A program made the position numbers and the translations under genes. A stretch of DNA of 64,000 nt from Bradyrhizobium icense (GTDB lineage Bacteria > Pseudomonadota > Alphaproteobacteria > Rhizobiales > Xanthobacteraceae): contig NZ_CP016428.1 in NCBI RefSeq assembly GCF_001693385.1, forward strand, positions 7,068,001 through 7,132,000. The letters run 5' to 3'. Within the stretch, counting starts at the first letter, position 1. Every line of letters begins with the position of its first letter. This document shows, one piece after another, positions 1-64,000 of this stretch. The notes beneath the pieces were generated by a model. It ran no database searches. It was not told the DNA's origin and worked only from the letters and a program-made list of their open reading frames with translations.

Positions 1-127
1 GGCTCACCGCCGACGGCGTCACATGCAGCCGCGCCGCCGCCCGCGCGACGTTGCCCTCGGAAAGCACGGCTTCGAAGACCGGAAGCAAATTCAGGTCGAC
101 TCGAGCTAACTGAATATCCTTCATCAT
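1..127 (-). CDS. LysR-family transcriptional regulator, 5' end only
   Basis: The first 42 codons of a gene leaving the window at its left edge. Reading leftwards from an ATG-ATG pair at 127/124, the peptide contains DLNLLPVFEAVLSEGNVARA and then AARLHVTPSAVS, the helix-turn-helix start of LysR-type regulators. These regulate a target operon, often divergent, in response to a small effector bound by the missing C-terminal domain. The neighbour at 249 is divergent and is a possible target, but nothing here proves it. Family assignment is firm; effector and target cannot be judged. Confidence 0.85.
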   Translation of the reverse strand, partial: MMKDIQLARVDLNLLPVFEAVLSEGNVARAAARLHVTPSAVS

Positions 128-248
128 ATTACTGAAATTATATACGGAAACTAATTTTGGAACAATGGCGACCAAGGATCATGCGGCGATCAACAAACCC
201 GCTGCACACGGAAAGCAATGTTTTTTCAAACCCTTATGGAGAAATGCC

Positions 249-1451
249 ATGTTTACATCTGCCAACCATCTCACCTCTCGGCTCCTGCAGAGTGCAGCGG
301 CCTCGATCCTCCTGTTAATGGCCGCCAGTAGCGGCGCTCATGCCCGCGCGAACGGCACGATCGCCGGCAACGGCTTCAGCTCTACCATCCTGAAGGTCGT
401 TTCCGAGAATGGAACGTCGTGGACCAAGATCGAGGGCAGCACCATCAGCCTGCCCGTCAAGGTCCACATCACAACGCCGTTGTATCCCATCGTGAACTAC
501 AAGGTGCGCCAGCTCGGCCACCCCGAAGGCATGTACTTCGTCAACGTCTCCCCCGATAAAAAGCACGACGATGAGGTGAGCTTCTCGACCACCTATGAAG
601 GCTCGACCGACTTCATGACGGCTGCGGAAAAGCAGGCCATCATTGCGGCCTGCAACAAGAAGCTCGGCGAAGGAAAGGGCATTCGCGAAAGCCACAACAC
701 GTTCGGCTCGGTCGGCGTCGAGCTTATCGCCTCGTTCCTGAACCCGGGCAATGATGTCGGTCCGCTTCCTTCGGGCGGACTGGGAGCGCCGCACAAGCAT
801 ACCGGCAACGTGGTGGTGCCGGTGGAATGCGAAGGCAAGCATGGCAAGGCCGATGACGTCGTCGCCAAGGAGCCGAACTTCAGCGTCAAGGACATCCACC
901 TGCGCTTCATGACCTCTGCCGGCCATGTGACGAGTCCCAACGCCGGGGCGAAATGCCAGATGACCCACGCCCGCGTCCGCGTCGGCACTAGCAAGCCCGG
1001 TGGGGTCAAGTTCAAGCTCTGGACCAAGGTCGGTAACGAGCCGATGCAGAGTCAGTTCGTCGAAGCCTGGTCGTCGTTCGTTTCGCCGGGCAAGTACGAG
1101 GCGGTCTTCACCAAGAAGATCTCGGTGTCGAAGACGACGAGCGTGCAGGCGATGGCCGAAGACAAGACCAACCCGATCGGTCAGTCGACCGGATGGAAGC
1201 AGGTCTCGCTCGACTGCACGGGCGCAGGCGGCGGCGGTTTTGCAAGCACGCCCAACAACGCCAATCCCGACAACAGGACGCACGCGCTGCCGCCGCGGCC
1301 GGGCCGCATCCTGGGTGGCGAAGCAAAGCCGCTGCCCGGTGCCCCGCTGTTCCGCCCACGGCTCGGCGAAGCCAAGTTTGCGCCGAAGCCGCAGGCTAAC
1401 GCAACCGGAGCGAAGGATCGGTTTTACCCATCCAAACCGCACGTCAACTAA
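249..1451 (+). CDS. secreted protein of unknown function
   Basis: A 400-residue protein with an N-terminal signal peptide: basic start, hydrophobic stretch around residues 15-28, and an Ala-rich cleavage region ending near AHA-RA. I recognise no domain. The mature part is Lys/Gly/Ser-rich with four cysteines (around ACNKK, VECEG, AKCQM and LDCTG), which could form two disulfides in the periplasm. The last ~80 residues are Pro/Ala/Lys-rich and probably disordered. The ATG at 249 is chosen because GGAGAA lies 6 bases upstream and the signal peptide begins there; an in-frame ATG at 165 would add a non-signal-like leader. It is a single gene, divergent from the LysR gene. Confidence 0.7.
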   Translation: MFTSANHLTSRLLQSAAASILLLMAASSGAHARANGTIAGNGFSSTILKVVSENGTSWTKIEGSTISLPVKVHITTPLYPIVNYKVRQLGHPEGMYFVNVSPDKKHDDEVSFSTTYEGSTDFMTAAEKQAIIAACNKKLGEGKGIRESHNTFGSVGVELIASFLNPGNDVGPLPSGGLGAPHKHTGNVVVPVECEGKHGKADDVVAKEPNFSVKDIHLRFMTSAGHVTSPNAGAKCQMTHARVRVGTSKPGGVKFKLWTKVGNEPMQSQFVEAWSSFVSPGKYEAVFTKKISVSKTTSVQAMAEDKTNPIGQSTGWKQVSLDCTGAGGGGFASTPNNANPDNRTHALPPRPGRILGGEAKPLPGAPLFRPRLGEAKFAPKPQANATGAKDRFYPSKPHVN

Positions 1452-1501
1452 AGCATGATCCGGGAAAGTGGACACCGGTTTTCCGAAAAGATCATGCTCG
1501 A
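1452..1501. repeat. intergenic repeat with GCATGATC/GATCATGC ends
   Basis: A 50-base sequence just after the secreted-protein gene, starting AAGCATGATCCGGGAAAG and ending GATCATGCTCGAAA, with imperfect inverted ends. I recognise this as a very common intergenic repeat of bradyrhizobia. Confidence 0.6.
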
Positions 1502-1537
1502 AAAGTCCGGCCAGGACCGTTGACTTCTGACGCTCCC

Positions 1538-1580
1538 GAGCGAACCTCGATCCCATCCGTCGAGGTTCGCTCAGCGTTTT
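1538..1580 (+). terminator. rho-independent terminator-like hairpin
   Basis: A perfect 13-bp inverted repeat (GAGCGAACCTCGA at 1538-1550, complement at 1560-1572) with a 9-base loop, followed on the plus strand by AGCGTTTT. It probably ends transcription of the secreted-protein gene and separates it from the convergent serA. Confidence 0.6.
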
Positions 1581-1592
1581 GAAGCGGGGTGG

Positions 1593-3182
1593 CTAGAACG
1601 CCAGCGCCTTGGCCTGCTTCACCTGGGGCAGCGCCTGCACCTTGGCAAGCACGTCAGCCGGCACGGGACCGTCGATCTCGACGAGTGCGATGGCGTCGCC
1701 GCCCTGCTTGACACGGCCGAGATGGAAGGTGGCGATGTTGATCTTGGCGTCGCCGAGCAGGCTGGCGAAGCTGCCGATGAAGCCGGGCTTGTCCTCGTTG
1801 GTGACATAGATCATCGACTTGCCGAACTCGGCGTCGACCCGGATGCCCTTGATGTCGACCAGCCGCGGCTTGCCATCATGATAGACGGTGCCGGACACCG
1901 AGCGCTCCTGCCGTTCGGTGGTGACGGTCACGGTGATCAGGCTTTCATAATCGCTCTGCGCCGCGCGCACGATCTCGTCCACCACCATGCCGCGCTCCTT
2001 CGCAACGACCGGCGCCGAGACCACGTTGACCTCACCCAGCATCGGCCGCAGCAGGCCGGACAGCACCGCCGAGGTGATCGCCTTGATCTTCATCTCGGCG
2101 ACATGGCCCTCATAGGTGATCTGGGTCTTGAGGATGCCGCTCTCGGTGAGCTGGCCGGCGAACGAGCCGAGCTTTTCGGCGAGCTCGATGAACGGCTTCA
2201 GCTTCGGCGCTTCCTCCGCCGTGATCGAGGGGAAGTTGACCGCATTCGAGATCGCGCCGGTGAGGAGATAGTCGGACATCTGCTCTGCGACCTGGAGCGC
2301 GACGTTCTCCTGCGCTTCGGTTGTGGAGGCGCCCAGATGCGGCGTGCAGATCACGTTGGGATGGCCGAACAGCACGTTCCTGGTGGCGGGCTCCTCGACG
2401 AACACATCGAAGGCGGCGCCAGCAACATGCTTGGAATTCAGTGCGTCCAGCAACGCCTGCTCGTCGACCAGGCCGCCGCGGGCGCAATTGACGATGCGAA
2501 CGCCCTTCTTCATTTTCGCGAGCGCCGCCGCGTCGATGATGTTCCTGGTCTTCTCGGTCAGCGGCGTATGCAACGTGATGAAATCGGCGCGCTTCAACAA
2601 TTCGTCGAGCTCGACCTTCTCGACGCCGATATCCTTGGCGCGCTCCGGCGACAGGAACGGATCGAACGCAACCACCTTCATCTTCAGGCCGAGCGCGCGG
2701 TCGGCGGCGATCGAGCCGATATTGCCGCAGCCGATCACGCCAAGCGTCTTGCCGGTGATCTCGACGCCCATGAAGCGGTTCTTCTCCCACTTGCCGGCCT
2801 GCGTCGAGGCGTCGGCCTGCGGAATTTCACGCGCCAGCGCCAGCATCAAGGTGATCGCGTGCTCGGCAGTCGTGATCGAATTGCCGAACGGCGTGTTCAT
2901 CACGATGATGCCCTTGGCGGTCGCCGCGGGAATTTCGACGTTGTCGACGCCGATGCCGGCGCGGCCGATCACCTTGAGCTTCTTGGCCTTGTCGATGATC
3001 TTCGCCGTCGCTTTCGTCGCGGAGCGGATCGCCAGGCCATCGTAATTGCCGATGATCTCGGCGAGCTTTTCCTTGTCCTTGCCGAGATTGGGCTCGAAGT
3101 CGACCTCGACGCCTCGATCCCTGAAGATCTGCACGGCAGCGGGAGACAGCGCATCGGAAATGAGAACTTTGGGTTTGGTCAT
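1593..3182 (-). CDS. serA: D-3-phosphoglycerate dehydrogenase
   Basis: Catalyses the NAD-dependent oxidation of 3-phosphoglycerate to 3-phosphohydroxypyruvate, the first step of serine synthesis in the cytoplasm. The 529-residue length matches the long SerA class. In order: an N-terminal substrate domain (KVLISDALSP), the Rossmann motif VIGCGNIGSIAADRA, the catalytic Arg in NCARGGLVDE, the His in CTPHLGAST, an intervening domain, and a C-terminal ACT domain (DKPGFIGSFASLLGDAKINI) typical of serine feedback control. The start at 3182 follows GAAGGAAAC and gives MTKPKVLI; an upstream extension would be translated repeat sequence. It lies 166 bases downstream of serC, with a large palindromic repeat between them. 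Confidence 0.97.
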   Translation of the reverse strand: MTKPKVLISDALSPAAVQIFRDRGVEVDFEPNLGKDKEKLAEIIGNYDGLAIRSATKATAKIIDKAKKLKVIGRAGIGVDNVEIPAATAKGIIVMNTPFGNSITTAEHAITLMLALAREIPQADASTQAGKWEKNRFMGVEITGKTLGVIGCGNIGSIAADRALGLKMKVVAFDPFLSPERAKDIGVEKVELDELLKRADFITLHTPLTEKTRNIIDAAALAKMKKGVRIVNCARGGLVDEQALLDALNSKHVAGAAFDVFVEEPATRNVLFGHPNVICTPHLGASTTEAQENVALQVAEQMSDYLLTGAISNAVNFPSITAEEAPKLKPFIELAEKLGSFAGQLTESGILKTQITYEGHVAEMKIKAITSAVLSGLLRPMLGEVNVVSAPVVAKERGMVVDEIVRAAQSDYESLITVTVTTERQERSVSGTVYHDGKPRLVDIKGIRVDAEFGKSMIYVTNEDKPGFIGSFASLLGDAKINIATFHLGRVKQGGDAIALVEIDGPVPADVLAKVQALPQVKQAKALAF

Positions 3183-3192
3183 CTGAACGTTT

Positions 3193-3342
3193 CCTTCACC
3201 CTCCCCTGGAGGGGGAGGGTCGGCGCGCAGCGCCGGGGTGGGGTGAAACTGTCGATTTGAAATTCGCTGTGCGTCGGATGCGGAGAGATCACCCACCCCG
3301 ACGCACCTACAGTGCGTCGACCCTCCCCCTCCAGGGGAGGGT
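3193..3342. repeat. ~150-bp palindromic element between serC and serA
   Basis: The left arm starts CACCCTCCCCTGGAGGG and ends GGGGTGGGGTGA; after ~40 bases the right arm runs TCACCCACCCC and ends CCCCCTCCAGGGGAGGGT. Each arm is itself a hairpin. A second full copy is at 53563-53742 and a half copy lies inside uvrB at 42750-42805. It begins about 10 bases from the serA start and ends 7 bases from the serC stop, so it forms a large hairpin in the operon mRNA. Confidence 0.85.
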
Positions 3343-3348
3343 CAGGCT

Positions 3349-4521
3349 TCAAGCCGCCTTCGGCAGCGCAGCCTTGGCTTCGGCGAACGCCCAGTCGATC
3401 CACTGCGTCAGCAGCGCGACGTCGGAGGCTTCTACCGTTGCGCCGCACCAGATCCGCAGGCCCGCGGGCGCATCGCGGTAATAGGCGAAGTCGTAACCGG
3501 CGGCTTCCTTCTCCACCAACGCAACCAGCTTCTTGGAGAATTCGGCCTGCGCGTCCGCGGTCAGCGAGGTGATCGCGGGATCGACGAACTTCAGGCACAC
3601 CGAAGTGTTGGAGCGGATCGCGGGATCGGTGGCCAGGAAGTTGATCCACGGCGTCTTCGCCTTCCAGTCCGACAGCACCTTGGTGTTGGCGTCGGCGCGC
3701 GCGATCAGAGCCTTCAGGCCGCCGATCGATTTCGCCCAGTTCAAGGCATCGAGATAATCCTCGACGCACAGCATCGACGGCGTGTTGATGGTCTCGCCCT
3801 CGAAGATGCCCTGGTTGAGCTTGCCGCCCTTGGTGAGGCGGAAAATCTTCGGCAGCGGCCAGGCCGGCTTGTAGGTCTCGAGCCGCTCCACCGCGCGCGG
3901 CGAGAGGATCAGCATGCCATGCGCGGCCTCGCCGCCCAGCGCCTTCTGCCAGGAGAACGTCACCACATCGAGTTTTGCAAAGTCGAGTGCTTGCGCAAAC
4001 GCAGCCGACGTCGCGTCGCAGATCGTGAGGCCTTCGCGGGTCGAACTGATCCAGTCGGCGTCCGGCACGCGCACGCCTGAAGTCGTGCCGTTCCAGGTGA
4101 AGACGATGTCGGAGGCCGGATCGGCCTTGCTCAAATCAGGAAGATCGCCATAGCCGGCGTGCAGCTTGGTGACGTCCTTGAGCTTCAATTCCTTGACGAT
4201 GTCGCTGACCCATCCCTCGCCGAAGGATTCCCAGGCGATCGTGGTGACGGGGCGAGCGCCGAGCAGCGACCACAGCGCCATTTCGACCGCGCCGGTATCG
4301 GACGCCGGCACGATGCCGATCTTGTAGTCGGCGGGAACTTCAAGCACCTCGCGGGTCAGTTCGATCGCGAGCTTGAGCTTGTTCTTGCCGATCTTCGCGC
4401 GGTGCGAACGGCCGAGGGCTGCGTCCTTGAGATTTTCGGGATTCCAGCCGGGGCGCTTGGCACAGGGGCCGGAGGAAAAATGCGGCACGTTCGGCCGCGA
4501 AGCGGGCTTCGCTACGGTCAT
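3349..4521 (-). CDS. serC: phosphoserine aminotransferase
   Basis: A PLP-dependent enzyme converting 3-phosphohydroxypyruvate and glutamate to 3-phosphoserine, the second step of serine synthesis. The 390 residues begin with [15 protein letters not shown] and the [18 protein letters not shown] substrate region. [16 protein letters not shown] holds the PLP-binding lysine, and the C-terminal part ends KAALPKAA. The sequence fits the alphaproteobacterial SerC type. It is first in the operon with serA, and its start at 4521 lies directly below a serC-type leader whose second hairpin covers the ribosome binding site. Confidence 0.96.
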
Positions 4522-4522
4522 G

Positions 4523-4563
4523 ATCTATCCTTCCAGATAGTAAGCCTCCCGTTGGGGGGAGGT
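4523..4563 (-). ncRNA. serC leader RNA motif
   Basis: On the minus strand, immediately before the serC ATG, two small hairpins follow one another: CCTCCC-loop-GGGAGG (arms 4557-4562 and 4545-4550), then CTTA, then CTATC-TGGAAG-GATAG (arms 4536-4540 and 4525-4529). The second loop carries the GGAAGGA ribosome binding site. This layout matches my memory of the serC RNA motif described upstream of serC-serA in Alphaproteobacteria. It probably controls translation start; the signal sensed is unknown. Confidence 0.75.
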
Positions 4564-4600
4564 GTCCCGCCGCGGTCATTAGGGGAATCGGGCACGATCG

Positions 4601-4795
4601 TCAAGAAGCTTCGGGTGCTTCACGCTCGATTGATGGGTCCTCGTCCGCGCAAGGAGCCGGCTCCTGCTGCAGAAGTTCGGCGGCATCGGTGACCAGCTTG
4701 GCAGCCTCTCGCCGGCTCGAGACCTTCAAAATGCTGGTCTTCCCGGCCTGCACGACATATTCGTCTCCGATCCGGACTATCGAATATTTTTTCAT
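4601..4795 (-). CDS. small conserved protein of unknown function
   Basis: A 64-residue soluble protein starting MKKYSIVRIGDEYVVQ, with a short beta-rich half (SILKVSSRREAAKLV), an amphipathic helix (TDAAELLQQEP) and an acidic tail. No catalytic motif is visible. The ATG at 4795 is chosen over one 15 codons upstream because the conserved-looking part starts here. It sits upstream of serC in the same direction, with the serC leader between them, so it is probably a separate transcript. Function is unknown. Confidence 0.65.
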   Translation of the reverse strand: MKKYSIVRIGDEYVVQAGKTSILKVSSRREAAKLVTDAAELLQQEPAPCADEDPSIEREAPEAS

Positions 4796-4975
4796 TGGAA
4801 ATCCCCAAGCTGCCCAAAGCCCCATGGGAGACGCCGGCATAGCGGAGACTTTCCGGTCCGTAAAATCACGGACGCCTGCGTAGTTTATCGGCTGTTAACC
4901 GGATCGCGTAGTGAAGACTACCTCAGACATTCGTCGCAAGCGCGCTTCAACCGCGGTTGGCTGACCTTTATTCTG

Positions 4976-5048
4976 ACGCGTTTTCTTTACGCGAACCGGA
5001 TTCCACCCCCGGATCAAGTCCGGGGGCATGCTTCGCTCGAAAACGCTA
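4976..5048. repeat. intergenic repeat with CGGATCAAGTCCG hairpin
   Basis: A bradyrhizobial intergenic repeat: GACGCGTTTTCTTTACGCG, then a hairpin CCCCCGG-ATCAAGT-CCGGGGG (5006-5026), then GCATGCTTCGCTCGAAAACG. It lies 7 bases beyond the stop of the GNAT gene and may end that transcript. Confidence 0.6.
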
Positions 5049-5054
5049 TGGCTA

Positions 5055-5525
5055 TCAAAATCGCAGCGTCATGCCGACATGGCTGCGCGCGAAGCCGAGC
5101 CGCTCGTAAAATCGTTGCGCGTCGACGCGGGTCTGATGCGTCAGCAGTTCGACCAGCTTGCAGCCCCGCGCGCGTGCCTCTGCAACGGCCCACTGCACCA
5201 TTTGCTCGCCGATGCCGCGGCTGCGGCAGTGGCTGGCGACGCGAACGTCCTCGACCAGGCCGCGTGAGGCACCCTGCGAGCTCAACCCCGGCAGAATGCA
5301 GAGTTGCAAACAACCGACCACGGCGCCCTCGCCGTCTGCGGCGACGACGAGAAGGATGTTCGGGTCGCGGTCGACCGTCTCAAAGGCTGTGAAATAGCAT
5401 TGCGGCAACGGATCTCCGATCCGCTCGCGCGGCCCGCCGAGCGGATCATCCGCCAGCATGGCGACGATGGCACCGACGTCCTCGCGACGCGCGCGACGGA
5501 TGGTGACGTTCGAGATGGCAGACAT
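5055..5525 (-). CDS. GNAT-family N-acetyltransferase
   Basis: A 156-residue acetyl-CoA-dependent acetyltransferase; the substrate is not predictable. It begins NVTIRRARREDVGAIVAML, a typical beta1-alpha1 start. The acetyl-CoA pyrophosphate loop is RSRGIGEQMVQWAVAEARAR (Q/RxxGxG/A type, about residues 100-120), and the family C-terminus is AQRFYERLGFARSHVGMTLRF. It is 17 bases downstream of the GST gene on the same strand, so the two may be cotranscribed. Confidence 0.88.
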   Translation of the reverse strand: MSAISNVTIRRARREDVGAIVAMLADDPLGGPRERIGDPLPQCYFTAFETVDRDPNILLVVAADGEGAVVGCLQLCILPGLSSQGASRGLVEDVRVASHCRSRGIGEQMVQWAVAEARARGCKLVELLTHQTRVDAQRFYERLGFARSHVGMTLRF

Positions 5526-5542
5526 GACGATTTCCGGTGAAG

Positions 5543-6133
5543 TCAGCGCGCCGGCGGGAGGCCGAGGAATTTTTCGGTCTCGCCGATCCAGCGGCGCACC
5601 GCGGCGTAGCCGTCGAGATGAAAGCCGCCTTCATGCGCCACGCGGGTATAGGCCAATAGCGATATGTCGGCGAGCGTGACGGCGTCGCCGACCAGGAACG
5701 GCGTCAGCGCAAGCTGGTGCTCCATCCGCGCCAGCGCCGCATAGCCGCGCGTGACCTTTTCAGGGTCGAGATCAGAGGCCGGCTTCTTCAGGTAGAACAT
5801 CTGGAAGCGGCAGACGGCGATGTAGGGCTCGTGGCTGTATTGCTCCCAGAACAGCCACTCGTCCATCTTGGCTGCCGCGAATGCATCCTGCGGAATGAGA
5901 CGAGAACCGCGGGCGAGATAACGGATGATGGCGTTGGATTGCGCCAGCGTGCGGCCGTCGTCGAGTTCGATTGCTGGCACCTGGCCGGCGCTGTTGAGCT
6001 TGAGGAAGTCCGCCGTCCGCGTCCCGCCCTGGAGGGTGTCGACCGCGACCCAGGTGTAGGGCAGCGCGAGATGGTCGCAGACCCATTTCACCTTCAGGCA
6101 ATTGCCGGAATTGGTATCGCCGTAGATTTTCAT
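5543..6133 (-). CDS. glutathione S-transferase family protein
   Basis: A 196-residue cytosolic GST. The thioredoxin-like N-terminal domain starts MKIYGDTNSGNCLKVKW, with SGNC where the catalytic Ser/Cys lies. The cis-Pro and gamma-glutamyl binding region is GQVPAIELDDGRTLAQSNAI. The all-helical C-terminal domain contains the usual VTLADISLLAYTR motif. The start at 6133 is preceded by GAGGGG about 8 bases upstream. The substrate is unknown. It is probably in one transcript with the GNAT gene downstream. Confidence 0.9.
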   Translation of the reverse strand: MKIYGDTNSGNCLKVKWVCDHLALPYTWVAVDTLQGGTRTADFLKLNSAGQVPAIELDDGRTLAQSNAIIRYLARGSRLIPQDAFAAAKMDEWLFWEQYSHEPYIAVCRFQMFYLKKPASDLDPEKVTRGYAALARMEHQLALTPFLVGDAVTLADISLLAYTRVAHEGGFHLDGYAAVRRWIGETEKFLGLPPAR

Positions 6134-6201
6134 GTGCCGCCCCTCGTTAGGGCGACACTGCAACAGGCGGCGGCAATTCTGTCAACGGCGCCGTGGCGGG
6201 A

Positions 6202-7026
6202 TCAGAATTTGTAGCCGAGGCCGGCGCGGACCGTGTTGACGCTGGTGTCCACCGAAGAGGTAAAGCGTACGTATTCCCATTCCGCGCGCATGAACAGATT
6301 CGATATCAGCATTATCTCGGTGCCGAGACCGAACGAATAGCCGTAGATCAAATGGCTGTACTGGCCATCGCTTGCGCTGATATCGAACGGCACGTTGTCG
6401 AAAGGCGGCGGAGCGGCCGGATTGACCTGAGTTCCGTAAACACGGGCGGTGCGAATGATATCGGCCTGCCCTAGCGCTATGCCGGCAAACATATAAGGGA
6501 GAAACGAACCGTAGGCGTAGCCGCCGCGGACCCGAAGCGTTCCCATGTCGGAAATATTCATCCGCGCAGTCCCTTCATAGGTGGCGCCGACCGTGTACCC
6601 GGAAGGAAGCGTGAAGATCCGCGACATGCTGCCAGTCTGCGAGCCGCCGAACTTGCCGTGCGTGTAATTCAATTCAACGCCTATGACGACGTCGGTCCAC
6701 TGGAAGTTGTAACCGACGAATCCGCCGAACCCCTCTCCGTGAGCCGAAACTTTTCCCATGATCGGCCACTCAGATATTCGCTGGATCTGCTCCATCTCCG
6801 TGCCGTCCAAGAGGCGCGCTGCGATGGTCCTCGTCGAATTCGCAAAATTCATGTTGGAGGTGCCATAGGCGGCATGTCCGCCGATGTAGCCGCCTTGCCA
6901 GTTCACTGTGCTGGTGCTCGGCCCATCGGTGAAGCTGCCGCGGAGAAACGGCAGGTCCGGCATATCGGCCGCCCGGGCGACGCTCGCCGCTCCGCACAGC
7001 ACAGCCACAAGCAACAATCGACGCAT
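6202..7026 (-). CDS. outer membrane beta-barrel protein
   Basis: A 274-residue protein with a signal peptide (MRRLLLVAVLCGAASVARA, cleavage before ADMPDLP). The rest alternates hydrophobic and polar residues in Gly/aromatic-rich strands, for example GGYIGGHAAYGTSNMNF, GFGGFVGYNFQWTDVVIG and YGYSFGLGTEIM. It ends AGLGYKF, with the terminal Phe expected for outer membrane insertion. It resembles the Omp25/Omp31-like porin family of Rhizobiales. The next gene upstream encodes a related barrel, but a terminator-like hairpin separates the two. Confidence 0.85.
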   Translation of the reverse strand: MRRLLLVAVLCGAASVARAADMPDLPFLRGSFTDGPSTSTVNWQGGYIGGHAAYGTSNMNFANSTRTIAARLLDGTEMEQIQRISEWPIMGKVSAHGEGFGGFVGYNFQWTDVVIGVELNYTHGKFGGSQTGSMSRIFTLPSGYTVGATYEGTARMNISDMGTLRVRGGYAYGSFLPYMFAGIALGQADIIRTARVYGTQVNPAAPPPFDNVPFDISASDGQYSHLIYGYSFGLGTEIMLISNLFMRAEWEYVRFTSSVDTSVNTVRAGLGYKF

Positions 7027-7169
7027 TGCAACGCTCCATCAGACACCCTGAACTTGCGTTGATCATCGCCTGTTAACCTTAACCAATCGTTGTCGCGTGC
7101 ACCGATTGGGCGCAATCTTGCCGGAAAGCCGACAAACATTTTCGCGTGGTCGCAGCTCCTGCATCGCGA

Positions 7170-7210
7170 TGCGCCAAAAGCGAACGGCGCGGGAGAGGCC
7201 CGCGCCGTTC
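7170..7210 (-). terminator. intrinsic terminator after the second porin gene
   Basis: A perfect 12-bp inverted repeat, GAACGGCGCGGG (7182-7193) and CCCGCGCCGTTC (7199-7210), with a 5-base loop. On the minus strand it is followed by GCTTTTGG. It lies 29 bases past the stop of the minus-strand gene at 7239-8063. Confidence 0.7.
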
Positions 7211-7238
7211 GACAATCGTTAACGAAGGAAGGTCGCGA

Positions 7239-8063
7239 TTAACCTTTGCGGATCAGCGGCGGCGGCGCGTAGACCTGCGGGCTGGTCAGATCCCAGCGCA
7301 CGCCGAGCTTCAGGTCATGCGAGGTGATGTTCTTGAAGGTCGTCGGATTGTTGATGGCGTTGGTGCCGTCAAACGTGCGGAGATCGCCGGTCAGGCCGTC
7401 GCCCATGTCGAGGTAGCGATACGCGAGTTCGACGGTGAAGTTCGGGGTGACCTTGTAGGCGATACCGGCATGCGCGGCCCAGGCGAAATTCCACTTCGCG
7501 ACGTTGTCGCCGAAAGCGAGACTGGGCGATGTGACGCCGCCAATATTTGTGATGCCCTGGTCGGTGAAGTTCGCGATCGAAACCCGTGCTCCGCCGACAC
7601 CGGCGCCGATGAAAGGGGTGATGCACCACCACGTGCCGAGATCGACATAGGCGTTACCAAGCACCACCCATTCCGACTTGGTGGCGTGATAGGTATCGGT
7701 GCCGAAGCCACCCGGAAAGGTGATGACATCTTTGCCGAAGAACTGCGAATTGCCGCGATACTCACCGGTCACGTCAGCACGGAACCAATTGTTGACCTTG
7801 TAACCGACGCCGAGGCCGAAAATGCCAGCGGTGCCGAAGCTGTTCGTCTGCACCGACGAAGTAGTGGTGGCATCGAGCGCATTGTTCAGACGATCGACGC
7901 GCTGATTGCTGAAGCCGATATCGCCGCGCAGATACCAGCCGCCGAAATCCTCGACCACCGGAGGAGCATAAGGGGGCGGCGCAATCGCCATGTCGGCAGC
8001 AAACGTCGCCTGGGACAACAAAGTGGCCGCACCGGCGGCAATGAAAGACTTAACGCTACGCAT
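7239..8063 (-). CDS. outer membrane beta-barrel protein (Omp25/RopB-like)
   Basis: A 274-residue barrel protein. The ATG at 8063 starts a signal peptide (MRSVKSFIAAGAATLLSQ, cleavage after TFA, mature ADMAIAPPPYAPP). The Pro-rich lead-in and FGGWYLRGDIGFSNQRVD are typical of bradyrhizobial Omp25-like proteins. Strands such as FGLGVGYKVNNWFRADVTGE and LGVRWDL follow. The very C-terminus (VYAPPPLIRKG) lacks a terminal aromatic residue, which is less usual. The 290-base gap upstream is relatively AT-rich and should hold the promoter. Confidence 0.86.
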   Translation of the reverse strand: MRSVKSFIAAGAATLLSQATFAADMAIAPPPYAPPVVEDFGGWYLRGDIGFSNQRVDRLNNALDATTTSSVQTNSFGTAGIFGLGVGYKVNNWFRADVTGEYRGNSQFFGKDVITFPGGFGTDTYHATKSEWVVLGNAYVDLGTWWCITPFIGAGVGGARVSIANFTDQGITNIGGVTSPSLAFGDNVAKWNFAWAAHAGIAYKVTPNFTVELAYRYLDMGDGLTGDLRTFDGTNAINNPTTFKNITSHDLKLGVRWDLTSPQVYAPPPLIRKG

Positions 8064-8353
8064 GGGCTTCGTCCTTTGTCCGGTGAGGCTGACTGCAAAA
8101 GGCCCCACTTCAAAAACTCACGGAAGGACGATGCCATTAAATGCTTAAGCGGCGCTTAACCCTAATTTTTAAGGTTGACAATCTCTGACTTTTTTCGCGG
8201 CGCTATTTTTCAACGCGAGTCCCGATGCATTTTGCAACACGACAGATGAGGCGCAACGCGCCACACGTCCTAACGAAGTATTGAGAAGCCCGCAGCTGCG
8301 CCGTTAAGAATTTATTGATGCGGCGAGTATGCGCTCGCCCTCGCGCGAACTCA

Positions 8354-9613
8354 TCAGTGCGCGTGCTTCGGCATCTTCGGCAGGAACACCGCGAGCAATC
8401 CGAGCGCGGGCAGGAATGCGCAGAGATGATAGACGAAGGCGATGCCGGTGTTATCGGCAAGCTTGCCGAGCACCGCCGCGCCAAGCCCGCCGATGCCGAA
8501 GGCGACGCCGAAGAACACGCCGGAGATCATCCCGAAGCGATGCGGCATCAGCTCCTGCGCGAACACGATGATCGACGACGTCGCCGACGAAATGATCAGC
8601 CCGATGAACACCGTCAGCACCGCGCTCGCGTAGAGGCCGGCATAAGGCAGCGCCAGCGTGAACGGCAGCGCGCCGAGGATCGAGAACCAGATGACGTATT
8701 TGCGCCCGAAGCGATCGCCGAGCGGCCCACCGAAGAACGCGCCCGCAGCGTTGGAAGCAAGAAACAGGAAAAGATAGAGCTGGGCCGCCTGCGTCGAGAC
8801 CTGAAACTTTTCGATCAGATAGAAGATGTAGTAGCTCGACAGGCTCGACACGTAGAGCTGCTTCGAGAACAACAGCGCGACCAGCACCGCGAGCGCGATC
8901 TTTACGCGCCGCGAATCCGGCAGATCGGGATGACGCTCGACCGCAGCCGATTTCTTCGTCGTGATCTGCGGCTTGTACCAGGCGCCGATCCGCCACAGGA
9001 TCACGATCGCCAGAAAGGCGATCGACGAAAACCAGGCAATCGAGGGCTGGCCGAACGGCACCACGATCAGCGCTGCCAGCACCGGTCCCATCGACGTGCC
9101 GAAACTGCCGCCGAGTTGAAACACCGATTGCGCCATGCCGTAGCGCCCGCCGGAAGCCAGGCGCGCGATCCGCGCCGACTCCGGATGAAACACCGCAGAG
9201 CCAAGCCCGACCAGCGCCGCCGCTATCAGGATGATCGGATAAAGATGCGCGACGCTGAGCAGCAGCAAGCCGAAAAACGTAAAGCCCATGCCGATCGCGA
9301 GCGAGAACGGCTGCGCCTTCTTGTCGGTGAAATGCCCGACCACGGGCTGCAGCAGCGACGCAGTGAACTGGAACGCCAGCGTGATCATGCCGATCTGCGC
9401 ATAGTCGAGCGCGTAGGCATCCTTCAGGATCGGATAGACCGAGGCAATCAACGACTGCATGGTGTCGTTGAGGAAATGCGAGAAGCTGATACCGGCCAGC
9501 ACGACGTAGGCCGGTCCTGCCACCGCCGCTTTCGCAGCGAGGACCGGCGCCGCGTCCGACACGACCACCGGCGCGGTCGCGGTTTCCTCCGTTACGATGA
9601 CGGGCTTGTTCAA
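8354..9613 (-). CDS. MFS transporter, fosmidomycin-resistance (Fsr) type
   Basis: A 12-helix major facilitator permease. The first helix, VVLAGISFSHFLNDTMQSLI, and the loop GHFTDKKAQPFSLAIGMGFT resemble Fsr-type drug exporters, which pump out fosmidomycin and similar compounds. FHPESARIARLASGGRYG, another Fsr-like feature, is in helix 4-5, and GDRFGRKYVI marks the second half. The start is uncertain: a TTG at 9613 gives MNKPVIVTEE with GGGAA upstream, while a GTG at 9718 would add 35 unconvincing residues. It probably extrudes small toxic molecules; the real substrate is unknown. Confidence 0.85.
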   Translation of the reverse strand: MNKPVIVTEETATAPVVVSDAAPVLAAKAAVAGPAYVVLAGISFSHFLNDTMQSLIASVYPILKDAYALDYAQIGMITLAFQFTASLLQPVVGHFTDKKAQPFSLAIGMGFTFFGLLLLSVAHLYPIILIAAALVGLGSAVFHPESARIARLASGGRYGMAQSVFQLGGSFGTSMGPVLAALIVVPFGQPSIAWFSSIAFLAIVILWRIGAWYKPQITTKKSAAVERHPDLPDSRRVKIALAVLVALLFSKQLYVSSLSSYYIFYLIEKFQVSTQAAQLYLFLFLASNAAGAFFGGPLGDRFGRKYVIWFSILGALPFTLALPYAGLYASAVLTVFIGLIISSATSSIIVFAQELMPHRFGMISGVFFGVAFGIGGLGAAVLGKLADNTGIAFVYHLCAFLPALGLLAVFLPKMPKHAH

Positions 9614-9757
9614 CGGCGCATTCCCAAAAGGATTCGCTGACGCAATGCTGCCTTTTACGTCGCACGCCAGGTTGCGACCAGCAGCAATAGCCGATAGCTG
9701 CGATGCGCTGCCGCGCACCGCCGATCAGCGATCACGCATCCTTCGGATAAAACGCGC

Positions 9758-11104
9758 TTATGCTGCCGCGGCGTGGCCCAGCGCATTGACGATCTGGTCG
9801 ACGACGTCCTCGACCAGGACACGATCGTCGCCCTCGCCCATTACACGGATGACGGGCTCGGTGCCGGACGAGCGGACCAGCAAACGGCCGTGGCCGTTGA
9901 GGCGATTCTCGCCGTCTGTGATCGCCGATTTCACTTCGGCATTGTCGAGCGGCTTGCCGGAGCGATAACGCACGTTCTTCAGGATCTGCGGCAATGGATC
10001 GAAGCGGTGGCAGACTTCCGACACCGGTCGGCGAAGCTTTTGCACCACGGCCAGCACCTGCAGCGCGGCGACGAAGCCGTCGCCGGTCGTGGCGTAGTCG
10101 GAGAGAATGATATGGCCCGAGGGCTCGCCGCCGAGATTGTAGCCCTGCGCGAGCATCTGCTCGAGCACGTAGCGGTCGCCGACCGGCGTACGCACCATGC
10201 CGAGCCCCTGCCCTTCGAGGAAGCGCTCGAGTCCGAGATTCGACATCACCGTGGTGACGATGCCCGGCTTGGCGAGACGGCCCTCTTCGTTCCAGCTCTG
10301 TGCGATCACCGCCAGCAACTGGTCGCCGTCGACGACATGGCCGCGCTCGTCGACCAGGATGACGCGATCGGCATCGCCGTCGAGCGCGATGCCGATGTCG
10401 GCGCGCATCTCGCGCACCTTCTTGGCAAGCGCTTCCGGCGAGGTCGAGCCGCATTCCTTGTTGATGTTGAAGCCGTCGGGATCGACGCCGATCGCGACGA
10501 CGTCGGCGCCCAATTCCCACAGCGCCTCCGGCACCACCTTGTAGGCCGCGCCGTGCGCGCAATCGATCACGACGCGCAGGCCGTCGAGCGATAGCTCGCG
10601 CGGCAGCGTGCGCTTGGCGAATTCGATGTAGCGGTCGTGGACGCCGTCGATACGACGGGCGCGCCCTAAGCTGGCGCTCTGCGCGAGTCGGCGATCGATC
10701 GGCTCGTCGAGCAACTGCTCGATCTGCTTCTCGACATCGTCGGACAATTTGAAGCCCTGCGGACCGAACAGCTTGATGCCGTTGTCCTCGAACAGATTGT
10801 GTGAGGCCGAAATCATCACGCCGAGATCGGCGCGCATCGACTTGGTCAGCATCGCGACCGCAGGCGTCGGCATCGGGCCGAGCAGCAGCACGTCCATGCC
10901 GACCGAGGTAAAGCCGGCGACCATGGCGTATTCGATCATGTAGCCGGAGAGGCGCGTATCCTTGCCGATGACGACGCGGTGGCGGTGATCGCCACGCTGA
11001 AATACCAGGCCGGCCGCCTGCCCCACCTTGAGCGCGAGCTCCGGCGTGATCAGACCATTGGCGCGGCCCCGAATTCCGTCGGTACCGAAATATTTGCGGC
11101 TCAT
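9758..11104 (-). CDS. glmM: phosphoglucosamine mutase
   Basis: Interconverts glucosamine-6-phosphate and glucosamine-1-phosphate on the way to UDP-GlcNAc for peptidoglycan and lipopolysaccharide. The 448 residues match the family. Motifs in order: [13 protein letters not shown]; the phosphoserine loop [18 protein letters not shown] (Leu where Pro often stands); metal-binding [14 protein letters not shown]; sugar-binding [12 protein letters not shown]; and the phosphate-binding loop [17 protein letters not shown]. The start at 11104 follows GGGGGT at a good spacing. The 212-base upstream gap contains a 16-bp palindrome at 11242-11257. Confidence 0.97.
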
Positions 11105-11241
11105 GTGACCCCCAGCCAATTCAGGTCTTCTTGAGGCCATCACGGCCACGAATCCCGAACGCCTCCATCGTAGCGTGCTGGGGGTTATAATCCTTCGCCC
11201 GCTAAAATGGCTTCAAAAAATATGATGAATCATTACGGCCA

Positions 11242-11257
11242 TTAGTGGTACCACTAA
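11242..11257. promoter_or_regulatory. perfect 16-bp palindrome, possible operator
   Basis: TTAGTGGTACCACTAA reads the same on both strands. It lies 138 bases upstream of the glmM start and 60 bases past the end of the small gene at 11317-11496. Its TGGT/ACCA core resembles GntR-family operators. No regulator gene is nearby, so the role is a guess. Confidence 0.35.
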
Positions 11258-11316
11258 CGCATAACCCGTTGTTACAGCATGATATTCTTGTAGAACCACA
11301 GCACCGGGTCAAGGCG

Positions 11317-13116
<1,800 letters not shown>

Positions 13117-13608
13117 ATGCAGGTACACAATTTAAGCCCCAGCGATTGGGGCAAAGCTGCCGGTGTCGGACTGGCGGTCGCCATTCTCACCGCGGCGTTC
13201 ATGTTCACAGGCTTCAAAACCGGCATCTCACCACTTCCCGAATCGCTCGGCCTGGCATTTTCCGAGACGCTGCTTGGAAGGGAGTTGCCGCTGCCCGTCG
13301 GGCTTCTGTTTCATACAGCATGGGTCACACTGTTTTCAGTGATCTATGTCGTGCTGTTCCGCGATTCGCTGACATTCATGCGGGCCTTCTGGCTCGCGTT
13401 CGCGCTGTGGATATTGGTCCTTGTGTTCTTCTTTCCGTTCGTCGGATGGGGGTTCCTGGGTCTGAACATCTCGCCGAAGCTGATCGTAGGCTCCGCCGTG
13501 CCGCACCTGCTCTTCGCGGTGCTTCTTTGGGGCTTGTGCAAAATGATTTTCAATGCGCCGCGCGAACAGCCCGCGCATGACGTGCAGCACCGTTATCAGC
13601 ATCGGTGA
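13117..13608 (+). CDS. four-helix membrane protein of unknown function
   Basis: A 163-residue protein with four predicted membrane helices, around residues 13-33, 60-80, 88-112 (very hydrophobic, LILVLVFFFPFVGWGFL region) and 120-142, and a His/Gln-rich cytoplasmic tail. I recognise no family. A strong AGGAGG lies 8 bases before the ATG at 13117. It is convergent with the periplasmic protein gene at 13658. The possible EcfG-type promoter upstream would make it a stress gene, but this is unproven. Confidence 0.75.
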   Translation: MQVHNLSPSDWGKAAGVGLAVAILTAAFMFTGFKTGISPLPESLGLAFSETLLGRELPLPVGLLFHTAWVTLFSVIYVVLFRDSLTFMRAFWLAFALWILVLVFFFPFVGWGFLGLNISPKLIVGSAVPHLLFAVLLWGLCKMIFNAPREQPAHDVQHRYQHR

Positions 13609-13657
13609 TGCGAACGGCAAGTCTCGGGGCGCGGACGATACGCGGATATTGCGGGCC

Positions 13658-14284
13658 TCACATCGGCGGCGTGATGCCGTCGCGGCCGACATTGACGCGC
13701 GCGGCTTCGAGCGTGCCGTCGTCCTTCTTCACCGCGCCGAAGATGATGATCTTCGCGCCCGGCTTCAGCTCGGACTTGTCGCCGGCGACGAAGGTAACGA
13801 TTGGCGTATCCGGCGGCACCACGACTTTCTTTTCGCCGTCCTTGTATCTGACCAAAATATTCTGTCCATCGGTGCCCTTCACCGTCTGGGCGACGGTGGC
13901 GTTCGTCATGGTCGAGTTCGGGCGCTGATCCCACGGCCGAAAGCCTTCGGCCGCGCCGCGCTGGTTCTCCGGGAAGATATGCACCGCAACCGCCTTTTGG
14001 GTGCCGTCCGGCTCCGGCATGCCGGTGACGCCGATGTAGGAGCCTTCCTTGATCTCGGACAGCGCGGTCTTGGCCACGCCGAACACGGCGACATTGTCGG
14101 TGAGACGGACCTTCATGTCGGCGCCCTCGCGCGACTTGATCGACAGCATGGACCCGTCGACCGCCTCGATGGTGCCGCGAATGCGCACCGTCGGTGGCTG
14201 CTGCGCCGAGGCCACTGATCCGAGCAGGATGACGCAGGTCAGCGAGGCCGCGAGCGCGCGCGGCCATGAAGAACATTTCGGCAT
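13658..14284 (-). CDS. periplasmic beta-rich protein of unknown function
   Basis: A 208-residue protein with a clear signal peptide (basic start, hydrophobic LAASLTCVILLGSVASA, cleavage before QQPPTV). The mature part has OB-fold-like strands: TVRIRGTIEAVDGSMLSIKS, VRLTDNVAVFGV, and later VVVPPDTPIVTFVAGDKSEL and AKIIIFGAVKKDDGTLEAAR. The last resembles repeated nickel/copper-binding or DUF5666-like modules, but I cannot fix a family. It is conserved in style with exported bradyrhizobial proteins. A single gene. Confidence 0.72.
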   Translation of the reverse strand: MPKCSSWPRALAASLTCVILLGSVASAQQPPTVRIRGTIEAVDGSMLSIKSREGADMKVRLTDNVAVFGVAKTALSEIKEGSYIGVTGMPEPDGTQKAVAVHIFPENQRGAAEGFRPWDQRPNSTMTNATVAQTVKGTDGQNILVRYKDGEKKVVVPPDTPIVTFVAGDKSELKPGAKIIIFGAVKKDDGTLEAARVNVGRDGITPPM

Positions 14285-14411
14285 GGTAGTCCTCCCAAAG
14301 TTGGATCGGCGCCCAATCCAACGCCAACAGCGGGAGGAAATGCCTATTCCACGACTGGCGCCCGCCTACCGATCATCAAGGCGTGATCGGGTTTAGGCGC
14401 GCCAGGGCCGA

Positions 14412-15245
14412 TCATGTATTGGTGAGATCGGCTTCGATGAGCGCGCGAAGCTCCGGCGTCACCTCGGGGCGCCGACCGAACCACAATTCGAAGCCGCGCA
14501 CCGCCTGATGCAGAAGCATGCCGAGCCCATCGGCGGTCTTCAGGCCGCGGGCGCGTGACGCCGTCAGCAATGGCGTGTCGAGCGGCACGTAAACGAGATC
14601 GGCGACGACGGCCTGCGACGGCAACAACCCGATGTCGATTTCGAGCGGCGGCTGGCCTTTCATGCCGAGCGAGGTCGTATTCACCAGAAGCCCGGCGCGC
14701 GGCAGGAGATCGCCGAGCGCATCCCACGTCACGGGCAACACGCTCGCGCCGAACTGATCCGCCAATGCGCTCGCGCGCGCCATGGTGCGATTGACGAGAT
14801 GAATGCGCTTGATGCCGCGTTCGCGCAGGCCAAACACGACGGCGCGCGACGAACCGCCGGCGCCCAGAACCAGCGCATCCTCGCACTTGTCCCAGCCGCT
14901 GGCGCAGGCGTCGAGATTGTTGATAAAGCCTTCGACGTCGGTATTGGTCGAGCACAATTCGCCGCCTGCGAACCACAGCGTGTTGGCGGCGCCGACCGCG
15001 CGGGCGCGCTCGTCCGGCTTTGACAGCGCAAGCGCGCGCTCCTTGTGAGGAATGGTGACATTGGCGCCGACGAAGCCGCGCAGCGACAGCCGGAAGATGA
15101 AATCCTTGAACTCGTCGGGCGGCACCGCCTCGATGACGTAGCCGCCCTCGATGCCCAGCGTCCTCAGCCAGTAATGATGGATCAACGGCGAACGCGAATG
15201 CGCAGCCGGCCATCCGATCAGGCAGGCGGCGCGCGGCTTAGGCAC
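14412..15245 (-). CDS. aroE: shikimate dehydrogenase
   Basis: NADP-dependent reduction of 3-dehydroshikimate to shikimate in aromatic amino acid synthesis. The 277 residues have the expected order: substrate site CLIGWPAAHSRSPLIHHYWL, the catalytic Lys in NVTIPHKERAL, NTLWFAGG, NTDVEGF, the nucleotide loop VLGAGGSSRAVVFGL, VNRTMARASALA for NADP phosphate, NTTSLGMKG, and a final LLHQAVRGFELWFG. The only sensible start is the GTG at 15245. An ATG 28 bases upstream opens a different frame of 11 codons that stops across this GTG. No Shine-Dalgarno sequence is obvious directly before the GTG. Confidence 0.95.
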   Translation of the reverse strand: MPKPRAACLIGWPAAHSRSPLIHHYWLRTLGIEGGYVIEAVPPDEFKDFIFRLSLRGFVGANVTIPHKERALALSKPDERARAVGAANTLWFAGGELCSTNTDVEGFINNLDACASGWDKCEDALVLGAGGSSRAVVFGLRERGIKRIHLVNRTMARASALADQFGASVLPVTWDALGDLLPRAGLLVNTTSLGMKGQPPLEIDIGLLPSQAVVADLVYVPLDTPLLTASRARGLKTADGLGMLLHQAVRGFELWFGRRPEVTPELRALIEADLTNT

Positions 15246-15273
15246 GGTCGGTCTCGGTGGAGCGGGCAGGCAT
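15238..15273 (-). promoter_or_regulatory. 11-codon upstream ORF overlapping the aroE start
   Basis: An ATG at 15273 with a good AAGGAAACC ribosome binding site encodes MPARSTETDRA and stops with TAA at 15238-15240, overlapping the aroE GTG (15243-15245). It may be a leader peptide giving translational coupling, or the scar of a small frameshift in the variable aroE N-terminus. Confidence 0.45.
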
Positions 15274-15278
15274 GGTTT

Positions 15279-15299
15279 CCTTCCAAAATTCTTGGAAGG
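15279..15299 (-). promoter_or_regulatory. hairpin overlapping the upstream ORF ribosome binding site
   Basis: On the minus strand, CCTTCCAA-GAATT-TTGGAAGG forms a perfect 8-bp stem. Its 3' arm holds the GGAAGG that leads into the ribosome binding site of the 11-codon ORF, so it could hide that site. Confidence 0.4.
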
Positions 15300-15347
15300 C
15301 GATCCATTTCGTGTCCCGCCAGCCGTGTCAAGCACGCGGCCGGTGTT

Positions 15348-15372
15348 CTCTCCCCGTCCTTCACGGGGAGAG
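15348..15372. repeat. CTCTCCCCGT hairpin repeat
   Basis: CTCTCCCCGTCCTTCACGGG continuing to GAG: a hairpin with arms of 9-10 bp, identical to the core of the repeat at 29301. It lies 13 bases past the stop of the EF-G-like gene and may act as its terminator. Confidence 0.65.
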
Positions 15373-15385
15373 AGAGAGACCAAAG

Positions 15386-17434
15386 CTACGCCGCGACGCG
15401 ATGCGCGGCGATGATCTGGTCGGCGGCGCGGCCGGTGACCTCGGCCATGCGGTCGAACTGGCGGGTGAACCCGCCGGCGCCGGCGGTGGCCGAGCGCAAC
15501 TCCACGATCAGGTCGCCGATCTCCGCCTCCGGCATGGTGGCGCGGACGCAGTCCCATCCCGGCCAGCCCTCGCGGGTATCGAAGCCGAGAATCTGGCCGC
15601 GCCGCGCCGACAGGATGGCGTTGATCTTCGCCGTCGCTTCCGTCGGGCAGACGATCTCCACCATGTGGATCGGCTCCAGAAGCACCGGCTGGCACTGCGG
15701 CAGCGCCTCGCTCATGCCGATCCGGGCTGCCGTACGGAAGGCGAGATCGGAGGAGTCGACGCTGTGATAGGAGCCGTCGATGAGCGTGACATCAACGTCG
15801 ATGACGGGAAAACCGAGCGGGCCCTTGGCGAGGCCGTCGACTACGCCCTCTTCCACCGCGCCGATATAATTTTTCGGCACAGCGCCGCCGACCACCTTTT
15901 CGTGGAACTCGAAGCCCGAGCCGCGCGGCATCGGCTTGATTTCCAGCACCACGTCGCCGAACTGGCCGTGGCCGCCGGATTGCTTCTTGTGCCGGCCGCG
16001 CTGGGTGATCGATTTGCGGATGGTCTCCTGGTAGCCGATCGCCGGCGGCTGCGATTTGACGTTGACGCCGAAGCGGTCGCGCAGGCGTTCGAGCGCGACG
16101 CGCAGATGCATCTCGCCCTGCCCCCACAACACGATGTCGTGGGTGCGCTGATTCTGGATCATCGTCAGCGACGGATCTTCCTCGTTCAGCCGCAACAGCG
16201 CCTGGCCGAGCTTGACGTCGTCCTTGCGATCGGCAGCCGACAGCGACATCGCCAGTACCGGCGGTGTCGGCGCGATCTGCACCAGCGCCGCCGGCGCGGT
16301 CTTGCCGCCGGACAGCGTGTCGCCGGTCTTGATCGCGTCGAGCTTGCCGAGCGCGATCGTCTCGCCGGCGTCCGCCGCGGCGCGCTTGGTATCGTGCCCG
16401 CCGTTGACGGCGAGAATGCCGGACACCCGCCCGGCCTCGCCGGAGGAGGATTGCAGCGTCGCGCCGTCGTCGAGATGACCGGCGAGCAGCCGCACCATTG
16501 ACAGCTTGCCGCCGTGCTGCAGATGTAGCGTCTTGAATACATAGGCCAGCGCTTCCTTTTGCGACGGCACACCGAGGCGCTTCGCGGTTTCGGCCACGCC
16601 GGGCGATTCATGCCGCAGCGCCTTCATCAGCCGCAGCACGCCGTTTTCGCGGCTCGCAGCGCCCAGCAGCACCGGACAGATCAAGCCTTCGCGCAGTTCG
16701 CGGGCGAGATCGTCGAACACCGCGTCGCGTGGCGGCTGAATGTCCTCCAGCAACTGCTCCATCAGCGCGTCGTCATGATCGGCGAGCTTTTCCAGCATCG
16801 AGAAGCGCGCCTCCTTCTCGCGGTCGAGATCGCCGCCTTCCAGCGCGATCACTTCGGAAGGCTTGTGTTCGCGATAAACAAAGGCCCGCTCCAGCGCGAG
16901 ATCGACAAAGCCTTCGATCAGATCGCCGTTCCAGATCGGAATCTGGCGCAGCACCAGCGGCACGCGCGAGGCCGGCTGCAACGTCGCCAACGTTTCGCGG
17001 ATGCGCTTGTTGGCGCGATCGATCTTGTTCAAAAACAGGAAACGCGGAATGCCGAGATCTTCCAGCTCGCGCAGGATGATCTGCAGTTGCGGCAGCTTCT
17101 TTTCGTCCGCCTCGCAGACCACGACCGCGGCATCGACCGCGGGCAACGCGGCGCGCATGTCATGCGTGAACTCGACCGAGCCTGGACAATCGACAAAGGT
17201 GTAACTATCGCCCATGAAGGTGGTGGTGGCGGCGCTCAAGCCCACGCCCATCTTGTGATGGCGCGCTTCGGGGCTGGCATCGCCTACGGAAGTTCCGGCA
17301 TCGACGCTGCCGGCATTTTTAATGGCGCCCGTTCGCGCCAATATTGCCTCTAACAGTGTGGTTTTACCGCTTTGGAAAGGGCCCACCAGTGCAATGCACC
17401 GTGGACCTTGGGGACTTCTGACGTCTTGTCCCAT
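15386..17434 (-). CDS. elongation factor G-like GTPase
   Basis: A 682-residue translational GTPase of the EF-G/FusA2-like type. Its G1 loop is GPFQSGKTTL rather than the GHxDxGKT of true EF-G. G3 is VDCPGSVEFTHDM and G4 is LNKID. Domains II to V follow (MIQNQRTHDIVLWGQGEMHL, GGHGQFGDVVLEIKPM, the C-terminal LEPIHMVEIVCPTE). Such paralogues lack a proven role in ordinary translocation, and their function is poorly known. The start at 17434 follows AAGGAGG. It is adjacent to aroE on the same strand, with a repeat hairpin between them. Confidence 0.9.
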   Translation of the reverse strand: MGQDVRSPQGPRCIALVGPFQSGKTTLLEAILARTGAIKNAGSVDAGTSVGDASPEARHHKMGVGLSAATTTFMGDSYTFVDCPGSVEFTHDMRAALPAVDAAVVVCEADEKKLPQLQIILRELEDLGIPRFLFLNKIDRANKRIRETLATLQPASRVPLVLRQIPIWNGDLIEGFVDLALERAFVYREHKPSEVIALEGGDLDREKEARFSMLEKLADHDDALMEQLLEDIQPPRDAVFDDLARELREGLICPVLLGAASRENGVLRLMKALRHESPGVAETAKRLGVPSQKEALAYVFKTLHLQHGGKLSMVRLLAGHLDDGATLQSSSGEAGRVSGILAVNGGHDTKRAAADAGETIALGKLDAIKTGDTLSGGKTAPAALVQIAPTPPVLAMSLSAADRKDDVKLGQALLRLNEEDPSLTMIQNQRTHDIVLWGQGEMHLRVALERLRDRFGVNVKSQPPAIGYQETIRKSITQRGRHKKQSGGHGQFGDVVLEIKPMPRGSGFEFHEKVVGGAVPKNYIGAVEEGVVDGLAKGPLGFPVIDVDVTLIDGSYHSVDSSDLAFRTAARIGMSEALPQCQPVLLEPIHMVEIVCPTEATAKINAILSARRGQILGFDTREGWPGWDCVRATMPEAEIGDLIVELRSATAGAGGFTRQFDRMAEVTGRAADQIIAAHRVAA

Positions 17435-17712
17435 TGCCGCCTCCTTACTTTTGGAGCTCGGCCCGTGATTGGGTCGGCGACCTCTGATGCTCCGCCTGTC
17501 GCAACGATTTGGCAAGCGGGAAAACGCGCTGCGGTGCGAGGCGGTACGAGGAGGAGGCGCAGCAGCGTGATCCGGTTTCAGACCGAGCCGTGCGGGAAGT
17601 TCCGCCCGGTCTGGAGGCGCTGCTGCGTCCATCCGCATCCCGCCCCCGACGTTCGCCACGACGACCATCGCCCGTCTGAGGGACCGCTGCGCCACCGTCA
17701 CCGTGGGCGGTC
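17435..17712. other. gap without recognisable gene
   Basis: Between the EF-G-like gene and the decayed region. Open frames here on both strands are Arg/Ser-rich and look like non-coding shadows. I see no promoter or repeat of note. Confidence 0.4.
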
Positions 17713-18040
17713 TTAGAACGAAAGTAATGTTGACCCGGTCGCTCTTTGCGCCAGCGCAAAGAGCACCGGATCGTGCGCATCCAGGTTGTGGGCGATCAAG
17801 ACAGCCCGATTGCCATCCAGATCAACCTCAAAAGTCAGGAGCTGCCCAGGGTGTCGCTTCGGTGACGGCCTGGGCAGACGTGACGATATTCGCGTGGGCA
17901 GAGGAATTGTTCGTGACCGAGAGAAGAGTGTGGATTTCGACGGCACCGCCGTGCCTTGTGCCTTCGTGCGGGACACGAGGAACGAAATTGTTGTCGCGGA
18001 CAGCGTCGGCATTGTTGCTGTCGACTGCTGCCAGCCAGGT
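17713..18040 (-). pseudogene. possible frameshifted gene remnant, family unknown
   Basis: Two minus-strand frames look natural one after the other: a piece with VRDNNFVPRVPHEGTRHGG and NNSSAHANIVTSAQAVTEA, then, after a shift of frame near 17835, LLTFEVDLDGNRAVLIAHNL followed by LFALAQRATG and a stop at 17713. Together they look like the end of one protein broken by a single-base change. I do not recognise the family, and the upstream part is missing because the TonB receptor fragment begins here. Confidence 0.25.
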
Positions 18041-18049
18041 CTGCCTCGC

Positions 18050-19192
18050 GCAATCGGCCAGTCCGTGCTCGGCGGTGCGCTCAATTTCGTCTCGCCGACC
18101 GGCTCGACGCAGCCGGGCGCTCAGGTGACGGTGAGCGGCGGAAGCTTCGGTCAGATCGGGAGCACCGGCCAGGCCGGCTTCAAGAAGGACAACGTCGATG
18201 GCCTCATTCAATTCGATGCGAGCCGTCGCGACGGCTTTCGCGACTACAATAGCTTCGAGCGCGTCAGCATAAGCGGCAATGTGGGAGTCAAGCACTCGGA
18301 TAATGTGACCACGCGGTTCTTCGCCGGTTATACCGATCTTGGCTTCGACGTGGCGGGACCGCTGACGAAGAGCGCGATGTATGCCGATCCGCGTCAGGTC
18401 CATGGTGGACCGAGCGTCGTCGGCGGCGTCGCCATCAACCCTGGCCCCAACGTGCTGCGCGACAAGCCCCGGCGCGAAGCAAGCCAGTTCCTCGTCGGGT
18501 CGAGAACCACGGCGATTTTCGATGCCCACCTGGTCGACGTCGCAGTTGGATACACCCATACCGATGACATGTTCCGGTTTCCGATCTCATCGGGCGTCCG
18601 GACGACGGAGGGCGGCGATCTCACCGGGGTGGTGCGGTACGCCTATAGTCCCGGCGCTGCCGTTCTGCCACTGCTGGAGACTACGGCACAATTCTCCGCG
18701 GGCTCGGCAGACCGCGAGAATTACATCAACCAGGCCGGATCGACCGGTGCGAAGTTCGGACAAAGCGAGCTCGATGCCACCACGCTTGCGCTCTACTCCG
18801 GACTCAACATTCCGATCTGGCCAGCCTTCACGCTTTCACCGGCCATCTCCTATGCCCATGCAACGCGCGACAACGACGATACCTACAGGCTCGCGACACG
18901 CCCGACGATCGCCTACAATCCAGCCAATCCCACGATGCTGTTGCCGAACGGCGCGGTGCCGACGCAAAGCACGAGCTACTCGCGCGCTTATGAAGGGTGG
19001 AGTCCAAGTCTCGCGCTGTCATACCGGCCCGACAACATCAGCACGGTCTTTGCCGCCGTGAGCGGCAGTTTCGAGCCGCCGACCCATGACGATCTTCTCG
19101 CCACCGTGAATGGCCCGCCTAACTCGAGTCCGGGTCGGCCGATGCCGGGCAATCCATTACTGGCGGCGGCGGCCTTCAGGACTATGTCTTGA
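18050..19192 (+). pseudogene. TonB-dependent receptor fragment, truncated at both ends
   Basis: An uninterrupted frame whose product matches the end of a TonB receptor plug (GQSVLGGALNFVSPTG) followed by barrel strands such as GLIQFDASRRDGFRDYNSF, VTTRFFAGYTDLGFD and SFEPPTHDDLLATVNG. A real receptor has ~120 plug residues before this and ~150 barrel residues after it, ending in an aromatic residue. Both are missing, there is no signal peptide, and the frame ends in unrelated AAAAFRTMS. The intact protein would have imported a siderophore or similar ligand. It is a relic, probably left by deletions on both sides. Confidence 0.75.
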
Positions 19193-19287
19193 GCGGCTGC
19201 CTCTGGTCGTTCGCGTTCGCGATCTGGCTCGTTGGCTTCGTGCCGCTGCTGCGATACCCGATTGACGAAACGGCACGTCAGGCTTGA
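19153..19287 (+). pseudogene. C-terminal remnant of a membrane protein (NnrS-like?)
   Basis: A second plus-strand frame overlaps the end of the receptor fragment and encodes GGLQDYVLSGCLWSFAFAIW, then LVGFVPLLRYPIDETARQA and a stop at 19285-19287. This looks like a last transmembrane helix plus tail, reminiscent of NnrS-family proteins of nitric-oxide and copper metabolism. There is no start or upstream part. The family guess is weak. Confidence 0.3.
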
Positions 19288-19361
19288 CGCATTCGCTGTC
19301 GACGAGGATTTCCCAAGCCGCCTCGCCGCCACCGCTCCAGCAATGACGGCAGACAGCCTGA

Positions 19362-19838
19362 CTACCGCCCCGGCCGCAGTTCCAGGCTTTCCAGTCCGGC
19401 GGCGATACTGACGCCGACCTGGCCCTGCAAGCTGAGCGGCTGCAGCGCGATCGAATTTGCGGAGCCGCCGACCAGCACGTTGCCGCCGACACCGACGCCG
19501 AGCGTGGCGCTGCCTTGCGCGCCGACATAATCGCCGGAAAGGCCGCCCGGTCCGAGCCGCACCACCGGCGCGTAGACGACCCACGCGAGCGCCGACTCCT
19601 GGGTGATGCCGAGATCGAGCCCCACCTTCCGGATGGTGGCGACATAGCGATCCTCCGGCACGCCTTCGGCGCGCAGCACGCAGCCGAGATGAGTGACGGA
19701 ACCGACGACGAAACCGACGCTCGCGCCGCCGCGGCACTCCAGCACGCCGACCTGCACACGCTGCTGCTGCGCATTGGCGCCGCCGGATGCAGCCAGCGTG
19801 GCGAAAGCGGCAGCGGCAAGGATGAGAGAACGACGCAT
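19362..19838 (-). CDS. DUF992 exported protein
   Basis: A 158-residue protein with a signal peptide (cleavage after ANA). The DUF992 signature follows: VQVGVLECRGGASVGFVVGS, two conserved cysteines (LEC, LGC), DRYVATIRKVGLDLGITQE, and a Gly-rich end with VGVGGNVLVGGSANSIALQP and LQGQVGVSIAAGLESLEL. Function is unknown; the protein is probably periplasmic with a compact beta fold. A paralogue lies 310 bases upstream on the same strand, separated by a palindromic repeat and a terminator, so the two are probably independent transcripts from an old duplication. Confidence 0.85.
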   Translation of the reverse strand: MRRSLILAAAAFATLAASGGANAQQQRVQVGVLECRGGASVGFVVGSVTHLGCVLRAEGVPEDRYVATIRKVGLDLGITQESALAWVVYAPVVRLGPGGLSGDYVGAQGSATLGVGVGGNVLVGGSANSIALQPLSLQGQVGVSIAAGLESLELRPGR

Positions 19839-19978
19839 GAAGTAATCTCCGGAAAAATCGTGAGGCGAGCAAGAATCAAGAACAACGCCATGCCCAGGGC
19901 ACTCGCCGTTCTATGCCACATCGTCACTGGGCGTGCCACATTGGTTGGAGCTGAAGCAAGCCGTCTCCATTCGCTCGA

Positions 19979-20096
19979 CATTCCGGGACGATGCGAAGCG
20001 ACGAACTATGGTGCGCAATTGCGCACCTGAGAATCTCGGGATTCTCCGATGCGCAATTGCGCATCGTAGTTCGATGCTGCGCATCGCCCCGGAATG
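19979..20096. repeat. 118-bp palindromic element, CATTCCGGG family
   Basis: It begins CATTCCGGGACGATGCG and ends GCATCGCCCCGGAATG. Inside are three smaller palindromes: GGTGCGCAATTGCGCACC, GAGAATCTCGGGATTCTC and CGATGCGCAATTGCGCATCG. Related copies are at 44061-44159 and 46003-46084. It fills the gap between the two DUF992 genes. Confidence 0.8.
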
Positions 20097-20100
20097 GCAT

Positions 20101-20131
20101 CAACAAAAAGGCCCGCTTGCGCGGGCCTTTT
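20101..20131 (-). terminator. bidirectional intrinsic terminator
   Basis: AAAGGCCCGC (20107-20116), TTGC, GCGGGCCTTT (20121-20130). On the minus strand the hairpin runs into TTTTTGTTG. It lies 17 bases past the stop of the DUF992 gene at 20148. Confidence 0.85.
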
Positions 20132-20147
20132 CCTTAACGTGTCATCC

Positions 20148-20663
20148 TCAGCCGCGGCGGTGATGGCGGCGGACGTGCCGGCGCGGACCGTTGCCGTAGA
20201 AGGGCTGCAGCTCAAGGCCGGCGATGCCGGCGGTGACGTTCAATCCGGTCTGCCCCTGCAGGCTGATCGGCTGCAGCGCGTAGGCATTGGCGGGACCGCC
20301 CACCAGGAAGTTGCCGCCACCGCCAACGCCGATCGATGCGTTGGCGCCGACGCCCCCATAGCTGCCGGCGAGTTCGCCGCGCCCGAGCCGGCTGTTCGGC
20401 GCACTCACGGCCCAGGACAACTGGGTCTGTTCAGTGACACCGAGATCGAGGCCGATGCGCTGCACCCTGGCGATGTAGGGTTCAGGCCGGCGGCCTTCGC
20501 TGCGGAACACGCATTCGAGGCTGGTCACCGAGCCGACCACGAAGCCGACATTCTGGCCGCCCTGGCATTGCAGGATGCCGGCGCGCACCGGCGGCGCCGC
20601 GTCAGCGCTTGCAATCGGCGCGATCAGTGCCGCCGTGGCGAGTGTCAATGTCAGAAGGCGCAT
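20148..20663 (-). CDS. DUF992 exported protein, second copy
   Basis: A 171-residue paralogue of the gene at 19362. The signal peptide is MRLLTLTLATAALIAPIA with cleavage near ADA. AGILQCQGGQNVGFVVGS, the paired cysteines (LQC, LEC), IGLDLGVTEQTQLSW and VGGGGNFLVGGPANAYALQP repeat the DUF992 pattern. It differs by a His/Arg-rich C-terminus (GNGPRRHVRRHHRRG), which could bind metal or acidic surfaces. The ATG at 20663 is preferred to one 10 codons upstream because the signal peptide begins here. Confidence 0.85.
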   Translation of the reverse strand: MRLLTLTLATAALIAPIASADAAPPVRAGILQCQGGQNVGFVVGSVTSLECVFRSEGRRPEPYIARVQRIGLDLGVTEQTQLSWAVSAPNSRLGRGELAGSYGGVGANASIGVGGGGNFLVGGPANAYALQPISLQGQTGLNVTAGIAGLELQPFYGNGPRRHVRRHHRRG

Positions 20664-20884
20664 GTGTCCCAGTCTCCGCATGTTGATGAACAAATTCAGC
20701 GGAGCGGACAGGATGGAAGCGCCGTGTCGAAAACATGGCGCTTCTTCGAGAAGCCGTCAAAACATTGCGCAGTCGTTCACGCGCGATGTGATTTGACGGC
20801 CGTCCTTTTGACGCGATTGTTCGTTGCGAACCGCAACCCGTCCCGCATCAACTGCGGAACGGGCTTGTGCCGCGAAAACGCTTC

Positions 20885-22114
<1,230 letters not shown>

Positions 22115-22151
22115 TCAAGAATTCACGACTCTTTTTGATGGGAACGCCGCA

Positions 22152-22212
22152 CCCTAAAGTGCTGCGCGCTGCCCCGCAAGAAGCTTGGCCGGATCAAGGC
22201 CAAACTTTAGGG
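22152..22212. repeat. interrupted palindrome in a divergent promoter region
   Basis: CCCTAAAGT (22152-22160), 24 bases, TTGGCC (22185-22190), GGATCAA, GGCCAA (22198-22203), ACTTTAGGG (22204-22212). Without the 24-base piece the arms would form one perfect 15-bp inverted repeat, so the left arm looks interrupted. It lies between aspartate aminotransferase and the GT87-like gene. Confidence 0.55.
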
Positions 22213-22279
22213 AACGTTAAAGCGGGCTCGGTACGGTCGGAACAATACGGCGCAATATTCGTAAAAATCCAGCGGTGAA

Positions 22280-23527
22280 ATGACTCATATCTGGCAAAGG
22301 TTGCGAACCGGCGATTGGCTGACGGCGGCGCGCATGCGCGGTTACAGCCTGCTGCTGCTCGCCCTCTTCGTCCTGGTATTTGCCGGATGGATCGCGGTTT
22401 CCGATGGCCTGATCGACCGCAACGGCAAGCCGATCGGCACCGATTTTTCCAGCTTTTACGCGGCCGGTTCGCTCGTCCTCGATGGCCGGCCCGGTGACGT
22501 CTATAATATGGCCGCCCATTACGCCCGTGAGCAGCGGATCTTCGGCGCGGCCACACCCAACTACGGCTGGCTGTATCCGCCGATCTTCCTGTTGGTGGCG
22601 ACCCCACTTGCGTTGATGCCCTACATCATGGCGCTGGCGGTCTGGCAAATCAGCACCTTCGCACTGTATTTGTCCGTGATCGGCGCCATCCTGCGGCGAA
22701 TACCGGGCAACGTGATCGGCCCTATATGGCTGCCGATCGCCGCCGGATTTCCCGCGGTCTTCATCAATCTGGGACACGGCCAAAACGGGCTTCTCACAGC
22801 GGGACTGTTTGGCGCTGCCTTGCTCGCGTTGCCCGCCAGGCCGGTCCTGTCCGGCATCTTGTTTGGTGCGCTCGCCTACAAACCCCAATTCGCGCTGGTG
22901 GCACCCTTCGCGTTGCTCGCCGCAGGTCAGTGGCGCACCGTCGTTGCCGCCGGCATCACCGTGGTGGCGCTGATGGCCATAACAAGTCTGATATTTGGCG
23001 CCGATCTCTGGCTTGCTTTCGCCGCCTCTACCGAGACGTCGCGCAGGCTGCTGATTGAGCAGGGCAGTGTCGGATTCGAAAAACTGCAAAGCGTTTACGC
23101 AGCGGTGCGAATGTGGGGTGCTAGCGTCCCGGTCGCCTACGCCGCCCAGGGCGCAGTGTCAGCCGCGGTCGTGTGCTGCACCGTGTGGGCATGGCGTTCG
23201 GCTTGTAACCCCGACGTCAAAGCCGCACTCCTCGTCATCGCGACATTGCTGGCTTCACCGCACGTTCTGGATTACGACCTCGTGATTCTCGCTTTGGCGA
23301 TCGCATTCGCGGTCAGAGCCGGCTTTGCCGGTGGCTTTCGCGACTACGAGATCAGCCTGCTTGCCGCGGCCTGGATCGCGCCGCTGTTGTCGCGCAGCAT
23401 CGCCGGCGCCACTTACATACCCCTCGGTCTGCTCGCGGTGCTGGCCTTCTATGCTTTCGTCCTCCGGCGCGCGACCCTCGATCGCGGACAACTCCGGGTC
23501 GGCGCGCCAGGCGTCGCGCAAGCGTGA
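22280..23527 (+). CDS. polytopic membrane protein, glycosyltransferase 87 (DUF2029) type
   Basis: A 415-residue integral membrane protein with about ten helices. An early periplasmic loop holds GTDFSSFYAAGSLVLDGRPG followed by VYNMAAHY, a typical GT87 start with the acidic residue used by GT-C enzymes. YGWLYPPIFLLVATPLALMP, LGHGQNGLLTAGLFGAALLA and ASPHVLDYDLVILALAIAFA also fit. GT87 enzymes add mannose or other sugars from polyprenyl phosphates at the outer face of the inner membrane; the acceptor here is unknown. The upstream GGAAC-N16-CGTA is one base from an EcfG promoter but very close to the ATG. Confidence 0.82.
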   Translation: MTHIWQRLRTGDWLTAARMRGYSLLLLALFVLVFAGWIAVSDGLIDRNGKPIGTDFSSFYAAGSLVLDGRPGDVYNMAAHYAREQRIFGAATPNYGWLYPPIFLLVATPLALMPYIMALAVWQISTFALYLSVIGAILRRIPGNVIGPIWLPIAAGFPAVFINLGHGQNGLLTAGLFGAALLALPARPVLSGILFGALAYKPQFALVAPFALLAAGQWRTVVAAGITVVALMAITSLIFGADLWLAFAASTETSRRLLIEQGSVGFEKLQSVYAAVRMWGASVPVAYAAQGAVSAAVVCCTVWAWRSACNPDVKAALLVIATLLASPHVLDYDLVILALAIAFAVRAGFAGGFRDYEISLLAAAWIAPLLSRSIAGATYIPLGLLAVLAFYAFVLRRATLDRGQLRVGAPGVAQA

Positions 23528-23715
23528 TCTCAATTGTTCCGATGTGCAGATAGAATCATTCTGCGCGCGTGCAGTGCAGTAAAGGTTTTCGACTTTTTCC
23601 ATTCCTCGGGTCTTGCGACGCATTCGTATCGGCATCATTGTTTAGCCGCGTTGCGGCGCGAAGGCTTTCCGCAATTCGCTTCTGTGCGCCTCTCGACCCT
23701 GTGAACCCAACGACG

Positions 23716-24369
23716 ATGTACAAGCTCTATTCGATGCAGCGCTCCGGCAACAGCTACAAGGTCCGCCTTGCGCTGGCGCTGCTCAACGCGCCCTATGAGG
23801 CGATCGAAGTCGACATTCTCCGCGGCGAAAGCCGCACGCCGGAGTTTCTGGAGAAGAATCCCAGCGGACAGGTGCCGCTCCTGGAAGTCGCCGAAGGACG
23901 CTACCTCGCCGAGTCGAATGCCATTCTCTGGTATGTCTGCGGCGGCACCTCGCTGGCGCCGGAGTCGCGGGTCGAGCGCGCCGAAGCGCTGCAATGGATG
24001 TTCTTCGAGCAGCACGCGCTGGAGCCCAATATCGGCGCCGCCTATTTCTGGCTGTCGCTGGTCAAGGGTGGCCGCGACCTACAGACGCATGCGCTGGAAG
24101 ACTGGATGGAGCGCGGCTATGCCGCTCTTCAGGTGATGGAAAACCATCTCAAGACCCGCGCCTATTTCGCGGCTGGACAACTCACGGTCGCCGATATCGC
24201 ACTGTACGGCTACACCCACGTCGCCGACCGCTGCGACTACGACCTCACGACCTTCCCCGCCATCCGCGCCTGGCTGCGGCGGGTCGAACAGACGCCTGGT
24301 TTCGTCACCATGGACTGGCGGCCTCAGGCCGAGGTCGACGACCAGGCCGGCATGGCCGCCGGCGCATAA
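23716..24369 (+). CDS. glutathione S-transferase family protein
   Basis: A 217-residue GST. The thioredoxin-fold domain starts MYKLYSMQRSGNSYKVRLAL with the catalytic Ser in RSGNSYK. NPSGQVPLLEVAEGRYLAES holds the cis-Pro and the glutathione-binding Glu-Ser. The helical domain contains LTVADIALYGYTHVADRCDY. The ATG at 23716 is used because upstream in-frame residues do not look like protein. Substrate unknown; one of four GST genes in this window. Confidence 0.9.
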   Translation: MYKLYSMQRSGNSYKVRLALALLNAPYEAIEVDILRGESRTPEFLEKNPSGQVPLLEVAEGRYLAESNAILWYVCGGTSLAPESRVERAEALQWMFFEQHALEPNIGAAYFWLSLVKGGRDLQTHALEDWMERGYAALQVMENHLKTRAYFAAGQLTVADIALYGYTHVADRCDYDLTTFPAIRAWLRRVEQTPGFVTMDWRPQAEVDDQAGMAAGA

Positions 24370-24404
24370 CCGCCCTCGCCTTCTCACTTTCGCGCGAGCA
24401 CGCC

Positions 24405-24445
24405 GGCAAAGGTTAATAATAGCGGGCATAACGTTAACCTTTGCC
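24405..24445. promoter_or_regulatory. perfect 12-bp inverted repeat
   Basis: GGCAAAGGTTAA (24405-24416) and TTAACCTTTGCC (24434-24445) with 17 bases between. No T-run follows on either side, so it looks less like a terminator than an operator or an mRNA hairpin. It lies 36 bases past the GST stop and 115 bases before the small gene at 24560. Confidence 0.45.
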
Positions 24446-24559
24446 GTGATTCCGCCATTTTCAGCCCCAGATCGCCAAAATGTTGCCGGTGATCGTTGCA
24501 AGATTTTCCTGACGTCGTGAGTCGCGGGTGATTCGGCCCGCGTTACAAGGATTTACTCC

Positions 24560-24733
24560 ATGATGCGGTTACCCGGCGCGGTCGGCTTCGAGAGCAGCCG
24601 CACGCCCGTCGCTTCTTCCCGATTGCTTGGTGCCATCGCTACCTCGCTTGCGATCGGCACACTATCGCTTTGCCTCGTGGTCACCCTGACGGTGCTGTCG
24701 ATCAAGGCTACCGTCGCGATGCCCATTCCGTGA
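24560..24733 (+). CDS. small single-helix membrane protein
   Basis: A 57-residue protein not previously obvious because of its size. It starts MMRLPGAVGFESSRTP, followed by one strong membrane helix (LLGAIATSLAIGTLSLCLVV region) and a short tail ending VAMPIP. AAGGA lies 9 bases before the first ATG. It resembles small bradyrhizobial membrane proteins of unknown function. It is followed by the sugar dehydrogenase gene after 71 bases. Confidence 0.55.
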   Translation: MMRLPGAVGFESSRTPVASSRLLGAIATSLAIGTLSLCLVVTLTVLSIKATVAMPIP

Positions 24734-24804
24734 CAGGTCCAGCCTTTTTGTTTGCATCATTGGACTAGCGAACGCGCGATGATCGGCATCGCGATTGGAC
24801 TCGG

Positions 24805-25965
24805 ATGAAGACACCCGTCGCCCTTGTGACCGTCGCCTTGACGGTAGCGATCCTGCTCGCCGTCTCGTTCCTGATCGCCACCAGCACGCGCGGCGAACAG
24901 CCGGCGTTCGACTCGTCGGCAGGCGAACTCGAGGTTCGGACCATTGCAAGGGGCCTCGCCAATCCCTGGGCGCTGGCATTCCTGCCCGATGGAAAGATGC
25001 TGGTGACCGAGCGTGCCGGCCGCATGCGCCTCGTCAACACGGAGGGCCAGGTCTCGCCGCCGCTCAAGGGCGTGCCTGACGTGTGGGCCTCAGGTCAGGG
25101 CGGCCTGCACGATGTCGTCACCGACAAATCCTTTGCGCAGAACCGGACCATCTATTTCTGTTACGCCGAACGCACCGAGGGTGGCGGCCGCACCACGGCC
25201 GCGCGCGCGAAACTGAGCGACGACAATGGCCGGCTCAACGAGGTCAAGATCATCTTCCGCCAGCAGGGACCGCTGTCGTCGGGCAATCATTATGGCTGCC
25301 GCATCGCGCAGGCCGAGGACGGCAATCTGTTCGTGGGGCTGGGCGATCACTTCACCTATCGCGACCAGGCGCAAAATCTCGGCAATCATCTCGGCAAGCT
25401 GATCCGGATCGCGCCCGACGGATCGGTGCCCGCAGGCAACCCGTTCGCCGGCCGCACTGATGCCAAGCCGGAAATCTGGAGTTACGGCCACCGCAACGTG
25501 CAGGCGCTAGCGATCAATCCGGCGAGCGGCGAGCCCTGGGAGATCGAACACGGCCCGCGCGGCGGCGACGAGGTCAATGTCGTCGGCAAGGGCAAGAATT
25601 ACGGCTGGCCGGTGATCGGCTACGGCATCGATTATTCCGGCGCGAAAATCCACCAGAGCACGGCCAAGGACGGCATGGAGCAGCCGCTCAAATACTGGGT
25701 GCCGTCGATCGCACCCTCAGGCATGACCTTCTATACCGGCAAGCTGTTTCCGAAATGGAACGGCAGCCTGTTCACCGGCGCGCTGCGCGGCGCCATGCTG
25801 GTGCGGCTGACGCTGAACGGCAACGCGGTGACATCGGAGGAACGCCTGCTGCAGAACCTGCACGAGCGTATCCGCGATGTACGCCAGGGACCCGACGGCG
25901 CGCTGTGGCTTTTGACCGACAGTACGAACGGACGGGTGTTGCGGGTAGCGCCGGCCGTGAAATGA
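24805..25965 (+). CDS. PQQ-dependent sugar dehydrogenase (soluble aldose type)
   Basis: A 386-residue six-bladed beta-propeller dehydrogenase of the soluble glucose/aldose sugar dehydrogenase family, oxidising sugars in the periplasm with PQQ. An N-terminal uncleaved or signal helix (ALVTVALTVAILLAVSFLI) exports it. Family motifs: GLANPWALAFLPDGKMLVTE, GQGGLHDVVTDKSFAQNRTI, SGNHYGCRIAQAEDGNLFVG (catalytic His region), GDHFTYRDQAQNLGNHLGKL, IWSYGHRNVQALAINP, GPRGGDEVNVVGKGKNYGWP and PSIAPSGMTFYTG. No PQQ synthesis genes are in the window. Confidence 0.92.
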   Translation: MKTPVALVTVALTVAILLAVSFLIATSTRGEQPAFDSSAGELEVRTIARGLANPWALAFLPDGKMLVTERAGRMRLVNTEGQVSPPLKGVPDVWASGQGGLHDVVTDKSFAQNRTIYFCYAERTEGGGRTTAARAKLSDDNGRLNEVKIIFRQQGPLSSGNHYGCRIAQAEDGNLFVGLGDHFTYRDQAQNLGNHLGKLIRIAPDGSVPAGNPFAGRTDAKPEIWSYGHRNVQALAINPASGEPWEIEHGPRGGDEVNVVGKGKNYGWPVIGYGIDYSGAKIHQSTAKDGMEQPLKYWVPSIAPSGMTFYTGKLFPKWNGSLFTGALRGAMLVRLTLNGNAVTSEERLLQNLHERIRDVRQGPDGALWLLTDSTNGRVLRVAPAVK

Positions 25966-25986
25966 CGATGATCTGAACAAAAGCGC

Positions 25987-26337
25987 TCACCATTTGTGAA
26001 AGATCAGAAACGCGCCGATGGCGATGAAGAGAAAGCCGAGCGCGTGATTCCACCCCAGCGGCTCCTTCAGATAGAGTACCGAGAAGCAGGCGAATACCAC
26101 CAGCGTGATCACCTCCTGGATGGTCTTGAGTTGCGCCGCCGAATACACCGCACTGCCCCAGCGGTTGGCCGGCACCGCCAGCCAGTATTCGACGAAGGCG
26201 ATCCCCCAGCTCGCCAGCACGACTACCGGCAATGCGCTTTCCTTGAATTTCAGATGGCCGTACCAGGCAAAGGTCATGAAGACGTTGGAGGCAAACAGCA
26301 TCAGGATCGGCAGTAGCGTCGGCGAAACGGTGGGCAT
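25987..26337 (-). CDS. DUF486 (small multidrug-resistance-like) membrane protein
   Basis: A 116-residue protein with four membrane helices filling nearly its whole length. LLPILMLFASNVFMTFAWYG, LPVVVLASWGIAFVEYWLAV, ANRWGSAVYSAAQLKTIQEV and LKEPLGWNHALGFLFIAIGA are typical of DUF486, a relative of the drug/metabolite transporter superfamily. The substrate is unknown. The start at 26337 follows GAGGAC; an upstream in-frame ATG would add a hydrophilic leader unlike the family. It is convergent with the sugar dehydrogenase gene. Confidence 0.85.
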   Translation of the reverse strand: MPTVSPTLLPILMLFASNVFMTFAWYGHLKFKESALPVVVLASWGIAFVEYWLAVPANRWGSAVYSAAQLKTIQEVITLVVFACFSVLYLKEPLGWNHALGFLFIAIGAFLIFHKW

Positions 26338-26499
26338 CGATGTCCTCTTGCAAATGTCGAGCAGTTCAATGGTCGGGTGCGATCCGGCGTTCCTTAACTC
26401 GATATCATTTGATTTCAAAAACGCGAAAGCTTTACGGATCCGCGCAACGCTCTCTTAGGACTGGCGGCAGAAAGGCGTGCACAATCGCAACAATCAGGC

Positions 26500-27351
26500 A
26501 TGCTTGCGTCTTATTCCCGGCAAGTGGCGAGAACGGGCATGCAGTTAGACTGGCGCGCAATCTCCGGTCCGGCTCTTACGACAGCGACGGCGTTGATCGC
26601 CTTCGTGGTCGACCGACATTTCGTTGCAGTCCCCAATCCCGCGCCGCTATTCGTCTGCATCGTCGCGTTTGCCGCTTCCATCAGCGGCATCACCTCCGGC
26701 ATGATCAGCGCCGTGATTGCGGTGGCATCTTCGGCGGTGTTCTTCCTCAACCACCGCGCTACGCCGGGTTACGACATGTCGGATTTGGCGCGCATGCTGC
26801 TGCTGGCGGCAACCGCCGGCGGCACCGCGCTGATCACGGGCCTGTTGCGGCAGAAATGGGTCGATGCGTTCGCGTGGGAAAAGAAGCATCATGCCACCGC
26901 GGACCGATTGTCGGCCGCGCTCGACCAGGTCGACATCGGTATCGTTCTGCTCGATTCCGACACCCGCGCCGAATTCATCAACCGCGCCTTTCGCGATTAT
27001 TTCAAGCTGTCCGACGAGCAGGCCGACAGCAAGCCGCCCTTCATTGCGCTGATGTATCACGGCCGCGACACCGGCGCCTGGCAACTGCCGGAGGACGAGT
27101 TGAGCGCCTTCATCGCCAAGCGCACCGAGATGATACGAGCAGGCGATTCCACGCCGATCAACCTCGATCTCGCGGATGGCGAGGTGCTGCGCTTCACCTG
27201 CACGGCGCTGCCCGATGGCGGACGCATGCTGAGCTATGCGCCGGTCACCGACCTCGTCCGCCACAGCGACGATCCCGGCAGCGCCAACTATTATCGCGCG
27301 CTGCGCGGCAGCCATCGCAGCCTCGCGAGGCATCTCGGCGCCGCGGAGTAG
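26500..27351 (+). CDS. membrane-anchored PAS domain protein
   Basis: A 283-residue sensor-like protein. Residues ~15-120 hold three or four membrane helices in a DUF4118/KdpD-like arrangement (AFVVDRHFVAVPNPAPLFVC, ASISGITSGMISAVIAVASS, LLLAATAGGTALITGLL). A short linker leads to a PAS domain (LSAALDQVDIGIVLLDSDTR, FINRAFRDYFKLSDEQADSK, GEVLRFTCTALPDGGRMLSY). No histidine kinase, GGDEF or EAL output domain follows, so it lacks a visible effector and must act through partners or be a truncated sensor. Start choice is plausible; a second ATG at 26539 is possible. Confidence 0.78.
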   Translation: MLASYSRQVARTGMQLDWRAISGPALTTATALIAFVVDRHFVAVPNPAPLFVCIVAFAASISGITSGMISAVIAVASSAVFFLNHRATPGYDMSDLARMLLLAATAGGTALITGLLRQKWVDAFAWEKKHHATADRLSAALDQVDIGIVLLDSDTRAEFINRAFRDYFKLSDEQADSKPPFIALMYHGRDTGAWQLPEDELSAFIAKRTEMIRAGDSTPINLDLADGEVLRFTCTALPDGGRMLSYAPVTDLVRHSDDPGSANYYRALRGSHRSLARHLGAAE

Positions 27352-27382
27352 CGAAGCGCGCGACGACGAGCGGTCGCTCTTC

Positions 27383-27514
27383 AACCTCGCCCCGCCTGCA
27401 GGAGAGGTCGGATCGCGAAGCAATCCGGGTAAGGGGGTACAGGTCTCACCACGATCACGACTCGCGGAAGCAGCCCTCACCCCAACCCTCTCCCCGTGAA
27501 GAACGGGGAGAGGG
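27383..27514. repeat. ~135-bp composite repeat, inverted copy 1
   Basis: Read on the minus strand, it is CCCTCTCCCCGTTCTTCACG, then GGTTGGGGTGAGGGCTGCTT, GAGACCTGTACCCCC, CCGGATTGCTTCGCGATCCG and GGCGGGGCGAGGTT. This matches the plus-strand copy at 29301-29437 block by block. The two copies face each other around the GNAT and aldo/keto reductase genes. Confidence 0.85.
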
Positions 27515-27619
27515 AGTAGAGCCCTTCTGCAAAGTTGATCGCACCCGAATGCGTCTGTAATAGGAGTCTTCCCCAGCGTGTTCGCGACGCTGCTCCCTCT
27601 TATCAACGCGGAATCGCGC

Positions 27620-28081
27620 ATGTCCGGCGACCTCACCATCCGCTTCGTCACCCGCCAGGACTACGCGCAATGGCTGCCGCTGTGGGATGGCTATAACGCC
27701 TTCTACGGCCGCGCCGGCGCGACCGCGCTGGCGGGCGAGATCACGGCGATGACCTGGGCGCGCTTCTTCGACGCTTACGAGCCGGTACACGCGCTGGTCG
27801 CCGAGAGCGGCGGCGAGTTGCTCGGGCTGACGCATTACCTGTTTCACCGCTCTACGACCATGATCGAGCCGAACTGTTATCTGCAGGATCTCTTCACCAG
27901 CGCCGCCGCACGCGGCAAGGGGGTCGGCCGTGCCCTGATCAACGGCGTGTACGAACAGGCGAAGCTCGCCGGATGCTCCCGCGTCTACTGGCAGACGCAC
28001 GAGACCAACCACACCGCGATGCTGCTCTACGACAAGGTGGCGGAGCGTTCGGGTTTCGTGGTGTACCGCAAGATGCTCTGA
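27620..28081 (+). CDS. GNAT-family N-acetyltransferase
   Basis: A 153-residue acetyltransferase. DLTIRFVTRQDYAQWLPLWD starts the fold. YLQDLFTSAAARGKGVGRAL carries the acetyl-CoA loop (RGKGVG). WQTHETNHTAMLLYDKVAER and SGFVVYRKML close it. Very similar proteins are common in Rhizobiales, with unknown small-molecule or protein substrates. The ATG at 27620 is favoured; the 14 residues upstream do not fit the family. It stands inside the segment bounded by the inverted composite repeats. Confidence 0.88.
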   Translation: MSGDLTIRFVTRQDYAQWLPLWDGYNAFYGRAGATALAGEITAMTWARFFDAYEPVHALVAESGGELLGLTHYLFHRSTTMIEPNCYLQDLFTSAAARGKGVGRALINGVYEQAKLAGCSRVYWQTHETNHTAMLLYDKVAERSGFVVYRKML

Positions 28082-28120
28082 GGAACCGCTGTAAGTTCGC
28101 GCCCCGCCATCGTTGTCACG

Positions 28121-28238
28121 CAGACGTAACAAAGCCCGGGTAGCCTGCCCCTGCGTCTGATCAGGCCCCCCGTCTCATGATCACGCGCCCCCAGCGGTCC
28201 CCGTCAGTCGCCGCGTCTGACCGGGGCCGCATCTTTTT
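28121..28238 (+). ncRNA. candidate structured leader or terminator region
   Basis: Several base-paired blocks lie between the GNAT stop and the aldo/keto reductase start: CAGACG (28121-28126) with CGTCTG (28154-28159) enclosing GGGTAGCCTGCCC; and CCCCGTCAG (28199-28207) with CTGACCGGGG (28217-28226, one bulge), followed after four bases by ATCTTTTT. The second is a plausible terminator or attenuator. The whole matches no RNA family I know. Confidence 0.4.
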
Positions 28239-28340
28239 GTGCCGCATGGCTGCCAAGCGCGGGCGCTGGTCCCCTGTTCTTGCGGGTCGAAGCCGTGCGC
28301 GCCACAATGCGCCTCCCCGCTCTTCCCACAGGATCGATCC

Positions 28341-29279
28341 ATGCAAATTCGCAACCTCGGCGGCTCCGGCCTGCGTGTTTCCGCCGTCGGCCTCGGCTGC
28401 AATAACTTTGGCCAGCGCACCGACCTGGAGACCTCGCGCAAGGTCATCCACAAGGCGATCGATCTCGGCATCACCCTGTTCGACACCGCCGACATCTATG
28501 CGGGCATGGGCGGCTCCGAGACCGTGCTCGGCACCGTCCTCGGCGACCGCCGCAAGGACATCGTGCTGGCGACGAAGTATGCGAAGCCGATGGCGACCGA
28601 CGGCACCAGGCAGGGCGCCTCGCGCCGCTACATCATGTCCGCGGTCGAGGCCAGCCTGAAGCGGCTGAAGACCGACTACATCGATCTCTACCAGCAGCAT
28701 GAATACGACGCCCTGACGCCGATGGAAGAGACGCTGCGCGCGCTCGACGATCTCGTCCGCCAGGGCAAAGTCCGCTACATCGGCAATTCGAACTTTCCGG
28801 CGTGGCGCATTGCGGAAGCCGAAATGCTGGCGCGGCAGATGAACGTTGGCCGCTTCGTCTCGTGTCAGGACGAATACAGCCTCGTGGTGCGTGGCATCGA
28901 GAAAGATCTGTTGCCCGCCGCGCAGGAATACAAGCTCGGCCTGCTACCGTTCTTCCCGCTGGCGAGCGGGCTTCTCACCGGCAAATACAAGCGCGGCACT
29001 GATGCCCCCGCCGACACCCGCTTTGCCAAGGCGCCGGCGCTGAAGGATCGCTACGCCACGGCGCGCAACGAGGACATCGTCGAGAAACTCCAGGCATTCG
29101 CGCAAGAGCGCGGCCACACCATGCTCGAACTCGCCTTCTCCTGGCTCGCCCAGCGCCCGCAAGTCGCAAGCGTCATCGCCGGCGCCACCCGCGTCGAACA
29201 GGTCGAGCAGAACGTGAAGGCGGTCGGCTGGACGCTGAGCGCAGAGGAACTGGCAGAGGTGGATCGGAGTACGAAGTAA
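28341..29279 (+). CDS. aldo/keto reductase
   Basis: A 312-residue NADPH-dependent (beta/alpha)8 oxidoreductase. NLGGSGLRVSAVGLGCNNFG is the family start. The catalytic tetrad is visible as Asp and Tyr in FDTADIYAGMGGSETVLG, Lys in VLATKYAKPM and His in LYQQHEYDALTPMEETLRAL. NADP-binding FFPLASGLLTGKYKRG and VASVIAGATRVEQVEQNVKA follow. It probably reduces aldehydes or ketones; the substrate is unknown. AGGA lies 9 bases before the ATG at 28341. It shares the repeat-bounded segment with the GNAT gene. Confidence 0.93.
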   Translation: MQIRNLGGSGLRVSAVGLGCNNFGQRTDLETSRKVIHKAIDLGITLFDTADIYAGMGGSETVLGTVLGDRRKDIVLATKYAKPMATDGTRQGASRRYIMSAVEASLKRLKTDYIDLYQQHEYDALTPMEETLRALDDLVRQGKVRYIGNSNFPAWRIAEAEMLARQMNVGRFVSCQDEYSLVVRGIEKDLLPAAQEYKLGLLPFFPLASGLLTGKYKRGTDAPADTRFAKAPALKDRYATARNEDIVEKLQAFAQERGHTMLELAFSWLAQRPQVASVIAGATRVEQVEQNVKAVGWTLSAEELAEVDRSTK

Positions 29280-29300
29280 TTGAGACGGCGGTCTCGCCCT

Positions 29301-29437
29301 CCCTCTCCCCGTCCTTCACGGGGAGAGGGTCGGGGTGAGGGGCTGCTTCCGCGAGCTCTGAACGCCGTGAGACCTGTACCCCCTCACCCGGATCGCAAGA
29401 GCGATCCGACCTCTCCCCGCAAGCGGGGCGAGGTTAA
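29301..29437. repeat. ~135-bp composite repeat, copy 2
   Basis: A hairpin CCCTCTCCCCGTCCTTCACG/GGGAGAGGG, then GGGGTGAGGGGCTGCTTCCG, GAGACCTGTACCCCCTCACC, CGGATCGCAAGAGCGATCCG and ACCTCTCCCCGC/GCGGGGCGAGGTTAAG. It starts 21 bases after the aldo/keto reductase stop. Its last third is repeated at 29805-29868 on the other side of the DUF559 gene. Confidence 0.85.
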
Positions 29438-29452
29438 GAGAGCAGCGCGGTT

Positions 29453-29797
29453 CTACTTCAAGAGCTCGGCTTGTATCGAGAGTAGGACGCCTTCGGTATT
29501 TCCGAGAACGTCGTTGTTCCAGAATCGTAGCACCCTGTAGCCGGCTTCGATTAAACGCCGATCACGGACTGCGTCGGCGGCTGATTCATTGTGCTGTCCA
29601 CCATCCACTTCAATGATCAGCCGCCGCTCGCGGCAGACGAAATCGCAGACATAGCCAATGATCGGCTGCTGCCGGACGAACTTGTGCCCGTCGATCTGCC
29701 GGTTGCGAATGCGATTCCAGAGGATAGTTTCCGCATCTGTTTGATTGACCCTCAATCGCCTCGCGATTCGGATAGACTTTTCATTGCGGCCGCGCAT
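29453..29797 (-). CDS. DUF559 endonuclease-fold protein
   Basis: A 114-residue protein of the DUF559 family, a PD-(D/E)XK-type fold related to very-short-patch-repair endonucleases. Visible: RVNQTDAETILWNRIRNRQI, KFVRQQPIIGYVCDFVCRER with the active-site Asp, LIIEVDGGQHNESAADAVRD with the E-x-D/Q-x-x-H cluster, and RVLRFWNNDVLGNTEGVL. It may cut or nick DNA; no member I can cite has a settled cellular role. In-frame ATGs at 29803 and 29797 and a GTG at 29812 compete; 29797 has GAGGGG at the best spacing, and that site belongs to the flanking repeat. Confidence 0.85.
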   Translation of the reverse strand: MRGRNEKSIRIARRLRVNQTDAETILWNRIRNRQIDGHKFVRQQPIIGYVCDFVCRERRLIIEVDGGQHNESAADAVRDRRLIEAGYRVLRFWNNDVLGNTEGVLLSIQAELLK

Positions 29798-29804
29798 TGC
29801 CATG

Positions 29805-29868
29805 CCCCTCACCCGGATTGCTTCGCAATCCGACCTCTCCCCGCAGAAGAGCGGGGAGAGGTTAAGAT
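29805..29868. repeat. partial composite repeat (CCCTCACCCGGAT family)
   Basis: CCCCTCACCCGGATTGCTTC, GCAATCCGACCTCTCCCCGC, then GCGGGGAGAGGTTAAG. It is in the same orientation as the end of the copy at 29381-29437, so the DUF559 gene lies between direct repeats. The stop codon of the DUF1501 gene (29862-29864) lies inside it. Confidence 0.8.
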
Positions 29869-31106
29869 ACCAGCCCCTGCATCGGCTTCACTGCCGCACT
29901 GTCCGGAAACACGCTCTCCGCCAGCACCCGTTCCGCCAGCCCGAACTGGTCCTTCAGCATGCCTTTCATCACCGCGCGCAGATCGGTGGTCGGCGCGAGG
30001 TCGCGGCCCTGGTAGAGGCTCGTCGCCTTCAGCCCCGGCCAGTCCGCGATCACGCGCCCGCCGTTCACCGCGCCGCCGGCTAGCAGCGCGACCGTGCCGG
30101 TGCCGTGATCCGTGCCCTGCGTGCCGTTGATGCGTGCGGTGCGGCCGAATTCGGTGGCGACCACGATCACGGTGTCGCGCCAGCGCGGGCCCAGGCCGCG
30201 CTCGAATTCGGCCAGCGCGCCGTCGAGGCCGCTGAGCAATTGCGCCAGCCGGCCGACCGCGCCGCCTTCATTGGCATGCGTGTCCCAGCCGTCGAAGGCG
30301 AGCGCACCGATCCGCGGTCCGTCGTCGGCCGCCATCAATTTCGCGGCGCCGCGCGCCACCAGCCGCATCGCGGCCACGCCGCCGGCGCCCGGCTTCGGCT
30401 TCATGTCGTCGCCTCGCGCGGCCTTGTCGAGCGCCAGTCCCTGCTTCAAAGCCGATGCCAGTGCGGCGTCGCGATGTTGATAGAGCTCGAGCAGCCGCAT
30501 CGCGGTATCCTCGGCAGCCTGCGGCAACGCCACTGGCGCCCAACCGACCGTCGGCGCCGTGCCGCGCAGCACCAGCGGCGTGGTCGGACCGACCGCGAGC
30601 GCGCTCGTCACCCGCTCGCCTCTGGGCAAGCCTTCCAGCGCGCGGTTGAGCCAGCCGGACTGGACCCGGCCGGGGCCGGCAAAGCCGCTTTCGAGCACGT
30701 CCTGCCCGTCGAAATGCGAGCGGTCGCGATAGGGCGTCGCCACCGCATGGATCACCGCGGCTTTCTTCTCGCGATACATCCGCGAAAATTCCGACATCAC
30801 CGGATGCAGCGAAAAGAAATTGTCGAGCGGCAGCGCCGCGTTCGGTCCGCTCGACGACAACGCGATCGAACCGTGCAGGCCGGCATAGTCGGGGTCACCG
30901 ATCGGCGCGACGGTGGCAAGCCCGTCCAGTGCGCCGCGCAGGATCACGATGACCAACCGCGGGTCGCGGCCGTCGGCCCCGCGCGCAAATTTCGGCAGGT
31001 AGGCCCATGCCGCAAAGGAGGCGCCGCCGAGCAACACGGCACGCCGCGACGTCACCAATGATCGCATGTCGTCGCAGCAATCCATTGTCGTCTCCATTGG
31101 CATCAT
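29862..31106 (-). CDS. DUF1501 protein with twin-arginine signal
   Basis: A 414-residue member of DUF1501, an alkaline-phosphatase/sulfatase-like fold. A Tat signal is present (SRRAVLLGGASFAAWAYLPK), so it should be exported folded to the periplasm. LVIVILRGALDGLATVAPIG, HPVMSEFSRMYREKKAAVIH, DRSHFDGQDVLESG and VIVVATEFGRTARINGTQGT, then DHGTGTVALLAGG, are the family's metal-binding-type motifs. The function is unproven. The first ATG (31106) overlaps the DUF1800 stop as ATGA, implying coupling; ATGs at 31097 or 31085 are also possible. Confidence 0.88.
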   Translation of the reverse strand: MMPMETTMDCCDDMRSLVTSRRAVLLGGASFAAWAYLPKFARGADGRDPRLVIVILRGALDGLATVAPIGDPDYAGLHGSIALSSSGPNAALPLDNFFSLHPVMSEFSRMYREKKAAVIHAVATPYRDRSHFDGQDVLESGFAGPGRVQSGWLNRALEGLPRGERVTSALAVGPTTPLVLRGTAPTVGWAPVALPQAAEDTAMRLLELYQHRDAALASALKQGLALDKAARGDDMKPKPGAGGVAAMRLVARGAAKLMAADDGPRIGALAFDGWDTHANEGGAVGRLAQLLSGLDGALAEFERGLGPRWRDTVIVVATEFGRTARINGTQGTDHGTGTVALLAGGAVNGGRVIADWPGLKATSLYQGRDLAPTTDLRAVMKGMLKDQFGLAERVLAESVFPDSAAVKPMQGLVS

Positions 31107-32659
31107 CTCCTCTGGAATTCCGGCGACATCAACAACAGCGCGAGCGCCTGCTGCCGCGATTCCGCGCGCTCGATGGTTCGCCGCGTCTCGGGCGAAGCCG
31201 CATCTGCGGCGACGAGTTCGAGCAGGTCGCGCGGATCGATGCCCTCGGCGAGCCTTGACGCAATCTGCGCGGAGATGTCGAGCCGCAGCTTCATCCCTTC
31301 CGGCGACGCCCATGCCGCGTTGCCGTCGGGAAAACCGTTCGGTCCGGCCGGCGACCATAGCGGTTGACCCAGCACGTTGAGCCCGCCGAGATAGCGGCCG
31401 GGATCGTTCGGGATCTGCACCAGCAGCCGGCCGGCCGCGATCAGGAATTCGTAGGGCGAGCGCATCTTGGAAAGCGGCGCCTTCCAGGCCTCGTCGGAAT
31501 CCACCAGCGCCACCGCCAATGCCTTGAGATCGCCGTCGGTCCTTGTGAAGACATCCGCCAGCCGCGCCACCAGCGCGGGCGGCGGATCGTCGGCCACGAA
31601 GTGGCGCGCGAATTTTGCCGCGATGAACTTTGCGGTCGACGGATGGCGCGCGATGTCCGCCAGCACCGCCTCGCCCTGCGCGACGCCGGGCGCGTCGTAG
31701 ATCTTTCCCATCACCCGCTGCGCGCCGGGTTGGTGGGCGTTGGCGTTGAACACGAAGCTGCCGGGCGCGCCCAACCGGCCCAGCCTTCCCGCATAGGTCC
31801 ACCCGGTGATGATATTCGCGAGCGCCGTGACGTCGTCCTGCGAATAGCCGCCGCCGACGCCGAGCGTATGCAGTTCGAGAATCTCGCGGGCGAGATTTTC
31901 GTTCAATCCGCGGTTGCGGTTTTTCCCCGCGCGCGAATCCGGGCCCAGCGATTGCTGGTTGTCGAGGAAGAACAGCATCGCCGGATGCTGCTCGACCGCC
32001 CTCAGCATGTCGCCGAAACGTCCAAGCACGTGCGGCCGGATCGCCTCGCGCTCGAACGAGCCCGCCCACATCCGCGCCGGCCCGCCCTTGCTGGCGGAGA
32101 TGCAGAAATGATTGGACCAGAACACCACCAACCGCTCGGCAAATCCGCCATCGGTGATGACGGCGCGCTGCAACCGCGCCAGCGCCTCGGCGCGAAACGT
32201 CTTCTGGATGATGTTGAGCGGAGGCGGCGACAGCTTTGGCACATTCGGCTGCATCGTCTCGGCGGATGCCATCGCGCCGGAATTTTCGGCGGGCCTTGCC
32301 TGCGGCTCCTTTGGCGCCATCTCCATGGCGATGCCGTTGAGTGACGGGTTTCGCCGCTGGCCCTTGGCCTCCGGCCGCGGCGATGTGCCTTCGCCTGCCG
32401 CCGGCGGCGCGGCCGATTTGGCGGCGGCGTCGCGCGCCTGCTGGATTTCGAACTGATAGTCGAACACCGCCTTGCCGAGCGCGGGCGTCGACTGCAACCC
32501 GGGCACTTCGAGCAGCACGCCGTTGGAACGGCCGAGTTCCGCCTTGACGAAGCCGCGCGGATCGGACGCGGCATTGAGAAAATCGCCGGACGCCCCGCCG
32601 CGCGCGCCGAAGCCGAAGCGATTGAGCGCAACGAGGGCCGCTTGCGAATCGCGGGCCAT
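31103..32659 (-). CDS. DUF1800 protein
   Basis: A 518-residue DUF1800 protein, the usual partner of DUF1501 in a two-gene operon. Its function is unknown, probably in the cell envelope. It starts ALVALNRFGFGARGG. Other family blocks are LVVFWSNHFCISASKGGPAR, REAIRPHVLGRFGDMLRAVE, PAMLFFLDNQQSLGP, NENLAREILELHTLGVGGGY and AKFARHFVADDPPPALVARL. Residues ~75-130 form a Pro/Ala/Glu-rich low-complexity insert. No clear signal peptide is visible at the chosen start (32659, after AAGGAA). Its stop overlaps the DUF1501 start. Confidence 0.88.
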   Translation of the reverse strand: MARDSQAALVALNRFGFGARGGASGDFLNAASDPRGFVKAELGRSNGVLLEVPGLQSTPALGKAVFDYQFEIQQARDAAAKSAAPPAAGEGTSPRPEAKGQRRNPSLNGIAMEMAPKEPQARPAENSGAMASAETMQPNVPKLSPPPLNIIQKTFRAEALARLQRAVITDGGFAERLVVFWSNHFCISASKGGPARMWAGSFEREAIRPHVLGRFGDMLRAVEQHPAMLFFLDNQQSLGPDSRAGKNRNRGLNENLAREILELHTLGVGGGYSQDDVTALANIITGWTYAGRLGRLGAPGSFVFNANAHQPGAQRVMGKIYDAPGVAQGEAVLADIARHPSTAKFIAAKFARHFVADDPPPALVARLADVFTRTDGDLKALAVALVDSDEAWKAPLSKMRSPYEFLIAAGRLLVQIPNDPGRYLGGLNVLGQPLWSPAGPNGFPDGNAAWASPEGMKLRLDISAQIASRLAEGIDPRDLLELVAADAASPETRRTIERAESRQQALALLLMSPEFQRR

Positions 32660-32757
32660 CGGATTTCCTTCGAGTTTTTCCGGGCGTATAGTGCCGAAGT
32701 ATAACGCGCTTCGGCGTGAACCCGGGATTAATTCCTCGTCAGGATTCAGCCTCGTTG

Positions 32758-32961
32758 ATGACAAATCGTTTGGAAAATGCGCGCTCGCGCCGCCTCGCCT
32801 GCGCAGGCTGCGGCGACGATTTCGGCTGCAACCCGTCTGGCCCCTGCTGGTGCAACGACGAGGCGTTCCGCCTGCCGATGCCGGTGGACGGCAGCGATTG
32901 TCTATGCCCGGACTGCCTGCGCAAACTCGCTGGCCAGCGCACCGGCGCGGGTGCGGCGTGA
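32758..32961 (+). CDS. cysteine-rich CWC domain protein
   Basis: A 67-residue protein with eight or so cysteines in the CWC pattern: ACAGCGDDFGCNPSGPCWCN, then DCLCPDCLRKLAG. The spacing suggests one or two zinc-binding knuckles. The function of this family is unknown. The ATG at 32758 gives MTNRLENARSRRLACAGCG; a further upstream ATG adds unrelated residues. Its TGA overlaps the GTG start of the HAD gene as GTGA, so the two proteins are translated together and may work together. Confidence 0.8.
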   Translation: MTNRLENARSRRLACAGCGDDFGCNPSGPCWCNDEAFRLPMPVDGSDCLCPDCLRKLAGQRTGAGAA

Positions 32962-33680
32962 GCGGCAAATGGGACGTCGGCGCCGTCCTGCTCGACATGG
33001 ACGGCACGCTGCTCGACACCGAGCGGGTCTATTTCGACAGCCTGGTCGCGGCACTCACCACGCATGGCTACACCGACGACGCCGTGACGCTGTGCCAGGC
33101 GATGGTCGGCCTGCCCGGCCCGGAGTGCGAGGCCCTGCTGCATGCGCGCTACGGGGCAGACTTTCCGCTTGCGGAGGTCAGCCGTGCCTTCGTCAGCAAC
33201 CGCGATGAAATTCTCGGCGCAGGCCTGCCGCTGAAGAGCGGCGCGATCGAACTCTTGGATGCGCTGCGGGCGGCCGAATGTCCGATGGCGATCGTCACCT
33301 CCTCGTCGCTGCGCACGGCGGATGCGCATCTAAAGCTCGCGGGTATCCGCCACCGTTTCGAAACGCTGCTGACCTGCGACGACGTCGCCCGCGGCAAGCC
33401 GAGCCCCGATCTCTATCTGCTTGCGGCATCGCGGTTCGGCCTGAAGCCGGAGGTTTGCGTCGCGGTGGAGGATTCCAACCACGGCGTGGCCGCCGCGCAC
33501 GCCGCGGGCGCGATTACCATCATGGTGCCCGACATGGCGACGCCGACGGAGGAGTCCCGCGCACGATGCGCGGCTGTGGTGCCGAACCTCGTTGCGGTAC
33601 TCGAGATACTGCGCGAGCGTGGGACCTTAACGCGAAACCGCCAGCAACCGTCATTGCGAGCGAAGCGAAGCAATCCATAG
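32958..33680 (+). CDS. HAD-superfamily hydrolase (phosphoglycolate-phosphatase-like)
   Basis: A 240-residue phosphatase or phosphomutase. The nucleophile motif is VLLDMDGTLLDTERVYFD, motif II is MAIVTSSSLRTADAHLKLAG, motif III is ARGKPSPDLYLLAASRFGL and motif IV is CVAVEDSNHGVAAAHAAGA. The helical cap lies in between, as in beta-phosphoglucomutase or phosphoglycolate phosphatase. The GTG at 32958 overlaps the CWC gene stop. The last ~9 residues (SLRAKRSNP) and the stop codon are translated from the intergenic repeat at 33649, so the natural C-terminus has been replaced or extended. Confidence 0.9.
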   Translation: MSGKWDVGAVLLDMDGTLLDTERVYFDSLVAALTTHGYTDDAVTLCQAMVGLPGPECEALLHARYGADFPLAEVSRAFVSNRDEILGAGLPLKSGAIELLDALRAAECPMAIVTSSSLRTADAHLKLAGIRHRFETLLTCDDVARGKPSPDLYLLAASRFGLKPEVCVAVEDSNHGVAAAHAAGAITIMVPDMATPTEESRARCAAVVPNLVAVLEILRERGTLTRNRQQPSLRAKRSNP

Positions 33681-33731
33681 CGCGCCACGGAGGCATGGAT
33701 TGCTTCGTCGCTATCGCTCCTCGCAATGACG
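33649..33731. repeat. CGTCATTGCGAG palindromic repeat, full copy
   Basis: It begins CGTCATTGCGAGCGAAGCGA and ends CGCTCCTCGCAATGACG, with AGCAATCCAT and ATGGATTGCT inside. Other copies: 61530-61612 (full), 43084-43141 (half) and 34931-34972 (fragment). It provides the stop codon of the HAD gene. Confidence 0.85.
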
Positions 33732-33852
33732 GAGAGTTACGTGCCCGCCGCGCTGGGCGAACGCATCGATGCGTGGCTCGAACGCCGGCCGCCGCTCCAT
33801 CACGGCGACTAGCGCCAGGCCAGGATCCTGCTACCGGCTCCGTCCCGGCCGG

Positions 33853-34029
33853 CTAAGCGGCGTCCTTGGTCGCAACCATCGTCCGGATGTCGCCGGCCAG
33901 TTCGCGGTAGTGCAAGCCGAGGCGCAGGTATAGCTCGCGCTTTGCCCCATCCGACGTCAACTTGCTGATCAATTCGCATTCGGCAGCGAGAGTCTCAAAC
34001 CGCTCCAATTTGGCCTCAAGATCGGTCAT
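33853..34029 (-). CDS. small helical protein of unknown function
   Basis: A 58-residue protein read on the minus strand: it starts MTDLEAKLERFETLAAECEL and continues KRELYLRLGLHYRELAGDIR, with the character of two amphipathic helices. GGGGAG lies 7 bases before the ATG at 34029. It has no membrane segment or cysteine pair. Short helical proteins like this recur in bradyrhizobia without a known role. It is too short to be obvious but has good coding character. Confidence 0.65.
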   Translation of the reverse strand: MTDLEAKLERFETLAAECELISKLTSDGAKRELYLRLGLHYRELAGDIRTMVATKDAA

Positions 34030-34202
34030 GACGCGTCTCCCCTAACGGCCACCAGGGGAATCAGCTTACGCCTCGATTTTACGTCATGGCTAACATCGTT
34101 ATCGGATAGAACTAATTTACAGCCTCGGCGATAGCGCGGACAGGCGCGCAATCATTGCTGCCTGTTTTAGGCCAACGAAGCTCATGACGCGCAGCGCCGA
34201 CG

Positions 34203-34895
34203 TCAGGCGTGATAGCTCGGCGACTTCCGCGCGGTGCCGTCGAACGCGTCGAGCAACCGCTCGCGCCAGGCATAGACCGGATCGTCTTCCATCAGCAGCT
34301 TGAACGGGCTGACCACGCGTGCCCATTGGAACGCGCCGAACACGATGTAGTCCGCATAGTTCGCTGCCGCGCCGCCGAGGAAAGGCTGGGTCCGCAATGT
34401 CAGCCGCAGCGGATCGAGGCTCTTGCGAAAGCCGTCGACCGCCTGGTCGCGGCTTGCCATGATCTCTTCCAGCTTCTTGCCGAAGCGCGCCTCGCGCGTC
34501 TTGCGGAAGTAGGCAGCGTCCTCCGGCTTCAGGTTGAGCGGGATGTCGGCGATGATGAGCGGAAACATGCCGCCGATCACCCCGTCGCCCCACCAGTTCA
34601 GCATCCGCCCCATGGCACGACCGCCCTCGCCGCCGAACAGCGAGGGCCGGTCCGGATATCTGTCTTCGAGATAATTGGCGATGGTCCAGGAATCGACCAC
34701 CGCGCTGCCGCCGTCGAGCAGCACCGGCACCTTCTCCGAGCCATGCGGCGCGATGGCGCCCTTCTCGGTGAAGCACCAGGGAATGGTTTCCGCTGATAAC
34801 CCCTTATGCGCCAGCGCCATCCGCGTGCGCCAGCAGAACGGGCTGAACGGACGGGATGGATCGGTGCCGACGAGTTCGTAGAGTTTGAGTGGCAT
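34203..34895 (-). CDS. glutathione S-transferase family protein
   Basis: A 230-residue GST-fold protein. The N-terminal domain starts LYELVGTDPSRPFSPFCWRT, with a possible catalytic Ser/Cys in FSPFCWR. The glutathione site is SEKVPVLLDGGSAVVDSWTI, and ANYLEDRYPDRPSLFGGEGG joins the two domains. The helical C-terminal domain includes NYADYIVFGAFQWARVVSPF. It resembles beta-etherase-like or unclassified GSTs; the substrate is unknown. A second GST gene lies 278 bases upstream on the same strand. Confidence 0.87.
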   Translation of the reverse strand: MPLKLYELVGTDPSRPFSPFCWRTRMALAHKGLSAETIPWCFTEKGAIAPHGSEKVPVLLDGGSAVVDSWTIANYLEDRYPDRPSLFGGEGGRAMGRMLNWWGDGVIGGMFPLIIADIPLNLKPEDAAYFRKTREARFGKKLEEIMASRDQAVDGFRKSLDPLRLTLRTQPFLGGAAANYADYIVFGAFQWARVVSPFKLLMEDDPVYAWRERLLDAFDGTARKSPSYHA

Positions 34896-34930
34896 GCTGG
34901 ACCGTTCCAAGATGATTACCAGCCTAGCCG

Positions 34931-34972
34931 TCAATGCGAGGAGCGCAAGCGACAAAGCAATCCCTCTGTCAC
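34931..34972. repeat. fragment of the CGTCATTGCGAG repeat
   Basis: CGTCAATGCGAGGAGCGCAA followed by GCGACAAAGCAATCC: the left arm only, with one mismatch in the core. It lies between two GST genes. Confidence 0.6.
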
Positions 34973-35173
34973 CGTCGTGCGAACGCAGGGACCGATAACC
35001 ACAGATGTCCGGGATGTCATCTGAACTCGGCTGCGCTTCGCCGATATTGCCTATGTGTCTTTCGGATGGATATCCGGGATGTGGGTAGAATCCCAGCCGA
35101 TCGCGCCGGGAAGATGGACACGGGGGCTTCGGCGCCCCGCGTGCCCATGGGTGCGTACGCCGCGGACCCTGCC

Positions 35174-35881
35174 CTACCGCACCACCGCCGCGGTTTGGCC
35201 GAACAGGATTTTGCGTTCCTCCTCGGTGCGGTTCACCGGCTGGCCGAAATTCGGGTTGACCTCTTTCGCCTTGGCATAGGCGCGCTCGGTCGCCGGCCGC
35301 GCGCGGATGGTTTCCAGCCAGCGCTTCAGATGCGGGAAATCGTCGATGTTCTGGCTCTGGTTCTTGTAAGGCACCACCCAGGGATAGCTCGCCATGTCGG
35401 CGATCGAATAGTCGCCGGCGATGAATTCGCGGTCCGCCAGGCGCTTGTTGAGCACGCCGTAGAGGCGGTTGGTCTCGTTCACGTAGCGGTCGATGGCGTA
35501 TTTGATCTTCTCCTGGGCGTAGTTGGAGAAGTGATGGTTCTGTCCGGCCATCGGCCCGAGATTGCCCATCTGCCAGAACGTCCACTGGATCGCGTCATAA
35601 CGGCCGTAGAGATCGGCGGGCAGAAACTTTCCGGTCTTCTCGGCGAGATAGAGCAGCATCGCGCCGGATTCGAAGATCGAAATCGGCTTGCCGCCGCCCT
35701 TCGGCGCGTGATCGACCAGCGCCGGGATCCGGTTGTTCGGCGCAATCGCCAGAAACTCCGGCTTGAACTGCTCGCCCTTGCCGATGTTGACCGGGAAGAT
35801 CTTGTAAGCCAGCCCGGTCTCCTCGAGGAACATTGTGATCTTGTGGCCGTTCGGCGTGGTCCAGTAATGGAGGTCGATCAT
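35174..35881 (-). CDS. nu-class (YfcG/YghU-like) glutathione S-transferase
   Basis: A 235-residue protein. The start, MIDLHYWTTPNGHKITMFLE, with the Thr-Pro-Asn-Gly active site replacing Tyr/Ser/Cys, is the hallmark of nu-class enzymes, which act mainly as glutathione disulfide-bond reductases. NNRIPALVDHAPKGGGKPIS, FESGAMLLYLAEKTGKFLP and MGNLGPMAGQNHHFSNYAQE follow, then IADMASYPWVVPYKNQSQNI. It acts in cytosolic thiol balance. Its length is typical. It is first in a pair of GST genes but distant from the second, so perhaps separately transcribed. Confidence 0.9.
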   Translation of the reverse strand: MIDLHYWTTPNGHKITMFLEETGLAYKIFPVNIGKGEQFKPEFLAIAPNNRIPALVDHAPKGGGKPISIFESGAMLLYLAEKTGKFLPADLYGRYDAIQWTFWQMGNLGPMAGQNHHFSNYAQEKIKYAIDRYVNETNRLYGVLNKRLADREFIAGDYSIADMASYPWVVPYKNQSQNIDDFPHLKRWLETIRARPATERAYAKAKEVNPNFGQPVNRTEEERKILFGQTAAVVR

Positions 35882-36010
35882 GGGGCGATCCTTGCAGTGC
35901 GTTGATTTCTTGTTTTTCGCAAGAAAGATGCGATTGCATGAATTTGATCGGGCCGGTGCCCCAAGTCAATGCAGGCCGACGGCGTAGCGCGGAAATGTGA
36001 TGACGCGGGA

Positions 36011-36259
36011 CTAGCGTTGCAGCGGGCCGATGCGGCCGTGTTCCCGCAGCAACTTTTCGCCTGATGCGGTGACGGTCACCATCAATCCGGTTCCGGCGAT
36101 GGTTTCGCGCACGACGTAGCCGCGATCGGACGCGTCTTCCCAGATTGTCAGGCGCGGACACGAGGTCCGCCAGGTCGCAACCACTTCCGCATAATTCCGC
36201 GGCTCGTGGGCGATCCATTCGACGAAGTCGAGCACCAGGGGATCTGCAGCATCCGGCAT
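36011..36259 (-). CDS. small protein of unknown function downstream of tauE-like gene
   Basis: An 82-residue soluble protein: MPDAADPLVLDFVEWIAHEP, CPRLTIWEDASDRGYVVRET and ASGEKLLREHGRIGPLQR. The helix-rich start and beta hairpin followed by Leu-Arg recall a small winged-helix unit, but no family is certain. GGGAGAGGG precedes the ATG at 36259. It starts 13 bases after the TauE/SafE stop, so it belongs to that operon. Confidence 0.7.
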   Translation of the reverse strand: MPDAADPLVLDFVEWIAHEPRNYAEVVATWRTSCPRLTIWEDASDRGYVVRETIAGTGLMVTVTASGEKLLREHGRIGPLQR

Positions 36260-36272
36260 CCGCCCTCTCCCT

Positions 36273-37034
36273 TCAGAAGGAAGCAACCGAGCCGCGAACC
36301 AGCAGCAGCCAGCTTCCGTAGAGGATGTAATAGCCGGCCACCGTCGTGATCAGCCGGTTCGCCCAGGTGCGAAACTGCGCGTCGCTCATCGCTTCCAGGA
36401 TGCGCCGCGCCAGCGTGGTGCCGAGCATCGAGGCCGCGACCGCAACCGCAGCCAGCACCGGATCAAGCGTCGCCGCCTGATCGACGATGCCGCCGAAATA
36501 AATGAGCTTTGTGAGGTGGCTCGCGACCTGACAGGTTGCCTTCGTTGCCACCACCTCGCGGCGGCCGAAATTGCCGCCGAGAAAGAACGTATCCATCAGC
36601 GGGCCGGAGACGCCGGTCATCAGCATCAGGCCCATGCAGATGAAGCCGTAGAACGAGCCCTGCCAGATGCTGTCCGGATTGGGCTTGAGGTTCTTCGGCA
36701 TCAGCCGCGCCATGAACGGCGTGGCCCCGAGCAACAGCAAAGCAATCGGCTTGTCCGGCACGTAGCGGGTCAGCGACCAGACGCCGAGCGCGAGCGCGCA
36801 GCCGATCAGATAGACGAACACGGGCCGCCAGCGGATATGCGCCCGCCACAGAAAGGCGCGCCAGCCGTTGGAGGCCATCTGCGTGATCGCGTGCAGCACC
36901 ATGGCGGTGGGCAGCGGCATCAGCATCAACAGTACGCCGATCAGGATCATCCCGCCGGCCATGCCGAACAGCCCCGACAGGAAGGCTGTCGCGACCATCA
37001 ACGCACCGAGGGCTGCGATCATCAGCGGCGTCAT
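36273..37034 (-). CDS. TauE/SafE-family anion permease
   Basis: A 253-residue membrane protein with seven to eight helices. FLSGLFGMAGGMILIGVLLM is the conserved first repeat. MLMTGVSGPLMDTFFLGGNF, with KATCQVASHLTKLIYFGG, is the second. Family members export or import sulfite, sulfonates and other organic anions; the substrate here is not predictable. AAGGAGG lies 9 bases before the ATG at 37034. It is divergent from a LysR gene 90 bases away, which may control it, and is followed by a small gene in the same operon. Confidence 0.9.
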   Translation of the reverse strand: MTPLMIAALGALMVATAFLSGLFGMAGGMILIGVLLMLMPLPTAMVLHAITQMASNGWRAFLWRAHIRWRPVFVYLIGCALALGVWSLTRYVPDKPIALLLLGATPFMARLMPKNLKPNPDSIWQGSFYGFICMGLMLMTGVSGPLMDTFFLGGNFGRREVVATKATCQVASHLTKLIYFGGIVDQAATLDPVLAAVAVAASMLGTTLARRILEAMSDAQFRTWANRLITTVAGYYILYGSWLLLVRGSVASF

Positions 37035-37124
37035 TGGGAAACCTCCTTCTTCCCTTGTGCCTCGCTTGTCGCGCCTGCGCAAACTGAGTTATCTTGCACT
37101 GGCATCAGTTTTCCTGAGGGTTAA

Positions 37125-38030
37125 GTGCGGCGGCTGCTCTTTCTCAACGGCATCAAGGCGTTCGAAGCCGCGGCGCGCACCGGCAGCTTTGCGGCGGCCG
37201 GCGCCGAGCTCAACGTATCGGCGGCTGCCGTCAGCCGGATGGTGCATCTGTTGGAAGAGCGGCTGGGGGTTGCGCTGTTCGAGCGCAAGGCCAACCGCCT
37301 CGTCACCACCGCCGCCGGGCGCGCCTACCAGAACGGGCTGACACCGATCTTCGATGCGCTGGCGAGCCTGACCGCACAGGTGACCGCACCCTCGAGCGTG
37401 CGCGTGCTGACCATCGGCGTCGGGCCGACCTTTGCGATGAAGTGGCTGATCCCGCGGCTGGCGGACTTCCGCAAGGAAGACCCCGACATCGACGTCCGCA
37501 TCACCACCGGCGGCGCTGCGGTGCCGTTCGGCGAGGACTGGAGCTGCGGCATCAAGCTCGGCGGCGGCGAATGGTCCGGCCTGATCGCCGAGCCGTTATT
37601 TGCCGCGGATCTGCTTCCGGTTTGCGCGCCGCGCCTTGCCAACGCGCTCAAACGTCCCGGCGACCTGAAGGGCCCGGCGCTGCTGCGCGTGGCGCATTCG
37701 CCCGACGACTGGCCGTCATGGCTCGAAGCGGCCGGCACCGCCCGCATCAGCGCCCGCGGGCCGGAGTTCGAATTTTACGGCCAGGCGCTGCAGGCCGCGG
37801 TTGACGGCCTCGGCATCGCCATGGGCATCCGGCCCTATATCGACGACGACCTCGCCGCCGGCCGGCTGGTCGCGCCGTTTGCGTTAAGTGTGCCGAAAGG
37901 CATGCGCTGGTATCTGGTCTATCGCGGCTTCAGCACCGCCCAGCGCGATTTCGCCGCGTTCCGGCGCTGGATCATTCGCGCGGCAGCCGAGCCCGCCGCG
38001 CGCCGCAGGGGCCATAGACATGCCGGATGA
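37125..38030 (+). CDS. LysR-family transcriptional regulator (GcvA-like)
   Basis: A 301-residue regulator. The winged HTH is FLNGIKAFEAAARTGSFAAA, NVSAAAVSRMVHLLEERLGV and ALFERKANRLVTTAAGRAYQ. The effector domain begins VRVLTIGVGPTFAMKWLIPR, as in the GcvA/AmpR branch, and DIDVRITTGGAAVPFGEDWS follows. It starts at a GTG (37125). The divergent TauE-type permease is the obvious candidate target. The end overlaps the monooxygenase start by 11 bases, so the regulator and enzyme are one operon. Confidence 0.92.
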   Translation: MRRLLFLNGIKAFEAAARTGSFAAAGAELNVSAAAVSRMVHLLEERLGVALFERKANRLVTTAAGRAYQNGLTPIFDALASLTAQVTAPSSVRVLTIGVGPTFAMKWLIPRLADFRKEDPDIDVRITTGGAAVPFGEDWSCGIKLGGGEWSGLIAEPLFAADLLPVCAPRLANALKRPGDLKGPALLRVAHSPDDWPSWLEAAGTARISARGPEFEFYGQALQAAVDGLGIAMGIRPYIDDDLAAGRLVAPFALSVPKGMRWYLVYRGFSTAQRDFAAFRRWIIRAAAEPAARRRGHRHAG

Positions 38031-39240
38031 GAAGATCGAAACGCTGGTGATCGGCGGCGGCCAGGCCGGCCTCGTGATGAGCCACCGCCTCAAGCAGCGC
38101 GGACTGTCGCATCTGGTGCTCGAGCGCCACCGGATCGCCGAGCGCTGGCGCAGTGAACGCTGGGACGGATTGAAATTCCAGTTTCCGAACTGGTCGGTGC
38201 GGCTGCCGGAGTTTCCGTTTCCGCACAGCGATCCCGATGGGTTTTCGGACACGTCCACCATCATCAAATTCATCGAGGCCTATGCGGATTTCGTCGCGCC
38301 GCCGATCCGCTGCGGCGTCGCGGTGACGCGGCTGGCGCAGCGCGACGGCGGACGCTTCATCGCCGAGACCACGGACGGCACGATCGAAGCCGACAATGTC
38401 GTGGTCGCCACCGGCCCCTATCAGCGCAACGTCATCCCGGACCTGTTGCGTGATCACCCGGTATTTCAGGTGTGTGCCGCCGACTACAAGAATCCCGAAC
38501 AGCTTCCGCCCGGTGCGGTGCTGGTGGCCGGCGCCGGTGCGTCCGGCGCGCAGATCGCCGAGGAATTAATTGAGGGCGGCCGACGCGTCTATCTCTCGGT
38601 CGGACGGCATCGCCGGCTGCCGCGCCGCTACCGCAGCCGCGACCTGATCTGGTGGCTGGCCGAGATGCAGTTCGACCAGATCACGCCGGAGGAGCGGGGG
38701 CCCGCGCGGCTCGGCCCGGTGATCTCGGGTGCCTATGGCGGCCGCAACATCGATTTCCGCGACTTCGCCGCCCGCGGCGTGATCTTGCTCGGACGTCTCG
38801 ACGGCGCACATGACGGCGTGCTCGACATCGCGCCGGGCCTTGACAAAAGCCTTGGCGACGGCGACATCGCCTTCACCACCTTCCTCGATACCGTCGATGA
38901 ATATGTGAAACGGCGCCGCCTGGACTTGCCGGAAGAACCCGGCGCGCGCGCCACGCTTCCCGACCCTCCTTGCGTCACCGCGCCGCTCACGCGCCTCGAC
39001 CTCGCCATGGAAGGCATCTCCTCGATCGTCTGGGCCACCGGCTACGGCGTCGATTTCGGCTGGATCGATATCCCGGTCCTCGACGCCCGCGGCGAAGCGG
39101 TTCACCGCAACGGCATCTCAGCCGTATCGGGCCTGTACTTCCTCGGCCTGCAATGGCTGTCGAAGATGAACTCTTCGTTTCTGTCCGGCGTCGGCGACGA
39201 TGCCGTGGTGCTCGCGGATCATATTGCTTCCCGACGCTGA
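38020..39240 (+). CDS. flavin-containing monooxygenase-like oxidoreductase
   Basis: A 406-residue FAD/NAD(P)-dependent enzyme. The FAD motif is TLVIGGGQAGLVMSHRLKQR, followed by LVLERHRIAERWRSERWDGL. The NADPH motif is VLVAGAGASGAQIAEELIEG, with VYLSVGRHRRLPRRYRSRDL. SSIVWATGYGVDFGWIDIPV is the conserved FMO/ATG motif, and LYFLGLQWLSKMNSSFLSGV leads into the end. It probably hydroxylates N, S or C centres with molecular oxygen; the substrate is unknown. It is translated with the overlapping LysR gene. The permease across the promoter may supply its substrate, which is inference. Confidence 0.88.
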   Translation: MPDEKIETLVIGGGQAGLVMSHRLKQRGLSHLVLERHRIAERWRSERWDGLKFQFPNWSVRLPEFPFPHSDPDGFSDTSTIIKFIEAYADFVAPPIRCGVAVTRLAQRDGGRFIAETTDGTIEADNVVVATGPYQRNVIPDLLRDHPVFQVCAADYKNPEQLPPGAVLVAGAGASGAQIAEELIEGGRRVYLSVGRHRRLPRRYRSRDLIWWLAEMQFDQITPEERGPARLGPVISGAYGGRNIDFRDFAARGVILLGRLDGAHDGVLDIAPGLDKSLGDGDIAFTTFLDTVDEYVKRRRLDLPEEPGARATLPDPPCVTAPLTRLDLAMEGISSIVWATGYGVDFGWIDIPVLDARGEAVHRNGISAVSGLYFLGLQWLSKMNSSFLSGVGDDAVVLADHIASRR

Positions 39241-39521
39241 GCACTCGTGTCGCGGACGCGGTGCAGCGTGAAACGCTGCTCCACGGAGCCGGGACCCACG
39301 ACTCTCGCCCGAACCGATGGACCCCGGAACAGCAGCGCATCACGCCGCAAGGCATAGCGCGTCGAAGACGCGCGTGAACGCGCTGTTGGCGCTGCGCAGC
39401 ATCCGGGGAACGCCGACCGGGACGACGCCACCGAAAAACTCCGCGACATGTGAACCCCTTCACATCTGCCTCCGCTGCGCCGTGCTCTGCTCGCGCCATG
39501 CGCAATTCCGGGGGACGCGCC

Positions 39522-39734
39522 ATGATCTACGGCGGCTTTGAAATTCAGTCGTTCGAAGCAGGGAGAGGGCTATGGCACGCCAGGATTCAACGGGCCGACC
39601 AGGAGCCGGTGGTGATCGATGGCATGGCGTTTCCGACGCTCGAGGTCGGCTTCGCCTGGTCGGATCCGGAAGCGGCGATCGCGGATGCGAAAGCCCATAT
39701 CGATCGCTTCATGCCGCGGTTCACGAATCGGTAA
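39522..39734 (+). CDS. small protein of unknown function
   Basis: A 70-residue protein starting MIYGGFEIQSFEAGRGLWHA, then VIDGMAFPTLEVGFAWSDPE and a helix AAIADAKAHIDRFMPRF. The beta-beta-alpha pattern with many aromatic residues looks like a small folded domain; no family recognised. GGGGGA lies 6 bases before the ATG at 39522. The zinc-ribbon gene starts 2 bases after its stop, so the two are cotranscribed. Confidence 0.68.
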   Translation: MIYGGFEIQSFEAGRGLWHARIQRADQEPVVIDGMAFPTLEVGFAWSDPEAAIADAKAHIDRFMPRFTNR

Positions 39735-39736
39735 GC

Positions 39737-39964
39737 GTGCCGGCCGGCCGAATCTCGATACCCGTTCCCGAACAGACCCTGCAGGCGACGCCGGTGTTGT
39801 CCACCTGCCCGGATTGCTCGGCCGCGCTGGCGGTCTTGCGTATCATCCCCGGCCGCGCCGGTGCCGAGTACTGGACCATGCGCTGCACGCGCTGCGGCGG
39901 GATTCATCTGGATATCGTCAAGGCGACGCCGGCCAGAGCGGATAATGGCGATCTTCACGTCTGA
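39737..39964 (+). CDS. small zinc-ribbon protein
   Basis: A 75-residue protein beginning at a GTG two bases after the previous stop. Two Cys pairs, TCPDCSAALAVLRI and MRCTRCGGIHLDIV, are 27-30 residues apart and fit a zinc ribbon. Function unknown; it could bind nucleic acid or protein. No strong ribosome binding site is visible, which fits reinitiation from the gene before it. The GTG start is inferred. Confidence 0.6.
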   Translation: MPAGRISIPVPEQTLQATPVLSTCPDCSAALAVLRIIPGRAGAEYWTMRCTRCGGIHLDIVKATPARADNGDLHV

Positions 39965-40080
39965 GGCGCACGACGGTTCCCAATTGCGGTCTTGCTGACA
40001 TCTGCTGACAGGCGGAAGCGCGCGCTTTCGCGCGGCCATTTGCCCTTTTCTCACCGGCTGACTCGTCCCATATTCGCCGC

Positions 40081-43041
40081 ATGGCGAAGAAACCGGACGC
40101 TCCCAAAAAATCAGGCAAAACCCCGAGATCCAAGGCGCACCGGCCCGAAGTGCAACCAATCGGACCGGCGCTGGCGGAACTGCTCAATCCCGCCATCAAC
40201 CGCGGCGATGCCGGCACGGGTTCAGGCACTGGCCTGCAGCCTCCGCCCGACAATTCCTGGGATCGCCGCGCCGGCGGCGAGGCGGCGGCGCATCGCGCTC
40301 GCGCTTCGACAAAGGGGACGGGCGATGACCTCGCAACACGCGATGCCGGACGCGGCCTCGACGAAGCCCCCCAAGCCAACTACGGCACCGCGGCCACCAT
40401 CCCCACGCTCGACCCCGAACTCGCGCGCCAACTCGGCCTGCCGACCGCCGAAGACGACGAGGATGCCCTCGCTCGCCCGCCGCGCAACAAGATGGAAGCG
40501 CTCGGCGTCAAAGCGACTGCCGATGCGCTGGAAAGCTTGATCCGCGACGGCCGCCCCGAATTTCGCGGCGATAACGGCCAGCTCAAAGTCTGGACGCCGC
40601 ACCGGCCGCCGCGCCCGGAGAAATCCGAAGGCGGCGTGCGCTTCGAGATCAAGTCCGAATACCAGCCGAAGGGCGACCAGCCGACCGCGATCGCCGAACT
40701 GGTCGAAGGCGTCAACCGCAACGACCGCACCCAGGTGCTGCTCGGCGTCACCGGCTCCGGAAAAACCTACACCATGGCCAAGGTGATCGAGGCGACGCAG
40801 CGCCCGGCCCTGATCCTTGCGCCGAACAAGACGCTCGCCGCCCAGCTCTATGGCGAGTTCAAGAACTTCTTCCCCGACAATGCGGTGGAGTATTTCGTCT
40901 CCTACTACGACTACTACCAGCCTGAGGCCTACGTCCCGCGCACCGACACCTACATCGAAAAGGATTCTTCCATCAACGAGCAGATCGACCGCATGCGCCA
41001 CTCGGCGACGCGCGCGCTCTTGGAGCGCGACGACGTCATCATCGTGGCCTCCGTGTCCTGCATCTACGGTATCGGTTCGGTCGAGACCTACACCGCGATG
41101 ACCTTTGCGCTGAAGAAGGGCGAACGCATCGACCAGCGGCAGTTGATCGCCGACCTCGTGGCGCTGCAGTACAAGCGCACGCAGGCCGATTTCACCCGCG
41201 GCACGTTTCGCGTCCGCGGCGACGTCATCGACATTTTCCCGGCGCACTATGAGGACCGCGCCTGGCGCGTGAACCTGTTCGGCGACACCGTGGAAAACAT
41301 CGAGGAGTTCGATCCGCTCACCGGCCACAAGCAGGACGATCTCGAATTCATCAAGATCTACGCCAACTCGCACTATGTGACGCCGCGGCCGACGCTGGTG
41401 CAGGCGATCAAGTCGATCAAGTCCGAGCTGAAGCTGCGGCTCGACGAACTCAACAACCAGGGCCGCCTGTTGGAAGCGCAGCGGCTGGAGCAGCGCACCA
41501 CCTTCGACCTCGAAATGATGGAGGCGACGGGAAGCTGCGCCGGCATCGAAAACTATTCGCGCTACCTCACCGGACGCCGCCCCGGCGAGCCGCCGCCGAC
41601 GCTGTTCGAATACGTGCCCGACAACGCGCTTGTTTTCGCCGACGAAAGCCACGTCACCGTGCCGCAGATCGGCGGCATGTTCCGCGGCGATTTTCGGCGC
41701 AAGGCGACCTTGGCCGAGTATGGCTTCCGCCTGCCCTCCTGCATGGACAACCGCCCGCTGCGGTTCGAGGAGTGGGACATGATGCGCCCGCAATCGGTCG
41801 CGGTGTCGGCGACGCCCGGCGGCTGGGAGCTGAACGAAAGCGGCGGTGTGTTCGTCGAGCAGGTGATCCGCCCGACCGGCCTGATCGATCCGCCGGTCCA
41901 CATTCGCCCCGCGCGCACCCAGGTCGACGATCTCGTAGGCGAGGTCCGCGCGACCGCTGCCGCGGGCTATCGCTCGCTGATCACGGTACTGACGAAGCGC
42001 ATGGCGGAAGACCTCACCGAATATTTGCACGAGCAGGGCATTCGCGTCCGCTACATGCACTCGGATATCGACACCATCGAACGCATCGAGATCATCCGGG
42101 ATCTTCGCCTCGGCGCGTTCGACGCGCTGGTCGGCATCAACCTCTTGCGCGAGGGCCTCGACATTCCCGAATGCGCGCTGGTCGCGATCCTCGACGCCGA
42201 CAAGGAAGGCTTTCTGCGCAGCGAGACCTCGCTGATCCAGACCATCGGCCGCGCCGCGCGCAACGTCGACGGCAAGGTGATCCTCTACGCCGACCAGATG
42301 ACCGGCTCGATGGAGCGCGCGATTGCGGAGACCAACCGCCGCCGCGAAAAGCAGGTCGAATACAACACGGCCAACGGCATCACGCCGGAGAGCGTGAAGA
42401 AATCGATCGGCGACATCCTCAACTCCGTCTACGAGCGCGACCACGTGCTGGTCGAGATCGGCGACGGCGGCATGGCCGACGACGTCATCTCGATCGGCCA
42501 CAATTTCGAGGCCGTGCTCAACGACCTCGAAACAAGGATGCGCGAAGCCGCCGCCGATCTGAACTTCGAGGAAGCCGCCAGACTCCGCGACGAAGTCAAA
42601 CGCCTCCGCGCCACGGAGATGGCGGTGGTCGATGATCCCACCGCCAAACAACGCGCCGTGCAAGGCAAGGCCGGCGCGTATGCCGGCACCAAGAAATACG
42701 GCGAGGCGGCCAACTTGCCGACATCCGCGATGAAGAAGCGCCGCGCCTCTTCACCCTCCCCTGGAGGGGGAGGGTCGACCGCCGCAGGCGGTCGGGGCGG
42801 GGTGAGCCGCAGCGGCGGTCCCTCCACCTCCAAAGTCCACAAACCCCACCTCGACGAAATGCACGGCCCCGAATCCCTGCCCTACCGCCCCGGCGGCGCC
42901 AAACCGCGCAAGCCCGCGATCGGCAGCGGCAGCAAAATCTTCCAGCCGACCGACTCGCGACAATCAGGGCCGGAGTTCGGGCCGGCGCCGCGATCGAGCG
43001 GCGGCGCGCCGGGGCATCGGGGCGGGTGGAAGAAGAGGTAG
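40081..43041 (+). CDS. uvrB: excinuclease ABC subunit B
   Basis: The damage-verifying helicase of nucleotide excision repair, which loads DNA from UvrA and recruits UvrC. At 986 residues it is ~300 longer than E. coli UvrB: ~190 extra at the N-terminus (disordered, Pro/Ala/Lys-rich) and ~130 at the C-terminus. Walker [11 protein letters not shown] lies near residue 222, the beta-hairpin [20 protein letters not shown] follows, [19 protein letters not shown] is near 519, then [20 protein letters not shown] and [20 protein letters not shown]. The UVR domain ([20 protein letters not shown]) is near residue 820. Residues ~890-909 are encoded by an intergenic palindromic repeat. Confidence 0.96.
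42750..42805. repeat. half copy of the palindromic element, inside uvrB
   Basis: TTCACCCTCCCCTGGAGGGG, GAGGGTCGACCGCCGCAGGC, then GGTCGGGGCGGGGTGAG. It matches the left arm of the elements at 3193 and 53563. In the uvrB frame it reads [20 protein letters not shown] with no stop. Confidence 0.85.
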
Positions 43042-43083
43042 GATTCGCCGTGCCAGCTCTTGGATGAGCCTGCTGCAACTAAC

Positions 43084-43141
43084 CGTCATTGCGAGCCTAG
43101 CGAAGCGATCCAGCTTCTTGGCTCTGGATTGCTTCGTCGCG
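43084..43141. repeat. half copy of the CGTCATTGCGAG repeat fused to the DpnI relic
   Basis: CGTCATTGCGAGCCTAGCGA and AGCGATCCAGCTTC...GGATTGCTTCGTCGC. The usual right end (CGCTCGCAATGACG) is missing; instead the sequence runs within ~30 bases into the truncated endonuclease gene. Confidence 0.75.
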
Positions 43142-43170
43142 GAGCCAGCCATCGGGCGCGCATTCGCGCC

Positions 43171-43767
43171 TGCAAAGAGGAATTCGAACTCAAGAGCCAG
43201 AAAGGCAGGTTCGGAACGCGAGTCGTCGACGGCGCGTTCAAGACCAAGTGCGAACGTCTTGCCGCCAGCAATAATCCGAATCTGCTTCTGATGAATTACG
43301 ACCTCAAATCGCTTGCGGTCGTGAACCTGCTCATCGTGCCAAAGCACTTCTTCGTTCGTGAGATCATCGAGGAACGTAAGCCGTTGGCTTCCACCGCGCG
43401 ACGGGCCGGCTGGATCGGCTCCAACATCCTGCTCAGCCGAATTCCAGAGTCCGGAAAAATACACATCGTCCAGAACAGCGTCGTTCGCGCGAAAGAACTC
43501 GTTCTCGCCGATTGGCAGAAGACACTCTTCCTCAGAAATGAATCTCCGGAAACCCGCGGCTGGTTGCTGGACGTGATGAACTGCGTGGAATCGCTCGGCA
43601 AGCGAGACTTCACGCTTGACGAGGTCTACGCGTTCGAACGGCACCTCGGCGATCTCTATCCCGGCAACCAGAATGTCAGACCGAAGATTCGGCAACAGCT
43701 TCAATATTTGCGGGATCGCGGGTTTATTGAATTCGTTTCGCGCGGGAATTATCGTCTGCGGCAGTAG
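43171..43767 (+). pseudogene. DpnI-family methyl-directed restriction endonuclease, 5'-truncated
   Basis: DpnI cuts GATC only when the adenine is methylated. From residue ~59 of DpnI onward the match from memory is close: CKEEFELKSQKG, VDGAFKTKCERLAASNNPNL, KPLASTARRAGWIGSNILLS, LFLRNESPETRGWLLDVMNC and the C-terminal winged helix IRQQLQYLRDRGFIEFVSRG. The first ~58 residues, with the zinc knuckle and catalytic Asp53, are absent. Glu64 and Lys66 equivalents (ELK) remain, but the position of Asp53 is not acidic in the preceding readthrough. An ATG at 43060 would make a 235-residue chimera starting in repeat sequence. Probably catalytically dead; the DNA-binding winged helix is intact. Codon use is less GC-rich than neighbours, suggesting transfer. 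Confidence 0.85.
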
Positions 43768-43778
43768 GGAGGCTGGCC

Positions 43779-44054
43779 ATGGCGTGGCTTCTAAATCACT
43801 ACAAATGCGACCGTTGCAGACGCCGATGGGCTGATGAATGGTCCTGCATGTGCGACGACACCTGCCCGCATTGCGGCGCGCGAGATATGACGCCTTATGA
43901 AAGCGAGGAACTGACCACGCTGATTGAAGAAGAGGGCAAAGAGTTCGTCGTGTTGTGGTCGCCCGAAACGGCCGAGCACGACCCTGACTATCGTGAACTG
44001 GGCCGCTTTCCTACCCGTGAGAAGGCATTGGAGTTTCTGGCTGCCGACCAATGA
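43779..44054 (+). CDS. small zinc-finger protein
   Basis: A 91-residue protein. KCDRCRRRWADEWSCMCDDT and CPHCGARDMTP give three CxxC-type pairs, so one or two zinc sites, followed by an acidic region (EELTTLIEEEGKEFVVLW) and a short alpha/beta end (REKALEFLAADQ). It resembles rubredoxin-like small proteins of bradyrhizobia; role unknown. It starts 11 bases after the DpnI relic, but nothing else links them. Confidence 0.72.
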   Translation: MAWLLNHYKCDRCRRRWADEWSCMCDDTCPHCGARDMTPYESEELTTLIEEEGKEFVVLWSPETAEHDPDYRELGRFPTREKALEFLAADQ

Positions 44055-44060
44055 TGCTTT

Positions 44061-44159
44061 GTCATTCCGGGATGGTCCGAAGGACCAGACCCCAGATGCG
44101 CAACGCGCATCGGGGAATCTCGAGATTCCGGGTTCGAGCTTTGCTCGCCCCGGAATGAC
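44061..44159. repeat. CATTCCGGG palindromic element, copy 2
   Basis: GTCATTCCGGGATGGTCCGA at the left, CGCCCCGGAATGAC at the right; inside, CAGATGCGCAACGCGCATCG and GGAATCTCGAGATTCC are smaller palindromes. It fills the convergent gap between the zinc-finger gene and the membrane protein gene. Confidence 0.8.
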
Positions 44160-44169
44160 ACGCGGAAAC

Positions 44170-44538
44170 CTACCGCCCGCTCGCCACCGCCAGCACCGAC
44201 AGCATCATCACATTCGTCACCAGTTGCAGCGACACCGTCGGCTGCGCGCGCCATTGCGCGAGTTTGTCGGAAAACGACAGGCTGGCATCGAAGAACAGCG
44301 GCTCGTAGCTGTTCCTGAAAAACTTCGGAAATTTTGGCGCGAGCCAGGGCGTCAACAGGCCGTGGAAGATCGAGGCGGCGACTACGAACAGCACCGCGCC
44401 GCCGGCGATCGGATGATGCGAGAGCTTCAGCAGCAGCGCGGCGGCGGCGAAGGTCGGAAAGCCCTGGAAGATGGCGGTGAGCGCAAAGCCTTCGACGCGG
44501 TTCTGGAGGGATGATTTCGGGGCGGCGATGGCGATCAT
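44170..44538 (-). CDS. small membrane protein of unknown function
   Basis: A 122-residue protein with two clear helices (FALTAIFQGFPTFAAAALLL and HPIAGGAVLFVVAASIFHGL) and a third at the C-terminus (LQLVTNVMMLSVLAVASGR). A soluble loop of ~40 aromatic-rich residues (PKFPKFFRNSYEPLFFDASL) lies between. No family recognised. The start at 44538 is the only good ATG. Confidence 0.65.
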   Translation of the reverse strand: MIAIAAPKSSLQNRVEGFALTAIFQGFPTFAAAALLLKLSHHPIAGGAVLFVVAASIFHGLLTPWLAPKFPKFFRNSYEPLFFDASLSFSDKLAQWRAQPTVSLQLVTNVMMLSVLAVASGR

Positions 44539-45023
44539 GGCGGCGGCTCCGGAGAAAGTCCTCGGCGAGGACGGTCATGAGCGCCAGCCTGCCCAAACAC
44601 GGGCGGGATTGCCGTGACATGTGTCACGCTGAAGCGCTGGAGCGCGTGGCGAGGGCCCTCACCCGGCGCTTCGCGCCGACCTCCAAGAGCGAGCTTCGCT
44701 CGTTTCGACCTCGCAAGAGGCGGGGTGAGGTGACTTTCGGTGCGCTTCGCGCGCTCGCGAACGGGTGTTCCGGCGCACCTGCAGTCCGCCGTGTGCATTT
44801 TTGCGCACGACTGCGGTGTTTGGGCACCCGGCTTTCCCTCGGCTTTCCCTGCGCCCTCTTCGATTTCGAGGGCGAGCGAAACTGCAAATCTCGGGCGGAT
44901 GGCGCTGCGGGAGGTTTGGTGCTGTTTGAAATGCAGAGCGAGCGTGAGGCGCATTCGGTGTCGTCCCTGCGTTCGCACTGCGTTCGCAGGGACGACACCG
45001 AGAATGCCGCAGCACCGCTCCCC
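44539..45023. other. 485-base gap with a long perfect inverted repeat
   Basis: No gene on either strand; all open frames are Arg/Ser/Pro-rich and resemble repeat-derived false proteins familiar from bradyrhizobial annotation. At 44956-44971 and 44985-45000 lies a perfect 16-bp inverted repeat (CGGTGTCGTCCCTGCG) around 13 bases. The left part contains CCCTCACC-type repeat debris. Confidence 0.55.
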
Positions 45024-45203
45024 TCACCCCGACCGCCGGTGGCTGGTGTTCTGCGTCAGATTGCCGTGCCCGGCCTGTTCGCGGATGTTGTTCTTCTCGT
45101 CGTCGCGATGGCCCTTGGTGGTGTCGAGGGGCACGCGGGGCGCGCTACCGGGGCCCTTGGGGCTCTGATTGTCCCGGGGAATCGGAGGCGCGGTCTTTGT
45201 CAT
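45024..45203 (-). CDS. small hydrophilic protein (bradyrhizobial stress-type)
   Basis: A 59-residue, highly charged, probably disordered protein starting MTKTAPPIPRDNQSPKGPGS and containing DTTKGHRDDEKNNIREQAGH. It resembles small bradyrhizobial proteins of unknown role rich in Lys, Asn and Gln. GGAG lies 6 bases before the ATG at 45203. A candidate EcfG promoter is 29 bases upstream, so a role in stress survival is possible. Confidence 0.7.
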   Translation of the reverse strand: MTKTAPPIPRDNQSPKGPGSAPRVPLDTTKGHRDDEKNNIREQAGHGNLTQNTSHRRSG

Positions 45204-45231
45204 TATAGTCTCCGTCATCAACGGAAAGGAC

Positions 45232-45257
45232 AACACTGGCCTTGGCGAAATCGTTCC
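45232..45257 (-). promoter_or_regulatory. candidate EcfG-type promoter
   Basis: On the minus strand: GGAAC, 17 bases, TGTT, one base from the GGAAC-N16/17-CGTT consensus of the alphaproteobacterial general stress sigma factor. The distance to the start of the 59-residue gene allows a ~20-base leader. Confidence 0.4.
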
Positions 45258-45537
45258 GCTGATAACGGCGGCATGCATTGTCGCCGGCCGCAAAAGCCGG
45301 TGCCATGACAAGGCAAGGTTCGTGATCGACATGCAGACCAGCAACGCGGTGCCGGAAGCGGAGTGCGGAGAGCGTCAGGCCCCGGCGCGCATCGCGGCGT
45401 CGCCGCACCGCGGACGGCAATGAACCTTTTGGAAACCACCGCGTCAGATACTGTAGGTCCTTATGCTGTTGATCCCGCCGCCGCTCCCTTCATAACGAAT
45501 CGGGCCGTGCGGGTCGAACACAGGCGGGGAGCGACGA
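45258..45537. other. gap without recognisable gene
   Basis: Between the divergent small gene and the SnoaL-like gene. I see no coding frame, repeat family or terminator; it should hold the plus-strand promoter of the gene at 45538. Confidence 0.4.
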
Positions 45538-45978
45538 ATGACCGACGGATCAAATCGTCAGCGCGTGCTGGATTTTCTCGAGGTCCTGTATTCCGGCGAC
45601 GTCGAAGGCGCGCTGGAGCGCTGCACCGACGACATCGAATCCCTCGCCAACGCCCCGATCGACATCCTGCCGCATATGGGCCATCGCCGCGGCAAGGCCG
45701 AAATGCGCGAGATGTGGAACGCGGTGCGCGCCCGCTATTCCGAACTACGCTGCGAGGTGCCGATCCTGGTCGTCGAGGGCGACAAGGCCGCCGCCTTCAT
45801 CCGCGTGTTCTTCCGCAAGAGCATCAACCAGCGCATGGTGCAGTTCGACATCGCCGGCTTCTACACGCTGCGCGACGGCAAGATCAGCCAAATCAGGGAA
45901 ATCATCGACACCTTCGATCTGGTCCAGCAACTGCTCGAACGCGACGTCGCTGCGATCCTGACCGGTAGAAGGCCGTAG
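45538..45978 (+). CDS. SnoaL-like (NTF2-fold) protein
   Basis: A 146-residue cone-shaped NTF2-fold protein. QRVLDFLEVLYSGDVEGALE is the first helix; DDIESLANAPIDILPHMGHR and GKAEMREMWNAVRARYSELR follow. The end is FYTLRDGKISQIREIIDTFD. Such domains act as ketosteroid-isomerase-like enzymes or bind small hydrophobic ligands; no catalytic residue can be assigned with confidence. GGGGAG precedes the ATG. A paralogue lies at 46606, sharing the IDTFDLV/VDTFDLV ending. Confidence 0.85.
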   Translation: MTDGSNRQRVLDFLEVLYSGDVEGALERCTDDIESLANAPIDILPHMGHRRGKAEMREMWNAVRARYSELRCEVPILVVEGDKAAAFIRVFFRKSINQRMVQFDIAGFYTLRDGKISQIREIIDTFDLVQQLLERDVAAILTGRRP

Positions 45979-46002
45979 CCGATTTAGCGATTAGCCATCG
46001 GC

Positions 46003-46084
46003 GTCATTCCGGGGCGATGCAAATCATCGAACTACGATGCGCAATTGCGCACCGTAGTTCGCACTTCGTGCGCCCCGGAAGGAC
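46003..46084. repeat. CATTCCGGG palindromic element, copy 3
   Basis: GTCATTCCGGGGCGATGC at the left and CGCCCCGGAAGGAC at the right; the centre is CGAACTACGATGCGCAATTG, with its complement CGCACCGTAGTTCG. It lies 25 bases after the first SnoaL-like gene. Confidence 0.8.
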
Positions 46085-46164
46085 ACCCCAATTTCCCCGC
46101 GCCATTGAACCTCACCGCGCTGTCCGCGACACATCACAAGGATTTTTGCGGACAAGAACACCCC

Positions 46165-46431
46165 ATGAAGATCGCGTTACTGGCTTTGCTTGGTTTGGCG
46201 TTGGGGGCGCTGGGAGGCGCGGCACTGGGCATCGGGGCGGGTCTCGCCTGGGTGGAAATCTTCAAAACCACGAGTTTTGAAGGCTATAGCGGCATGCTGG
46301 TGTTCTTCACCTTCATGCCGCTGGGGGCCGCGATCGGTGGCATCGGCTGTGCCCTGCTGTTCGCCATCCTCGCCATTCGCGACGCCGAGATCGCCATCGA
46401 GCGCAAGCCGGTGCACGGTCGCGACCGATAA
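46165..46431 (+). CDS. small two-helix membrane protein
   Basis: An 88-residue protein. MKIALLALLGLALGALGGAA and LVFFTFMPLGAAIGGIGCAL are two membrane helices rich in Gly and Ala; the tail AIRDAEIAIERKPVHGRDR is cytoplasmic. No family recognised. It lies between two SnoaL-like paralogues. The ATG at 46165 starts the hydrophobic region; upstream in-frame codons are repeat sequence. Confidence 0.68.
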   Translation: MKIALLALLGLALGALGGAALGIGAGLAWVEIFKTTSFEGYSGMLVFFTFMPLGAAIGGIGCALLFAILAIRDAEIAIERKPVHGRDR

Positions 46432-46605
46432 TTCGGCCAAAACAGTCGCATTTGTGCATTGCAAAAACGACAATTGTATTCTGGCGAAACTGCTCTATTT
46501 CTGGCTGCAACAGTGAAGTTCGGCATTTCGGCCCGGCGTCGATGAAGACGCCCGATTGGGCGCGATTGCCGTTTTTTGAAATCCAGTTTCAGGGACCTAA
46601 TCGAA

Positions 46606-47040
46606 ATGACAGAGCATAGTCTCTGGCGTTTTTCGCGCGCGTTGCATCGTGCGATCAATGAACGCCAGCCCGCCGATCTCGAAGCCCTGCTCGACGAGGA
46701 AGTCGACTGGGCGATCTATGGACCGATCGACATGTATCCGTTCTTCGGCTCGCGCCGCGGCAAGGCGGCCGTGATGGAAGTGATCAGGCAGATCGCGGAC
46801 AATTTCCGCGTCCATCGCTTCGACCGCGAATCGATCATGCTTGGAGTGGATTCAGCCGCCTCGATGATGCGCTATTCGCTGACCGCGCTGGATTCGAACA
46901 AGCCGATCAGCCTGCGGATCGCCCATTTCGCCCAGTTCAAGGCGGGGCGCCTGACCAATCTGCGCGTGCTGGTCGACACCTTCGATCTGGTCGAGCAGAC
47001 CGTGGGCTACCCGATTCACCTGCCGCGGATGGCGGTGTAG
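46606..47040 (+). CDS. SnoaL-like (NTF2-fold) protein, second copy
   Basis: A 144-residue paralogue of the gene at 45538. MTEHSLWRFSRALHRAINER, EEVDWAIYGPIDMYPFFGSR, RGKAAVMEVIRQIADNFRVH and LTNLRVLVDTFDLVEQTVGY align block by block with the first copy (there PIDILPHMGHRRGKAEMREM). The Trp-Ala-Ile-Tyr pocket differs, so the ligand may differ. Ligand and reaction are unknown. Confidence 0.85.
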   Translation: MTEHSLWRFSRALHRAINERQPADLEALLDEEVDWAIYGPIDMYPFFGSRRGKAAVMEVIRQIADNFRVHRFDRESIMLGVDSAASMMRYSLTALDSNKPISLRIAHFAQFKAGRLTNLRVLVDTFDLVEQTVGYPIHLPRMAV

Positions 47041-47125
47041 CTCACAGATGCCGTGACGAGAACCCGGTCATAATTTCGCACTAAAACAAACGCATTCTTG
47101 GCGCGACTTGGAATGCGGGCGGGCA

Positions 47126-48040
47126 ATGATTCCGAAAATGCGATTTGGCTGGGCGCGGCTGCCAATGCTGGTGGCCGGCGCAAGTTTGGCTTCGATATTG
47201 GCTGTGGCGGCGCAAACGCCGCCGGCCGACGACGAGCCGGAGATGCAGGAGGCTGAAGAAGCCGAGGTCGCTCCCAGCGTCAACGATGCCGACATCATGA
47301 AGGACATCGACGTCGAAAAGCTCGACTGGAGCCAGCTCAATGTCGATGCATCGACGCTGACCGGCCCGGCGCCGAAGGGAAGCAACGCGTCGAAAGGCGC
47401 TACCAGCGCGGACGCCTCATGGTCCGCCAATGAGAGGCCGAACGGCACCTCCGCGGTGTCGGTCAAGCAATCCATCTCACCGTTCTGGGATACGCGGATC
47501 GGCGCCGACATGACGGTCGCACGACAAGGCATCGCGACGACATCCGAGCTGCTCTCCGAAAGACTCGCCAATGGCGGCAGCCTGCCGCAATCGTCCGGTA
47601 CTGCGTGGGCTGCGATCACGGCCCCCGGCGTTGCCTCGATCTGGGACACGACCGCGGTCGAGGCCCGGGTCGATCCCGGATCCGAGCAGAGCAAGTTCGG
47701 CACCTCCTTGAGCAAATCGCTGCCGATCAGCGAGCAATATTCGCTGACCCTGAAGAACGACTACAACCTGATCCAGCAAGGCATCGTGCCGGTGCCCGGC
47801 ATCGTCAGCCATCCAGCACGCAGCTACGAGACCGACCAGTCGGCAAGACTCAGCATTGCCGAGACCGGCACCAGCTTGATCGCCGGCCAGACGCTATCGA
47901 CATCCGACGACAAGTGGCTGCGCAAGGTCGGCGCCGAGCAGAAGCTGTTCGATGGCGTCACCATCTCCGGCTCGATCGGCGAAATGCCCTCGGGCGGCGC
48001 CAACACGAGCCTCAACGCGGGCTTCAGGCGTAGCTGGTGA
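47126..48040 (+). CDS. exported protein of unknown function
   Basis: About 304 residues with a signal peptide (LPMLVAGASLASILAVAAQT), then an acidic low-complexity stretch (PPADDEPEMQEAEEAEVAPS) and a long beta-rich part. ISPFWDTRIGADMTVARQGI, SIWDTTAVEARVDPGSEQSK, EQYSLTLKNDYNLIQQGIVP and ISGSIGEMPSGGANTSLNAG look like outer membrane strands; the end RRSW has an aromatic terminus. It may be a small barrel. The start could be 47126 or 47138. Confidence 0.68.
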   Translation: MIPKMRFGWARLPMLVAGASLASILAVAAQTPPADDEPEMQEAEEAEVAPSVNDADIMKDIDVEKLDWSQLNVDASTLTGPAPKGSNASKGATSADASWSANERPNGTSAVSVKQSISPFWDTRIGADMTVARQGIATTSELLSERLANGGSLPQSSGTAWAAITAPGVASIWDTTAVEARVDPGSEQSKFGTSLSKSLPISEQYSLTLKNDYNLIQQGIVPVPGIVSHPARSYETDQSARLSIAETGTSLIAGQTLSTSDDKWLRKVGAEQKLFDGVTISGSIGEMPSGGANTSLNAGFRRSW

Positions 48041-48223
48041 GGGCCGAAGTCGTCCCAATTTGACGCGCTTTCCGGCCTCGAGCGCACCGCCCGCGAGAAT
48101 GAACGACCATTGCCGCAGATTGGCCAAGATGCGGCCAAAATCGGCAGGACAGATGGGACCGCTCCACTTCGTCGTGCGGGGGACTGTCCGCGCTCGCCTG
48201 AAAGCGAAACAGAGGAATAGCCG

Positions 48224-48640
48224 ATGAACGCCATCAATCGTTCCGAAGAAGTTGATTCCACCCCGGAAGTCGACGGCGATCTCGCCGCCGTATCCGAAGT
48301 CGAGGCCGGAATCCGCGATTTCGTTCGCAACGATATCGCCTATCTGCGCCGGCCCGCGGTGGCCCCGGATACCGCGCCGCTCGATGCCAATGCCGAAGCG
48401 ACCGTCAACAACGTCAACTCGCTGATCCAGCGCGTCGCCGGTACCTCGCTGGCGGAAATCGAGAAGCTGATTTCCGAACTCGAAAGCCTCCGCGACCTCC
48501 TGCATGCCGAAGGCCAGCGCGTCCAGCGCGAGATCTCCGGCTATGCCCAGCTCAGCCAGGCGGCGATGAAGTCGACGCGCATGATCGCCGACAACGTCAC
48601 GCAGTGGAAGCGCGCCGCCGACGGCCTGCGCAACGCCTGA
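48224..48640 (+). CDS. small coiled-coil protein of unknown function
   Basis: A 138-residue soluble protein. The N-terminal ~60 residues are polar and Glu/Asp-rich. From VNNVNSLIQRVAGTSLAEIE through SELESLRDLLHAEGQRVQRE to SGYAQLSQAAMKSTRMIADN there are long amphipathic helices likely to pair as a coiled coil. It is conserved in bradyrhizobia without known function. GAGGAA lies 8 bases before the ATG at 48224, and a strong terminator follows. Confidence 0.75.
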   Translation: MNAINRSEEVDSTPEVDGDLAAVSEVEAGIRDFVRNDIAYLRRPAVAPDTAPLDANAEATVNNVNSLIQRVAGTSLAEIEKLISELESLRDLLHAEGQRVQREISGYAQLSQAAMKSTRMIADNVTQWKRAADGLRNA

Positions 48641-48667
48641 TCCCGATCGTTGCAAAAATCTGACACT

Positions 48668-48704
48668 CCGCCGCGTTCCGTACAGGAGCGCGGCGGTTTT
48701 GTTT
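48668..48704 (+). terminator. strong intrinsic terminator
   Basis: CCGCCGCGTTCC, loop GTACA, GGAGCGCGGCGG (12-bp stem with one wobble), then TTTTGTTT. It ends the coiled-coil protein gene. Confidence 0.92.
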
Positions 48705-48796
48705 GGCTGTGTTCGATCTGAACTTTATAAGCACGGTCGCGTCCAACGACGGATGTCGTCACGTGGCGGCAGGCACCTTTTGGGGACACACCGGCG

Positions 48797-48934
48797 ATGC
48801 AAAACGTTCAGCCAGACAACATGGATTCAATGCCGTTGCGGCAATCGCCGCATAGCATGCGCACGCTCGTGATCCGATTCGTCGGACTGCTGACGCTTGC
48901 GGTCGTGGCGATGACGCTGATCTGGAGCCGCTGA
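48797..48934 (+). CDS. small single-helix membrane protein
   Basis: A 45-residue protein: MQNVQPDNMDSMPLRQSPHS, then a helix (LVIRFVGLLTLAVVAMTLIW) ending SR. It faces another single-helix protein on the opposite strand (48969). The helix and the following stop fit a genuine small membrane protein. No clear Shine-Dalgarno sequence (GGGGACAC is 9 bases upstream). Function unknown. Confidence 0.5.
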   Translation: MQNVQPDNMDSMPLRQSPHSMRTLVIRFVGLLTLAVVAMTLIWSR

Positions 48935-48968
48935 ACTGCTTCAGCGCTGATTGCTGCCCGATCCGCAA

Positions 48969-49112
48969 CTACTGGCGGACGAACGCGGTATCTTCGATCG
49001 TGTAGACACCGTCGGCATAGGATTTCACCACCATGGTGGCGGTCAGCATCACCGCCAGCGTGACGGTTGCGAAGACAAAGCCGACGAATTTCAGGCTGCT
49101 GCGATCTGCCAT
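48969..49112 (-). CDS. small single-helix membrane protein
   Basis: A 47-residue protein: MADRSSLKFVGFVFATVTLA, then VMLTATMVVKSYADGVYTIE and DTAFVRQ. The helix spans residues ~8-30, with the C-terminus probably periplasmic. GAGGGG lies 6 bases before the ATG at 49112; an ATG two codons upstream is too close to it. Similar small proteins occur in bradyrhizobia. Function unknown. Confidence 0.6.
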   Translation of the reverse strand: MADRSSLKFVGFVFATVTLAVMLTATMVVKSYADGVYTIEDTAFVRQ

Positions 49113-49335
49113 GTTCATCCCCTCGGTACTTCCCCTGAGACGCATTTGGCAGGCAGAAAGTTCAAAATGCGTTAGCAAAAAAACGGTTTCGTGGAGTCGT
49201 GGATTACGAAGCACTAACGAAACAATTGGCTAACCATGTTTCGCCGGACGGGCGCGCGTAACCCGGATGGAGCGCGTGGCCCGGATGAGCAATCGGGCGC
49301 GCCTTCGCGTGACCCGTTGGCTCATCCGGCTACAA

Positions 49336-49815
49336 TTAACCCGCATTCCGCCGCGGCACGAACGCGGTGGCGAGGAACGAGAACACGACTTCGCCGCGCT
49401 GATTGGTGCCGGTATTGCGGGCCTGCAGGATGCCCCATTCGGGACGCTTCTCCGAGGTCCGCTTGGTTTCGACCTGGTTGGAAAAGCTGACGGTGTCGCC
49501 CACCAAAACCGGCCTGATCCAGCGCAGTTCACGAAAACCCGGCGACGGCCCCCACACCGCGACCTTCTCACCGCGTGCGGCGGCCTCGGCTGTCAATCGC
49601 TTGCCGTCGGCGACCAGGAGCTTCATGCACACCGCCGCGACGTGCCAGCCCGACGCGGCCAGCCCCCCGAACAGTGATTTGCGCCCCTCTTCCTCATCGA
49701 GGTGAAAGCGCTGCGGATCGAACTGCGCGGCAAACCTCTTGATGTCTTCGGCGGTGAATGTAAACGAGCCGAACTCGCGCCGCGCGCCGATCTCGATGTC
49801 CTCGAAGAAACGCAT
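49336..49815 (-). CDS. MaoC-like hotdog dehydratase
   Basis: A 159-residue hotdog-fold protein of the MaoC (R-specific enoyl-CoA hydratase) family. MRFFEDIEIGARREFGSFTF is the family start. FAAQFDPQRFHLDEEEGRKS carries the hydratase motif (Asp and His of D-x5-H). FGGLAASGWHVAAVCMKLLV, then RWIRPVLVGDTVSFSNQVET follow. It hydrates enoyl-CoA esters or related thioesters; the substrate is unknown. It is second in a pair with the gene at 49818, with 2 bases between them, and probably forms a heterodimer with it. Confidence 0.9.
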   Translation of the reverse strand: MRFFEDIEIGARREFGSFTFTAEDIKRFAAQFDPQRFHLDEEEGRKSLFGGLAASGWHVAAVCMKLLVADGKRLTAEAAARGEKVAVWGPSPGFRELRWIRPVLVGDTVSFSNQVETKRTSEKRPEWGILQARNTGTNQRGEVVFSFLATAFVPRRNAG

Positions 49816-49817
49816 CG

Positions 49818-50279
49818 CTACTCCGCTCCCGCTTCAAGGCGCCGCCGCACGATGATCGGGGACTCCATCTCGCACAGCACGACCCCGGCCGCGTTGCGGA
49901 TCGTGCCCTTGAAGGTCACGATGCCGGTCTCGGGCCGGCTCTTCGAAATCCTGGCCTCCGCGACGCTGACATCCAGCGTCAGATCGTCGCCCGGGCGCAG
50001 CGGCGCCAGCCAGCGCATTTCGTTAACACCGGGCGAGCCGAGCGAGGCGGTGCGGCCAATAAAGCCGTCGAACAGCATTCGCATCATGAGTGAGCCGAGA
50101 TGCCAGCCCGAACCGGACAGCCCCTTCAGCATCGACGCGTTGGCAGCAGCTTCGTCCAGATGCATCGGTTGCGGGTCGTATTCGGCGGCAAACGCCAAAA
50201 TTTCCTCGCGCGTGACGTGGCGCGGGCCGAACGTGCCGAAATGGCCGGGCGTGAAGTCTTCGAAGGTCAGCGTGGTCAT
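49818..50279 (-). CDS. MaoC-like hotdog dehydratase
   Basis: A 153-residue MaoC-family protein, upstream partner of the previous gene. LTFEDFTPGHFGTFGPRHVT, FAAEYDPQPMHLDEAAANAS (catalytic Asp and His), MLKGLSGSGWHLGSLMMRML and MRWLAPLRPGDDLTLDVSVA are typical. Both proteins keep the hydratase residues, so either heteromers or two substrates are possible. The pair resembles genes found near CoA-dependent degradation operons, but no such operon is adjacent. Confidence 0.9.
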   Translation of the reverse strand: MTTLTFEDFTPGHFGTFGPRHVTREEILAFAAEYDPQPMHLDEAAANASMLKGLSGSGWHLGSLMMRMLFDGFIGRTASLGSPGVNEMRWLAPLRPGDDLTLDVSVAEARISKSRPETGIVTFKGTIRNAAGVVLCEMESPIIVRRRLEAGAE

Positions 50280-50483
50280 CGATTGAGAATTTGGATTGAG
50301 GATTGTAGCGGGGAAGCCCGATTGTGGCCGTTATTTGCAGCAATCTCAACCCGCCCACCCGCATGGCTCGTTCGCCGGTGGCGAGTACCGTCCGCGGCGC
50401 TCGCCCTGACTTGCCCGAAGCAATTTTCGGGGATAGCCCTGTACCATCTGGGACCAGTTTTTTGACTCGCCGGAGAACCATCG

Positions 50484-50777
50484 ATGTTCGATTTCCAGGA
50501 TCTGTTTCAGTGGGACCGCTTCATCACGCCCACGATCATCAAGACTTTCTACTGGCTGGTCATCGGCTTGATCGTGCTGTTCGGCCTGTCCGGAATTTTT
50601 TCGGCGCTTGCCGCCATGGCGATCAGCCCGTTCGGCGGATTCATCCTGCTGTTGTCCTCGATCGCCGGCGTCGTGGTCGGCGTGGTGTTTTCGCGCATCG
50701 CCGCGGAGTTCATTCTGATCGTCTTCCGCATCAACGAGCATCTCGGCGCGATCCGCGATCAGGGCGGGATGCGGTAG
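50484..50777 (+). CDS. DUF4282 membrane protein
   Basis: A 97-residue protein. FDFQDLFQWDRFITPTIIKT is the DUF4282 opening. FYWLVIGLIVLFGLSGIFSA and FGGFILLLSSIAGVVVGVVF are two membrane helices, and the end is RIAAEFILIVFRINEHLGAI. Function unknown. The plus-strand gene lies between minus-strand MaoC and ychF genes, with a palindromic repeat after it. Confidence 0.85.
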   Translation: MFDFQDLFQWDRFITPTIIKTFYWLVIGLIVLFGLSGIFSALAAMAISPFGGFILLLSSIAGVVVGVVFSRIAAEFILIVFRINEHLGAIRDQGGMR

Positions 50778-50800
50778 TCGGCGCGGGAATTGTAGAATTA

Positions 50801-50889
50801 TAGGGTGGGCAAAGCGTAGCGTGCCTATCATTCACTCGCACTGATGGAAGGATGGTGGGCACGGCGCGATGCGCCTTCGCCCACCCTAC
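50801..50889. repeat. TAGGGTGGGCAAAG palindromic repeat, copy 1
   Basis: TAGGGTGGGCAAAGCGTAGC at the left and GCGCCTTCGCCCACCCTA at the right; GGTGGGCACGGCGCGATGCG inside. A second copy is at 60593-60681. It lies 24 bases after the DUF4282 stop. Confidence 0.85.
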
Positions 50890-50917
50890 GGGATCCACAT
50901 CCGCGGCACCCAATTTC

Positions 50918-52015
50918 TCACGTATTAAACCTGAAATGCATCACGTCGCCATCAGCGACGACGTATTCCTTGCCTTCCAGCCTGAGCTTGCCGGCATCGC
51001 GGGCGCCGGCTTCGCCGTCCAGCGCGACGTAATCGGCATAGGCGATGGTCTCGGCCCGAATAAAGCCCTTTTCGAAATCGGTATGGATCACGCCGGCCGC
51101 AGCCGGCGCCTTGGTGCCGCGGTGGATGGTCCAGGCGCGGGCTTCCTTCGGACCGACGGTGAAATAGGTGATGAGGTCGAGCAACTGGTAGCCGGCGCGG
51201 ATCAGGCGATCGAGGCCGGCCTCTTCCAGCCCCAGCGTCTCGAGGAATTCGGCGCGCTCCTCGCGTGACAGGGTCGCGATCTCGGATTCGATCTTGGCCG
51301 AGATCACCACCGCGACCGCGCCTTCTTTCTTGGCGTGCTCGAACACTTGTTTTGAGAAGCTGTTGCCGTCCTTGGCCGAACCTTCCTCGACGTTGCAGAC
51401 ATAGAGCACCGGCTTCGACGTCAGAAGGCCGAGCATGCCGAACGCGCGCTCTTCCTCCGGTTTGCGCTCTAGTGCCCGCGCCGGCTTGCCTTCGCGCAGC
51501 AGCACCAATGCGCGATTGACGAGGTCGAGCGCTTCCTTGGCGTCCTTGTCGTTGCCCTTGGCTTTCTTGGCGAGGTTATCGACCCGCTTCTCGAGACTGT
51601 CGAGATCGGCGAGCATCAGTTCGGTCTCGATGGTCTCGATATCGGCCAGGGGGGCGATCTTGCCTTCGACATGGGTGATGTCGGAATCTTCGAAACACCG
51701 CACCACGTGCGCCACCGCATCGACCTCGCGGATGGTGGCGAGGAACTGGTTGCCGAGGCCTTCGCCCTTCGAAGCGCCGCGCACCAGCCCTGCGATATCG
51801 ACGAAGGTCAGTCGCGTCGGGATGATCTGCGCCGAGTCTGCGATCGCCGACAGCTTGTCGAGCCTGGGATCAGGCACGGCGACTTCGCCGACATTGGGCT
51901 CGATGGTGCAGAACGGATAATTCGCCGCCTGCGCCGCTGCCGTCTCGGTCAGCGCGTTGAACAGCGTCGACTTGCCGACATTGGGCAGGCCAACGATACC
52001 GCATTTGAATCCCAT
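50918..52015 (-). CDS. ychF: redox-regulated ATPase YchF
   Basis: A 365-residue Obg-related P-loop protein that binds the ribosome and hydrolyses ATP rather than GTP. G1 is [21 protein letters not shown]3 region: [20 protein letters not shown]. The usual NKxD is replaced by NVEE ([16 protein letters not shown]), the basis of ATP preference. A coiled coil follows, and the TGS domain closes the protein ([37 protein letters not shown]). It acts in translation and stress responses. It is third in the rplY-pth-ychF cluster, 39 bases after pth. Confidence 0.96.
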
Positions 52016-52054
52016 TGCGTGTCCTGAAGTTCGTTGCTGACGGTCGACAACGCG

Positions 52055-52660
52055 TTACGTCGCGCCATCATCACCCTTGTCGAAAAATCCCTTAGCCTGC
52101 AGCGCCAGATGCACCTTGTTCGCGAACGAGGAATCATGCCCTGCGGCCAGCAGACCGGCGTTGTCGGCAACCGCCGCGCACAGGGCTTCCACCCAGGCGC
52201 GGTCGCTCTTGGCGAAATCCGAGAGCACGTGGCTGTGCACCAGCTCCTTGACGCCGGGATGACCGATCCCGAGCCGCACCCGGCGATATTCGTTGCCGAT
52301 ATGCGAGGTGATCGAGCGCAGCCCGTTATGGCCGGCGATACCGCCGCCGACCTTGACGCGGACTTTCGCCGGCGGCAGTTCGAGTTCGTCCTGGAACACG
52401 GTGACGTCGGAGGCACCGAGCTTGAAGAAGTTTGCGGCTTCCTGAACCGCGCGCCCGGACTCGTTCATGTAAGTGGTCGGCCGCAGCAGGACGACCTTCT
52501 CGCGATCGAGCGTGCCCTCGGATGTCTCGCCCTGAAAACGGCGGCGCCACGGTGCGAAACCGTGACGCCGCGCAATTTCATCGACGGCCATGAACCCGAT
52601 GTTGTGCCGGTTGTTCGCGTATTTCGAACCGGGGTTACCGAGACCGACAAACAGGCGCAT
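52055..52660 (-). CDS. pth: peptidyl-tRNA hydrolase
   Basis: Releases tRNA from peptidyl-tRNA dropped by stalled ribosomes. 201 residues. [20 protein letters not shown] holds the conserved Asn and the catalytic His (NRHN); [40 protein letters not shown] has the conserved Asp; [20 protein letters not shown]; and [20 protein letters not shown]. Second gene of the cluster, 21 bases after rplY. The start at 52660 is unambiguous. Confidence 0.96.
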
Positions 52661-52681
52661 GACGCGGCATCCTGCCGCTGC

Positions 52682-53404
52682 TTACTTCTTCTTGTCGCCG
52701 CCCGCCGGCGCCTTAGCGGCCGCCGCCGGAGCTGCAGCACCTGCCGCAGGTGCGGCAGCAGCCGGAGCCGCAGCACCCGCCGCCGGAGCAGCGGTGCCTG
52801 CAGCCGCAGCAGCCGCGGCAGCCTTCTGCTCTTCAGCGTAGCCGGACGGCGGCACGATGGTCACAAGCGTCGCGTCTTCGCGCGACAGCGACCTCACGCC
52901 CTTCGGCAGCTTGATGTCGGACAGATGCAGCGAGTAGCTGATTTCCAGTGCGCCGGCATCGGCCTCGATGTACTGCGGAATATTGTCGACCGAGCATTCG
53001 AGCTCGATGGTGTGGGTGACGATGTTGATGGTGCCGCCGCGCTTGACGCCGGGCGCGGTTTCGCCGTTCACGACGTGCAGCGGGACACTGACGCGGATGG
53101 TCGCGCCTTCGCCGAGCCGCAGGAAGTCGACGTGGAGCGGGAAGTCCTTCACCGAATCGAGGTGAAAGTCGCGCGGAATCACGCGGTGCTTCTTACCTTC
53201 GAGATCGATATCGAACAGCGTGGTCAGGAAGCGGCCGGCCAGGATGCGCTGGCGCAGTTCCTTGTCGTCGACCGAGATGGTCACGGGGGGCTGGTTGTTG
53301 CCGTAGATCACTCCGGGCACTCTCCCGGCGCGACGCTCTGCCCGGGCGGCCCCCTTGCCGCTCTTCGGACGCGCGGTCGCCTTCAATTCCTTGACGGTCG
53401 CCAT
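52682..53404 (-). CDS. rplY: 50S ribosomal protein L25/general stress protein Ctc
   Basis: Binds 5S rRNA. The 240-residue protein is of the long (Ctc) type: ELKATARPKSGKGAARAERR and AGRVPGVIYGNNQPPVTISV are the L25 core. The C-terminal TL5 domain runs through HVDFLRLGEGATIRVSVPLH and LECSVDNIPQYIEADAGALE. The last ~45 residues are an Ala/Pro/Gly-rich tail of repeated AAPAAGAA units ending GGDKKK, probably flexible. First in the rplY-pth-ychF operon. Confidence 0.95.
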   Translation of the reverse strand: MATVKELKATARPKSGKGAARAERRAGRVPGVIYGNNQPPVTISVDDKELRQRILAGRFLTTLFDIDLEGKKHRVIPRDFHLDSVKDFPLHVDFLRLGEGATIRVSVPLHVVNGETAPGVKRGGTINIVTHTIELECSVDNIPQYIEADAGALEISYSLHLSDIKLPKGVRSLSREDATLVTIVPPSGYAEEQKAAAAAAAAGTAAPAAGAAAPAAAAPAAGAAAPAAAAKAPAGGDKKK

Positions 53405-53562
53405 CGTGTTAAGTCCTTGTTTTCAAAAAGTTAAAGGCCGCATCGCGGCCCGTTGGCGTCCGACAGCAAGCCTCCAGGGGTGCGGGGGCTGCGGACGTGG
53501 CGGGCTTTTAGCCCCAAAGGGGCGAAATGACAAGGAAATGAAGGGATTTTTCTGCGGTTATT
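53405..53562. other. rplY upstream region
   Basis: Presumed promoter region of the rplY-pth-ychF operon. It contains GCGGGCTTTTAGCCCCAAAG-type short inverted sequence but no gene. The palindromic element at 53563 follows. Confidence 0.4.
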
Positions 53563-53742
53563 ACCCTCCCCTGGAGGGGTCCGGACGAGCGAAGCTCGCT
53601 CGGGGGTCGACGCGAAGCGGCGGGGTGGGGTGACGGTCCATCCCTCGATCCGTGCCCGAGTGGAGAGATCACCCCACCCCGTCTCACAGTTCGCTGCGCT
53701 CCATGTGAGCCGACCCTCCCCCTCCAGGGGAGGGTTGGCAAA
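53563..53742. repeat. ~180-bp palindromic element, second full copy
   Basis: Left arm ACCCTCCCCTGGAGGGGTCC to GGCGGGGTGGGGTGAC; right arm ATCACCCCACCCCGTCTCAC to CCCTCCCCCTCCAGGGGAGG. It has the same architecture as 3193-3342. It ends 4 bases before the ubiK stop codon region. Confidence 0.85.
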
Positions 53743-53746
53743 TCCT

Positions 53747-54028
53747 CTACCCGTCTGCCAAACTGCCGGCGGCCGGCGCAATTCCGAGCTTGGCTTCCAG
53801 GACAGCAATCCGGCTCTTGAGCGCCTCGTTCTCCTCGCGCGCCAGGCGAGCCATGTCCTTGACCACGTCGAACTCCTCGCGCTTGACGACATCAAGATCG
53901 CGCAGGATGCGCTCGGCCTGATTGCGCATGACCGTGTCGACCTCGCGCTTGACGCCCTGAGCGGCGCCGGCGGCGTCGTTCATCAAACGGCCGATCTCGT
54001 CGAAAAACCGATTGCTGGTCTGGGTCAT
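53747..54028 (-). CDS. ubiquinone biosynthesis accessory factor UbiK family protein
   Basis: A 93-residue BMFP/UbiK-type protein that helps assemble the ubiquinone synthesis complex and binds membrane lipid. RFFDEIGRLMNDAAGAAQGV is the amphipathic N-terminus, MRNQAERILRDLDVVKREEF the middle, and the C-terminal coiled coil is MARLAREENEALKSRIAVLE. The length and helix pattern fit. The ATG at 54028 is chosen; 19 upstream residues do not fit the family. It is divergent from the dienelactone hydrolase gene. Confidence 0.82.
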   Translation of the reverse strand: MTQTSNRFFDEIGRLMNDAAGAAQGVKREVDTVMRNQAERILRDLDVVKREEFDVVKDMARLAREENEALKSRIAVLEAKLGIAPAAGSLADG

Positions 54029-54211
54029 CTGAAACGCTCCGGTCGCTGCAAATTGATTGTCACGACAAGACAATGGCAATCCCAAGGGAAACGTTCAAGA
54101 GCGCGGTTCAACGCCAACGTGACGGCCGTTCGCCTTGTCATGCTGCGGTTTCCTTGCAATCGTATCGAACACCCAGCCAGGCACCAGAATCACAAGCAAA
54201 AAGAAGCGCCC

Positions 54212-54946
54212 ATGATCGACCAGCAGATCGATATTGCGACCAAGGACGGCAAGATGACAACCTTCATCACCCACCCCGAGCGCGGCGGTCCCTTTCCCGT
54301 CATCATCTTTTACATGGACGCGCCGGCCATTCGCGAGGAGCTGCGCGACATGGCGCGGCGGCTCGGCACGTCGGGCTATTACGTGATGCTGCCCAACATG
54401 TACTACCGTTCCGGCGTCATGGAGCTGGGGCCGATCCCACCCGATCCGGAAGCGCCCGAGCGCAAGCGGATGTTCGGCTTCATGAACTCCATCAATATTC
54501 CCATGGTGATGGAGGACACCAAGGCCCTGCTCGCTTATGCAGAGACGCAGAGCGCAGCGAATACGAAGATCGTCGGCACGGTTGGCTACTGCATGAGTGG
54601 CCGCTACGCCGTCAACGCGGCGACGCATTTTCCGGACCGTGTGAAGGCAGCGGCTTCCATCTACGGCACCCATCTTGCGACCGACCAGGCTGACAGCCCG
54701 CATCTGGCTGCATCGAAGACCAAGGCTGAACTCTATTTCGCCTGCGCCGAGACCGACATCTACGCGCCGCAGGAGATCATCGACAAGGTGAAGCAGGCAA
54801 TGGAAGGCACGAAGAACGAGGTCGAGATCTACCCGGGCACCCATCACGGCTTCGCCTTCCCGAAGCGGCCGGTCTATCATCGCGATGCTGCCGAGCGGCA
54901 CTGGGAGCGTCTGCTGGCGCTCTATCGCCGCAACCTCACGCAATAG
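54212..54946 (+). CDS. dienelactone hydrolase family protein
   Basis: A 244-residue alpha/beta hydrolase. MIDQQIDIATKDGKMTTFIT is the family start. VIIFYMDAPAIREELRDMAR, then the nucleophile elbow GTVGYCMSGRYAVNAATHFP (Cys as in dienelactone hydrolase), Asp in FACAETDIYAPQEIIDKVKQ and His in YPGTHHGFAFPKRPVYHRDA form the triad. It may open lactones in aromatic degradation, but no such cluster is nearby. It starts 12 bases before lgt in the same direction and may be cotranscribed. Confidence 0.9.
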   Translation: MIDQQIDIATKDGKMTTFITHPERGGPFPVIIFYMDAPAIREELRDMARRLGTSGYYVMLPNMYYRSGVMELGPIPPDPEAPERKRMFGFMNSINIPMVMEDTKALLAYAETQSAANTKIVGTVGYCMSGRYAVNAATHFPDRVKAAASIYGTHLATDQADSPHLAASKTKAELYFACAETDIYAPQEIIDKVKQAMEGTKNEVEIYPGTHHGFAFPKRPVYHRDAAERHWERLLALYRRNLTQ

Positions 54947-54958
54947 ACCTTCCGCCCG

Positions 54959-55798
54959 ATGCCCGTTCTCACCATCGCTTTTCCGGTATTCGACCCGGTC
55001 GCCTTCTCGATCGGGCCTATTGCGATCCGCTGGTATGCGCTGGCTTATATTGGCGGCATCGTGCTCGGATGGATTTACGCGCGCTCGCTGCTCAAGAACG
55101 AAAGACGATGGGGCGGGCCAGCGCCGATCACGCTGGTGCAGCTCGACGACTTCATTCTATGGGTCACGATCGGCATCATCCTCGGCGGCCGCACCGGTTA
55201 CGTGCTGTTCTACAATCCCATCTTCTTCATCCAGCATCCGGCCGAGATCTTCCAATTGTGGAATGGCGGCATGTCGTTTCACGGCGGCTTCCTCGGCTGT
55301 GTCGCTGCGGTGATGCTGTTCGCCCGCCTGAACAACATCCCGATCCTGTCGCTTGGCGACATCACGACTGCGGTTGCGCCGATCGGGCTGTTCCTCGGGC
55401 GGCTGGCCAACTTCATCAATAGTGAACTCTGGGGCCGGGAGACGGATTCCAGCGTGCCCTGGGCGATGGTGTTCCCCAACGGAGGGCCGGAGCCGCGCCA
55501 CCCCAGCCAACTCTACGAGGCCGGCTTGGAGGGCATCCTGCTGTTTGCGGTGCTGGCGGTCATGGTCCGGATGGGCGCGCTGAAGCGGCCGGGCCTGATC
55601 CTCGGCAGCTTCATCGCCATCTACGCCCTTGCCCGCATTACCAGCGAATTCTTCCGCGAACCCGATCCCCAGCTCGGATTTTTGTGGGGCGGGCTGACCA
55701 TGGGTATGTTGTTGTCAGTACCAATGATCATTGCCGGGGCCATCCTGATCATGATGGCATGGCGCCGCGAGACGCAGCATATAGAGAAGTCGATTTAA
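54959..55798 (+). CDS. lgt: prolipoprotein diacylglyceryl transferase
   Basis: Transfers diacylglycerol from phosphatidylglycerol to the lipobox Cys of prolipoproteins in the inner membrane. 279 residues and seven helices. Motifs: [60 protein letters not shown] (essential His), [20 protein letters not shown] (family signature) and [20 protein letters not shown]. It heads a tight run with the methyltransferase (8 bases) and pgeF (overlap). A candidate substrate, the lipoprotein at 58837, lies nearby. Confidence 0.96.
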
Positions 55799-55806
55799 GG
55801 CAGGCC

Positions 55807-56934
55807 GTGACCGAATTTTCGCCGTTAGAGTCGGAGATCCACAAGCTGATCAGATCGTCAGGACCGATGCCGGTCTGGCGGTACATGGAACTGTGCCTGA
55901 TGCATCCCGAGCACGGCTACTACGTGTCGCGCGATCCATTGGGCCGCGAGGGCGATTTCACCACCGCGCCCGAGGTCAGCCAGATGTTCGGCGAACTGCT
56001 TGGTCTATGGACGGCCTCGGTGTGGAAGGCGATCGGTTCGCCGCCAATGCTGCGGCTGGTCGAACTCGGCCCGGGCCGCGGCACCATGATGGCGGACGCG
56101 CTTCGCGCGGTCCGGGTGCTGCCGCCGCTCTATCAATCGCTCCAGATCCATCTCGTCGAGATCAATCCGGTGCTGCGCGAGAAGCAGCAGGCGACGCTAT
56201 CGGGCGCGCGCAACATCACCTGGCATGACAGCATCGACGACGTGCCTGAGGGCCCCGCGGTCATTCTCGCCAACGAATATTTCGACGTGCTGCCGATCCA
56301 TCAGGTGGTCAAGCGCGAAACCGGCTGGCACGAGCGCGTCGTCAAGCTCGACGATGATGGCAAGCTGGTATTCGCCGCCGCGGACGAGCCGATGCCGCGC
56401 TTCGAAGTTCTGCTCCCGCCGCTGGTGCGCGCCGCTCCCCTCGGCGCCGTGTTCGAATGGCGGCCGGATACCGAGATGATGAAGATTGCGGCGCGGGTGC
56501 GCGACCAGGACGGCGCGGCACTGATCGTCGATTACGGCCATCTGCGCAGCGACGCCGGCGATACCTTCCAGGCGATCGCTCGCCACAGCTTCGCTGATCC
56601 CCTGAAAAATCCGGGACAGGCCGACGTCACCGCCCATGTCGATTTCCAGGCGCTGGCGCGCGCGGCGGAAGACGTCGGCGCGCGCGTTCATGGCCCGGTA
56701 ACGCAGGGCGAGTTCCTCAAGCGGCTCGGCATCGAGACCCGGGCTGTTACGTTGATGGCAAAAACCACGCCGGAAGTGTCCGCCGATATTTCCGCCGCGC
56801 TCAAGCGTCTGACCGACAGCGGCCGCGGCGGCATGGGATCGATGTTCAAGGTGCTTGCGGTTACCGAGCCCAATCTTACCTCGGTCGCAGGCCTCAACGA
56901 CGAACCGCCGGCGCCGGGAGACGAAGCAGCATGA
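55807..56934 (+). CDS. MidA/NDUFAF7-type SAM-dependent methyltransferase
   Basis: A 375-residue class I methyltransferase of the family whose eukaryotic member methylates an arginine of complex I subunit NDUFS2. SRDPLGREGDFTTAPEVSQM, LVELGPGRGTMMADALRAVR (SAM site), AVILANEYFDVLPIHQVVKR and ALIVDYGHLRSDAGDTFQAI are family hallmarks. It probably acts on respiratory complex I. It starts at a GTG (55807) behind AAGGCAGG. Its stop overlaps the pgeF ATG as ATGA. Confidence 0.9.
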   Translation: MTEFSPLESEIHKLIRSSGPMPVWRYMELCLMHPEHGYYVSRDPLGREGDFTTAPEVSQMFGELLGLWTASVWKAIGSPPMLRLVELGPGRGTMMADALRAVRVLPPLYQSLQIHLVEINPVLREKQQATLSGARNITWHDSIDDVPEGPAVILANEYFDVLPIHQVVKRETGWHERVVKLDDDGKLVFAAADEPMPRFEVLLPPLVRAAPLGAVFEWRPDTEMMKIAARVRDQDGAALIVDYGHLRSDAGDTFQAIARHSFADPLKNPGQADVTAHVDFQALARAAEDVGARVHGPVTQGEFLKRLGIETRAVTLMAKTTPEVSADISAALKRLTDSGRGGMGSMFKVLAVTEPNLTSVAGLNDEPPAPGDEAA

Positions 56935-57698
56935 CCTTCGGATCGTCGTTGCTCGCAGCCATTCCCGGGCTGCGCCACGCGTTCTTCACCCGCGCGGGCG
57001 GGGTATCGGGTGGAATTTACGAAGGCCTCAATGGCGGCCTCGGCTCCAACGACGATCCGGCCTGCGTCGCGGAAAATCGCCGCCGGATGGCGGAGCAAAT
57101 GGGCGTTGCGCCCGAGCACCTTCTCAGCGTTCACCAGATCCATTCGCCCGATGCCGTGGTGGCGAGCGGACCTTGGCAAGGCGACAAACCGCGCGCCGAC
57201 GCGCTCGTCACCCGCACGGAAGGTATTGCCATCGGCGTCACCGCCGCGGATTGCGGCCCCATCCTGTTCGCCGATCCGACCGCCCGCGTGATCGGCGCGG
57301 CACACGCCGGCTGGAAGGGCGCGCTGACCGGCGTGCTGGAATCCACCATCGACGCGATGGAGAAACTCGGCGCCGAGCGCAGTGGCATCGTCGTCGCGAT
57401 CGGCCCGCTGATCCGCCAGCACTCCTACGAAGTCGGCAGCGAATTCGTGGAGCGCTTCCTGGATGCCGACGCGGAGAATGGCATGTTCTTCATCCCCTCG
57501 GTTCGATCAGGACATTCGATGTTCGATCTCGCCGGCTTCATCCGCATGCGGCTGGAGAATGCCGGGATCCTGATGATCGACGATCTCGGCGTCGACACCT
57601 ATTCCGACAAGCGTTTTTATAGCTACCGCCGCTCGGTGCACCGGAAGGAGCCGGACTACGGCCGTCATGTTCATGCGATTGCGTTGGCGAGCGAGTAA
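56931..57698 (+). CDS. pgeF: peptidoglycan editing factor PgeF (YfiH/DUF152)
   Basis: A 255-residue multicopper-like enzyme that removes wrongly made UDP-MurNAc-Ser or similar precursors. AFFTRAGGVSGGIYEGLNGG, HLLSVHQIHSPDAVVASGPW, GVTAADCGPILFADPTARVI and GAAHAGWKGALTGVLESTID contain the zinc/copper ligands (His, Cys, His). FYSYRRSVHRKEPDYGRHVH is the end. Third gene in the lgt operon, coupled by ATGA to the methyltransferase. Confidence 0.92.
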   Translation: MTFGSSLLAAIPGLRHAFFTRAGGVSGGIYEGLNGGLGSNDDPACVAENRRRMAEQMGVAPEHLLSVHQIHSPDAVVASGPWQGDKPRADALVTRTEGIAIGVTAADCGPILFADPTARVIGAAHAGWKGALTGVLESTIDAMEKLGAERSGIVVAIGPLIRQHSYEVGSEFVERFLDADAENGMFFIPSVRSGHSMFDLAGFIRMRLENAGILMIDDLGVDTYSDKRFYSYRRSVHRKEPDYGRHVHAIALASE

Positions 57699-57701
57699 TT
57701 C

Positions 57702-58703
57702 CTACTTCACCCGCAGTACCACCTTTCCCCGCGCCCGGCCGGCTTCCAGGTAGGTGAGCGCCGCCGGCAACTGCTCGAAGGCAAATTCGCGATCGATCAC
57801 CGGCTTGATCGCGCCGCGATCGACGAGCTCGGCGATCTCGCGCAACTGATCGCCACTCGGCTCGGTGAAAAACCAGCAATAACTCGCACCGGCCTCGGCG
57901 CTCGCGGCATAGACCTTGCGGCTCATGAACCAGACCGCCGCACGGACCAGCCAGCCGGCGCCCTCGCGCCGGGCGAAATCGCGATCGGGTGGCCCGCTCA
58001 AGGAAATCACGGCGCCGCCCCGCTTCACGATCTTGAAGGCATCGACCGTGAATGCACCGCCGAGCGTGTCGTAGACGATGTCGTAACCGCCGCCCGCTTC
58101 GAGATAGTTCTCGCGGTCATAGGCGATCACCCTGTCGGCGCCTAGCGACTTGACGAAATCGACGTTCTTCGAACTCGTGGTCGTGGTGACGTGAAGGCCG
58201 AGATGCCTGGCATACTGGATCGCGAACGTGCCGATCCCGCCGGCGCCGGCGTGGATCAGAATGCGCTGGCCGGCGCGCGCCTTGACGCGTGCAAATCCCT
58301 GCAGGGTCGTTAATCCCACCAGCGGCAGCGCCGCGGCTTCCGTATACGAGATGGCGGCCGGCTTGGGCGCCACCAATTTCTCCGGCAGCGCGATCTTTTC
58401 GGCGAACGTGCCGATGGTCTCGCGCGAGGCACGCACGTAGACCGCATCGCCCGGTTTGAACCTGATAGCGCGCGCACCCGTGGACAGCACGATACCGCTG
58501 GCATCGAAGCCGAACGGGCGTGGGAGTCGGTATTTCGAGACGCGCTTCAGGTCGCCATGCACGATCTTGAAGTCGATCGGATTGAGGCTGGCGGCATGGA
58601 TTTCGATCAGGACGTCCTCGAGACCCGGGGCCGGATCGGCGATTTCGGCAAGGCGGACATGGTCGGCGGTCGCGCCATAGCCGTCGAGAACAAAGGCTCG
58701 CAT
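57702..58703 (-). CDS. zinc-independent MDR-family NADP oxidoreductase
   Basis: A 333-residue medium-chain dehydrogenase/reductase of the quinone-oxidoreductase or enoyl-reductase type. MRAFVLDGYGATADHVRLAE, VLIEIHAASLNPIDFKIVHG, FGFDASGIVLSTGARAIRFK, ILIHAGAGGIGTFAIQYARH (Rossmann) and GKVVLRVK at the end. It has no structural-zinc cysteine cluster. It may reduce quinones or unsaturated ketones. The start at 58703 gives the conserved opening. It is convergent with pgeF and divergent from the lipoprotein gene. Confidence 0.9.
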   Translation of the reverse strand: MRAFVLDGYGATADHVRLAEIADPAPGLEDVLIEIHAASLNPIDFKIVHGDLKRVSKYRLPRPFGFDASGIVLSTGARAIRFKPGDAVYVRASRETIGTFAEKIALPEKLVAPKPAAISYTEAAALPLVGLTTLQGFARVKARAGQRILIHAGAGGIGTFAIQYARHLGLHVTTTTSSKNVDFVKSLGADRVIAYDRENYLEAGGGYDIVYDTLGGAFTVDAFKIVKRGGAVISLSGPPDRDFARREGAGWLVRAAVWFMSRKVYAASAEAGASYCWFFTEPSGDQLREIAELVDRGAIKPVIDREFAFEQLPAALTYLEAGRARGKVVLRVK

Positions 58704-58836
58704 TGAGCGTCCTGTGGCGTTGAAGAATTCTGGCAACAACAAGGAGAAACGGGCCGAGCCGGACGCGATCTTTTTGGCGAGCCTATCCACCGGCTGCCCT
58801 AGACCTTAACACATTTTAACGATATCGCAGGGAGCA

Positions 58837-59457
58837 ATGAGGAACACCTTGATTGCTTCGTGCCTGCGAGCTCCGCGCGCCATGATCGCCGCGGTGCTGC
58901 TTGTCGTTTCTTGCGCGCTCGGTGGCTGTGCCGGTGGCGGCGCGGCCAGCGGCTCGTATGCGATGGCACCGAGCGCAGGCGGCGGTCCCACCGTGGCGTT
59001 CGAATCGATCGACGGTCCGCCGCCGCAGGTGTTCGACCGGATGGTCAGCGTGCTCGACAGCGAATCGAAGCTCCGAAACCTGTCGATCGTCTCGCGCGAG
59101 GGCGGAGCATCCTACCGCGTACGCAGCTATCTGTCGGCGCAGGTGGTTCGCGGCAAGACCGTGATTGCCTGGGTCTGGGACGTCTATGACAACAACCAGC
59201 AGCGCGCGCTGCGGCTTTCCGGCGAAGAACCCGCCGGCAAGGCTGGCCGCGACGCCTGGGCGGCGGCCGACGACCTCGTGTTGCGGAAAATCGCGCAGGC
59301 CGGCCTCAGCGGTCTGTCCGGCATGGTCAACGGAAGTCCGGATGCAGCGCCTGCGCCGGCCCCGGAGCGCCGCGGTCCCGCCGTCGCGAGTGCGGAAGAA
59401 ACAGTACCCGCCCAGGATGCGGCCGGCGTCACGACGCTCAGTTTCAGCGCCCAATAA
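58837..59457 (+). CDS. putative lipoprotein of unknown function
   Basis: A 206-residue protein with a signal peptide and a lipobox ALGGC ending at Cys31, so an Lgt substrate. VAFESIDGPPPQVFDRMVSV, ESKLRNLSIVSREGGASYRV and RSYLSAQVVRGKTVIAWVWD form the folded part; the rest is Ala/Pro-rich. It is conserved next to prs in bradyrhizobia, as far as I recall. It probably sits in the inner or outer membrane; function unknown. Confidence 0.78.
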   Translation: MRNTLIASCLRAPRAMIAAVLLVVSCALGGCAGGGAASGSYAMAPSAGGGPTVAFESIDGPPPQVFDRMVSVLDSESKLRNLSIVSREGGASYRVRSYLSAQVVRGKTVIAWVWDVYDNNQQRALRLSGEEPAGKAGRDAWAAADDLVLRKIAQAGLSGLSGMVNGSPDAAPAPAPERRGPAVASAEETVPAQDAAGVTTLSFSAQ

Positions 59458-59628
59458 ACAGCCCTGTTAAAGTCCCGTATCGGCCGATTTTTGACCGGGA
59501 AAACGACATCAACGGGTTGCCAGCCGAGCCACCCGCCTGATATCTCCTCGCTCACAAAACGCGCCGGTTCCCGAGGACTTCTCGATATGCTGAACGTCGT
59601 ATCCAGCAAGGCGCGAGGAGAAGCGTTG

Positions 59629-60582
59629 ATGGCGGCCAAGAACGGCTCGATCAAGCTGGTCGCTGGCAATTCCAACCCCGCGCTGGCCCAGGAAATCGCG
59701 AACTGGCTGCATCTGCCGCTGACCAAGGCGGTGGTCCGGCGCTTTGCGGACATGGAAATCTTCGTCGAAATCCAGGAAAACGTCCGCGGTTCGGACGTCT
59801 ACATCATCCAGTCGACGTCGTTTCCGGCCAACGACCACCTGATGGAACTTCTGATCATCACCGACGCGCTGCGCCGGGCTTCCGCGCGCCGCATCACCGC
59901 CGTCATCCCCTATTTCGGCTACGCCCGCCAGGACCGCAAGGTCGGCTCGCGCGCACCGATTTCCGCCAAGCTGGTCGCCAACCTGATTACGCACGCCGGC
60001 GTCGACCGCGTCATGACGCTCGATCTTCACGCCGCCCAGATCCAGGGCTTCTTCGATATTCCGGTCGACAATCTCTTCGCCTCGCCGGTGATGGTGCGGG
60101 ACATCAAGGAGCGCTTCGACCTCGGCAATGTGATGGTGGTGTCGCCCGACGTCGGCGGCGTGGTGCGAGCCCGTGGATTGGCCAAGCGCATCAACACGCC
60201 GCTCGCCATCATCGACAAGCGCCGCGAGCGCGCCGGTGAATCCGAGGTTATGAACGTGATCGGCGACTGCGCCGGCTACACCTGCATCCTGATCGACGAC
60301 ATCGTCGATTCCGGCGGCACGCTGGTGAACGCGGCCGACGCCCTGATCGCCAACGGCGCCAAGGAAGTCTACGCCTATATCAGCCACGGCGTGCTCTCGG
60401 GCGGCGCAGCCGCGCGCATCGCCTCGTCGAAAATGAAAGAGCTCGTGATCACCGACTCGATCCTGCCGACGGAGGCGGTCAACAAGGCCGCCAACATCCG
60501 CACGCTGTCGATCGCGCCCCTGATCGCGGAGGCGATCAGCCGCACCGCCTCGGAAGAATCGGTGTCGAGCCTGTTCGACTAA
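59629..60582 (+). CDS. prs: ribose-phosphate pyrophosphokinase
   Basis: Makes PRPP from ribose-5-phosphate and ATP for nucleotide, histidine and NAD synthesis. 317 residues. [100 protein letters not shown] and the PRPP loop [20 protein letters not shown] are all present. The ATG at 59629 follows AGGAG at 8 bases; an ATG 14 codons upstream is possible but would be longer than usual. Confidence 0.97.
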
Positions 60583-60592
60583 GATGTAGCTT

Positions 60593-60681
60593 GTAGGGTG
60601 GGCAAAGCGCAGCATGCCCACCATTTGATAGCGCTGGGATAGATGGTGGGCACGGCGCAAGAGCGCCTTTGCCCACCCTAC
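60593..60681. repeat. TAGGGTGGGCAAAG palindromic repeat, copy 2
   Basis: GTAGGGTGGGCAAAGCGCAG at the left, CGCCTTTGCCCACCCTAC at the right, GATGGTGGGCACGGCGC inside. It fills the convergent gap between prs and the SDR pseudogene and may end both transcripts. Confidence 0.85.
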
Positions 60682-60688
60682 CGCTCCC

Positions 60689-61504
60689 TCATTCAAATCC
60701 CGGTCGCGGCACCAGATTCATCAGCATATTGGCGTAGCCGCCATCGACCATGATCTCCTCGCCGTTGACATAGGACGCGCGGTCGCTGGCGAGAAACAGG
60801 ATCGCGTCGGCCATGTCCTGCGGCATGCCGACCCGCCGCAACGGTACGACTGCGGCGCGGCGTTCGGTGACGCCGGGCGTATCGTAGAACGCCTGACTCA
60901 TCGGCGTGATCACCATGCCGGGGCTGACGACATTGCTGCGGATGCCGTGCGGCCCCCATTCATTGGCGAGCTGCCGCGACAGCATGATCACGCCGGCCTT
61001 GCTGACGCTGTAGGCGCCGCTCTGCCCCTGCGCGTTGCTGCCGGCGATCGAGGCGACGTGAACCAGGCTGCCGCGGCCGAGCGAACGCATCTGCCGGCCG
61101 AACACCTGCGCGCAGAGGAAGTAGCCGGTCAGGTTGACGGACAAAACGGCGTTCCATTCGGCAAGCAACAAGGTGTCGAGCGCCCCGGGACGCAGCACGG
61201 CCGCGGTGTTGACCAGCACTTCGTACTGCCCCAGCGATTTCTCGATCTTCGCGGCCGCGGCGGTGACGCTCTCGACGTCAGTCGTATCGCAGCGCGCGAT
61301 GACATGCTGAGCGCCGAGCTTGCCGAGCTAGGCGTTCGTTATCTCAAGGCCACGTTCATCGAGATCGATCGCGGCCACGCGAGCGCCGGCCTGGGCAAAA
61401 CTGAGGGCAACGGCGCGGCCGATTCCGCCTCCCCCGCCCGTCACCACGCAGACGCGGCCTGACAGGCCGAGCCAATCGGAAGATTCTCTTTCGGCTGTGA
61501 CCAT
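60689..61504 (-). pseudogene. SDR-family oxidoreductase broken by one in-frame amber codon
   Basis: A short-chain dehydrogenase reading frame of 271 codons from an ATG at 61504 (GGAG 6 bases upstream). VCVVTGGGGGIGRAVALSFA is the cofactor motif; NTAAVLRPGALDTLLLAEWN, SIAGSNAQGQSGAYSVSKAG (Ser-Tyr-Lys triad) and VNGEEIMVDGGYANMLMNL complete it. Codon 59 is TAG (61328-61330) in otherwise unbroken frame; a GAG or similar codon is the likely original. Unless it is read through, the product is a 58-residue stub. The substrate of the intact enzyme is unknown. Confidence 0.85.
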
Positions 61505-61529
61505 CGATGACTCCAATCCTGCATCCATT

Positions 61530-61612
61530 CGTCATTGCGAGGAGGTAGCGACGAAGCAATCCATTCTTCTTTTCGTGACGAGATGGATTGCTTCGCTTCG
61601 CTCGCAATGACG
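61530..61612. repeat. CGTCATTGCGAG palindromic repeat, full copy
   Basis: CGTCATTGCGAGGAGGTAGC at the left and TTCGCTCGCAATGACG at the right, with AGCAATCCATTC and GATGGATTGCTTCG inside. It lies 8 bases after the ribH stop and 25 bases before the SDR start codon. Confidence 0.85.
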
Positions 61613-61619
61613 GGACTTG

Positions 61620-62198
61620 CTACCCCACGATCCCCGCCGCCACCTGGCCGCGCAGCCGCTCCAGGCTGTGCAGCGTGTTGGCGCAGGCTTCGGCTACCTC
61701 GATGCCCTTGATGACAAAATGCTTGCGGAAGAATTCGTGGTGCACGGCGCTGTCGTGGAATTGCTGTGGCGTCAGCACCGCGGAGAATACCGGCACCTCG
61801 GTCCTGAGCTGCACGTCCATCAGCGCCTTGATCACGGTGTCGGCGACGAATTCGTGGCGATAGATGCCGCCGTCGACCACGAGCCCTGCCGCCACGATTG
61901 CGGTGTAGCGCCGCGTCTTGGCGAGCAGTTGCGCGTGCAACGGAATCTCGAACGAGCCCGGCACCTCGAACAGATCGACCTGCGCGCGCGTGATATGGCG
62001 CGCCTCGATCTCTTCGAGGAAGGCAATGCGGCATTCCTCGACCACGTCGCGGTGCCACGACGACTGCACGAAGGCGATGCGCTGCGGCTTGACGAAACGC
62101 GGATGCACCGGCGCCGGCGGACGCTCGGGCACGTCAGGAACGTGATGGGCTTCGGCTGCTTGGGATTGGACTTCAGGCTCTTGCAACATCTGATTCAT
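61620..62198 (-). CDS. ribH: 6,7-dimethyl-8-ribityllumazine synthase, RibH2 type
   Basis: The penultimate step of riboflavin synthesis. 192 residues, ~30 longer than the Brucella RibH2 owing to a Pro/Glu/His-rich N-terminus. RIAFVQSSWHRDVVEECRIA, VDLFEVPGSFEIPLHAQLLA, VAAGLVVDGGIYRHEFVADT and PVFSAVLTPQQFHDSAVHHE match the type II (decameric) lumazine synthases of Rhizobiales. The catalytic His lies in the VDGGIYRHEF region. GAGGAAA precedes the ATG at 62198. It stands alone under an FMN riboswitch, away from other rib genes. Confidence 0.94.
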   Translation of the reverse strand: MNQMLQEPEVQSQAAEAHHVPDVPERPPAPVHPRFVKPQRIAFVQSSWHRDVVEECRIAFLEEIEARHITRAQVDLFEVPGSFEIPLHAQLLAKTRRYTAIVAAGLVVDGGIYRHEFVADTVIKALMDVQLRTEVPVFSAVLTPQQFHDSAVHHEFFRKHFVIKGIEVAEACANTLHSLERLRGQVAAGIVG

Positions 62199-62278
62199 GG
62201 CTTTCCTCTTTCAGGACCAGAATCAGGGCATACGGAACGACGCCAGCCCACGCGCAAAGGTGCGAGGCCGCCGCAAAC

Positions 62279-62426
62279 CGTTCTCTTTCATCCGGACTGT
62301 AACCGTCGGCTTCGGAATCGCACCGAATCTGCTGACCCTCCTGCTCAAGCGAGAAGAAGGCGCTCGCGGGCTTGGGCTACGTCACCCTTACCGCCGGTGG
62401 GGATTTTCACCCCGCCCTGAGAACAT
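62279..62426 (-). ncRNA. FMN riboswitch (RFN element)
   Basis: On the minus strand, reading 5' to 3': TTCTCAGGGCGGGGTGAAA, then ATCCCCACCGGCGGTAAG, AGCCCGCGAGCG, GTCAGCAGATTCGGTG, GATTCCGAAGCCGACGGTTA, CAGTCCGGATGAAAGAGAAC. All six paired elements of the RFN fold are present. It ends ~80 bases before the ribH ATG. No T-run lies between, so control of translation is more likely than termination. Confidence 0.96.
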
Positions 62427-62694
62427 CGGCCGCCCGGAATGGACGACCTGCCTTCAGGATATGACCAACTTTGGGGCGGCAGCAAGCGTCTTTGGCATGG
62501 GGAAACGGCATGTCCCCATGCCGCCGAAACAGGGGTGCAGCACGCCAGCGAACAGGCGTTAACGCGCGATTTGCGAACGGTCTGGGAGGTAGCGATGCAG
62601 GGGCGAAACATTCACGAATCCTTAAAGCCGGCGTCCTAGAGGTGTCTATCGTGCCCAACTCCAGATCGCCCGGCCGAACGCACATGGAACAAGC

Positions 62695-64000
62695 GTGACA
62701 CACGCCGCTGACGTTACCGGCACGGATGCAGCAAGGCCCGCGGACCGGGCCTGGCGAACGCCGATCCTTCAAACCAACATCCTGGTGCCGATGGCCATCG
62801 CGCTCGGCTCATTGCTGGCCGGCGCTATCTACACCTGGTTTGCCGGCGAGGACGTCAACTGGGATTGGCGGAATTACCACGAGTACAACGTCTGGGCCGT
62901 CATCAACGGCCGCTACGGCATCGATGCCTTGCCCGCCGGCTTTCAGACCTATTTCAATCCAACCGTCTATTTCCCGGTCTACTATCTGCGTCACCTGCTG
63001 CCGCTGCCCTACGGCCTGATGATCATCGGCGCGGTGCACGGCCTCAATCTGCTGCTGATCTATTTTCTCGTCCGCGTCCTGCTGCGGGAAGCGGCGACGG
63101 CAAGCGCGATCGGGGCAGCGGTCCTGATTGCCGCCGTCGGGCCGATGACGCTTTCTGAAGTGGGCACGAGCTTCTCCGACATTCTCACCGCACTTCCGAT
63201 TGTTGCAGGCTGCATCCTGATTCTGTCGTCCAATGGATCGCATCACGGGCGCTACGTCCTCGCCGGGCTGTTGATCGGCGCGGCCGTCGGGCTGAAGTTG
63301 ACCAACGTCGTCTATGCGCTCGGCGCGGCTGCCGCCGTGCTGGTTGCGGCCCGGCCGCTGCTGGCAACGCTCTGTCTCGGAGTTGGCGGACTGATCGGCG
63401 CGTTGGCGACCGGCGGCGCGTGGGGGCTGATGCTCTGGCGCGAGATGGGTAATCCGATTTTCCCGCTCTTCAATGCCGTGTTCCAGTCCAAAGAACTGAT
63501 CCCGATGAACATCATGGACTGGCAGTTCATGCCGCGAGGCATTCTGGATGCGCTGGCTTATCCGTTCTACTGGTTGGTCGGCGACAACAGGAGCTCTGAA
63601 CATCCGTTTCGTGACGCGCGCTTTGCGGTCGCGATGCTGCTTCTTGTATTCGGCATCTGCAGGTCTCTCGCCACCCGCGTTACGATCTTCACGCAGCGCG
63701 ATATCCAGTTTCTGCTGTTCTTCATTGTCTCGTATGCGACATGGCTCGCGGTCTTTTCGATTCAGCGCTACGCGATCGTGTTGGAGCTCTTGTGCGCGCC
63801 GCTGATCGTCCTGATGATTTCCCGGGCTTTGGCTGGGCCGCCCGGAGCGGTCACGGAGGGCACATCGTCGCTGCGCGTCAATTCGGTTATCGTCACGACA
63901 GCCCTGTTGATCGCATTATGGTCGCAGCCTGGAGACTGGTTCCGCCGCCCATGGTCCAATCCATTCAACCCGGCCATTCCCCAGCAGCTTCGCCAGCCTG
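62695..64000 (+). CDS. polytopic membrane protein, putative GT-C glycosyltransferase, 3' end beyond window
   Basis: 435 codons are visible without a stop. From a GTG at 62695 (GGAAC before it), the protein begins VTHAADVTGTDAARP; a first helix ILVPMAIALGSLLAGAIYTW is followed by a periplasmic loop, GEDVNWDWRNYHEYNVWAVI, with the acidic residues typical of GT-C enzymes. YLRHLLPLPYGLMIIGAVHG, ALPIVAGCILILSSNGSHHG and QFLLFFIVSYATWLAVFSIQ are further helices. About ten helices in all. It probably transfers a sugar at the inner membrane outer face. The donor and acceptor are unknown. Confidence 0.75.
   Translation, partial: MTHAADVTGTDAARPADRAWRTPILQTNILVPMAIALGSLLAGAIYTWFAGEDVNWDWRNYHEYNVWAVINGRYGIDALPAGFQTYFNPTVYFPVYYLRHLLPLPYGLMIIGAVHGLNLLLIYFLVRVLLREAATASAIGAAVLIAAVGPMTLSEVGTSFSDILTALPIVAGCILILSSNGSHHGRYVLAGLLIGAAVGLKLTNVVYALGAAAAVLVAARPLLATLCLGVGGLIGALATGGAWGLMLWREMGNPIFPLFNAVFQSKELIPMNIMDWQFMPRGILDALAYPFYWLVGDNRSSEHPFRDARFAVAMLLLVFGICRSLATRVTIFTQRDIQFLLFFIVSYATWLAVFSIQRYAIVLELLCAPLIVLMISRALAGPPGAVTEGTSSLRVNSVIVTTALLIALWSQPGDWFRRPWSNPFNPAIPQQLRQP

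What the first reader, a model, noticed from the sequence alone, without database searches (positions are those of the whole stretch)
43084..43767. Truncated DpnI-family (methyl-directed) restriction endonuclease fused to an intergenic repeat
Seen: a 198-codon frame whose product matches DpnI from its ELK catalytic pair to its C-terminal winged helix, while the first ~58 residues (zinc knuckle, Asp53) are replaced by half of a CGTCATTGCGAG repeat. Known: DpnI cuts G-m6A-TC. Inference: a transferred methyl-directed defence gene was cut at a repeat, leaving a catalytically dead but possibly still methyl-DNA-binding protein. If the chimera from 43060 is expressed, it could be a reader of m6A DNA.
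Basis: partly seen in the sequence, partly recalled or inferred. Interest (0 to 1): 0.72.

Follow-up and report, generated by a model that had tools for sequence, protein, structure and literature searches.

The report
Broken DpnI-type restriction gene, Bradyrhizobium
A resident gene for a DpnI-like enzyme that cuts methylated DNA has lost its front end, start codon included, through a deletion that begins in a neighbouring repeat, so it is almost certainly a dead gene here, while most relatives that carry the gene keep it whole.

Summary
From 43171 the frame is a DpnI-family protein lacking its first 57 residues, and the DNA before it is a multicopy CGTC-tagged palindromic repeat (REP). Of 265 genomes of the genus, 39 carry dpnI, usually downstream of uvrB and always followed by a 91-aa zinc-ribbon gene; in 35 of 39 it is unbroken (254-255 aa), with the Asp and four Cys. 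Near relatives have a REP in the uvrB-dpnI spacer, so a deletion (distance 237 bp shorter than in the best relative) joined a resident REP to codon 58. It removed Asp53, three of four conserved Cys, the N-terminal DNA-binding helix, the start codon and, if the ancestor had it as L003 does, a promoter-like element. The remaining codons look constrained (27 synonymous, 5 replacement changes on this branch), which fits a recent deletion; a still-selected fragment is not excluded. Other genomes have damaged the same locus in other ways. Best reading: a young pseudogene of a resident methyl-directed restriction gene. The m6A-reader idea is possible but unlikely. The dpnI/zinc-ribbon pairing deserves more attention.

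The parts
40081..43041 (+). uvrB (986 aa), upstream neighbour of dpnI in most genomes of the genus that carry dpnI
   Evidence: ORF; uvrB upstream of dpnI in related loci
43084..43169 (+). 5' part of a CGTC-tagged REP dimer, cut short at its 3' end by the deletion
   Evidence: 40 own-genome matches (the scoring cap; 133 candidates), the better ones ending at query base 84-87; aligned copies continue as a second arm ending GCAATGACG; a REP in the uvrB-dpnI spacer of close relatives
43169..43170 (+). Deletion junction; base 43169 agrees with both the repeat and dpnI (1 bp of microhomology at most)
   Evidence: window compared with L002/L003 and with own-genome repeat copies
43171..43767 (+). dpnI remnant: codons 58-255 plus stop; keeps Cys59, Glu64, Lys66, Arg126, Arg135, Trp138 and the winged helix (DpnI numbering)
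43060..43767 (+). Longest chimeric reading frame (TTG start, 235 aa), repeat plus dpnI remnant; probably not a real gene
   Evidence: start-site check
43779..44054 (+). znr: 91-aa zinc-ribbon-like protein, intact, neighbour of dpnI in 39 of 39 genomes of the genus with dpnI; strong ribosome-binding site

Best explanation
A young pseudogene. The ancestor of this Bradyrhizobium carried a uvrB - REP - dpnI - znr arrangement, dpnI coding a full-length enzyme that would cut G-m6A-TC in incoming Dam-methylated DNA (activity inferred from the family). One deletion, with at most 1 bp of microhomology, ran from inside the REP to codon 58 of dpnI. It removed the rest of the REP, the spacer, the start codon and 57 codons, including the metal-bridging Asp, three of four conserved Cys (zinc ligands, recalled) and the N-terminal minor-groove helix, and probably the dpnI promoter. 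Shown: anatomy, junction, orthologous intact genes, a REP in the same spacer of near relatives. Inferred: that the product is not made or not active, that restriction is lost, and that the event is recent.
For: Full-length orthologues with znr following and uvrB upstream; 35 of 38 other dpnI copies in the genus are unbroken, 254-255 aa, all 35 with the Asp and four Cys. Relative L003 (lowest uvrB distance of the 22 compared): 96% protein identity over the shared part, intact 255 aa, REP in the same spacer; uvrB stop to codon 58 is 366 bp there, 129 bp here. A REP arm lies within 300 bp upstream of the dpnI start in 7 of 38 loci, among them five of the six nearest by uvrB. No second copy or displaced N-terminus in the own genome at E <= 0.001. 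Asp53 bridges both metals and D53A serves as the active-site control in PMC4117772 (passages and Results part 1). A promoter-like pair ending 5-8 nt before ATG is found in 26 of 38 loci, L003 included, and before no start codon in window 42900-43300. Independent damage in relatives: L092/L063, L100 and L028 have frameshifts or a stop; L101, L102 and L103 keep only a dpnI tail plus znr, or a znr fragment.
Against: The remnant frame has no stop and shows 27 synonymous to 5 replacement changes on its branch, not clearly different from its intact sisters (18:0 and 14:2); a gene neutral for the whole branch would show about 72-81 replacements. This forces a recent deletion (neutral for roughly a tenth of the branch at most) or some retained selection. 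The promoter-like pair is not found by the same pattern in 12 of 38 loci, among them L002 and L008, both near relatives. No strain of the same species was available to date the event; the assembly was not checked against reads.
Confidence: 0.88

Rival explanations
1. The truncated chimera is expressed and kept as a nuclease-dead reader of G-m6A-TC DNA through its winged helix.
For: Winged helix complete (PF17726 positions 1-69 of 70); the two positions mutated in PMC4117772 to weaken DNA binding (229, 231) are K and R as in DpnI, and R126, R135, W138 are kept; frame open and constrained. DpnI's two domains are separately specific for Gm6ATC (PMC4117772 abstract). The TTG at 43060 pairs with the anti-Shine-Dalgarno at -3.6, as well as nearly the best intact dpnI start.
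Against: Native start codon deleted and no promoter-like pair left (one search found no sigma-70-like site either). The other candidate starts score -0.9, against -10.8 for znr; the measure is a weak one, since intact dpnI starts span -4.5 to +2.0 and the uvrB ORF start scores +1.7. The catalytic domain lacks its N-terminal third and would probably misfold (judgement; no structure was predicted). No D12-type (Dam-like) methylase in the genome, so no obvious endogenous GATC mark. Constraint is equally explained by recency; all five replacement residues occur among the 43 aligned homologues.
Confidence: 0.04
2. The short form starts at an internal codon and is a normal, shorter functional DpnI variant.
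For: Open frame with high conservation; a few database proteins are 215-229 aa (P0038, P0073, P0082, P0107, P0118).
Against: 35 of the 39 copies in the genus read unbroken over 254-255 codons. Four of those five short database entries still contain PLADF with the Asp; the fifth, P0118, looks frameshifted in front.
Confidence: 0.02
3. Sequencing or assembly artefact: the real genome has an intact dpnI.
For: The junction lies in a multicopy repeat, a classic place for misassembly; high conservation of the rest.
Against: Single-contig 8.32-Mb genome; the missing codons are not found elsewhere in it; the join is of unique dpnI to one repeat copy with 1-bp overlap, not a collapse between two copies.
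Confidence: 0.05

Closest known systems
R.DpnI of Streptococcus pneumoniae (Pfam PF06044 + PF17726; PDB 4esj, 4kyw; source organism recalled)
   Same: Colinear from chain residue 61 to 255 (E 3e-56); ELK pair, R126, R135, W138 and the complete winged helix kept
   Different: No counterpart of residues 1-57: no N-terminal helix 16-31, Asn48 or Asp53, and only one of four conserved Cys; repeat-encoded residues in their place
Intact Bradyrhizobium DpnI-family proteins (e.g. L003, B. murdochi L033 = L002, P0002)
   Same: 97% (L002) and 96% (L003) identical over the shared part, same downstream znr, same uvrB neighbourhood for L003
   Different: They have the whole N-terminus and start codon; L003 also has the promoter-like pair, L002 does not by the pattern used
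CGTC-tagged REPs of Bradyrhizobium (PMC3733652, passages read)
   Same: CGTC terminus, palindromic, many copies; [quoted passage not shown]
   Different: Here one copy is cut short by the deletion; assignment to a numbered family was not tested
drg / NmeBII 'dam replacing gene' of Neisseria (PMC4269198, start of abstract and passages)
   Same: Named like the Pfam family (Dam-replacing); nuclease with GmeATC specificity
   Different: [quoted passage not shown] here the gene lies between uvrB and znr

Membership tests
DpnI family (by descent) | Significant match to PF06044 and PF17726 in order | tested here: met
   153.6 bits against cut-off 26.7, and 104.9 against 23
DpnI family (by descent) | Orthologous position with full-length relatives | tested here: met
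   uvrB - dpnI - znr order in relatives
Active DpnI-type PD-(D/E)XK nuclease | Asp53, Glu64, Lys66 present | tested here: not met
   Glu and Lys kept, Asp deleted; Asp present in all 35 unbroken relatives; roles from PMC4117772
Active DpnI-type PD-(D/E)XK nuclease | Four-Cys zinc knuckle | tested here: not met
   Cys 33, 36, 55, 58 in all 35 unbroken relatives; only Cys58 remains here. That these Cys bind zinc is recalled, no call shows it
Active DpnI-type PD-(D/E)XK nuclease | N-terminal helix contacting the minor groove (residues 16-31) | tested here: not met
   Deleted; role from PMC4117772 Results part 1
m6A-DNA reader via DpnI winged helix | Complete winged-helix domain with DNA-contacting residues | tested here: met
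   PF17726 positions 1-69 of 70; positions 229 and 231 kept
m6A-DNA reader via DpnI winged helix | Protein is made | not testable with these tools
   Only start-signal scans available: no promoter-like pair; ribosome sites weak but within the range of intact dpnI
m6A-DNA reader via DpnI winged helix | Binds G-m6A-TC | not testable with these tools
   Needs a binding assay
CGTC-tagged REP | CGTC end, palindromic body, many copies in the genome | tested here: met

The most novel reading that the evidence does not exclude
A REP-mediated deletion turned a methyl-directed restriction enzyme into a nuclease-dead m6A-GATC binding protein that is still under selection (27 synonymous to 5 replacement changes), perhaps acting with the conserved zinc-ribbon partner Znr.
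Probability: 0.03. Interest if true: 0.7.

Novelty: new member of a known kind. Interest (0 to 1): 0.2.

Why it matters
By itself little: it is one more decaying restriction gene, though its junction with a REP is unusually clear and shows a REP at the edge of the loss of a defence gene. The surroundings are more useful. A DpnI-family gene is a resident near uvrB in part of Bradyrhizobium (39 of 265 genomes), has been damaged several times independently, and in this genus is followed by a small zinc-ribbon gene of unknown role in 39 of 39 cases. Strains that keep an intact copy may reject Dam-methylated DNA from E. coli, a practical and testable point for rhizobial genetics (inference).

Tried and rejected
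Recent horizontal transfer of dpnI: rejected as the main story because of position and tracking with uvrB. Some discordance remains: dpnI of L031/L032 is closer to the window's than their uvrB predicts, and in B. murdochi (L091) and L100 dpnI lies about 2.6 kb from uvrB, so local recombination or insertion is likely.

Dam methylase as the opposite of DpnI: in the 265 genus genomes a long match to the D12 methylase family (at least 187 of 253 positions, counted by me) occurs in 2 of 39 with dpnI and 20 of 226 without (Fisher p 0.75). No support either way, and the family is broader than Dam.

Sigma-70 promoter and terminator scan of 42900-44200: nothing found. NCBIfam gave no match for the remnant. 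Znr had no match over a curated cut-off in Pfam or NCBIfam and none in PADLOC.

Literature: full-text searches of the held library for Bradyrhizobium + DpnI + Dam-methylated (0 papers), dam-replacing + Bradyrhizobium (1 paper, where Bradyrhizobium is incidental), and DpnI + zinc ribbon + restriction + homologs + Rhizobiales (0). Papers: PMC4117772 read as passages, outline with abstract, Results part 1 of 2 and section 26; PMC4269198, PMC3733652 and PMC5082802 as passages only, plus the start of each abstract in the listings. The 2012 DpnI structure paper was not read.

Structure prediction of the truncated protein never ran: the machine was busy at all seven attempts, so whether the remnant folds is judgement, not a result.

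One search was faulty (an alignment file overwrote window, L002 and L003 in the script) and was replaced; nothing is taken from it.

Full report
WHAT IS THERE. The frame 43060-43767 is open. Its product matches PF06044 (E 5.8e-45, profile 58-182 of 183) and PF17726 (E 2.5e-30) with no match before residue 37, the DpnI structure 4esj from chain residue 61 to 255 (E 3e-56), and PADLOC's methyl-directed REase model from position 58. A search of 5.8 billion proteins found 7228 relatives; none of the 120 listed covers more than 85% of the query, so none of those extends into the repeat-coded part. The window lies in an 8.32-Mb single-contig genome. Of 38 loci from named genomes, 20 are titled Bradyrhizobium, including the nearest named one, B. 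murdochi, so I take the genus to be Bradyrhizobium.

THE JUNCTION. The DNA at 43084-43169 is a REP: 40 own-genome matches were scored (the cap; 133 candidates), the better ones aligned up to query base 84-87. Aligned copies read ATTCGCGCGACCCGTTGGCTC... and end in GCAATGACG, while the window leaves them after ATTCGCGC and continues as dpnI. The relatives L002 and L003 share dpnI sequence with the window from 43169 onward. Base 43169 fits both sides, so there is at most 1 bp of microhomology.

THE ANCESTRAL STATE. In L003, nearest by uvrB of the 22 loci compared (as L090), uvrB, a REP, a 255-aa dpnI and znr follow each other. A REP is seen in the same spacer in the five further loci printed, L035, L036, L037, L039 and L041. 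Over all 38 other dpnI loci of the genus, a REP arm is found within 300 bp upstream of the start in 7, among them five of the six nearest by uvrB; the sixth is B. murdochi, where dpnI is displaced. The distance from the uvrB stop to codon 58 is 366 bp in L003 and 129 bp in the window, a difference of 237 bp. So the repeat did not jump into the gene: a deletion starting in a resident REP ate into it (inference from these relatives).

DISTRIBUTION. Of 265 genomes of the genus, 39 have a dpnI match at E <= 1e-20 (an earlier draw of 195 gave 34 such). I inspected the DNA of all 39. Thirty-five read unbroken over 254-255 codons, all with the Asp and Cys 33, 36, 55 and 58; one of these (L018) reads TCG where the others have ATG. 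The broken four are the window, L092 (= L063, B. australiense; frameshifts), L100 (split near codon 198) and L028 (a TGA). znr follows dpnI in 39 of 39, shortened in L008 and split between frames in L093. uvrB is seen upstream in 37 of 39, in two of them only in the longer stretches L091 and L044; for L007 and L093 only 1.5 kb was at hand and it is not seen. Three further genomes keep only remnants: the last 22 codons of dpnI plus znr (L101), or the 3' part of znr directly after uvrB (L102, L103). Two database proteins suggest more decay: P0127 joins a dpnI piece to znr, and P0123 has, by eye, a repeat-coded stretch in front of znr. Among the 38 loci of the named-genome scan, znr lies next to dpnI in 31 (partial in L039 and L060) and is not found in 7 (L059, L061, L062, L065-L068).

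INHERITANCE. Over 23 loci with both genes, uvrB and dpnI distances correlate at r 0.63, 0 of 999 permutations reaching that. The gene is thus mostly resident in the lineages that have it, with some discordance; 226 of 265 genomes of the genus lack it, and I did not test whether that is loss or absence.

WHAT IS LOST. In DpnI, Asp53 bridges both metal ions, Glu64 and Lys66 complete the site, helix 16-31 contacts the minor groove and Asn48 contacts guanine (PMC4117772). Of these only Glu64 and Lys66 remain. Also kept are R126, L129, R135, W138 and, in the winged helix, positions 229 and 231.

EXPRESSION SIGNALS. The 38 other dpnI loci lack a strong Shine-Dalgarno site (duplex energies from -4.5 to +2.0), but 26 of 38, L003 among them, carry a promoter-like pair (.TRG.A, 16-19 nt, TAnnnT) ending 5-8 nt before ATG; 500 shuffles gave at most 1, and the same pattern 10, 20 or 30 nt further upstream gave 0. 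Twelve lack it by this pattern, including L002 and L008. The pattern was written after looking at these sequences and they are related, so the count is not an independent test. It suggests a leaderless message beginning at or near the ATG (inference). The window has no such pair before a start codon in 42900-43300. Its candidate starts score -3.6 (TTG 43060), -0.9 (TTG 43129) and -0.9 (ATG 43291), against -10.8 for znr and +1.7 for the uvrB ORF start, so ribosome pairing alone does not rule the chimera out.

SELECTION. Against a majority sequence of the window, L002 and L003, the window branch has 27 synonymous and 5 replacement changes in 198 codons; L002 has 18 and 0, L003 14 and 2. Under neutrality for the whole branch about 72-81 replacements would be expected; the data fit neutrality for about a tenth of the branch (P of 5 or fewer 0.08-0.14) and reject 0.2 or more (P < 0.002). 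All five replacement residues occur among the 43 aligned homologues. A recent deletion is the simplest reading; retained function of the fragment is the alternative.

METHYLATION CONTEXT. No D12-type (Dam-like) methylase was found in the own genome; one N6/N4 methylase of the PF01555 type was, probably CcrM (recalled, not tested). This fits a host without GATC methylation, in which an intact DpnI would be tolerated, but the genus-wide comparison gave no association.

VERDICT. An ordinary gene-decay event in a known family: a young pseudogene.

Noticed in passing
43779-44054: znr, a 91-aa zinc-ribbon-like gene 11 bp after the dpnI stop, follows dpnI in 39 of 39 genus genomes with dpnI (shortened or split in two) and in 31 of 38 named loci incl. 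Mesorhizobium, Rhizobium and Pseudorhodoplanes; no match over a curated cut-off in Pfam or NCBIfam and none in PADLOC. Possible partner, regulator or inhibitor of DpnI.
   Followed up: partly
upstream of dpnI in L002-L030, L092-L100: Promoter-like pair ending 5-8 nt before the ATG in 26 of 38 loci and no strong Shine-Dalgarno site: dpnI may be translated from a leaderless mRNA.
   Followed up: partly
42752-42822: A multicopy repeat (34 matches in the own genome) lies in frame inside the uvrB C-terminal coding region; the same stretch is in the L003 uvrB frame.
   Followed up: partly
44114-44131: GGAATCTCGAGATTCCGG, the core of Br-REP1 of B. japonicum (consensus in PMC5082802, passage), just after znr.
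   Followed up: no
L101, L102, L103, L093, L104, P0123, P0127: Repeated erosion of the dpnI-znr locus by deletions and frameshifts in other genomes.
   Followed up: partly
L034 9984-10253: A second znr copy about 4 kb downstream of the dpnI-znr pair in a Rhodopseudomonas MAG; L064 also has two.
   Followed up: no
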